From positions 1-33,291 of the forward strand of contig CALUKH010000020.1 in NCBI GenBank assembly GCA_944321185.1: a stretch of 33,291 bases of DNA, read 5' to 3'. The DNA comes from an uncultured Alistipes sp. GTDB taxonomy: Bacteria; Bacteroidota; Bacteroidia; Bacteroidales; Rikenellaceae. This document shows, piece by piece, positions 1-33,291 of this stretch (the first letter of the stretch is position 1; the number at the start of each line of letters is the position of its first letter). A program made the translations under genes and the position numbers. The notes beneath the pieces are model-generated. The model ran no database searches, was not told where the DNA came from, and was given only the letters and a program-made list of their open reading frames with translations.

Positions 1-983
1 GTCGAGGCGCGGACCGTGGTCACGTCGTAGGTTTCGATGTAGTAGATCACGTCGCGGATGGCGTCCAGACCCTCCTGGATCGTGTAGTGGATCTCGTGGT
101 GGACGGTACCGATGTGTTCGGCGACCTTGCGTGCGGCGGCCAGGTCGGGCGAACCCTCCAGTCCCACGGCGAACGAGTGCAGCTGCGGCCACCAGGCGGC
201 ATCGCGGCCGCCGCTTTCGATGCGTCGGTCGGCGAACTTCTTGGCCACGGCCGAGATGATCGACGAATCGAGCCCGCCCGAGAGCAGCACGCCGTACGGC
301 ACGTCGGACATCAGCTGCCGGCGGACGGCCTCCTCGAGAGCCGTGCGGAGCTGGGCGATGTCGGTCTTGTTGTCCTTCACGGCGTCGTAGTCGAACCAGT
401 CGCGGCGGTACCAGCGCACCATCCGACCCTCCTTCGACGACCAGTAGTGGCCCGGTAGGAAGGGCTGGATCGTCGTGCAGACCCCTTCGAGGGCCTTCAG
501 CTCCGAGGCGACGTAGAACTGTTCGTCGCGGTCCCAGCCGATGTAGAGCGGGATGACGCCGATCGGGTCGCGGGCGATCAGATACTCGTCGTGTTCGATG
601 TCGTAGAGGGCGAAGGCGAAGATGCCGCTGATCTTTTCGAGCATCCCGAGTCCCATCTTGCGGTAGAGGGGCAGGATCACCTCGCAGTCGGAACCGGTCA
701 TGAAGTCGTACTCCGAGGCCAGTTCGGCACGGATCTCGCGGTGGTTGTAGATTTCGCCGTTGACGGCCAGCACGAGCTTTCCGTCACGACTGTACAGGGG
801 TTGCCGGCCCGACTGCGGGTCGACGATCGAGAGGCGTTCGTGCGCCAGAATCGCCCGCGGTCCGCAGTAGATTCCCGACCAGTCGGGACCGCGGTGGCGA
901 ATCTGTTTCGACATTTTCAGCACCTGGGTGCGCAGCGCATCCGACGGCTGCCGGATGTCGAACAATCCTACGAATCCACACAT
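1..983 (-). CDS. asnB: asparagine synthetase B, glutamine-hydrolysing (5' part; 3' end outside the window)
   Basis: Makes asparagine from aspartate, ATP and glutamine in the cytosol. The start is fixed by MCGFVGLFD, where Cys2 becomes the N-terminal nucleophile of the class II glutamine amidotransferase domain. RGPD (31-34) and NGEIYN (75-80) are further glutaminase-domain motifs. The synthetase half begins with the PP-loop SGGLDSS (235-241). About 327 codons are present of the usual ~550, and the frame runs open off the left edge. It begins 35 nt after the ilvC stop on the same strand with no visible terminator or -7 box between, so it is probably the last gene of the ilv transcript; that link is inference. 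Identity is secure. Confidence 0.95.
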   Translation of the reverse strand, partial: MCGFVGLFDIRQPSDALRTQVLKMSKQIRHRGPDWSGIYCGPRAILAHERLSIVDPQSGRQPLYSRDGKLVLAVNGEIYNHREIRAELASEYDFMTGSDCEVILPLYRKMGLGMLEKISGIFAFALYDIEHDEYLIARDPIGVIPLYIGWDRDEQFYVASELKALEGVCTTIQPFLPGHYWSSKEGRMVRWYRRDWFDYDAVKDNKTDIAQLRTALEEAVRRQLMSDVPYGVLLSGGLDSSIISAVAKKFADRRIESGGRDAAWWPQLHSFAVGLEGSPDLAAARKVAEHIGTVHHEIHYTIQEGLDAIRDVIYYIETYDVTTVRAS

Positions 984-1018
984 GATGTTCGGCTTTTAGA
1001 GGGTTTGGTCTGTTGTGA

Positions 1019-2065
1019 TCAGTTGTTTTCGGGGCGGAGTTTGCGGACGACGGCGCCGGCCTGCCACATTTCGCTTTCGCGCATTTCGCGCAGCTCCTCG
1101 TTGAGTTTCGTACGATAGTCGGGCTTGCTGTTGGCGTCGATCGAGATCTGGGCCTCGTTGCCGCTGCGAACACTTTCGTAGAGCTCCTCGAAGACGGGTT
1201 TGGTAGCGTCGCGGAAGCGTTTCCACCAGTCCAGGGCACCGCGTTGGGCCGTCGTCGAGCAGTTGGCATACATCCAGTCCATGCCGTTTTCGGCCACCAG
1301 CGGCATGAGCGACTGCGTCAGCTCCTCGACCGTTTCGTTGAAGGCCTCCGAGGGGGTATGGCCGTGGGCGCGCAGCGTGTCATACTGGGCGGCGAAGATG
1401 CCCTGGATGGCGCCCATCAGCGTGCCGCGTTCGCCCGTCAGGTCGGAGTAGACCTCGCGCTGGAAGTCGGTCTCGAACAGGTAGCCCGATCCGACGCCGA
1501 TACCGAGTGCAATGACGCGATCCATGGCGTGACCCGTGGCATCCTGGAAGACGGCGTAGCTCGAATTCAGGCCGCGGCCCTGAAGGAACATCCGCCGCAG
1601 CGAGGTGCCCGAACCCTTCGGGGCGATCAGGATGACGTCGACGTCGGCCGGCGGGACGATTCCCGTGCGGTCCTTGTAGGTGATGCCGAATCCGTGCGAG
1701 AAGTAGAGGGCCTTGCCCGGGGTGAGGTGCTTCTTGATGGTGGGCCACACGGCGATCTGACCGGCGTCCGAGAGCAGGTACTGGATGATCGTACCGCGCT
1801 GGGCGGCCTCTTCGATCTCGAAGAGCGTCTCACCCGGCACCCATCCGTCGGCGACGGCCTTGTCCCAGCTCTTCGTTCCCTTGCGCTGGCCGACGATGAC
1901 GCGGAAGCCGTTGTCGCGCAGGTTGAGCGATTGGCCGGGGCCCTGAACGCCGTAGCCGATGACGGCGATGGTTTCGTCCTTGAGCGTCTCGAGCGCCTTC
2001 TTCAGCGGGAACTCCTCGCGTGTGACGACGTTCTCCTCGACGCCGCCGAAATTGATCTTTGCCAT
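1019..2065 (-). CDS. ilvC: ketol-acid reductoisomerase (class I)
   Basis: Third-from-last step of valine/isoleucine synthesis in the cytosol: NADPH- and Mg-dependent isomeroreduction of acetolactate or acetohydroxybutyrate. The 348 aa match the short class I enzyme (about 330-350), not the ~490 aa E. coli class II form. The N-terminal Rossmann fold carries GYGVQGPGQS (38-47); the PGQ variant in place of the usual H-A-H/Q is one I associate with Bacteroidota and plant-like sequences (family knowledge). The knotted C-terminal domain contains the E-rich metal-binding region around DLTGERGTLMG. The start MAKINFGG is the first Met of the conserved frame. A 136-nt spacer separates it from ilvN and holds a copy of a 9-mer shared with the ilv promoter region; an acyl-ACP thioesterase gene found here in some relatives is absent. 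Confidence 0.96.
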   Translation of the reverse strand: MAKINFGGVEENVVTREEFPLKKALETLKDETIAVIGYGVQGPGQSLNLRDNGFRVIVGQRKGTKSWDKAVADGWVPGETLFEIEEAAQRGTIIQYLLSDAGQIAVWPTIKKHLTPGKALYFSHGFGITYKDRTGIVPPADVDVILIAPKGSGTSLRRMFLQGRGLNSSYAVFQDATGHAMDRVIALGIGVGSGYLFETDFQREVYSDLTGERGTLMGAIQGIFAAQYDTLRAHGHTPSEAFNETVEELTQSLMPLVAENGMDWMYANCSTTAQRGALDWWKRFRDATKPVFEELYESVRSGNEAQISIDANSKPDYRTKLNEELREMRESEMWQAGAVVRKLRPENN

Positions 2066-2201
2066 AATTGTTTGAGATTGATTGGTTTGTTGAATGTTTT
2101 CGAATGATCATTTTGGGGGGCGGCCGGCAGCCAGCCTGGTGTCCGGTATGTTCCGCGGAGAGGCGGCGTTGGCCCGACCCGGTCCGGCTCGGCCCGTCTG
2201 C

Positions 2202-2753
2202 TCAGGCGCCCGTACGGATGGCCTCCGGCTGGCGGCGCATCTTTTCGAGCTCCTCGAGATATTCGTTCAGCAGCTCGCGCCGCGACTTGATGACGGCCAC
2301 CGTGCCGCTGCGCACGAACTGCTGCACGCCGTAGGGCTGCAACAGCCGGAACAGCGCCTGGGTTTCGTCCTTGTGGCCGGTCTTTTCGACGACGATGTAG
2401 TCGGTGTCGACCTCCAGGATGCGGACGTTGTGCTGGCGGACGAGCTGTTCGACGCTGCTGCTGCGCGTCACCTTGTAGAGGGCGATCTCCTGCTGGACGA
2501 CCTCGTCGGCGGTATAGACGAAGGTCTTCAGCACGTCGATCTTCTTTTCGACCTGCCGCACGATCTTTTCGACCGTTTCGGGCGAGGTGCGCACGACGAT
2601 CGTGAACTTGTGAATCCCCTGCAGGGCCGACTCCGAGGTGGTCAGACTTTCGATGTTGACGTTCCGGCAGGTGAAGACCGTGGTGATCTGGCTCAGCAGA
2701 CCGACCTTGTTTTCCGAAAATACGGTGATGATGTATTCCTGTTCCGTTTCCAT
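2202..2753 (-). CDS. ilvN: acetolactate synthase small (regulatory) subunit
   Basis: Regulatory subunit that activates acetolactate synthase and gives valine feedback inhibition. The 183 aa protein starts with an ACT domain (about residues 5-80; YIITVFSENKVGLLSQIT, the strand-turn-helix with the effector-site Asn/Gly), followed by the small-subunit C-terminal domain (about 85-165, with ILEVDTDYIVVEKTG). Length is normal for the long IlvH/IlvN form. It starts 14 nt downstream of the ilvB stop on the same strand, the usual catalytic-regulatory order, so both subunits should be made from one message. The C-terminal end is polar and charged (LEELEKMRRQPEAIRTGA), with nothing unusual. Confidence 0.95.
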   Translation of the reverse strand: METEQEYIITVFSENKVGLLSQITTVFTCRNVNIESLTTSESALQGIHKFTIVVRTSPETVEKIVRQVEKKIDVLKTFVYTADEVVQQEIALYKVTRSSSVEQLVRQHNVRILEVDTDYIVVEKTGHKDETQALFRLLQPYGVQQFVRSGTVAVIKSRRELLNEYLEELEKMRRQPEAIRTGA

Positions 2754-2767
2754 GGTTGAGGGGGTGT

Positions 2768-4507
2768 TTATTCGAACCGGATTTCCGAGACGGGGGCTCC
2801 GGCGGGCACCATCGGAAAGACGTTTTCCTGGCGTTCGACGCGCACTTCGAGCAGCGAGGCGCCCTCCGAGGCCTTCATTTCGGCCACGGCGTCGTTGAGC
2901 TCCTCACGGCGTTCGACGCAGCGGTAGGAGAGGCCGTTGGCGCGGGCGATCATCCCGAAATCGGGGTTCGTGAGTTCGGTGAACGAGTAGCGCGAATCGT
3001 AGAAGAGCTCCTGCCACTGGCGGACCATGCCGAGGAACGCATTGTTCAGCAGGACGATCTTGACCGGGACGCGCGACTGGAAGATTGTGCCCAGCTCCTG
3101 GATGGTCATCTGCAGACCGCCGTCGCCGACAAAGAGCACCACGTCACGGTCCGGAGCGCCGAGTTTGGCACCGATGGCGGCCGGCAGCCCGAATCCCATC
3201 GTACCCAGCCCGCCCGAGGTGACCAGACTGCGCGTGCGGCGGAATCCGAAGTAACGGGCGGCGAACATCTGCTGCTGTCCGACGTCGGTGACCACCACGG
3301 CATCGTTCTCGTAGGCGCGGGCCACCGCCGCCACGGCTTCGCCCATGTGGATGCGGCCGCCTGCGGGGTGCAGGGCCGGCCGGATGACGCGCTCCTCTTC
3401 GATGCGGTCGCAGGCGCGGAATCCGGCGATCCAGTCGCTGTGGTCGCGGCGGTGGATGAGCCGGGTCAGCATCGGCAGCGTCTCGCGCACGTCGCCCGCC
3501 ACGGGAACGTCGGCCGGGATGATTTTGCCGATCTCCGCGGGGTCGATCTCCAGGTGGATGACCTTGGCATGCTCGCCGAAATGCTTCGGGGAACCCGTCA
3601 CGCGGTCGTCGAACCGCATCCCGATGGCGACGATCAGATCGCACTCGCGGTTGCGGATGTTGGGGCCGTAGTTGCCGTGCATGCCGAGCATGCCGACGTA
3701 TTGCGGGTCGTCGGTCGGTACGGCCGACAGCCCCAGCAGGGTCGAGGCTACGGGCATGCCGCTCTTTTCGAGGAAGGCCCGCAGGGCGCTCTCGGCATTC
3801 CCGAGCAGGACGCCCTGTCCGACCATCACCAGCGGGCGCCGGGCGCTGTCGATCAGCCGGGCAGCCTCCTCGATACACTCCGGGTCGGGCTCCGGGACGG
3901 GAACGTAACTGCGGATCGACGTGACTTTCTCGTAGTGAAACGGCGCCGTGCCGCACTGGGCATCCTTCGTGATGTCGACGACCACCGGGCCGGGGCGTCC
4001 CGAACGGGCCACGTAGAAGGCCTTGGCCATGGCGGCCGGAATATCCTCGGTGCGTTTGACCTGACAGTTCCATTTGGTGACGGCCTGCGTGATGCCGACG
4101 AAGTTGGTCTCCTGGAAGGCGTCGGTGCCGAGCAGTTCGGAGCCGACCTGTCCGGTGACCAGTACCAGCGGCGTGGAGTCCATCAGCGCATCGGCCAGCC
4201 CCGTGACGGTGTTCGTGGCGCCCGGCCCCGAGGTGACCAGACAGACCCCGACGCGTCCGCTGACACGGGCATAGCCCTGGGCGGCGTGGACGGCTCCCTG
4301 TTCGTGGCGCACCAGAATGTGACGCAGCCGGTCGCGGTAGTCGTACAGTGCGTCGTAGACCGGGATGATGGCGCCGCCCGGATAGCCGAAAAGCGTGTCG
4401 ACGCCCTCGATCAGAAACGATTCGAGCAGGGCCTGCGAGCCCGTCATGCGGGGGCCGTCGACCGTTTGTTGTGTTTCGTCGGATGAGGTATTCATGGTTG
4501 CATTCAT
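2768..4507 (-). CDS. ilvB: acetolactate synthase large (catalytic) subunit
   Basis: ThDP- and FAD-dependent condensation of pyruvate with pyruvate or 2-oxobutyrate, first common step of Val/Leu/Ile synthesis. Seen: N-terminal ThDP domain with the catalytic Glu in RHEQGAVHAAQGYAR (E69), SGPGATNTVTGLADA, a central FAD-binding domain, and the C-terminal ThDP/Mg motif beginning GDGGLQM and ending LLNNAFLGM. With the ATG at 4507, 19 nt after ilvD, the protein has 579 aa; an ATG four codons later (4495) is equally possible. The open frame reaches further upstream but would then run into ilvD, so that is not the start. Length is standard for the family (~560-590). Confidence 0.95.
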   Translation of the reverse strand: MNATMNTSSDETQQTVDGPRMTGSQALLESFLIEGVDTLFGYPGGAIIPVYDALYDYRDRLRHILVRHEQGAVHAAQGYARVSGRVGVCLVTSGPGATNTVTGLADALMDSTPLVLVTGQVGSELLGTDAFQETNFVGITQAVTKWNCQVKRTEDIPAAMAKAFYVARSGRPGPVVVDITKDAQCGTAPFHYEKVTSIRSYVPVPEPDPECIEEAARLIDSARRPLVMVGQGVLLGNAESALRAFLEKSGMPVASTLLGLSAVPTDDPQYVGMLGMHGNYGPNIRNRECDLIVAIGMRFDDRVTGSPKHFGEHAKVIHLEIDPAEIGKIIPADVPVAGDVRETLPMLTRLIHRRDHSDWIAGFRACDRIEEERVIRPALHPAGGRIHMGEAVAAVARAYENDAVVVTDVGQQQMFAARYFGFRRTRSLVTSGGLGTMGFGLPAAIGAKLGAPDRDVVLFVGDGGLQMTIQELGTIFQSRVPVKIVLLNNAFLGMVRQWQELFYDSRYSFTELTNPDFGMIARANGLSYRCVERREELNDAVAEMKASEGASLLEVRVERQENVFPMVPAGAPVSEIRFE

Positions 4508-4526
4508 TTTTGGCTTCGAGGATCCG

Positions 4527-6368
4527 TTACTGTTCTTCGCCGTCGAGGATCCGGACGGCACCGCGGTCGGCCGAGCTGACCAGCCGGGCGTAGGCTTGCA
4601 GCGAACGCGGCACCTGACGGTCGCGGGCCTCGGGGCGGAAGTGGCGCCGTGCGGCCATGCGCGAGGCAATCTCCGTGTCGTCGACCAGCAGCCGGATCGA
4701 ACGTTTCGGGATGTCGATTTCGATCTCGTCGCCCGTCTGTACGATGGCGATTTCGCCACCGGCGGCGGCTTCCGGCGAGACATGACCGATCGAGAGACCC
4801 GACGTACCGCCCGAGAAGCGTCCGTCGGTGATCAGCGCGCAGAGTTTGTCCAGGTGCTTCGACTTGAGGTATGACGTTGGGTAGAGCATCTCCTGCATGC
4901 CGGGGCCTCCCTTCGGGCCTTCGTAGCGGATGACGACCACCTCGCCGGGCTGTACTTCGTCGGCGAGAATGCCGTTCATGGCCTGCTCCTGCGATTCGTA
5001 GACGCGGGCCCGGCCGCGGAAGACGAAGAGACTCTGGTCGACACCGGCCGTCTTGACGACGCATCCCGAGCGGGCGATGTTGCCCGTCAGCACGGCCAGT
5101 CCGCCGTCGCGGAAGTAGGCGTGGTCCAGGTCGCGGATGCACCCTTCAGCACGATCCGTGTCGGGGGCTTCGTAGTAGCAGTGCTGCGAGCCCATTTCGC
5201 GGCTGTAGTGGCCGGCCGGGGCACTCAGCGAGCGGCGCCGTGCGGCATCGGTGACCGTCGGCGAGCGCAGGTCGCAGGCGGCGATGGCTTCGCCCAGTGT
5301 GCGTCCGTCGACGCGCCAGACCGTCGTGTCGAGCAGCCCGCCGCGGTTGAGCTCGCCGAGGATCGAGAGGATGCCGCCGGCGCAGTTGACATCCTGAATG
5401 TGATAATGCGAGTTGGGGGCCACCTTGCAGAGCACCGGCACGCGGCGCGAGAGGCGGTCGATGTCCTGCATCGTGAAGTCGACGCCCGCCTCGTGGGCTA
5501 CGGCCAGCAGATGCAGCACCGTATTGGTCGAACCGCCCATGGCGATGTCGAGCGACATGGCGTTCTCGAAGGCAGCCTTCGTGGCGATCGCGCGGGGCAG
5601 CACGCGTTCGTCCCCCTCGAAGTAGTAGCGTTCGGCATTGCGTACGATCAGTGCGGCGGCATCCTCGAACAGCTGACGGCGGTTGGCGTGCGTGGCGACG
5701 ATCGTTCCGTTGCCCGGCAGCGAGAGCCCCAGCGCCTCGGTCAGGCAGTTCATCGAATTGGCGGTGAACATCCCCGAGCAGGAACCGCATCCCGGGCAGG
5801 CGGCGCGTTCGACCCGGGCGATCTCCTCGTCCGAATACTTCGCGTCGGCCGACATGACCATGGCGTCGATCAGATCGAGGTCGCGGTTGCCGAGGCGTCC
5901 GGCCTCCATCGGGCCGCCCGAGACGAAGATCGTCGGCAGATTGAGCCGCATGGCGGCCATCAGCATGCCGGGGGTGATCTTGTCGCAGTTCGAGATGCAG
6001 ACCAGGGCATCGATCTTGTGGGCGTTGGCCATGTATTCGACGCTGTCGGCGATGATTTCGCGCGAGGGGAGCGAGTAGAGCATGCCGTCGTGGCCCATGG
6101 CGATGCCGTCGTCGATGGCTATGGTGTCGAATTCGGCGGCGAAACAGCCGAGGCTTTCGATGCGTTGTTTGACCAGCTGGCCGACCTCATGCAGGTGGAC
6201 GTGGCCGGGGACGAACTGCGTGAAGGAGTTGGCGATGCCGATGACGGGGCGTCCGAACTGCTCTTCGCGCATGCCGTTGGCACGCCACAGGCTCCGGGCT
6301 CCGGCCATGCGTCGTCCCGCGAGGGTGACGGCGCTTCTGAGTGGATGTTTCATCTTTTGCGGTTCCAT
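4527..6368 (-). CDS. ilvD: dihydroxy-acid dehydratase
   Basis: Dehydrates 2,3-dihydroxy-isovalerate or -methylvalerate to the 2-oxo acids. The 613 aa protein is collinear with the E. coli type (616 aa): [18 protein letters not shown] (41-58), [11 protein letters not shown] with cluster ligand C128, and [18 protein letters not shown] with C197. The Ser at the position where plant and actinobacterial 2Fe-2S enzymes carry a Cys suggests the oxygen-sensitive 4Fe-4S type; that class call is inference. Start [10 protein letters not shown]; a second Met at codon 6 is possible. It is the first structural gene of the ilv operon and begins 34 nt downstream of the attenuator hairpin described separately. 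Confidence 0.96.
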
Positions 6369-6402
6369 GTTTGCATTTCGACACGGTGGGCTCTGAAACG
6401 AA

Positions 6403-6434
6403 AGAACCTTTCTCCGGGGTGGGAGAAAGGTTCT
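6403..6434 (-). terminator. ilv attenuator: terminator hairpin with competing antiterminator
   Basis: Perfect 13-bp inverted repeat (6403-6415 with 6422-6434, 6-nt loop) lying between the leader peptide and ilvD. On the transcribed strand the 3' arm is followed by UUCGUUUC, a modest U-rich tail. The 5' arm can instead pair with GGGAGGAAGGU (template 6459-6469), which spans the last codons and stop of the leader peptide: 11 contiguous pairs with a single G-U, against positions 6421-6431. The two helices are mutually exclusive, the classical layout of terminator versus antiterminator. The pairing is seen directly; its regulatory action is inferred. Confidence 0.85.
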
Positions 6435-6456
6435 CTGTATGCTTCGATCAGGTACG

Positions 6457-6543
6457 TCACCTTCCTCCCGTTATCCTTTTATTGACCACGAGCAGCACGT
6501 TAATGACGTTAATGACGAGATTCGAATGATTCAGGGCAATCAT
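6457..6543 (-). CDS. ilvL: ilv operon leader peptide (28 aa, attenuation peptide)
   Basis: Short ORF: ATG at 6543, TGA at 6457-6459. Of 28 residues 13 are Ile, Leu or Val, and residues 9-20 read [12 protein letters not shown], including a 9-bp tandem duplication of GTCATTAAC. The start lies about 27 nt beyond a promoter -7 box and has an AAGG just upstream. The stop is 22 nt before the terminator hairpin, and the antiterminator strand begins inside the final codons. In the known enterobacterial ilv/leu systems, a ribosome stalled at such codons for lack of charged Ile/Leu/Val tRNA leaves this strand free, so transcription continues into ilvD; the same logic fits here. There is no sequence similarity to enterobacterial IlvL beyond composition. 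Confidence 0.85.
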
Positions 6544-6569
6544 GCCTTACAGTTTCTTTGGTTGTGAAG

Positions 6570-6600
6570 CAAAGATAGACAATTCGAATGAAACGAGCAA
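6570..6600 (-). promoter_or_regulatory. ilv operon promoter
   Basis: On the minus strand TTG (6598-6600) is followed, after a 20-nt spacer, by TATCTTTG (6570-6577), matching the Bacteroidota -33/-7 promoter. Expected transcription start is near 6563, giving about 20 nt before the leader peptide ATG. The spacer holds ATTCGAAT (6582-6589), a palindrome that recurs in the leader and before ilvC. Confidence 0.75.
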
Positions 6601-6904
6601 GAAATTTTCTAAAGAAATTTAATAATATGACGATTCGAAATCAAAATTTGGAAATTATCTTTAAAAACCGTAAAAAAATCGGGCGCTAAAGTTACGATTC
6701 ATTATCCGCTCTTGAGCGGGTTCGGCCATCTTCTGAGTCTTGACTGCAACCGGCGGATAGCGGTCGAAAGGCTGCTTTCAGTTTTTCGGTCTGTGCGGGT
6801 CCGAAACGACTTGTTTTTCACTTATATATAAGGTGTGTTTTGTATATATGTGTAAAAATGCTTACAAATTGTTACCGGCTCTTGGATTATTAAAATATTT
6901 GTTT
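6601..6904. other. AT-rich intergenic region between divergent ilv and thr units
   Basis: No gene is supported here. The left half is AT-rich and carries ATTCGAAA (6633-6640), a relative of the site in the ilv promoter. A small perfect hairpin (CCGCTC, 2-nt loop, GAGCGG, 6706-6719) has no T-run on either side. The right end (from about 6880) forms the promoter region of the thr unit. Confidence 0.5.
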
Positions 6905-6912
6905 TATATTTG
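6882..6912 (+). promoter_or_regulatory. promoter upstream of the thr leader and thrB
   Basis: TTG at 6882-6884, a 20-nt spacer and TATATTTG at 6905-6912 match the Bacteroidota -33/-7 promoter. A start near 6918 would leave an untranslated or partly translated leader of more than 400 nt before thrB. Confidence 0.65.
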
Positions 6913-6918
6913 TCCTCG

Positions 6919-7107
6919 ATGAATCGTCAGAGAAACCATACGGCTCGGATGGACGCTTTCGGATCTGCCGTCGCCATGCGCGGATCGGAGGCTCGGGGGA
7001 ACGAATATTTCGTTGCCCGGCTGTCGGGTGGTTTCGCCGTCGGTTGCCTGACCGTCGGCACGACGTCCCATACCGTCACCGGTACCACCCCTGTGGGGGT
7101 CCTGTAA
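6919..7107 (+). CDS. possible threonine leader peptide ORF upstream of thrB
   Basis: Open frame of 62 codons, ATG at 6919, with in-frame ATGs at 6949 and 6976 (52 or 43 aa). Its last 20 residues (from CLTVGTT to PVGVL) contain seven Thr codons (ACC/ACG) and several Val, just before a TAA. Position (first ORF after a good promoter, about 235 nt before homoserine kinase) and composition recall enterobacterial thrL. Against it: the N-terminal part looks unremarkable, the first ATG falls almost on the predicted transcription start, and I find no convincing U-tailed terminator downstream. Small helices such as GGTTCCG/CGGAACC (7246-7263) exist but lack a T-run. Treat as a candidate only. Confidence 0.35.
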   Translation: MNRQRNHTARMDAFGSAVAMRGSEARGNEYFVARLSGGFAVGCLTVGTTSHTVTGTTPVGVL

Positions 7108-7341
7108 TCATCATCCGTCGCATCGTCGCATGCATCCCGGCCCAGGCTGCCGGAGCGGATATTCACCGAAAAAACACTCTCCGAATCGATCCCGACCCGG
7201 GAATCGCCTGTCCAGGACCGCTTCTGGCGGCGCTGTTCCGGAGGCCGGTTCCGGATGCGGAACCTGTCGCGGCACATTGCCCGGCGACCTGTTCGGAGAC
7301 CAATCGATTTCGAAGTTTTATCCTCAAAATGCAAAATCAAA

Positions 7342-8271
7342 ATGAAACAGATAGAAGTTTTTGCCCCGGGAACGGTGGCCAATCTGGGTTGCGGATTTGA
7401 TGTGATGGGGCTGACGCTCGACGGCGTGGGCGATCGGATGGCGATCGGCGTCGAACTGGAGGCCGAAGGACTTTCGATCCGTAACGACAGTGGGGTCGAG
7501 CTCCCCGAATCGCTCGATGAAAATGTCATTACGCCGGCCGTTCGGGCGATGCTGGCGGCCTACGGGCGTCCGGTTCGGGTGGCGATCCGTCTGCTGGAGA
7601 AGATTGTCCCCGGGAGCGGCATCGGCTCGAGTGCCGCCTCGTCGGCCGCCGCCGTCTATGGAATCAACGAACTGCTCGGACGCCCCTTCTCGGGCAAGCA
7701 GCTCGTCGAATTCGCCATGCAGGGCGAGGCGCTGCTCGGCGGTACGGCTCATGCCGACAATGTCGGTCCGGCGCTGCTGGGCGGTGTGGTGCTGATTCGC
7801 GGCTACGAACCTTTCGATATCGTACGGTTGCCCGTTCCCGACAACTTTTTCTATGCCGTTGTCCATCCCGACATTGTCGTCAGCACGAAGATGGCCCGTG
7901 AGGTCCTGCCACACGAAATTCCCCTGGCGAAGGCCGTGAAGCAGTGGGGCAATGTCGGCGGACTGGTGGCGGGCTTTGCGCTGCGCGACGTAGCGCTGAT
8001 CGGACGCTCGATGCAGGATGCCGTCGTCGAACCCTATCGCAAGGGCTTCATCCCCGACTACGACCGGCTGAAGTGTGCTGCGCTGGACGAAGGGGCGCTG
8101 GCGCTCAATATCGCCGGATCGGGGCCTTCGGTCTTTGCTCTGGCGTCGGATTATGCCGTGGCCTGCCGCATTGCCGACCGTATGCGCGAACACTTTGCGG
8201 CGCACGACATCGATTGCCGAACCTATGCCGGGCGGGTGTCGAATGCCGGTGCACGCGTGGTTGAATCTTGA
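7342..8271 (+). CDS. thrB: homoserine kinase
   Basis: Phosphorylates homoserine with ATP to O-phosphohomoserine, the penultimate step to threonine. The 309 aa length is typical. GHMP-kinase features: N-terminal APGTVANLGCGFDVMG (8-23), the ATP loop PGSGIGSSAASSAA (90-103), and the C-terminal GSGPSVFAL segment. The frame is open further upstream, but ATG 7342 (MKQIEVFAPG) places the family motif correctly, and AAAATCAAA precedes it. Followed 32 nt later by thrC. The aspartokinase/homoserine dehydrogenase gene that often begins this operon in relatives is not next to it. Confidence 0.95.
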   Translation: MKQIEVFAPGTVANLGCGFDVMGLTLDGVGDRMAIGVELEAEGLSIRNDSGVELPESLDENVITPAVRAMLAAYGRPVRVAIRLLEKIVPGSGIGSSAASSAAAVYGINELLGRPFSGKQLVEFAMQGEALLGGTAHADNVGPALLGGVVLIRGYEPFDIVRLPVPDNFFYAVVHPDIVVSTKMAREVLPHEIPLAKAVKQWGNVGGLVAGFALRDVALIGRSMQDAVVEPYRKGFIPDYDRLKCAALDEGALALNIAGSGPSVFALASDYAVACRIADRMREHFAAHDIDCRTYAGRVSNAGARVVES

Positions 8272-8303
8272 AACGAGGGTCGAATCCAGAAAAACAAACA
8301 GGT

Positions 8304-9596
8304 ATGAATTGGTACAGTACACGCGATCAGAAACACGACGACGGCCTGCCGCTGCGTGAGGCCGTGATGCGGGGATTGGCTCCCGACGGCGGACTTTTCG
8401 TCCCGGAGCGGATTCCGCAGGTCGATTTGGGCGAGGCCCGGCGCCGTGCCGAACAGTCGTATGCCTCGCTGGCGGGCTATCTGGCCGGGCTTTTCTTTGA
8501 CGGGGATTTCGATCCACAGCTCCTTGCCCGCGAGATGGAGGCGCTTTACGACTTTGAGGTTCCGTTGCGGCGGGTCGGGCGCGGACGCTATACGCTCGAA
8601 CTCTTCCACGGCCCGACGTGTGCCTTCAAGGATTTCGGGGCGGGATTCATGGGACGGATGGCGGGGGTGCTCGGTCGCGAACAGGAGCGGCTGGTGATCC
8701 TCACGGCCACGTCGGGCGATACGGGTAGTGCCGTGGCGCACGGGTTCTACAACGTCCCGGGGATCGACGTGGTGATCCTCTATCCCGAGGGGAAGATCAG
8801 CCGCCTGCAGGAGTGTCAGATGACGGCGCTCGGCGGCAATATCCATCCGCTGCGCGTGGCCGGAACGTTCGACGACTGCCAGCGGCTGGTCAAGGAGCTC
8901 TTTGCCGATGAGGCTTTCCGGGCCCGGCGACAGGTGACTTCGGCCAATTCGATCAACCTGCTGCGCTGGATTCCGCAGGCCTTCTATTACTTCTACGGTT
9001 ACTTTCTCTGGCAGCGGGAGACGGGCGGCGAGCGTCCGACGATCGTCGTGCCGAGCGGCAACTACGGCAATCTGGCGGCCGGGATGCTGGCCCGGCGGAT
9101 GGGGCTCCCGGTCGAGGGTTTCGTGGCGGCCTCGAATCTCAACGACGTGGTTCCGGAGTTCCTCCGCACGGGCATCTACCGTCCACGGCCGTCGGTGCAG
9201 ACGCTGGCCACCGCAATGGATGTCGGGGCTCCGAGTAATTTCGAACGGATGTTGTGGCTTTGCGGTGGAGATCCCGATGCGTTGCGTGACGAACTGATTG
9301 GCTATCGATGCGACAATGCCGGAATTCGGCGCACGATCGATGCGTTGTATGAGCGTTGCGGCTATCTCTCGGATCCGCACAGTGCCGTCGGTTATGCGGC
9401 TTCGGTGGCCGTGGACAAGCCGGGATTCTACCTCTCGACGGCCCATCCGGCAAAGTTCGGCGAGGTGATCGCTTCGGTGACCGGGCGGCGAGTGCAGTTG
9501 CCCGAACGGTTGGAGACGTTGACCCGTCGTGAACAGCATTTCGATCCGCTTGAGGTGGATCTTCGAGCGCTGGAGGAGTTCGTGGCCCGGGTGTAG
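8304..9596 (+). CDS. thrC: threonine synthase
   Basis: PLP enzyme turning O-phosphohomoserine into threonine. 430 aa from ATG 8304 (MNWYSTRDQK). The PLP-binding Lys is K109 in HGPTCAFKDFG; the phosphate cradle TSGDTGSAVAHGF follows; SGNYGNLAAG lies in the middle. The longer open frame from 8268 overlaps thrB by four bases and adds a non-conserved 12-residue extension, so the later start is preferred. Cotranscribed with thrB, and followed by the bidirectional terminator at 9756-9787. Confidence 0.96.
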   Translation: MNWYSTRDQKHDDGLPLREAVMRGLAPDGGLFVPERIPQVDLGEARRRAEQSYASLAGYLAGLFFDGDFDPQLLAREMEALYDFEVPLRRVGRGRYTLELFHGPTCAFKDFGAGFMGRMAGVLGREQERLVILTATSGDTGSAVAHGFYNVPGIDVVILYPEGKISRLQECQMTALGGNIHPLRVAGTFDDCQRLVKELFADEAFRARRQVTSANSINLLRWIPQAFYYFYGYFLWQRETGGERPTIVVPSGNYGNLAAGMLARRMGLPVEGFVAASNLNDVVPEFLRTGIYRPRPSVQTLATAMDVGAPSNFERMLWLCGGDPDALRDELIGYRCDNAGIRRTIDALYERCGYLSDPHSAVGYAASVAVDKPGFYLSTAHPAKFGEVIASVTGRRVQLPERLETLTRREQHFDPLEVDLRALEEFVARV

Positions 9597-9755
9597 ATCT
9601 TGGAGTGAGGCGGCTTTGGATTTAGGGGAGGTTCGGGTTTCCGCAAGGGTGAAGGAACGGCTCGCCCGGCGCTTCAGCTGCCCGGACCCTCCGCCTATCG
9701 GTTTCTACCCCCCCCCTCCTTTTCCTCTCTTCCTCCTGCCGGTATACCAAGCAAA

Positions 9756-9787
9756 AAAGACCGATAATCGTACGATTATCGGTCTTT
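9756..9787. terminator. bidirectional terminator between thrC and tRNA-Lys
   Basis: Perfect 32-bp palindrome (15 bp per arm around a central TA) located between convergent thrC (+) and the tRNA (-). On the minus strand the stem is followed by a run of six T; on the plus strand by TTTCC. It should end both transcripts, better for the tRNA. Confidence 0.85.
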
Positions 9788-9791
9788 CCTG

Positions 9792-9864
9792 TACCCCCTC
9801 AGGGGCTCGAACCCTGGACCCCAACATTAAGAGTGTCGTGCTCTACCAACTGAGCTAAAGAGGC
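9792..9864 (-). tRNA. tRNA-Lys (anticodon CTT)
   Basis: 73-nt cloverleaf on the minus strand: acceptor GCCTCTT with AGGGGGT (G-U at the first pair and two more wobbles), D-arm GCTC-AGTTGGTA-GAGC, anticodon stem CGACA/TGTTG with loop CTCTTAA (anticodon CTT), T-arm CAGGG-TTCGAGC-CCCTG, discriminator A. CCA is not encoded. It is a single gene between its own promoter and the palindromic terminator. Confidence 0.93.
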
Positions 9865-9889
9865 ATCAATCATTTCCTGATTGCGAGTG

Positions 9890-9920
9890 CAAAGGTAAGC
9901 ATTATTTTTGACTCTCCAAA
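9890..9920 (-). promoter_or_regulatory. promoter of tRNA-Lys
   Basis: Minus-strand TTTG (9917-9920), a 19-nt spacer and TACCTTTG (9890-9897), an excellent match to the Bacteroidota consensus. It implies a 5' leader of about 20 nt before the mature tRNA. Confidence 0.8.
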
Positions 9921-10130
9921 GAAAATCGTAAAAAAATTGCAGATTTCTTGATCCAGCCCCGTTTCGGGGCCTTCTTTGCGGGGGACTCTTCCGGAGCCGG
10001 AGGTTTTTGCGAAGATCTCCTCGGTACTGACGGTTGGAAAAGGCTGACCGGTGCGGTCGCGACCGCCCGGATGGTCGGTGACGAGACAGTTCGCCGGACG
10101 GTCGCTGTCGATTGCGGATTTTGGTCCGGA

Positions 10131-11432
10131 TTACTCCAGAAGGAGCTGATCACTGTTCCATTCGCCGCCGGCTTCGGGGTAGATGAACGGCCGTTGTTCG
10201 CCCAACTGCTTCATCTTCAGATAACTCTCATAGAGGTTGATGCCGTTCGACGAGCGCGTGGCCAGTGAAAAAGCCACCACCGACGGATGTCGTTTGGTTG
10301 TGTGGTACGAGTTCAAGGCCCGTTCGATGTAGGCCTCCTTCCAGGCCGGATCGTTCGACGGGTTGCCCTCCTTGCGGCGCGAATCGCCGCTGCGGCTCGT
10401 ATCGATCGGCGCTTGTGCGATCACGCAGACCCCCTGTTCGTCGCAATACTCCAGAAACTCCTCGGAGACGGGTCCCGGCTGCAGGCGGAACGTATTGTAA
10501 CCCGCCTCGCGCAGGTTGGCGATCGCGTTTTCGTCGAGCGATCCCGGCACCTCGCGCACGCGAAGTGTGATCGGCTGTCCGTTGAGCAGCAGTCGGCCCT
10601 CGCTTACCGCCACCTCGCGGAAGCCCATGCGCAGTTCGGCAAACTCCACGTAACGTCCTTCGTGCTGCGTTTTGAGCCGCAGAATGTACTGTGTGGGGAG
10701 CTCCGGCGTCCAGAGTTCGTTGGCCGGGATCCGGGCCAGGAAGCGCACCGTGTCTTCGCCGCGCATTTCGAGCGTGAGGTCCTTGAATCCCGCGGCGGCA
10801 TTCTCGCCCGACGGTGCGATCAGCTGGTAATGGATGCGCGACGTACGTGGATTGAGCGCCTCGCTCTTGACGGCGATGGCCACTTCGGCCGTGGCGAATC
10901 CGTTCTCGCCGACGCGCGTCTTGGTCACCACGTCGCGGATCCGCATCGTGGGTTGGCTCAGCAGCCAGATGCCGCCCAGCATTGGTTCGGGATTCTCCTT
11001 CCAGCTTTCGAGCGGAGCCGTGGGCGAGGGCTGCACGACCCGGATCTCGACCTTGTTGCGGCCTTCGTGTGTCAGTTTGGTGATGTTGAACTCGGCGGGG
11101 CTGTTGCCGTCGGCGACGTAGGCGGCCGGGCGGTCGTTGACGAGGACTTCATAGTCGCCCGTTGAGCGTCCGACATGCAGCAGCACCTGGCGGTTGGCCC
11201 ACGCAAACGGCACGGTGAAGTTGGTCGAGAAACGGTTGTTCTCCTCGAGGCTCCACTCCGTCAGACGGGTGAAGTAACGGTTGTTGCCGCCGTCGGCTGC
11301 TTCGGCCGCCTCGGCCGAGGGGTAGACGAGCAGTTCACCGCGCGGAAGTTCGCGTCCATAGGTCGGGACATACTCCTGGGCGCAGAGCCCGCAGAGGGAA
11401 AAAAGTGCTAGGGTCGAAAGGATCGTCCGCAT
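10131..11432 (-). CDS. secreted GH2-like protein, predicted catalytically inactive
   Basis: 433 aa. A signal peptide (1-18, ending LCGLCA before QEYVP) sends it to the periplasm. Domain order resembles a family 2 glycoside hydrolase: jelly-roll sugar-binding domain (about 50-165, TVPFAWANRQVLLHVG, GGIWLL), Ig-like domain (about 170-275), then the start of a TIM barrel (about 280-425). Two hallmarks are altered: the usual NGxxIxLRGVNxH reads NGQPITLRVREVP (284-296), and the acid/base motif HPSVxxWSxGNE reads HPSVVAFSLATR (382-393), with Arg at the catalytic Glu. The barrel stops early, so the nucleophile region is missing. The start at 11432 is chosen for its signal peptide; the frame upstream runs into the divergent gene. 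It may bind rather than cleave glycans (inference). Confidence 0.8.
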   Translation of the reverse strand: MRTILSTLALFSLCGLCAQEYVPTYGRELPRGELLVYPSAEAAEAADGGNNRYFTRLTEWSLEENNRFSTNFTVPFAWANRQVLLHVGRSTGDYEVLVNDRPAAYVADGNSPAEFNITKLTHEGRNKVEIRVVQPSPTAPLESWKENPEPMLGGIWLLSQPTMRIRDVVTKTRVGENGFATAEVAIAVKSEALNPRTSRIHYQLIAPSGENAAAGFKDLTLEMRGEDTVRFLARIPANELWTPELPTQYILRLKTQHEGRYVEFAELRMGFREVAVSEGRLLLNGQPITLRVREVPGSLDENAIANLREAGYNTFRLQPGPVSEEFLEYCDEQGVCVIAQAPIDTSRSGDSRRKEGNPSNDPAWKEAYIERALNSYHTTKRHPSVVAFSLATRSSNGINLYESYLKMKQLGEQRPFIYPEAGGEWNSDQLLLE

Positions 11433-11439
11433 AAGTTCG

Positions 11440-11447
11440 TATATTTG
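11440..11447 (+). promoter_or_regulatory. -7 box of the HsdR-N gene
   Basis: TATATTTG, 36 nt before the ATG at 11484; no clear TTG upstream. A near match on the other strand (TATCTTTA, 11455-11462) could serve the divergent GH2-like gene, so the two promoters would overlap. Confidence 0.5.
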
Positions 11448-11483
11448 TACACGGTAAAGATAGGTAATTTTTTCGAGACTGCG

Positions 11484-11942
11484 ATGAACGGGCTTCCCAA
11501 ACTCAATTTTCCGGCAATTCGGCTGCGGGCCCGGCATCGGGGTGCGGAGGTCGAGGTGTGGGATCCGCTGCGGGGGATCTACCTGGTGTTGACGCCCGAG
11601 GAGTGGGTCCGGCAGCATCTGATCGCCTATCTGGTTTCGCGGTGCGGGGCCCGGCCCATGCGCATCGTGCAGGAGTATGCCGTGGCGCTCAACGGGCAGT
11701 CGCAACGTGCCGACGTGGTGGTGGTCGATGCGCAGGCCCGGCCGCTGTTGCTGGCCGAGTGCAAGGCGCCGCAGGTGAAGATCGACGAGCGGACTTTGGC
11801 CCAGGCCGTGCGTTACAATTCCGTACTTGGGGCCCGCTACGTGGTGCTGACCAACGGCCTCTGCCACTACTGCTGCGAATGGGTCGACGGCGCCTACCGT
11901 CGTCTTGCGGGGTATCCCGATCTGAGTGAGGTCGGCGAGTGA
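11484..11942 (+). CDS. stand-alone type I restriction HsdR N-terminal-like domain protein (PD-(D/E)XK fold)
   Basis: 152 aa consisting of only the HSDR_N_2-type nuclease domain. The PD-(D/E)XK core is visible: QRADVVVVD (D77), LLLAECKAP (E92, K94), then QAVRYN (Q108 helix typical of this subgroup). There are no helicase, specificity or methylase genes around it, so it is not part of a restriction system here. Such orphan proteins are widespread in Bacteroidota and of unknown role (family knowledge). The start at ATG 11484 follows a -7 box at 11440; a terminator follows at 11980. Function remains open; a role in nucleic acid processing is only a guess from the fold. Confidence 0.8.
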   Translation: MNGLPKLNFPAIRLRARHRGAEVEVWDPLRGIYLVLTPEEWVRQHLIAYLVSRCGARPMRIVQEYAVALNGQSQRADVVVVDAQARPLLLAECKAPQVKIDERTLAQAVRYNSVLGARYVVLTNGLCHYCCEWVDGAYRRLAGYPDLSEVGE

Positions 11943-11979
11943 TCGTGCTTTTCCCTTTTTATTTTATTAGGTCTCTTTC

Positions 11980-12000
11980 GGCCGGTTGGGCCGGTTTTTC
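11980..12000 (+). terminator. terminator after the HsdR-N gene
   Basis: Stem CGGCC (11980-11984) with GGCCG (11990-11994), 5-nt loop, followed by G and five T. The stem is short but GC-only, and it lies 37 nt after the stop codon. Confidence 0.6.
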
Positions 12001-12084
12001 GGGTATGCCCGGGTTTGTAGCCCGGGGCGGGATGACCGTGCGCGGCGGATGGGAGGCCGTCGCGATGTCGTGCGGCGAGGACCG

Positions 12085-12825
12085 TCAGAGGTTGCGGAAA
12101 TTCTGCCGGATGTAGCTCTGGAATGCCTCCTTGTAATTCTCGCCGATGGGGATGTACTCCGTGTCGCTGAGGTAGATGCGCCCCTTGATGTAGGAGCGGA
12201 TGGCCCGCAGATTGACGATGTAGGAGCGGTGCACGCGCATGAACGAATCGGCCGGCAGCGCCGTCTCCATGTTCTTCAGGCGGAAGAGCGTGGTGATGGT
12301 CGATCCGTCGGCCAGGTGCAACCGCACGTATTCGCCCTCGCTCTCGATGTAGACGATCTCGCTGATGCGCACGAGCGAGACCTTGTAGTCGGCCTTCACC
12401 GAGAGGTACTCCTTGTCGCGGGGCAGCGCTTCGGAGGGAGCCTCCTGCGGCGAGCGCTGGTTGTGACGCAGCTCGTAAAGCGAGTTGGCCTTGGCGGCCG
12501 CGCGGCTGAAGTCGGCAAAACTGAACGGTTTGAGCAGGTAGTCCACGGCGTCGAGCTTGAAACCCTCGATGGCATACTCCGAGTAGGCCGTCGTGAAGAC
12601 GATCATCGGCCGGTCGACCAGTCCGCGGACAAAATCCACGCCGTTCAGGTCGGGCATGTTGATGTCTACGAAAATCAGGTCGATCTTCTCCGCGGCCAGC
12701 CGCTGCTGGGCCTCCAGCGCATTGTTGAACCGCGCCACCAGTTCCAGATAGGGGACCTTGGCGATGTAGGCGGCGATTTGACGCAGAGCCAGCGGCTCGT
12801 CGTCGATGGCGATACACTTAAGCAT
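12085..12825 (-). CDS. LytTR-family response regulator
   Basis: 246 aa DNA-binding regulator. The receiver domain (1-115) has the acidic pocket DDE (8-10), phospho-acceptor D54 in FVDINMPDLNG, the FTTAYS switch Thr region and K98 in YLLKPF. The LytTR DNA-binding domain follows (about 140-240), with FMRVHRSYIVNLRAI characteristic of the fold. Its start codon overlaps the 3' end of the sensor kinase gene by 8 nt, so the two are translationally coupled and form one two-component system. Targets cannot be read from the sequence. Confidence 0.93.
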   Translation of the reverse strand: MLKCIAIDDEPLALRQIAAYIAKVPYLELVARFNNALEAQQRLAAEKIDLIFVDINMPDLNGVDFVRGLVDRPMIVFTTAYSEYAIEGFKLDAVDYLLKPFSFADFSRAAAKANSLYELRHNQRSPQEAPSEALPRDKEYLSVKADYKVSLVRISEIVYIESEGEYVRLHLADGSTITTLFRLKNMETALPADSFMRVHRSYIVNLRAIRSYIKGRIYLSDTEYIPIGENYKEAFQSYIRQNFRNL

Positions 12826-13888
12826 GGAGCGTGGGGATTTCGAGTTGGACGGTATAGGTTGTTTCAGCCTCGCGGATCTCCAGCAGGTAGCCCTTTTCGC
12901 CGTAGATCAGCGAGAGGCGTTTGCGGACGTTTTCGAGGCCGATGCCGGCGGGGTGCTGCCTCTCGGGAGCCGTATGGCGGCTGTTTTCGATCGTGGCGTA
13001 GACCTTTCCGTCGGCATATTCGATGCGGATACGGATGAACGAGGGGTGGTTGTAGCTGACGCCGTGCTTGAAGGCGTTCTCGACGAAGACGATCAGCAGC
13101 AGCGGCGGAATCTGCACCTGTTCGGGCAGTCCCCGCGGGTAGTCGACTCGGATATCCACGTCGTCCGTATAGCGGATGCGCATCAGTTCGATGTAGTTCT
13201 TCAGGAACTGGATGTCGCTGTTGAGCGAGATGAGCTCGTGGCCCGATTCGTAGAGGACGTAGCGCATCATCTTCGAGAGTTCGATGACGGCGCTTTTGGC
13301 CGATTCCGTGTCGATGTCGATCAGGGCGTGGATGTTGTTGAGCGTGTTCATGAAGAAGTGCGGATTGATCTGATACTTCAGATAATCCATCTCGGCCTGG
13401 AGGTTCTGACGCTTGAGGGCCTCCATCTGCTGTTCGTCGCGCATCGACTGGTAGATGAGCTTGATGCCGGTGTTGGCGCCCGTCATGAAGAATCCCAGCA
13501 CGATGTTCCAGTAGATCTCCAGATTCGAGAACGATGCCTGGCGGTAGGCCTCCGAGACGTTGAGGCTGGTCTGGGCGATGAGGTTGTCGGCCAGGTGTTT
13601 CTCGTAGATCTGCACGAGCCAGAAGACGCCGATGATCAGTGCCAGGTCGCTCAGCAGGTATTTGCCGTACTTGTGCCGCAGCATGTAGCGCGGGGCGAGG
13701 ATCGTGTTGTGGATGACGAAGATGATTAGATAGGGGGCGATCTGCCGCCAGGCGATCAGCACGTTTTCCAGGTTGACGTGCATCTCGGACATCATCTGCG
13801 AGTTGAGGACCGGGACCAGGATGATCGCCGTCCAGACCATCACGTAGAGCAGGTTTTCGCCGATGGCTTGTTTTCGGGAGATTCTCAT
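12818..13888 (-). CDS. LytS/YpdA-type membrane histidine kinase
   Basis: 356 aa partner of the LytTR regulator. Four hydrophobic segments (about 12-30, 49-66, 78-97, 126-146) make a membrane sensor without a large extracytoplasmic domain. Then a linker and the His_kinase domain: YLKYQINPHFFMNTLNN with phospho-acceptor H177. The ATPase domain has an N box VENAFKHGVSY and a G box GIGLENVRKRL. The start MRISRKQAIG is preceded, with only four bases between, by TATCTTTG, so the message may be leaderless. The downstream response regulator overlaps its end. Confidence 0.92.
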   Translation of the reverse strand: MRISRKQAIGENLLYVMVWTAIILVPVLNSQMMSEMHVNLENVLIAWRQIAPYLIIFVIHNTILAPRYMLRHKYGKYLLSDLALIIGVFWLVQIYEKHLADNLIAQTSLNVSEAYRQASFSNLEIYWNIVLGFFMTGANTGIKLIYQSMRDEQQMEALKRQNLQAEMDYLKYQINPHFFMNTLNNIHALIDIDTESAKSAVIELSKMMRYVLYESGHELISLNSDIQFLKNYIELMRIRYTDDVDIRVDYPRGLPEQVQIPPLLLIVFVENAFKHGVSYNHPSFIRIRIEYADGKVYATIENSRHTAPERQHPAGIGLENVRKRLSLIYGEKGYLLEIREAETTYTVQLEIPTLHA

Positions 13889-13892
13889 GGCT

Positions 13893-13900
13893 CAAAGATA
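13893..13900 (-). promoter_or_regulatory. -7 box directly before the histidine kinase ATG
   Basis: Minus-strand TATCTTTG ends four bases before the ATG at 13888, which would put the transcription start at or next to the start codon. No TTG at the -33 position; the upstream sequence is the terminator of the ligase gene. Confidence 0.45.
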
Positions 13901-13904
13901 CCAA

Positions 13905-13934
13905 AAAAGCCCGGGATTTGAAAACCGGGCTTTT
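13905..13934 (-). terminator. terminator of the acyl ligase gene
   Basis: Perfect 10-bp stem (13905-13914 with 13925-13934), 10-nt loop, GC-rich core and A4/T4 ends, followed on the minus strand by more T. It starts 24 nt after the ligase stop and separates that gene from the kinase gene. Confidence 0.85.
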
Positions 13935-13957
13935 CGAGGGGGGCCGTATCGGCCGTG

Positions 13958-15658
13958 CTATTTGTTGAGCAGCGACGGTTCGTAGAGGTAGCGCTTGATG
14001 CTGCGCTTGGGGGTCTTCTCGAATTCGGTGGGGTAGATCACGATGTCGGCCACGCGTTCGTAGGCGGCCAGCTGCGTGTTGAGCTCCTGCAGGTTCTGCT
14101 GCATGACCTGCGGCAGATCGGCCTTGTCGACCCCTTCGGCATCGGCCTGCTCGTAGTCGGGGACCACCAGCGCCTTGAGGCGGCCGTTGCCGGCGTCGAG
14201 CACCAGCGATTCGAGGACCAGATACATGTTGTTGAGTTTGTCCTCGATCTCCTCGGGGTAGATGTTCTGGCCGTTTCCGGAGAGGATCATCGTCTTCGAG
14301 CGGCCGCGGATGTAGAGCGTGCCGTCGGGGTCCATCGTGCCCATGTCGCCCGTATGGAGCCAGCCGTCTGAATCGAGGACCTTTTCGGTGGCCTTTTCGT
14401 TTTTGTAATAGCCCTTCATGACGTGTTCGCCGCGCACGATGATCTCGCCGGCGACGTGTTCCGGGTCGGGCGAATCGATCTTCACCTCGAGCAGCCCCTT
14501 GAGGTAGCGGCCGCACGACGACTGTTTGAATTCGTTGTCGGGGGCGAAGCTGATGAGCGGGGCGCATTCGGTCATGCCGTATCCGATCGTGATCGGGAAG
14601 TGGATCTTGCGCAGGAAGGATTCGGTCTCCTGATTCATCGGGGCTCCGCCGACGATGAAGATCGAGACGTTGCCGCCGAAGGCATCCATGAGTTTCTTGC
14701 GGATGACCGAGTAGATGGCCGTATTGAGCAGCGGGATCTTCATGGCGATGGACATGGGGCCCTTTTCGAGCATCGGGAGCACCTGTTTGCGGTAGACCTT
14801 TTCGAGGATCATCGGCACGCAGCAGATGATCGTGGGTTTGACGACGGCCATGGCCTCGATGAGGATCTTCGGCGAGGGGATTTTTCCGAGCAGGGTGATG
14901 TGTCCGCCGACGGCCATCGGCGCCAGAAAGTCGAAGGCGCAGCCGTAGGCGTGGGCCAGCGGCAGGAACGACAGCGTGCGGCCGCCGCGCTGGAAGTAGA
15001 GCTGACCGGTCTGGGTGTTGAGTGCCGACATGGCGAAGACGACGTTTCCGGTGAGGTTGTTCACCGTGAGCATCACGCCCTTGGAGTATCCGGTGGTGCC
15101 GGAGGTGTAGTTCAGCAGGATGACGCGGTCGTTCGGCACGTCGGGGTATTTGATGTCGTTGACGCTGAATCCGCGGGGATATTTCGTGCGGTAGTTCTTG
15201 AGGATGTCGCGCTGGAACTTGGTGAGCGACTTTCCGTCGCGTTCGTAGATGACGTGGAAGTCCGTCAGTGAGAAGACGGCTTCGATCTGGCGGATCTGAT
15301 CCTCCTCGATGACGTCCCAGAAGTTGTCGCCCAGGAAGAGCAGCCGGCTTTCGGAGTGGTTGATGATGTGGATGACGTCGGCCGGGGTGAAGTCCTGCAG
15401 GATGGGGACGATGACGGCGCCGTAGGTGATCGTGGCCAGGTAGGTGATGCACCATCGGGGGTTGTTGCGGCCGATCAGTGCGATTTTGTCGCCCTGCTTG
15501 ATGCCGGCCTTCTTGAAGAGCAGGTGGAGTTTGGCGATCTCCTTGGCCATCTCGTAATAGGAGAAGGTCTCGTTTTTGAAGTAGTCGGTCAGGGCCGACA
15601 TTTCACGATTTTCGCGAAAACTCTTTTCGTATATCTTCAGCAGATTTTCCTGTAACAT
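13958..15658 (-). CDS. AMP-dependent long-chain acyl-CoA (or acyl-ACP) ligase
   Basis: 566 aa ANL-superfamily enzyme that activates carboxylic acids via an acyl-adenylate. Seen: P-loop YTSGTTGYSKG (184-194), GYGMTECAP (A5 region), DGWLHTGDMG, RGRSKTMILSGNGQNIYPEEIE, and the C-terminal catalytic Lys region KTPKRSIKRYL. Substrate is probably a long-chain fatty acid by similarity to FadD15-like proteins, but motif reading does not settle chain length or CoA versus ACP. It lies in the same direction as plsY and 281 nt downstream of it; both act on acyl chains, so a shared lipid role is plausible. The gap carries a repeat array and no obvious -7 box. Confidence 0.88.
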   Translation of the reverse strand: MLQENLLKIYEKSFRENREMSALTDYFKNETFSYYEMAKEIAKLHLLFKKAGIKQGDKIALIGRNNPRWCITYLATITYGAVIVPILQDFTPADVIHIINHSESRLLFLGDNFWDVIEEDQIRQIEAVFSLTDFHVIYERDGKSLTKFQRDILKNYRTKYPRGFSVNDIKYPDVPNDRVILLNYTSGTTGYSKGVMLTVNNLTGNVVFAMSALNTQTGQLYFQRGGRTLSFLPLAHAYGCAFDFLAPMAVGGHITLLGKIPSPKILIEAMAVVKPTIICCVPMILEKVYRKQVLPMLEKGPMSIAMKIPLLNTAIYSVIRKKLMDAFGGNVSIFIVGGAPMNQETESFLRKIHFPITIGYGMTECAPLISFAPDNEFKQSSCGRYLKGLLEVKIDSPDPEHVAGEIIVRGEHVMKGYYKNEKATEKVLDSDGWLHTGDMGTMDPDGTLYIRGRSKTMILSGNGQNIYPEEIEDKLNNMYLVLESLVLDAGNGRLKALVVPDYEQADAEGVDKADLPQVMQQNLQELNTQLAAYERVADIVIYPTEFEKTPKRSIKRYLYEPSLLNK

Positions 15659-15778
15659 GAAGTAGGTATTTCGGGTTCGATGACGAACGGTTGGTTACGA
15701 TTTTTCGGGCATTGTGTGGTTGTGTCGTCCGGTGCGGGCGATACCGGCTGGCCGGTCGGTCGTTGTTTTGGGCTTTCC

Positions 15779-15924
15779 CGCCGGGGGATTATTTCGCCGG
15801 GGGATTATTCCCGGGCTTCATCCATTCCGGGCTCCTTTTCGGTCTTCCTCCCGGGCTTCTCTTCGGTCTTTCTCCTCGGGGCTTCTCTTCCTCCTCCCGG
15901 GCTTCTCTTCGGTCTTCCTCCTCC
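15779..15924. repeat. degenerate tandem repeats after plsY
   Basis: Seven units, read on the plus strand: 15779-15794, 15795-15811, 15812-15827, 15828-15851, 15852-15876, 15877-15897 and 15898-15924. Units begin CGGGCTTC or CGCCGGGGG and the longer ones continue CTTCGGTCTTCCTCC. Unit length varies from 16 to 27 bp. The array begins 15 nt after the plsY stop. On the minus strand it is purine-rich and, in frame with plsY beyond its TAA, reads partly Lys/Glu/Pro-rich. Confidence 0.7.
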
Positions 15925-15939
15925 CGACCCCCTCCCGGC

Positions 15940-16680
15940 TTATTTCCGGGCCTCCTCCTTCCGGGCAGCTTCCTTGTTTGAGGGCTGGGCGGCCGGATTC
16001 TGCGGGGCGGATGACGCGGAACTGTCGACCTTTACACGCCGGGGCTTCCAGATGTAGATCTTCGATTCGGTGCCGGCCTTCAGGCGCTCGATGTTCTTGC
16101 GATGGGTGTAGATCAGCAGGATGGCGATGACGAACGAGAAGACCACGAACGAGGTCGATCCGTTGACCTTCGGCGAAATGAGCGTGAAGATCGGGAAGCA
16201 GCATCCGGCGACCATCGAGGCCAGCGAGACGTAGTGGAAGATCATCAGCATGACGAGCCACACCCCGAAGCAGAGCAGTGCCACCGGAGGGTAGATGCCC
16301 GTGACGGCGCCGACGAGCGTGGCGACCCCCTTGCCGCCGCGGAATCCGGCGAAGATCGGGAAGATATGTCCCAGAACGGCCGCAAAGACGGCTCCGATCT
16401 TAAGATTTATAAGGTCATTGGCACCGATCAGGTCGTCGTACTGCATGAGTTCGATGATCGTCACGGCGACGAAACCCTTGAGGAAGTCGAGGGCGAAGAC
16501 CGGTGCTGCAGCCCGCTTGCCCAACACGCGGAGCATGTTGGTCGTGCCGGCGTTTTTGGAGCCGTATTCGCGGATGTCGATTCCGTAATATTTCTTGCCG
16601 ATCCACACGGCGCTCGGAATCGAGCCCAGCAGATAGGCGATGATAATCATGGTGGTAGCGGTATAGATAGTCAGAATCAT
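15940..16680 (-). CDS. plsY: acyl-phosphate:glycerol-3-phosphate acyltransferase
   Basis: Inner-membrane enzyme that transfers the acyl group from acyl-phosphate to glycerol 3-phosphate, the first step of phospholipid synthesis. Signature loops: LGSIPSAVWIGK near the N-terminus, YGSKNAGTTNMLRVLG, and GHIFPIFAGFRGGKGVAT. Five membrane spans are expected. With ATG 16680 (MILTIYTAT) it has 246 aa, longer than the usual ~200-220, because of a polar C-terminal tail of about 30 residues rich in Ala, Lys, Glu and Ser (ending KEAARKEEARK). The frame is open upstream but the first ~80 codons there are not membrane-like and would cross the promoter. The tail runs up to a repeat array just beyond the stop. 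Confidence 0.93.
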   Translation of the reverse strand: MILTIYTATTMIIIAYLLGSIPSAVWIGKKYYGIDIREYGSKNAGTTNMLRVLGKRAAAPVFALDFLKGFVAVTIIELMQYDDLIGANDLINLKIGAVFAAVLGHIFPIFAGFRGGKGVATLVGAVTGIYPPVALLCFGVWLVMLMIFHYVSLASMVAGCCFPIFTLISPKVNGSTSFVVFSFVIAILLIYTHRKNIERLKAGTESKIYIWKPRRVKVDSSASSAPQNPAAQPSNKEAARKEEARK

Positions 16681-16707
16681 GACCTTTTCGGCATTTGGTT
16701 GTTTATG

Positions 16708-16715
16708 CAAATATA
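16708..16715 (-). promoter_or_regulatory. -7 box of plsY
   Basis: Minus-strand TATATTTG, 27 nt before the chosen plsY ATG; no TTG found at the -33 position. It supports the start at 16680 over upstream in-frame Met codons. Confidence 0.6.
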
Positions 16716-16786
16716 GCAAAAAAATCCGGTTTCGGACCTTGTGGTGGAAAAAAGCGTCAGAATGGGCGTAAATCCGAAGATTTTCG

Positions 16787-16794
16787 TATCTTTG
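16787..16794 (+). promoter_or_regulatory. -7 box of the YitT-family gene
   Basis: TATCTTTG, 19 nt before the ATG at 16814. The promoters of plsY and this gene are back to back within about 90 bp. Confidence 0.65.
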
Positions 16795-16813
16795 TACACT
16801 CAATAAATCACGT

Positions 16814-17803
16814 ATGAATACAAAGGCTTTACTCGAACCGATGGGATCGTGGGCGTGGTGGCGCTCGTGGTTCCTGATTTTTCTGGGCTGCTCGATCATG
16901 GGCGCGGGTTTCGTGTTGTTCATCAACCCCTACAACTTCGTGCCGGGCGGCGTTTACGGTATGGGTATTGTCCTTCACAACATTTTCCCGTCGATTCAGG
17001 TGGGAACGTTCGGCTACATGTTCGACATTCCGCTGATGATTACGGCGATGCTGGTTTTCGGCGGCGGGTTCGGTACGCGGACCGTGCTGGCGGCACTCTA
17101 TACGCCGGGCTTCATGAACATCCTCACGCGGTTGATCTACCCGACGCCCGAGGCGGTCGAGTCGCTCGATCCGGCGCTGATGCTGGGCGGCCACCTCGAT
17201 CTTTCGGACGATCTGCTGCTGACCTGTATCATGGGAGCCGTGGCCGTCGGTGTGGGGCAGGGCATTGTCGTGCGGCAGCAGGCCACCACGGGTGGAACGG
17301 ACATCGTCGGCATGCTGTTGCAGAAATTCGTCGGGATCAAGTTCTCGACGGGTATCTTCCTTGCCGACGGATTTGTCGTGTTGTCGGGACTGGCCGTGAT
17401 CGGCTTCGGTCTTGGTACGGGCGAAGCCTCGTCGAACGGCTGGATGCTGACGCTCTATTCGCTGCTGACGATCTATATTTCGTCGCGCGTGGTGGCCTAT
17501 CTGCTGGACGGCGCCTCGTACGACAAGCTGCTCTTCATCATCAGTGATCACCACGAGGAGATCAAGCAGTTCATCATCAACGATCTGGAGCGCGGAGCCA
17601 CCTACCTCAAGGGCAAGGGCATGTTCACGGACCAGTCGCGTGACGTGATCTTCCTGGTCATCAGCCGCAAGGAGGTGCATGTGGTTCAGAACCGCATTCG
17701 GGAGATCGATCCGCGGGCCTTCGTCGTGGTGACGGATGCCTACGAGACCTTCGGCGAGGGCTTCAAGCAGTTCCCGGACAAGAACCAGATCCAGGCCGAA
17801 TAG
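16814..17803 (+). CDS. YitT-family membrane protein (DUF161 + DUF2179)
   Basis: 329 aa. The N-terminal half (about 15-230) has five to six hydrophobic segments with the family motifs NPYNFVPGGVYGMGIVLH and GQGIVVRQQATTGGTDIVG, the repeated PGG/TGG loops of the DUF161 fold. The C-terminal ~85 residues (from DKLLFIISDHHEEI) form the DUF2179 soluble domain, ending around AFVVVTDAYETFGEGF. The biochemical role of the family is unknown; transport has been proposed. It starts divergently from plsY. A 267-nt spacer beginning with a repeat array separates it from miaB. Confidence 0.9.
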   Translation: MNTKALLEPMGSWAWWRSWFLIFLGCSIMGAGFVLFINPYNFVPGGVYGMGIVLHNIFPSIQVGTFGYMFDIPLMITAMLVFGGGFGTRTVLAALYTPGFMNILTRLIYPTPEAVESLDPALMLGGHLDLSDDLLLTCIMGAVAVGVGQGIVVRQQATTGGTDIVGMLLQKFVGIKFSTGIFLADGFVVLSGLAVIGFGLGTGEASSNGWMLTLYSLLTIYISSRVVAYLLDGASYDKLLFIISDHHEEIKQFIINDLERGATYLKGKGMFTDQSRDVIFLVISRKEVHVVQNRIREIDPRAFVVVTDAYETFGEGFKQFPDKNQIQAE

Positions 17804-17810
17804 CGCCCGG

Positions 17811-17955
17811 GACCGGGGGGGGGAGAATCGGAGACAGTGAGATTCCGGACCGGGGAGAAGATTGGAAGCGGAAAACGCCAGATCGGGCGAGAGAAAGGAT
17901 TGGAGACGAAAGATCCCGGATCGGGGGGGGGAGATTGAGGACGGAAAGATCCCTG
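17811..17955. repeat. four degenerate ~37-bp tandem repeats after the YitT gene
   Basis: Units 17811-17847, 17848-17881, 17882-17918 and 17919-17955 are 37, 34, 37 and 37 bp. Each opens GAYCGGG or ATCGGG (with G-runs up to nine), has GAGA..ATTGGAG-like middle text and ends GATCCCG or similar. The array starts 7 nt after the stop codon. The rest of the spacer to miaB (17956-18070) shows nothing I can name. Confidence 0.75.
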
Positions 17956-18070
17956 AACCGGTGATGCGGAACTGTCCAGGGAAGACGGCAGATGTGCCGG
18001 ACTACGGTTTTCTGCATGGGACTACCCGATTCTCACCGACGGTGCGACTTCCCGGAAAAACGAAAAAACA

Positions 18071-19420
18071 ATGGAAATAAATACGAATACGTTGCGACCC
18101 CTCCAGGGCGAGGGGAAAAAACTCTTTGTCGAGACCTACGGATGCCAGATGAATGTCGGCGATACGGAGATCGTGGTCTCGCTGATGCAGAACGAGGGAT
18201 ATATCTATACGGACCGCCCCGAACAGGCGGACGTCATTCTGATCAATACCTGCTCGATCCGTGATAATGCCGAACAGCGTATCTGGGGCCGTCTGGCCGA
18301 GATGAAACGCCTGCGCCGGGCCCATCCGGGACTGGTCGTGGGCATTATCGGCTGCATGGCCGAACGCCTGCGCGAGAAGCTGCTCGACGGCCCGACGGGG
18401 GTGGATGTCGTGGCCGGACCGGATGCCTACCGCGATCTGCCGCGCCTGGTGCGCGAGGCCGAAGCGGGCGGCAAGGGGGTCAACGTGCTGTTCTCCACCG
18501 AGGAGACCTATGCCGAGATTGCACCCGTGCGTCTGGACCGCAACGGCGTGAGCGCCTTCGTGGCGATCATGCGCGGCTGCAACAACTTCTGCTCCTATTG
18601 TGTGGTCCCCTATACGCGGGGACGCGAACGCAGCCGCGAAGCCTCGACCATCGTGACCGAAGCTCAAAGCCTCTTCGACAACGGCTACCGCGAGGTGACG
18701 CTGCTGGGTCAGAACGTCAATTCGTACCGCACGGGCGACGTTGATTTCCCGGAGTTGCTGCGTCGGGTGGCCTCGATTTCGCCGCTGCTGCGCGTGCGCT
18801 TTGCCACGTCGCACCCCAAGGACATGAGCGACCGCCTGCTCGAGACGATGGCCTCGATGCCCAATATCTGCCGTTCGATCCACCTTCCGGCCCAGTCGGG
18901 CGCCACGTCGATGCTCGAACGCATGAACCGCAAGTACACGCGCGAATGGTACCTCGACCGCATTGCGGCCATCCGGCGTTACATGCCCGACTGCTCGATT
19001 ACGACGGACCTGATCGCCGGTTTCTCGGGCGAGACCGAGGAGGAGCACCGTCAGACCCTGTCGCTCATGCGCGAGGTGGGGTACGACTTTGCCTATATGT
19101 TCAAGTATTCGGAGCGCCCCGGGACCTTTGCCCAGAAACACCTGGGCGACGACGTTCCCGAGGAGGTCAAGTCGCGGCGCCTGCAGGAGATCATCGCCCT
19201 GCAGAACGAACTGGGGCTGGAGAGCTACCGTCGCGACGTCGGACACGAGTTTGAGGTGCTGGTCGAGGGGCAGTCGAAGCGCAACCCCGATCAGCTGTCG
19301 GGCCGTACGTCGCAGAACAAGGTGGTGGTCTTCGACCGGGGCGACCACCGCGTGGGTGAATACGTTCGGGTGCGCATCACGGGCTGTACGGCCGCCACGC
19401 TCTTCGGCGAGGCCCTCTGA
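18071..19420 (+). CDS. miaB: tRNA-2-methylthio-N6-dimethylallyladenosine synthase
   Basis: Radical-SAM methylthiotransferase modifying i6A37 in tRNAs that read UNN codons. 449 aa. The N-terminal MTTase domain holds the auxiliary 4Fe-4S cluster with C25 (ETYGCQMN), C61 (INTCSIR) and C95 (GIIGCMAER). The radical-SAM motif is CNNFCSYC (C170, C174, C177), followed by VVPYTRGRE. The C-terminal TRAM domain covers about 380-446. YGCQMN and the RxRE stretch point to MiaB rather than RimO or MtaB. The start MEINTNTLRP follows an A-rich stretch, usual for Bacteroidota. No -7 box was recognised. Confidence 0.94.
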   Translation: MEINTNTLRPLQGEGKKLFVETYGCQMNVGDTEIVVSLMQNEGYIYTDRPEQADVILINTCSIRDNAEQRIWGRLAEMKRLRRAHPGLVVGIIGCMAERLREKLLDGPTGVDVVAGPDAYRDLPRLVREAEAGGKGVNVLFSTEETYAEIAPVRLDRNGVSAFVAIMRGCNNFCSYCVVPYTRGRERSREASTIVTEAQSLFDNGYREVTLLGQNVNSYRTGDVDFPELLRRVASISPLLRVRFATSHPKDMSDRLLETMASMPNICRSIHLPAQSGATSMLERMNRKYTREWYLDRIAAIRRYMPDCSITTDLIAGFSGETEEEHRQTLSLMREVGYDFAYMFKYSERPGTFAQKHLGDDVPEEVKSRRLQEIIALQNELGLESYRRDVGHEFEVLVEGQSKRNPDQLSGRTSQNKVVVFDRGDHRVGEYVRVRITGCTAATLFGEAL

Positions 19421-19431
19421 CGGCGGGGCCG

Positions 19432-19525
19432 ATCACCGGGGGGCCGCACCATCGAGGGGTGTATCACCTGGGGCTGCACTATTGAGGGAGCACCTGGGCT
19501 GCATCACGGGGGCCGCATTGCGGGG
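19432..19525. repeat. degenerate ~30-bp repeats after miaB
   Basis: Two clear units, 19432-19462 (31 bp) and 19463-19491 (29 bp), share ATCACC-GGGG-CYGCACYAT-GAGGG. Two shortened copies follow (19492-19505, 19506-19525). The array starts 11 nt after the miaB stop. The unit differs from those after plsY and yitT. Confidence 0.6.
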
Positions 19526-19625
19526 ACTGACTCTTTTTGATGGAGGCCGGACCCATTTGATGACGGCACGACGATTGCCGACATCGGTTGTTTGACAAGA
19601 AGATTTTTAAGAGAGATACGAAATT

Positions 19626-21137
<1,512 letters not shown>

Positions 21138-21181
21138 ATGACTTGTCGATACCTGTTCAATACTTCGAAACGCCTCTTCGG

Positions 21182-22372
21182 ATGAACCCCTCGACCTGCA
21201 GCCTATCGTCGTCCGAGCCGTTCGGGATGAACCGCATGTCCGCCTCCTTTGCGGATTCGAAACCGCACTACGAACTGTTGGACGGACTACGTGGCGTGGC
21301 GGCGCTGGTGGTGATCTGGTACCATCTCTTCGAGGGCTTCGCCACGAGCCCCGTTGATCAGCGCTTCAACCACGGCTATCTGGCCGTCGATTTCTTCTTC
21401 ATCCTGTCGGGATTTGTGGTGGGCTATGCCTACGACGACCGCTGGAGGCGGAGGACTCTTACGCCGGGTGGATTCGTCAAGCGGCGTCTGATCCGTCTGC
21501 ACCCGATGGTGGTGCTGGGGGCGGTGCTGGGCGCCGTGACCTTCTGTTTGCAGGGTCGCGTGCAGTGGGACGGTACGCAGGTGGCCATTCCGGCCGTGGT
21601 GCTGGCTCTCGTGCTGCATCTGTTCCTGATTCCGGCCGTGCCGGGCTCTGCACCCGAGGTGCGCGGCAACGGCGAGATGTATCCGCTCAACGGCCCCGTC
21701 TGGTCGTTGTTCTTCGAGTACATCGGCAATATCCTGTATGCCCTCTTTTTGAGACGTCTCAGGACCCGTTGGCTGGCCGCCTTTGTCGCCGTAGCGGGCT
21801 TCGGGCTGGCTGCCTTCGCTCTGGGCAACGGTTCGGGATACGGCCATCTGGGCGTAGGGTGGTCGCTCGCAGGCAACAACCTGCCGGGCGGTCTGCTGCG
21901 GCTGTTGTTCGCTTTCCCGATGGGGTTGCTGCTGTCACGGATTTTCCGTCCCGTGGCGGTGCGCGGGGCCTTCTGGATCTGCACGGTGTCGATCGTCGCG
22001 TTGCTCGGTGTTCCTTATGTGGGGGATGGTTCGGTGCCGATGTGGAACGGCCTGTATGATACGCTGTGTGTCGTGGTGTTGTTTCCGCTGTTGGTGTGGC
22101 TCGGCGCTTCGGGCCATGCGACGGATCGGGCAACGGGCGGAATTTGCCGTTTCCTCGGCAATATCTCCTATCCGGTTTATGTGATCCACTATCCCTTCAT
22201 GTATCTCTTTTTCGCCTGGCTATGGGGCGGAGAGACAATTCCCTTCGCGAAGGTCTGGCCCGTGGCTGTGGGGCTGTTCGCAGGGGTGATTCTGCTGGCC
22301 TGGCTGGCACTGAAGTTTTATGACGAACCGGTGCGGCGGTGGTTGACACGTCGATTTTTAACGCGCGGCTGA
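21182..22372 (+). CDS. acyltransferase family 3 membrane protein
   Basis: 396 aa from ATG 21182. Other in-frame starts exist (TTG 21143; ATG 21227 and 21236), all before the conserved beginning YELLDGLRGVAALVVIWYH, where the His is the catalytic candidate of the Acyl_transf_3 family. About ten membrane spans. FFFILSGFVVGYAY and the PLNGPVWSLFFEY region match the family; NISYPVYVIHYPF precedes the last spans. These proteins O-acylate sugars or polysaccharides at the inner membrane (OafA/NodX-like); the substrate here is unknown. It is followed by a bidirectional terminator. Confidence 0.9.
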   Translation: MNPSTCSLSSSEPFGMNRMSASFADSKPHYELLDGLRGVAALVVIWYHLFEGFATSPVDQRFNHGYLAVDFFFILSGFVVGYAYDDRWRRRTLTPGGFVKRRLIRLHPMVVLGAVLGAVTFCLQGRVQWDGTQVAIPAVVLALVLHLFLIPAVPGSAPEVRGNGEMYPLNGPVWSLFFEYIGNILYALFLRRLRTRWLAAFVAVAGFGLAAFALGNGSGYGHLGVGWSLAGNNLPGGLLRLLFAFPMGLLLSRIFRPVAVRGAFWICTVSIVALLGVPYVGDGSVPMWNGLYDTLCVVVLFPLLVWLGASGHATDRATGGICRFLGNISYPVYVIHYPFMYLFFAWLWGGETIPFAKVWPVAVGLFAGVILLAWLALKFYDEPVRRWLTRRFLTRG

Positions 22373-22397
22373 CCCTTTCCCGGCGGACAGATACAAT

Positions 22398-22429
22398 AAA
22401 CGAGGCACCTCGTCAGAGGAGCCTCGTTT
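22398..22429. terminator. bidirectional terminator between the acyltransferase and der
   Basis: Stem of 9 bp (22398-22406 with 22421-22429) extended after one A-A mismatch by CCTC/GAGG. It is flanked by A3/T3, and the plus side continues TTTGTTG. It lies between two convergent genes. Confidence 0.75.
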
Positions 22430-22514
22430 GTTGTCAGGACCTTTTTGCCCGTGTCAGCGCCGGATTTTTCGGGCCGATACGGCGTTCCGGCGAGCCAAGA
22501 CGGTGCCGGAAGCG

Positions 22515-23819
22515 CTATTTCTGCCGGAAATAGATCTGCATCGGGACGCCCGAAAAATCCCAGTGGTCGCGGATGTTGTTCTCCAGGAAACGACGGTAGG
22601 GCTCCTTGATGTACTGCGGCAGGTTGACGAAGAAGGCAAACTGCGGTGTCGGCGTCGGCAGCTGCGTGACGTACTTGATCCGGATGTACTTGCCCTTGGT
22701 CGAGGGGGGCGGATAGTTCTCGATCAGCGGCAGCAGGAAATCATTCAGCTCGGAGGTCGAGATGCGGCGTTTGCGCGACTGGTAGACGCGGATGGCCGTC
22801 TGCAGCACCTCGAGGATCCGCTGCTTGTTCAGCACCGAGGTGAAGATGATCGGAATGTCGTTGAACGGAGCGAGTTTCTTCTTGAGGAATTCGGTCCACT
22901 CCTTCATCGTGTTGTTGTCCTTCTCGATCAGGTCCCACTTGTTGACCACGATGACACACCCCTTGCGGTTGCGGACGATCAGGTTGTGGATGTTCAGATC
23001 CTGCGATTCGAGCCCCTGCTGGGCGTCGAGCATCAGGATGCAGACGTCGGAGCTTTCGATGGCGCGGATCGACCGCATGACGGAGTAGAACTCCAGATCC
23101 TCCATCGTCTTGCCCTTCTTGCGCATGCCGGCCGTATCGACGAGGTAGAAATCCATGCCGAACTTGTTGTAGCGCGTGCGGATCGAATCGCGTGTGGTGC
23201 CGGCGATCGACGTGACGATGTTTCGGTCCTGCCCGAGCAGGGCGTTCGTGAGCGAAGATTTGCCGACGTTCGGGCGACCGACGATGGTGATATGGGGCAG
23301 ATCGTCCTCCTCTTCGGATGTGGCGTCGGCGGGCAGAGCCGCCAGGATGGCATCCATCAGATCGCCCGTGCCGCTGCCCGACATCGAGCTGATGCAGTAG
23401 GGGTCGCCCAGACCGAGGGCGTAGAATTCGTTCGAATTGAAGATCAGATCGTTGGTATCGACCTTGTTGCAGACCAGAATCACCTTCTTCGACGTGCGGC
23501 GCAGGATATCGGCCATGAGCATGTCCAGGTCGGTGATTCCCGTGCGGACCTCGACCAGGAAGAGGATGACGTCGGCTTCGTCGATGGCCAGCAGGACCTG
23601 GCGGCGGATTTCGTCTTCGAAGATGTCATCCGAATTGACGGTGTATCCGCCGGTATCGATGACCGAGAATTCGCGACCGTTCCAGTCGGTTTTTCCGTAA
23701 TGGCGGTCGCGGGTCGTACCGGCCGTTGCGTCGACGATGGCTTTGCGCTCACCGACCAGGCGGTTGAAGAGGGTGCTTTTTCCGACGTTGGGGCGTCCGA
23801 CGATTGCTACGAGGCTCAT
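22515..23819 (-). CDS. der: ribosome biogenesis GTPase Der (EngA)
   Basis: Tandem-GTPase needed for 50S maturation. 434 aa. The first G domain has GRPNVGKST (8-16), DTGG (55-58) and NKVD (118-121); the second has GRPNVGKSS (181-189), DTAGMRKKG and NKWDLIEK. The C-terminal KH-like domain (about 350-434) ends [13 protein letters not shown]. Normal length, all nucleotide motifs intact. A -7 box lies 34 nt before its ATG. The antiporter gene upstream on the same strand ends 69 nt away, so read-through is possible. Confidence 0.96.
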
Positions 23820-23853
23820 AGTGAATTGTCCGTTCTTTGTTGCTTATCGGGTG

Positions 23854-23861
23854 CAAAGATA
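23854..23861 (-). promoter_or_regulatory. -7 box of der
   Basis: Minus-strand TATCTTTG 34 nt before the der ATG. No TTG seen at -33. Confidence 0.55.
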
Positions 23862-23888
23862 GCGCAAATCTTGGGAATTAAAAAATGG

Positions 23889-26006
23889 TCAGACCCGGAT
23901 GTATCGGCTTTCGGTGTCGCCGGCCTGCACGGGGTAGAGCAGAATGGAGCTGTAGTCGGCGAAATGATGCTCGAGATAGGTCGGGATGCGGCTCATCGAG
24001 GGGTGGTAGGAGACGCGGTCGCGGCGGCTCATGACGAACCACAGACAGTCGTCGTCGCGCATGTCGTGTTCGAGCGAGGGGAGGTCGTCCCACTGCGTGA
24101 AGGGGACGTAGTCGATGTTGGCCGGACGTTTGCGGCCCCGCGGTCGGAGGTAGGCCAGCGTGCTTTCGGGGGCCAGCAGCGAGATGCGGGCGCCGGAGTT
24201 TTCGGCCAGCAGATGGATGCGGCGCAGCCACAGTTGGAATCCGGCCTCCTGTTCGGCCTTTTCGGGGACGACGATCAGGTGGCGCTTGATGGTGTTGAGC
24301 GGCTGTACGGGGTGGTAGATGAAGGTGGTGATGTTGCTCTGCATCAGCACGTCGGCGGTCATCTTGCCGATGCCGGGTCCCGACGCCACCGGGATTCCCG
24401 GAATGACCGGCAGGCCCGGGACGGAGGGGGTTGCGCGGTGCATGCCCATGACGATGTCCGTAATATTGCGTTCGCGGCTGACGCTGACGATGGCATTCGA
24501 GATGTTAACGTCGTAGCGCAGCAGCTCCTGCAGATAGAGGTCACTGGCGGCGGCGCTCGTGGCGGCCGTATCGAGGAGTTTGCGGGCCAGTTTGTCGGCA
24601 TTGGGATCCTCGACCTGGTTGTCGATGGCGTGCAGGGCATAGAGACCGTTGGGCTCCTTGGCGCGTTTGAGCATGGCGCTCAGGGCGACCAGCTCCTCGA
24701 CCGTCTGTTCGTTGGCCACGGGGATGAGGATATGGTCCTCGTGTTTGGCCGGTTTTTCATCCGACGAATCGGTCAGGTGGGCCTGTCCGACGGCGATGTT
24801 GTGGGCGCCGCGCTGCGTGGCGAAGGTCGAGACGGTGCACGTGGCCAGGATCATCAGGATCGTGCCGTTCAGCACGCTTTCGTTGAGCAGGCGGATGGGT
24901 TCTCCGTCGGGCGTATGGCCGAGGATGATGTTGTAGCCGACCATCACGGCGGCGAGTGTGGCGGCGACGTGGGCCGAGCTCAGTCCGAAGATGACCGTGC
25001 GCTGGTCGCGCGAGAGGCGGAAGCTCTTCTGGGTGAGCCATGCGGCGATGAACTTGGCGGCGGTGATCAGCACGATCATCACGGCGGCCACCTCGAGGCT
25101 CTCCCAGTCGCGGAAGAAGGCGCGGTAGTCGATCAGCATGCCGACGCCGATCAGGAAGAAGGGGATGAAGATGGCGTTGCCGACGAATTCGATGCGGTTC
25201 ATCAGGGGCGAGGTCCGGGGGATGAGGCGGTTGAGGGCGATGCCCGAGAGGAAGGCGCCGATGATGGGCTCCAGACCGGCCAGCTGGGCGAGGAACGATC
25301 CGAGGAAGACCATCGCCAGGACGAAGATATACTGCGAGATGTTGTCGCTGACCTGCTTGAAGAACCAGTGGGCGATGATCGGGAAGACCAGGACGATGAT
25401 GGCGATGCAGAGGACGACGGATCCGGCCAGCCGCCACCAGAAGAGGTTGTCGACGTTACCGGTGGCCATTCCGACGATGACCGTCAGCAGCAGCAGGGCG
25501 AGCGTGTCGGTGATGACCGTGCCGCCGACGGCGATGGTGACGGCCTTGTCGCGGGCGATGCCGAGTTTGCTGACGATCGGGTAGGCGATCAGGGTTTGGG
25601 AGGCGAACAGGCCGGCGAGCAGGATCGACGAGTAGATCGAGAATCCGAGGACGTAATACCCGGCCAGGATGCCGAGCAGCAGCGGTACGCAGAAGGTGTA
25701 GAGTCCGAAGACGAGGCTTCGCCAGCTGTTGTGGCGGAAGTCGGACATGTCCATGTCGAGGCCCGAGAGGAACATGATGTAGAGCAGGCCGGCCGTTCCG
25801 GAGAGGATGATGCTGCTGTCGCGCAGCACGAGATTCAGGCCGTGGGGGCCGATCACCGCGCCGGCGATGATGAGCCCCAGCAGATAGGGGATCTTCAGCC
25901 GGTTGAGCAGCAGCGGAGCCGCGAGGATGATGACCAGAATCAGTAGAAACTTGAGAATCGGGTCCTCGAGCGGCAGCGAAAAATCTATGTGTGCGAGCAG
26001 GAACAT
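23889..26006 (-). CDS. CPA2-family cation:proton antiporter
   Basis: 705 aa. Residues 1 to about 410 form a Na+/H+ exchanger membrane domain with roughly 12-13 spans (LLGLIIAGAVIGPHGL, GLDMDMSDFR, GTVITDTLALLLL, GAFLSGIALNRLIP). The last ~290 residues are cytosolic and look like two universal-stress-type halves (EDHILIPVANEQTVEELVAL; RHLIVVPEKAEQEAGF). ATG 26006 (MFLLAHIDF) is preferred to the in-frame Met at 26069 because a -33/-7 promoter lies between them. Likely role: Na+ or K+ exchange for pH and ion balance; the ion is not readable. It ends 69 nt before der. Confidence 0.9.
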   Translation of the reverse strand: MFLLAHIDFSLPLEDPILKFLLILVIILAAPLLLNRLKIPYLLGLIIAGAVIGPHGLNLVLRDSSIILSGTAGLLYIMFLSGLDMDMSDFRHNSWRSLVFGLYTFCVPLLLGILAGYYVLGFSIYSSILLAGLFASQTLIAYPIVSKLGIARDKAVTIAVGGTVITDTLALLLLTVIVGMATGNVDNLFWWRLAGSVVLCIAIIVLVFPIIAHWFFKQVSDNISQYIFVLAMVFLGSFLAQLAGLEPIIGAFLSGIALNRLIPRTSPLMNRIEFVGNAIFIPFFLIGVGMLIDYRAFFRDWESLEVAAVMIVLITAAKFIAAWLTQKSFRLSRDQRTVIFGLSSAHVAATLAAVMVGYNIILGHTPDGEPIRLLNESVLNGTILMILATCTVSTFATQRGAHNIAVGQAHLTDSSDEKPAKHEDHILIPVANEQTVEELVALSAMLKRAKEPNGLYALHAIDNQVEDPNADKLARKLLDTAATSAAASDLYLQELLRYDVNISNAIVSVSRERNITDIVMGMHRATPSVPGLPVIPGIPVASGPGIGKMTADVLMQSNITTFIYHPVQPLNTIKRHLIVVPEKAEQEAGFQLWLRRIHLLAENSGARISLLAPESTLAYLRPRGRKRPANIDYVPFTQWDDLPSLEHDMRDDDCLWFVMSRRDRVSYHPSMSRIPTYLEHHFADYSSILLYPVQAGDTESRYIRV

Positions 26007-26038
26007 GGGCACTGTTCGGTTGAATCGGTTGTTAAGAA

Positions 26039-26069
26039 CAAATATAGGAAAAAATGTGCTGAAAAACAA
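26039..26069 (-). promoter_or_regulatory. promoter of the CPA2 antiporter
   Basis: Minus-strand TTG (26067-26069), 20-nt spacer, TATATTTG (26039-26046). This puts the transcription start near 26032, 26 nt before the chosen ATG. Confidence 0.7.
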
Positions 26070-26287
26070 GTCCCGGCGCGGGATTTGTCGCCGGGGACGG
26101 TGTCGGGGAGCGGGCCGGGGAGGGGGTTTCCCGGGTGACGGTCAGTGACTTCCGGGTTCTCTGACGGGTGGCTGTTGCGGGGAGGTTCGGGCGCCGGACG
26201 CTCCTCGGGTGACGGACAAACGCCCGTGCGGAGGATCCCCGGGGTGAAATAATCGTGCGGCGGCGCGCGTTTTTCCGGAAAAAAACG
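26070..26287. other. GC-rich intergenic stretch between divergent antiporter and MFS genes
   Basis: No ORF with coding character. The stretch is G-rich with short repeated text: CGGGTGACGG occurs at 26132-26141 and 26206-26215, with variants such as TGACGGGTGGC between. It resembles the repeat spacers seen elsewhere in the window but without a regular unit. Confidence 0.4.
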
Positions 26288-26295
26288 TAACTTTG
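26288..26295 (+). promoter_or_regulatory. -7 box of the MFS-led operon
   Basis: TAACTTTG, 31 nt before the MFS ATG at 26327. No TTG at the expected distance. Confidence 0.5.
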
Positions 26296-26326
26296 AAGAA
26301 TCGGAACACGTAAACATGCGCGTAGA

Positions 26327-27478
26327 ATGAATCACAACCAGATCTCCGGCCGACTGCTCGGCCCCGTGCTGGCAGGCTTCTTCATCATGGGTTTCTGCGA
26401 CCTGGTGGCCCCGATCACGGGCCGCATCGCCGCGGATTTTCCGCCCGAAATGCAGGGTGTCGTGAGTTTCCTGCCGACGATGGTCTTCCTGTGGTTTCTG
26501 GTGCTGTCGACACCCGTGGCGGCGTGGATGAACCGCTGGGGCCGCAAGGCAACGGCCCTGGTGGGGTATGTCTTCACCTGCGTGGGGATGATGATCCCCT
26601 GGGCGGCGGGTGCCGACTGCCGGCTGGTGTGGTATTTCGTCGGGTTCGGACTGCTGGGCATCGGCAATACGTTCGTGCAGGTGGCCGTGAATCCGCTGCT
26701 GGCGACGATCGTCCCCGGCGAGCGCATGACGAGCTTCCTGACCGTGGGGCAGATCTTCCGCAACACGTCGCTCCTGCTGCTGGCGCCGCTCGTCACTGGG
26801 CTCGTGGCCTGGAGCGGTTCGTGGCGCCTGCTGCTGCCGATCTATGCGGGGCTGACCGTCCTGGGCGGCGTGTGGCTGCAGCTGACCTCGATCCCCGAAC
26901 CGCCCCGGCGGGAACATACCGCCGGACTGGCCGAGTGCTTCCGCCTGTTGAAGAACCGCCGGGTGCTGCTCTCGACGCTGGGCGTGGCGTGCTTCATCGC
27001 CGGCGACGTGGCCATCGGCTATCTCTCGGTGCGGCTGATCGACAACCCCTCGTCGATCCTCACTACGACGGGGTTCTACGCCTGCCGCATCGTCGGGACA
27101 CTGGTCGGAGCATGGGTGCTCGTGCGCTTCTCCGACGTGAAGTACCTGGCCTGGAACATGGCTATCGGACTGGTGCTGGCCGTGGCGCTGATCTTCGTGC
27201 GCAACGAGGTGGCAATCTATGCGGCCATCGGACTGCTGGGCTTTGCCATGGCGTGCGTCTTCGCCACGTTCTACGCCGTGGCGACGAAGGCCGTGCCGGA
27301 GCGCGCCAACGAGGTGGCCGGACTGATGATCTTAGCCATTGCGGCCGGAGCCGTCTCGGGACCGGTGTGCGGCGCGGTGATCCGCGCGACGGGAAGCGCT
27401 CATGCCGGCATGCTCTTCGTGGCGGCGTGCCTGGCCTACATGCTCTGGGCGGCGTTCCGGTTGAAACGTGAAAATTGA
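26327..27478 (+). CDS. MFS transporter (sugar-type, FucP-like)
   Basis: 383 aa with about 12 hydrophobic segments. The first segments FFIMGFCDLVAPITGRIAADF and the STPVAAWMNRWGRKATALVGY loop (the MFS motif A equivalent, RxGRK) support the superfamily. The GFGLLGIGNTFVQVAVNPLLA helix resembles the GxGNTxxQVxxNP segment of FucP/GlcP-type sugar:proton symporters (family knowledge). Substrate unknown. It is the first gene of a five-gene plus-strand series with gaps of 2, 6, 12 and 7 nt. Confidence 0.88.
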   Translation: MNHNQISGRLLGPVLAGFFIMGFCDLVAPITGRIAADFPPEMQGVVSFLPTMVFLWFLVLSTPVAAWMNRWGRKATALVGYVFTCVGMMIPWAAGADCRLVWYFVGFGLLGIGNTFVQVAVNPLLATIVPGERMTSFLTVGQIFRNTSLLLLAPLVTGLVAWSGSWRLLLPIYAGLTVLGGVWLQLTSIPEPPRREHTAGLAECFRLLKNRRVLLSTLGVACFIAGDVAIGYLSVRLIDNPSSILTTTGFYACRIVGTLVGAWVLVRFSDVKYLAWNMAIGLVLAVALIFVRNEVAIYAAIGLLGFAMACVFATFYAVATKAVPERANEVAGLMILAIAAGAVSGPVCGAVIRATGSAHAGMLFVAACLAYMLWAAFRLKREN

Positions 27479-27480
27479 AA

Positions 27481-28089
27481 ATGAATATGCATAAGATTAC
27501 AAAAATCCTGTTGACGCTGCTGCTGGTGGGTTCCGTCGGAAGCGTCGCGGCGCAACGCCCCCGCACGCTGGTGGAGTGGGGCCTGATCGGAGGCATCAAC
27601 GTCCCCGACTATACGACCAACATGGATGCTACGGACATCCGCAACAAGATGGGCTGGCAGGCCGGTATCGTCACGGCCGTCAAGCTGGGGGCCTTTGCCG
27701 TCGAACCGCAGATCCTCTACGTGCGGCAGGGGCTGCGCATCCGTCCCGAAGGGGGCGACGAACTGAATCTGAAGTCCAATTCGATCGACGTGCCGGTGCT
27801 GGGGTCGTTCCGCCTGCTCAGCCCGCTGCGGGTCTTTGCGGGGCCGGTCTTCACGGTGATGAACGACTGCAAGCAGAAGTCGGGCCGCGATCTGATCGAT
27901 TTCGGGCGCATCCGTCCGTCGGTGTCGTATACCGTCGGTGCGGGCATCGTGCTGCTGCGCCACCTGCTGATCGACGTGCGCTACAACGGTCAGTTCCGCA
28001 GCAAGCACGACGTGGTGCTGCCCGACGGCCGTCAGCTGGACAAACTTCGTACTTACAACGTGGCGCTCAGCGTCGGATATATCTTCTAA
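27481..28089 (+). CDS. outer-membrane beta-barrel protein (PorT/OMP_b-brl_2 type)
   Basis: 202 aa from ATG 27481, two bases after the MFS stop. Signal peptide 1-24 (MNMHKITKILLTLLLVGSVG..AA, cleaved before Q25). The mature part shows alternating hydrophobic strands (WGLIGGINVPDY, GIVTAVKLGAFAVEPQILYVRQGLRI, NSIDVPVLGSFRLL, LRVFAGPVFTVMND) and closes with an aromatic C-terminal strand YNVALSVGYIF, as outer-membrane barrels do. Predicted eight strands. Function unknown; it may be structural or a small-molecule pore. A type IX secretion role is not implied by the fold alone. Confidence 0.85.
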   Translation: MNMHKITKILLTLLLVGSVGSVAAQRPRTLVEWGLIGGINVPDYTTNMDATDIRNKMGWQAGIVTAVKLGAFAVEPQILYVRQGLRIRPEGGDELNLKSNSIDVPVLGSFRLLSPLRVFAGPVFTVMNDCKQKSGRDLIDFGRIRPSVSYTVGAGIVLLRHLLIDVRYNGQFRSKHDVVLPDGRQLDKLRTYNVALSVGYIF

Positions 28090-28095
28090 GGGCCT

Positions 28096-29097
28096 ATGAC
28101 GGAGACAGTCGGTAAGGAAATTCTCATCGAAGGGGTCGATCCGCGGGAGCTGTACGGCCCGCAGGATGCCTATCTGGATCAGATCAAGTCGCTGCACCCG
28201 ACGCTGAAGATCGTGGCGCGGGGTTCGTCGCTCAAGGTGCTGGGGCCCGAGGCCGAGACGCGCCGCTTCGCCAAGCGGGTCGACGCGCTGGTGGCCTATT
28301 ACCTCAAGTACGGACACATCTCGTCGCAGGTTATCGACCAGTGCTTCTCGGGGGCCTCGCTCCAGGAGGAGGGGCCCGTGGACAAGGATGTGATCGTCTA
28401 CGGCAACAACGGCAACATCGTCCGCGCGCGGACCGTGAACCAGCAGCGGCTGGTCCGGCTCTACGACAAGGATGATCTGCTCTTTGCCGTGGGACCCGCG
28501 GGTTCGGGCAAGACCTATACGGCCATTGCGCTGGCCGTGCGGGCCCTGAAGGAGCGTCAGGTGCGGCGCATCATCCTGACGCGTCCGGCCGTTGAGGCGG
28601 GTGAGAAGCTGGGCTTCCTGCCCGGCGACATGAAGGAGAAGCTGGACCCCTATCTGCAGCCGTTGTACGATGCGCTGAACGACATGATCCCGCCCGCCAA
28701 ACTGCAGAAGTATCTCGAGGAGGGGACCGTGCAGATTGCTCCGCTGGCCTACATGCGCGGCCGCACGCTGGACAACGCCTTCGTCATCCTGGACGAGGCG
28801 CAGAACACGACGCTCTCGCAGATCAAGATGTTCCTCACGCGCATGGGCCGCAACGCGCGCTTCATCGTCACGGGCGACGTGACGCAGGTCGATCTGCCGA
28901 AGAAGTCCGACAGCGGACTGGTGCGGGCGATGGAGATCCTGCGCGGGGTCGACGGCATCGGGATGGTCGAGTTCGACAAGCGCGACATCGTGCGACATCC
29001 GCTGGTCAAGTATATCGTCGAGGCCTTCGACCGCAAGGCGGCCGCCGAGTCCGGCGAACACGAAACGACAAATTCTACAAAAACCAAAAACGAATAA
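28096..29097 (+). CDS. phoH: PhoH-family ATPase (PhoH-like)
   Basis: 333 aa. A short N-terminal domain (1-115) resembles the PhoH-like/KH-type region, followed by a P-loop ATPase: Walker A GPAGSGKT (133-140) and Walker B FVILDEAQN (229-237), with TGDVTQVDLP as a further motif. Family members are thought to act in RNA metabolism with YbeY; biochemical role here is inferred. It ends in a hydrophilic Asn/Thr/Lys tail. It lies 6 nt after the barrel gene and 12 nt before pepD. Confidence 0.92.
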   Translation: MTETVGKEILIEGVDPRELYGPQDAYLDQIKSLHPTLKIVARGSSLKVLGPEAETRRFAKRVDALVAYYLKYGHISSQVIDQCFSGASLQEEGPVDKDVIVYGNNGNIVRARTVNQQRLVRLYDKDDLLFAVGPAGSGKTYTAIALAVRALKERQVRRIILTRPAVEAGEKLGFLPGDMKEKLDPYLQPLYDALNDMIPPAKLQKYLEEGTVQIAPLAYMRGRTLDNAFVILDEAQNTTLSQIKMFLTRMGRNARFIVTGDVTQVDLPKKSDSGLVRAMEILRGVDGIGMVEFDKRDIVRHPLVKYIVEAFDRKAAAESGEHETTNSTKTKNE

Positions 29098-29109
29098 ATA
29101 CCGAAAACT

Positions 29110-30567
29110 ATGGATCGCAATCTGACGGCTCTGAAGCCGACTCTGGTCTGGAAACATTTCGCGGAGATCGTCCGCATCCCGCGCCCCTCGTCGCACGAGG
29201 AGCAGATCCGCCGCTATGTGCTGGATACGGCCCGCAAGCTGGGTCTCGAGGCCCGTGAGGACGAGGCCCACAACGTTTATGTCCGCAAACCGGCCACGCC
29301 CGGCTGGGAGAACCGCAAGGGCGTCGTGCTGCAGGCCCATCTGGACATGGTTCCGCAGAAGAACAACGACAAGGTGTTCGATTTCACGAAGGATCCGATC
29401 GATGCCTACATCGACGGTGAATGGGTGACGGCCGACGGTACGACGCTCGGTGCCGACAACGGGATCGGCGTGGCCGCGATTCTGGCCGTGCTGGAGGACG
29501 ATACGCTGCAGCACGGACCGCTTGAGGCGCTCTTTACCGCTACCGAAGAGACCGGTATGGATGGTGCCTTCGGTCTGAAGGGCGGACTGCTGCAGGGCGA
29601 CATCCTGCTGAACCTCGATTCCGAAACCGAGGGCGAACTCTACGTGGGTTGCGCCGGAGGACTGGATGCCAACATGCTCTTCGATTACGCCGAGGTGCCG
29701 GCTCCGAAGGAGGGCTACACGGCCGTGAAGGTTACCGTCAAGGGGCTCAAGGGCGGTCACTCGGGCATCCAGATCGTCTGCCAGCGGGCCAATGCCAACA
29801 AGGTGCTGTTCCGCTTCCTGAACGAGGCGCCGTGTGAGGTGCTGCTGGCGTCGGTCGACGGCGGCGGGCTGCGCAACGCCATCCCGCGTGAGGCCGAGGC
29901 CACGGTGCTGGTTCCGACCGAGGAGCTGGGTGCCTTCACCGAGGCGCTGGCCGCCTACAAGGAGGTCATTGTGGGCGAGTATGCCGGCATCGAGGATGCG
30001 ATCGAGATGTTTGTCGAGGAGTGCGCCCGCCCGGCGGGGATGATGCCTGCGGCGACGGCCGATGCGCTGGTGCGTGCCGTGGTGGCCTGCCCCGATGGCG
30101 TGCAGAAGATGTCGAAGGCCATGGAGGGTCTGGTGCAGACCTCGACGAACCTGGCCCGCGTGGTCTCGGACGGCCGTACGGTGAAGCTGCAGTGTCTGCT
30201 CCGCAGTTCGGTGCGCAGCGAGAAACGCGCTCTGGGCGAGGCTATCGAGGCACTTTTCGACCTGGCCGGTGCCCAAACCGAACTCACGGGCGAGTATGAC
30301 GGCTGGAATCCCGACATGTCGTCGCCGATTCTGAAGGCCATGACCGCCTCCTACGAGCGGCTGTTTGGTCAGAAACCCGCCGTGACGGCCATCCACGCCG
30401 GTCTGGAGTGCGGCATCATCGGCAGCAACTATCCCGGTCTGGACATGATCTCGTTCGGCCCGACGATCTGCTACCCGCACTCGCCCGACGAGAAGGTGGA
30501 GATCGCTTCGGTGGGCAAGTTCTACGACTTCCTGACCGACACGCTGCGTCACATCCCCGAAAAGTAG
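29110..30567 (+). CDS. pepD: aminoacyl-histidine dipeptidase (peptidase M20C)
   Basis: 485 aa cytosolic zinc dipeptidase with broad X-His activity. Metal and catalytic residues in place: H77 and D79 (QAHLDMVPQKN), D116 (LGADNGIG), E146-E147 (ATEETGM), D170 (NLDSE) and the C-terminal His in PHSPDEKVEIASV. The lid/dimerisation domain lies between about 185 and 390 (GLKGGHSGIQI). Length equals the E. coli enzyme. ATG 29110 follows AACT, with no other start plausible. Confidence 0.95.
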   Translation: MDRNLTALKPTLVWKHFAEIVRIPRPSSHEEQIRRYVLDTARKLGLEAREDEAHNVYVRKPATPGWENRKGVVLQAHLDMVPQKNNDKVFDFTKDPIDAYIDGEWVTADGTTLGADNGIGVAAILAVLEDDTLQHGPLEALFTATEETGMDGAFGLKGGLLQGDILLNLDSETEGELYVGCAGGLDANMLFDYAEVPAPKEGYTAVKVTVKGLKGGHSGIQIVCQRANANKVLFRFLNEAPCEVLLASVDGGGLRNAIPREAEATVLVPTEELGAFTEALAAYKEVIVGEYAGIEDAIEMFVEECARPAGMMPAATADALVRAVVACPDGVQKMSKAMEGLVQTSTNLARVVSDGRTVKLQCLLRSSVRSEKRALGEAIEALFDLAGAQTELTGEYDGWNPDMSSPILKAMTASYERLFGQKPAVTAIHAGLECGIIGSNYPGLDMISFGPTICYPHSPDEKVEIASVGKFYDFLTDTLRHIPEK

Positions 30568-30574
30568 CGTCAAG

Positions 30575-31540
30575 GTGTCCGTTCCATCCGACAAATGGTT
30601 TGTGATCGTGAATCCCGTGGCCGGCGGCGGCCGCGGGCTCGATCACTTTCCCCGGATCTCGAAGCTGCTGCGCGATGCGCAGATCGTCTGCGAACCGGTC
30701 TTCACGGAGCATAAGTTCCACGCCACGGAGCTGACCGTCACGGCCGTCCGCGAGGGCTACCGGCGGATCATCGCCGTGGGGGGCGACGGAACGCTGCATG
30801 AGGTGGTCAACGGCCTGTTCATCCAGCAGACGGTCCGTCCGGACGAGGTGCTGCTGGCCGTGGTGGCCGTCGGTACGGGCAACGACTGGGTGCGTACGTT
30901 CGGTATCTCGAACCGCTATCAGGATGCCGTGCGGGCGATCAGCGCCGGATGTTCGTTCCTGCAGGACGTCGGGGTGGTCTCCTACGAGGAGGCGCACTAC
31001 CGTCAGAGCCGCTACATGGCCAACGTGGCCGGTGTGGGATTCGACGCCCACGTCGTGCGCAAGCTCTCGCACCTGAAGAAAAAGGGCCACAAAAGCCGTT
31101 GGCGCTATACGTGGTGTGTGGTGAAGAACTTCTTCCGCTACAAGTCGACGGGCATCAAGGTGTGGGTCGACGACCGGCTGGTCTACAACAACCTGCTGCT
31201 GTCGGCTGCTGTCGGTATCTGCAAGTTCAACGGCGGCGGCATGCAGCCCCTGCCGGCGGCCATCGCCGACGACGGCATTCTGGACCTCTCGCTGATCCGT
31301 CCGGTTCACTTCTGGCACCTGCTGTTCCGCTTCCACTACCTCTTCAACGGCGGCATCTACCGCATCCGACACATCCTCCAGGAGCGCGGAAGCCGTATTA
31401 GGATCGAGTCGTCGCCGGAGGTTTCGGTGGAGATCGACGGCGAGCCGCTGGGTCACACGCCGCTCGAATTCTCGATTCTGCGCCGGGCCATCCGCATTGT
31501 GGTATCGCCCGATTTCCCGGGATTGAAAAATCCGTCGTAA
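30575..31540 (+). CDS. YegS/DgkB-like lipid kinase (diacylglycerol kinase catalytic domain)
   Basis: 321 aa. Phosphate-binding N-terminal NPVAGGGRG (13-21), the GGDGT motif (69-73) followed by LHEVVNG, and the GTGNDWVRTF loop are characteristic. The C-terminal beta-sandwich carries EIDGEPLGHTPLEF. Substrate could be diacylglycerol or another lipid alcohol. The start is a GTG at 30575 because no in-frame ATG lies before the conserved WFVIVNPVAGG. It begins 7 nt after pepD and is followed by a strong terminator, so it is the last gene of the series. Confidence 0.92.
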   Translation: MSVPSDKWFVIVNPVAGGGRGLDHFPRISKLLRDAQIVCEPVFTEHKFHATELTVTAVREGYRRIIAVGGDGTLHEVVNGLFIQQTVRPDEVLLAVVAVGTGNDWVRTFGISNRYQDAVRAISAGCSFLQDVGVVSYEEAHYRQSRYMANVAGVGFDAHVVRKLSHLKKKGHKSRWRYTWCVVKNFFRYKSTGIKVWVDDRLVYNNLLLSAAVGICKFNGGGMQPLPAAIADDGILDLSLIRPVHFWHLLFRFHYLFNGGIYRIRHILQERGSRIRIESSPEVSVEIDGEPLGHTPLEFSILRRAIRIVVSPDFPGLKNPS

Positions 31541-31594
31541 GGACGTGCGGTTGTGATGCCGGGCTGCGGTGCGAACCTCCGCTGACCGTTTCAG

Positions 31595-31627
31595 AAAAAG
31601 GATCCGATCTTGTGTCGGATCTTTTTT
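31595..31627 (+). terminator. terminator of the MFS-to-lipid-kinase operon
   Basis: 13-bp stem (31595-31607 with 31615-31627, one G-T) ending in A5/T7, 7-nt loop. It follows the kinase gene by 54 nt. Confidence 0.85.
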
Positions 31628-31634
31628 TGTGCGA

Positions 31635-31670
31635 AAAATCGCAAGTGTGTGCGCACACACTTGCGATTTT
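31635..31670. promoter_or_regulatory. perfect 36-bp palindrome, likely LacI-family operator
   Basis: Perfect inverted repeat of 18 bp per arm without a loop, centre GTGTGCGCACAC with a central CpG as in LacI-family sites. Its right arm contains TTG (31661-31663), which sits 20 nt before the -7 box, so a bound repressor would block the promoter. Autorepression is inferred from position. Confidence 0.75.
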
Positions 31671-31691
31671 GGAAAAAAGTATCTACATTTG
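31661..31691 (+). promoter_or_regulatory. promoter of the LacI regulator operon
   Basis: TTG at 31661-31663, a 20-nt spacer, TACATTTG at 31684-31691. The ATG follows 32 nt later. Confidence 0.7.
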
Positions 31692-31723
31692 CGGCAAACC
31701 AATCCCGTAAACGGAACGAAGCA

Positions 31724-32818
31724 ATGAGGAGCGACCACGACGATGAAACGAAAGATCCGACCGCGACGGTGCGCATTGTCGACATCGCGCGTATGGCCGG
31801 GGTCTCGACCGCGACGGTCGATCGCGTGATCCATCGTCGCGGCAAGGTTTCGGCCGGGAATCTGGCCCGGATCAACGAGGTGCTCGAACGGGTTCACTAT
31901 CGTCCCAATCTGATTGCGCGTTCGCTGGCTTCGGGACGGCAGTACGTTGTGGCGGTGGTGACGCCCCGCTTCGCCGAGGGCGAGTATTGGGCCGATTTCG
32001 AGGCGGGCATTCAGCGCGCCGAGGCAGAGGCCCGACGCTTCAATGTGGTGGTGCGACGTTTCGGATTCGATCAGTACGACCGTTCGTCGTTCGAACGGCT
32101 GCTCGAACTCCTGCGTCGTGAATCGTTCGATGCGGCGGTGCTGGCCACGCTCTTCGCCGAACGGGTTGTCCCCTTCACCGGGGAGCTGGACCGTCGCGGC
32201 ATCCCTTACGTTTTTGTCGATTCGGATCTGCCGGAGTGCCGGCGGATGGCCTACTTCGGCACGTCGTCGTTCGATGCCGGGGTGGTGGCCGCGCGGCTGC
32301 TCTTCGAGCGGATGGAGGCCGGGGCCGACATTGTCGTGGGGAACATCCGCCATCGCGGCGAGGGCGGTTCGAACCAGTGCCGCGAACGCGAACGGGGATT
32401 CCGCGACTACCTCGCACGGCACGACTTCGGCGGCCGGCTGCTCGATGTCGAACTGCGGCTCGACGACGAGGCCTGCAACGCCCGTACGCTGGATGATCTG
32501 TTTGCGCGCCATCCGTCGATTGCCGGCGCCGTGACGTTCAACTCGACCTGCTACATCCTGGCGGGCTATCTCGCCTCCAGGCGGCGTTCGGAGGTGCGGC
32601 TGGTGGGCTACGACGTGATCGAACGCAACCGGCGGATGCTCTCCGAAGGCATCGTCACGGCACTCGTGGCGCAGCGTCCCGAGGTGCAGGGCTACCGCGG
32701 GGTGATGTCGCTGTGTGCATGGCTGGTCGAGGGGGTGCGCCCCGCATCGGTCAACAACCTGCCGATCGACATTCTGGTAAAGGAAAACATTGCATACTAT
32801 ACCAACAACATTATTTGA
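31724..32818 (+). CDS. LacI-family transcriptional regulator
   Basis: 364 aa from ATG 31724; the frame is open upstream through the palindrome and promoter, so the first Met after them is taken. A helix-turn-helix at 17-36 (RIVDIARMAGVSTATVDRVI) is followed by the hinge helix region (about 52-70, RVHYRPNLIARSLASG). The periplasmic-binding-protein-like sensor (75-340) has VVTPRFAEGEYWADFEAGI and the second lobe DIVVGNIRHRGEGG. Next gene 7 nt downstream is an SDR oxidoreductase, so regulator and enzyme are in one unit. By analogy with Bacteroides hexuronate clusters it may sense a sugar acid derivative (inference). Confidence 0.9.
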   Translation: MRSDHDDETKDPTATVRIVDIARMAGVSTATVDRVIHRRGKVSAGNLARINEVLERVHYRPNLIARSLASGRQYVVAVVTPRFAEGEYWADFEAGIQRAEAEARRFNVVVRRFGFDQYDRSSFERLLELLRRESFDAAVLATLFAERVVPFTGELDRRGIPYVFVDSDLPECRRMAYFGTSSFDAGVVAARLLFERMEAGADIVVGNIRHRGEGGSNQCRERERGFRDYLARHDFGGRLLDVELRLDDEACNARTLDDLFARHPSIAGAVTFNSTCYILAGYLASRRRSEVRLVGYDVIERNRRMLSEGIVTALVAQRPEVQGYRGVMSLCAWLVEGVRPASVNNLPIDILVKENIAYYTNNII

Positions 32819-32825
32819 ACCAGTT

Positions 32826-33291
32826 ATGAAAAATTTGTTTGACATTCGCGACCGCGTCGTCGTCGTGACGGGCGGAGCCGGAATTCTGGGACGTTCGATC
32901 TGTGCCTACCTGGCTGAACAGGGGGCGAAAGTCGTGGTGTTGGACCGCGACGCAAAGGCCGGCGAGGAGCTGGTGGGCTCGATCCGTGAGAAGGGCGGCG
33001 AGGCGCTGTTCCTTACGACCGACGTGCTGAACCGCGAGGCCCTCGAAGCCAACCGCGACGCCATCCTCAAGGCCTATGACCACATCGACGTGCTGCTGAA
33101 TGCCGCCGGCGGCAACATGGGCGGTGCGACGATTGCCCCCGACAAGTCGTTCCTCGACCTCGAGGTCGACGCCTTCAAGAAGGTCGTGGATCTGAACCTC
33201 TTCGGCACGGTGCTCCCGACGACGGTCTTCGGCGAGGCGATGACGGCCCGCCGCAAGGGTGTGATCGTCAACTTCTGCTCCGAGTCGGCGC
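32826..33291 (+). CDS. SDR-family oxidoreductase, probably D-mannonate oxidoreductase (5' part)
   Basis: Classical short-chain dehydrogenase, about 155 codons before the window edge. The Rossmann start VVVVTGGAGILGRSI (11-25) has the glycine-rich cofactor loop TGGxxxLG. LLNAAGGNMGG carries the NAAG structural motif. The catalytic Ser region (NFCSESA) is just reached at the edge; the YxxxK lies outside. GGNMGGATIAPDKSF resembles Bacteroidota fructuronate reductases/D-mannonate oxidoreductases; I recognise the type, but the substrate is inference. It is downstream of the LacI-family gene by 7 nt. Confidence 0.85.
   Translation, partial: MKNLFDIRDRVVVVTGGAGILGRSICAYLAEQGAKVVVLDRDAKAGEELVGSIREKGGEALFLTTDVLNREALEANRDAILKAYDHIDVLLNAAGGNMGGATIAPDKSFLDLEVDAFKKVVDLNLFGTVLPTTVFGEAMTARRKGVIVNFCSESA

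Follow-up and report, generated by a model that had tools for sequence, protein, structure and literature searches.

A probable ribosome-mediated transcription attenuator in the leader of the ilvDBNC operon of an uncultured Alistipes, conserved in many Bacteroidales

The window analyzed here, meaning the whole stretch of 33,291 nucleotides from an uncultured Alistipes sp. of the Rikenellaceae (contig CALUKH010000020.1 of assembly GCA_944321185.1), carries an ilv operon on its minus strand. In the direction of transcription, this operon comprises ilvD (4527-6368; dihydroxy-acid dehydratase, NF009103 and TIGR00110), ilvB (2768-4447; acetolactate synthase large subunit, TIGR00118), ilvN (2202-2753; acetolactate synthase small subunit, TIGR00119) and ilvC (1019-2065; ketol-acid reductoisomerase, TIGR00465), with all of these family matches lying above the respective cut-offs. 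The start of ilvB was estimated from the beginning of the TIGR00118 match, and its open frame extends to 4783. Behind ilvC and in the same direction there is an asnB-like asparagine synthase gene (1-983, minus strand; PF13537 and PF00733) which runs off the window and which, as inferred from the spacing, is likely co-transcribed with the ilv operon. Among named records the closest ilvD is 97% identical and belongs to an uncultured Alistipes. A thrB-thrC operon, recognized by family matches, diverges from the ilv operon on the plus strand and shares the same intergenic region.

The ilv leader contains, all on the minus strand and in this order, a promoter, an ORF of 28 codons and a terminator hairpin, followed by ilvD. 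The -7 box TATCTTTG of the putative promoter (6577-6570) is of the Bacteroidota sigma-ABfr type, TAnnTTTG, and a TTG located 20 nt upstream of it (6600-6598) is a possible -33 element. The leader peptide ORF (6543-6457), for which matching leaders exist in relatives, includes 13 codons for Ile, Leu or Val, and its control codons lie at 6484-6519. The last leader codons together with the first base of the stop codon make up strand A (6469-6459), the antiterminator 5' strand GGGAGGAAGGT. The shared strand B (6421-6434) comprises the terminator 5' arm AGAACCTTTCTCC (6434-6422) as well as the antiterminator 3' strand ACCTTTCTCCC (6431-6421), and strand C (6415-6403) is the terminator 3' arm GGAGAAAGGTTCT. 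The terminator consists of 13 Watson-Crick pairs that enclose the loop CACCCC and is followed by TTCGTTTC; a T-rich but impure tract (6393-6405) covers the end of the stem and the stretch after it. In RNAfold calculations the stem reaches 15 contiguous pairs, with two more behind a bulge in the minimum free energy (MFE) structure.

The antiterminator helix A:B has 11 pairs, one of them G-U, and is present in the MFE structure once the terminator 3' arm is omitted from the folded sequence. The two helices have 6422-6431 in common and are mutually exclusive. When the full untranslated leader was folded, the MFE structure contained the terminator and strand A was partly held by the control-codon segment. 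In this ribosome-free situation a segment resembling strand 1 (6488-6509) is base-paired to the antiterminator strand and to the nucleotides that follow it, including the 7-bp helix ACGUCAU:GUGACGU. Recounting and folding reproduced the numbers of codons, of Ile/Leu/Val residues and of base pairs in both stems given in the original prediction, and its claim that promoter, leader peptide, perfect terminator and exclusive antiterminator precede ilvD in this order was confirmed in sequence and folds. A generic terminator scan of the window did not list the ilv leader hairpin, probably because the first Ts are taken up into the stem and the T tail behind it is impure. When the upstream region was shuffled 1500 times with its dinucleotides kept, no shuffle combined leader, terminator and antiterminator, and 18 had leader and terminator alone; an ATG ORF of 18-40 amino acids with at least 13 Ile, Leu or Val appeared in 12 of 3000 shuffles.

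Conservation was studied in an order survey of 76 regions upstream of Bacteroidales ilvD genes of the same type and with an intact 5' end, excluding the own genome. Any ilvD match was found in 82 of the 197 genomes searched for this survey, and matches to a second type of ilvD (35-40% identity) as well as fragments were dropped before counting. According to a fixed rule, which ignores the distance of the ORF from ilvD and of which the T-rich end was a part, 51 of the 76 regions had all three parts, 14 had leader and terminator, 1 had the leader only and 10 had nothing. The corresponding numbers were 5, 46, 304 and 405 for 760 shuffles and 1, 6, 28 and 41 for the 76 reverse complements. Leader and terminator or better were therefore present in 65 of 76 regions versus 51 of 760 shuffles. 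In 8 of these 65 successes (L136, L149, L101, L104, L168, L170, L175 and L196) the chosen leader starts more than 240 nt upstream of ilvD and may be the wrong ORF; without them, leader and terminator remain in 57 and all three parts in 44 of the 76 regions, the shuffles not being likewise filtered. Inspection by eye of the 11 failures revealed a long open frame ending shortly before ilvD in three of them (L185, L188 and L194) and, in L187, a leader-like ORF and a hairpin that the rule had overlooked. With or without the doubtful cases, the check in relatives that had been proposed along with the original prediction came out in its favour.

A second set consisted of 80 ilvD loci from named genomes, of which one (L067) was dropped because its upstream region was too short. 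Among the remaining 79 loci, 58 had all parts, 7 had leader and terminator, 11 the leader only and 3 none, compared to 2, 46, 245 and 497 of 790 shuffles and to 1, 3, 33 and 42 of the reverse complements. A search of the phylum outside the order provided 27 upstream loci, with all parts in 0, leader and terminator in 5 and leader only in 12 of them (0, 7 and 78, respectively, in 270 shuffles). Of 20 further regions from outside the order, 13 allowed the ilvD start to be assigned, some of them on very weak grounds, and these 13, for which there is no shuffle control, included 1 full attenuator, 3 cases with leader and terminator, 2 with leader only and 7 with none. As full attenuators are few outside Bacteroidales, we make no phylum-wide claim. 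As an observation in its own right, an Ile/Val/Leu-rich ORF is located upstream of 17 of the 27 ilvD genes from other classes of the phylum (L109-L135) versus 85 of 270 shuffles; the ORF of L113 ends with VVIPQVSTVVL, and in L112 the long complementary arms GGTCAACCCC and GGGGTTGAC lie behind the ORF without a clear T tract, as they do similarly in some other loci.

The motif TAnnTTTG, the consensus for the Bacteroidota -7 box as quoted in PMC7366714, is found in the 70 nt preceding the leader start for 105 of 130 leaders, versus 7.5% of shuffles, with a median distance of 24 nt to the leader start codon in the 130-leader set.

The position of the terminator stem relative to ilvD was also considered. 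In the 65 order-survey regions with leader and terminator the end of the stem and the aligned ilvD start are separated by a median of 15 nt, near enough to hinder initiation, and the T tract of the window is impure; both features would suit attenuation at the level of translation, in which the main role of the B:C hairpin is to keep ribosomes from the ilvD start region, the ribosome on the leader opens it by the switch to A:B and little termination takes place. However, at least 4 T within 7 nt form a T-rich tail behind the stem in 52 of the 65 relatives, which a purely translational switch would not need, and the window has 34 nt between the end of the 13-bp stem and the ilvD start at 6368. 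We consider this alternative unlikely and favour attenuation of transcription.

Strand A was located in each sequence separately, with shuffled and swapped-arm controls, because MAFFT columns misalign A in more divergent leaders. Among 70 leaders with a terminator, the window included (5 of 75 were lost), A:B scores of at least 8 of 9 were reached by 51, compared to 1.3% of 1400 shuffled controls. For 130 distinct leaders, this score was obtained in 66% with the own arm, a value somewhat favoured by the fact that these leaders were picked by a rule rewarding a good antiterminator, and in 9% of 1300 combinations with a swapped arm, for which the same upstream strands were used and the arm came from another locus and differed at 2 or more positions. 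Most arms are similar, with CCTTTCT present in 60 of 88 well-matched leaders, and the 31 distinct shared-arm 9-mers of the 130-leader set include shifted registers of one arm. Clearly different arms with a matching strand A include CCTTTCCAC, CCATTCTCA, TTTCCGGGT and ACATGCCGA, which implies more than one joint change of the three strands. The competing helices of the original prediction thus vary jointly in relatives, as judged by the comparison of own with swapped arms.

Some further properties of these strands were observed. The predominance of CCTTTCT makes the terminator arm more uniform across leaders than pairing alone seems to need. The usual strand A, GGAGAAAGGT, is Shine-Dalgarno-like, for example in L009, L016 and L022, and its partner CCTTTCTCC resembles the 3' end of 16S rRNA. 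The Bacteroidota phylum is not known to rely on Shine-Dalgarno initiation.

Strand A is located inside the ORF in the closest relatives of the window and just 3' of the stop codon in many other leaders. The distance from the last control-codon pair to the start of strand A has a median of 14 nt (interquartile range 13-15; 52 leaders) and amounts to 19 nt in the window. As strand A keeps its distance to the control codons and not to the stop codon, it appears to be constrained relative to the site where a ribosome would stall. An ordinary small gene or a source of small RNA, equipped with a constitutive terminator and with an accidental second helix, might explain a leader and a terminator, which the loose rule does find in 51 of 760 shuffled regions. 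The preference of strand A for its own over a foreign B arm (66% versus 9%), which extends to arms such as CCTTTCCAC, TTTCCGGGT and ACATGCCGA, and the constant distance of A to Ile/Leu/Val codons while its position relative to the stop codon shifts, speak against such an explanation and make it very improbable.

Transcription attenuation coupled to translation was modelled by folding 110 of the 130 leaders (A:B score of at least 7) with ribosomes whose footprint lengths were assumed from general knowledge. When a ribosome occupied the control codons, the predicted probability of A:B had a median of 0.99 (108 leaders) and was 0.997 for the window. When the ribosome had reached the stop codon, a median of 9 of the 9 core nucleotides of strand A was covered and the terminator was predicted with a median probability of 0.96 (110 leaders) or of 0.98 for the window. 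In ribosome-free RNA ending before the 3' arm, the median probability of A:B was 0.79, and 34% of the 110 leaders had values below 0.3, compared to a median of 0.99 and to 4% below 0.3 in controls with shuffled upstream sequence; the antiterminator of the window had a probability of 0.06 under these conditions. A direct count of strand-1 complementarity in 88 leaders gave a weak signal (4.5% versus 2.2%). The folding models suggest that some members of the family, the window among them, have a protector pairing of strand 1. At equilibrium, the full free RNA adopted the terminator with a median probability of 0.95, and since the free RNA folds into the terminator anyway, the switch must act during transcription.

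When 6300-7300 was searched with Rfam models at E ≤ 5, no amino-acid, T-box or leader-peptide family was obtained, and a T-box riboswitch was rejected for lack of a covariance-model match in the window. A tRNA- or metabolite-sensing riboswitch accompanied by a chance ORF, for which the T-box of the B. subtilis ilv-leu operon mentioned in PMC5794164 would be a precedent, can be practically dismissed, as the ORF and the two helices fill the leader and as a tRNA gene elsewhere is the only gathering-level Rfam match in the window.

Anatomy, conservation, joint change of the strands and geometry all support the original reading of this leader as an attenuator of the textbook type, and we conclude from sequence and folding analyses that the ilvDBNC leader very probably is a ribosome-mediated, that is translation-coupled, transcription attenuator. 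We infer its termination in vivo, the stalling of ribosomes and the identity of the sensed amino acids as follows. RNA polymerase would start from the promoter at 6577-6570 and a ribosome would enter the leader ORF behind the polymerase. When charged Ile-, Leu- or Val-tRNA is scarce, the ribosome would stall on the control codons with a footprint that stops short of strand A, so that A could pair with B once B is made, whereby the terminator would be blocked and the operon transcribed. When the tRNAs are charged, the ribosome would reach the stop codon and cover strand A, B and C would pair, and transcription would end near 6400. An untranslated leader should likewise tend to terminate in this genome, since its control-codon segment is free to pair with A.

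Some findings argue against an attenuator or caution against overrating it. The order survey contained 11 of 76 regions without leader and terminator and 14 more without a clear antiterminator, and in the folding model only about one leader in three showed a clear sequestration of strand A in ribosome-free RNA. Also, for S. coelicolor ilvB, leader codon changes are reported in PMC1262725 to be without effect despite the presence of a leader and of alternative structures, so attenuator anatomy alone can mislead.

With regard to the amino acids sensed, the 130 leaders contain 513 Leu, 473 Val and 470 Ile residues, and all three occur together in 124 of them. This composition fits a control by Ile, Leu and Val together, their relative weights lying beyond what sequence can tell.

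On the other side of the intergenic region, the thr operon is preceded on the plus strand by the -7 box TATATTTG (6905-6912), which ends 6 nt before an ATG at 6919, so the thr mRNA may be nearly leaderless. A Thr-rich leader ORF (6919-7107) ends with TVGTTSHTVTGTTPVGVL and includes the hairpin ACCCC-NNNN-GGGGU (7087-7100), which is kept in relatives; a conserved, possibly multi-helix RNA, recognized in ten relatives, continues to about 7159. Many of these ten relatives (L001-L010) have a longer run of Thr, which reaches twelve consecutive residues in L010; the TPVGV ending and the ACCCC-loop-GGGGU hairpin are constant, and further helices downstream are possible. Counting of pairs in the thr element showed no pair changed on both sides, hence no evidence of co-variation, and as its pairs hardly vary, the structure is proposed and not proven. 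Neither an intrinsic terminator nor a relevant Rfam match was seen in the thr leader of the window.

A covariance model of the thr element matched 4 of 295 genomes of the order, the own genome included, the others being L204 (E = 2.7e-6) as well as L205 and L206 (both 0.026). The ORF of L204 reads MISMTTTTTTTTPMGV and is followed by a kinase-like gene whose PF00696 score of 20.8 stays below the cut-off of 24.9 bits. In L205 the ORF ends with TTSTSTPWGVQ and precedes an aspartokinase-like gene; nothing like the thr leader was seen in the stretch of L206 examined. Upstream of thrA-like genes in Bacteroidales, an ORF ending of the T-P-x-G type occurred in 7 of 30 regions versus 3 of 900 shuffles, a count which includes L205, the source of the pattern, and L235, which fits only loosely; a stricter rule based on the number of Thr found 4 of 30 regions versus 2 of 600 shuffles. 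ORFs with T-P-x-G before aspartokinase (thrA-like) genes were noticed in L204, L205, L234, L235, L237, L241, L248 and L251. The exact thr-hairpin pattern was present in 3 of 295 genomes of the order (the own genome, L198 and L200) and in 3 of 38 relatives. The match in L200 lies inside an open frame and was rejected as probably due to chance. In L198, a SAM riboswitch (RF00162, 78.5 bits; 1207-1309) is followed by the hairpin CCGGCCNAGGCTGCCGG (1501-1517), which is the same as in the thr leader of the window, and an aspartokinase-like gene lies behind it.

The thr leader may be a Thr-codon leader whose last codons, T-P-x-G-V, encode a hairpin that is followed, in Alistipes, by the conserved multi-helix RNA. 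A more speculative proposal, which we put forward tentatively and hold to be possible rather than probable, is that the shared upstream region holds a divergent pair of leaders that both sense translation but differ in kind, namely the classical ilv attenuator and an undescribed Thr leader-peptide switch that would act through Rho or on translation.

The mechanism proposed for the ilv leader is known from the ilv, trp and his attenuators of enterobacteria. In the ilvGMEDA operon of E. coli and Salmonella, which includes ilvD, the single leader ilvL has Ile/Leu/Val control codons, an antiterminator and an intrinsic terminator. The Alistipes leader resembles ilvL in that one Ile/Leu/Val leader and alternative helices precede an operon with ilvD. 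In contrast, the Alistipes operon consists of ilvDBNC(-asnB) and has a promoter of the Bacteroidota type, and a clear strand-1 pairing is confined to some of the Bacteroidales ilv leaders. The independent origin suggested in the original prediction is at most a possibility, the Rfam searches having given no match at the region in either direction. Another cis-regulatory leader of Bacteroidetes is Bacteroid-trp (RF01692), which, to judge by its name, is probably a trp attenuator and which concerns trp and not ilv; it is absent from the window and from the own genome (79% complete). Classical attenuators were reportedly predicted by Vitreschak et al. in 2004, in a study whose abstract is said to name Bacteroidetes/Chlorobi, and also, reportedly, by Lopatovskaya et al. 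in 2010; citations of this work appear in PMC2864571 and PMC4833913. With Bacteroid-trp catalogued and the 2004 predictions reported for Bacteroidetes/Chlorobi, the novelty is below what the original prediction had implied, and the Bacteroidales ilv attenuator is a well-supported further example of a well-known mechanism and no new principle.

In the motif table of Weinberg et al. (2010; PMC2864571), Bacteroid-trp is entered as a Bacteroidetes cis-regulatory element. For ilvD of S. aureus, PMC5794164 describes a Leu-rich attenuator peptide and a terminator upstream, backed by evidence from mutants. A short Ile/Leu leader and a terminator upstream of ilvD are thus common to both systems, whereas the antiterminator proposed there for this member of the Bacillota pairs with the U tail of the terminator and leaves the stem intact, and the helices described here are mutually exclusive. 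Short ORFs reminiscent of attenuation leaders are mentioned for B. thetaiotaomicron, in general terms, in PMC7366714. Among the titles listed by a literature search that covered few subscription journals, none concerned an ilvD attenuator of Bacteroidales.

A role in attenuation would explain short ORFs that are often omitted by annotation. Translation-coupled attenuation requires that the first ribosome keeps pace with RNA polymerase, and a device of this kind that is kept in most sampled Bacteroidales with this type of ilvD would be evolutionary evidence for transcription-translation coupling, at least in leaders. In gut commensals, the ilv leader might also serve as a simple readout of coupling and of the supply of branched-chain amino acids.
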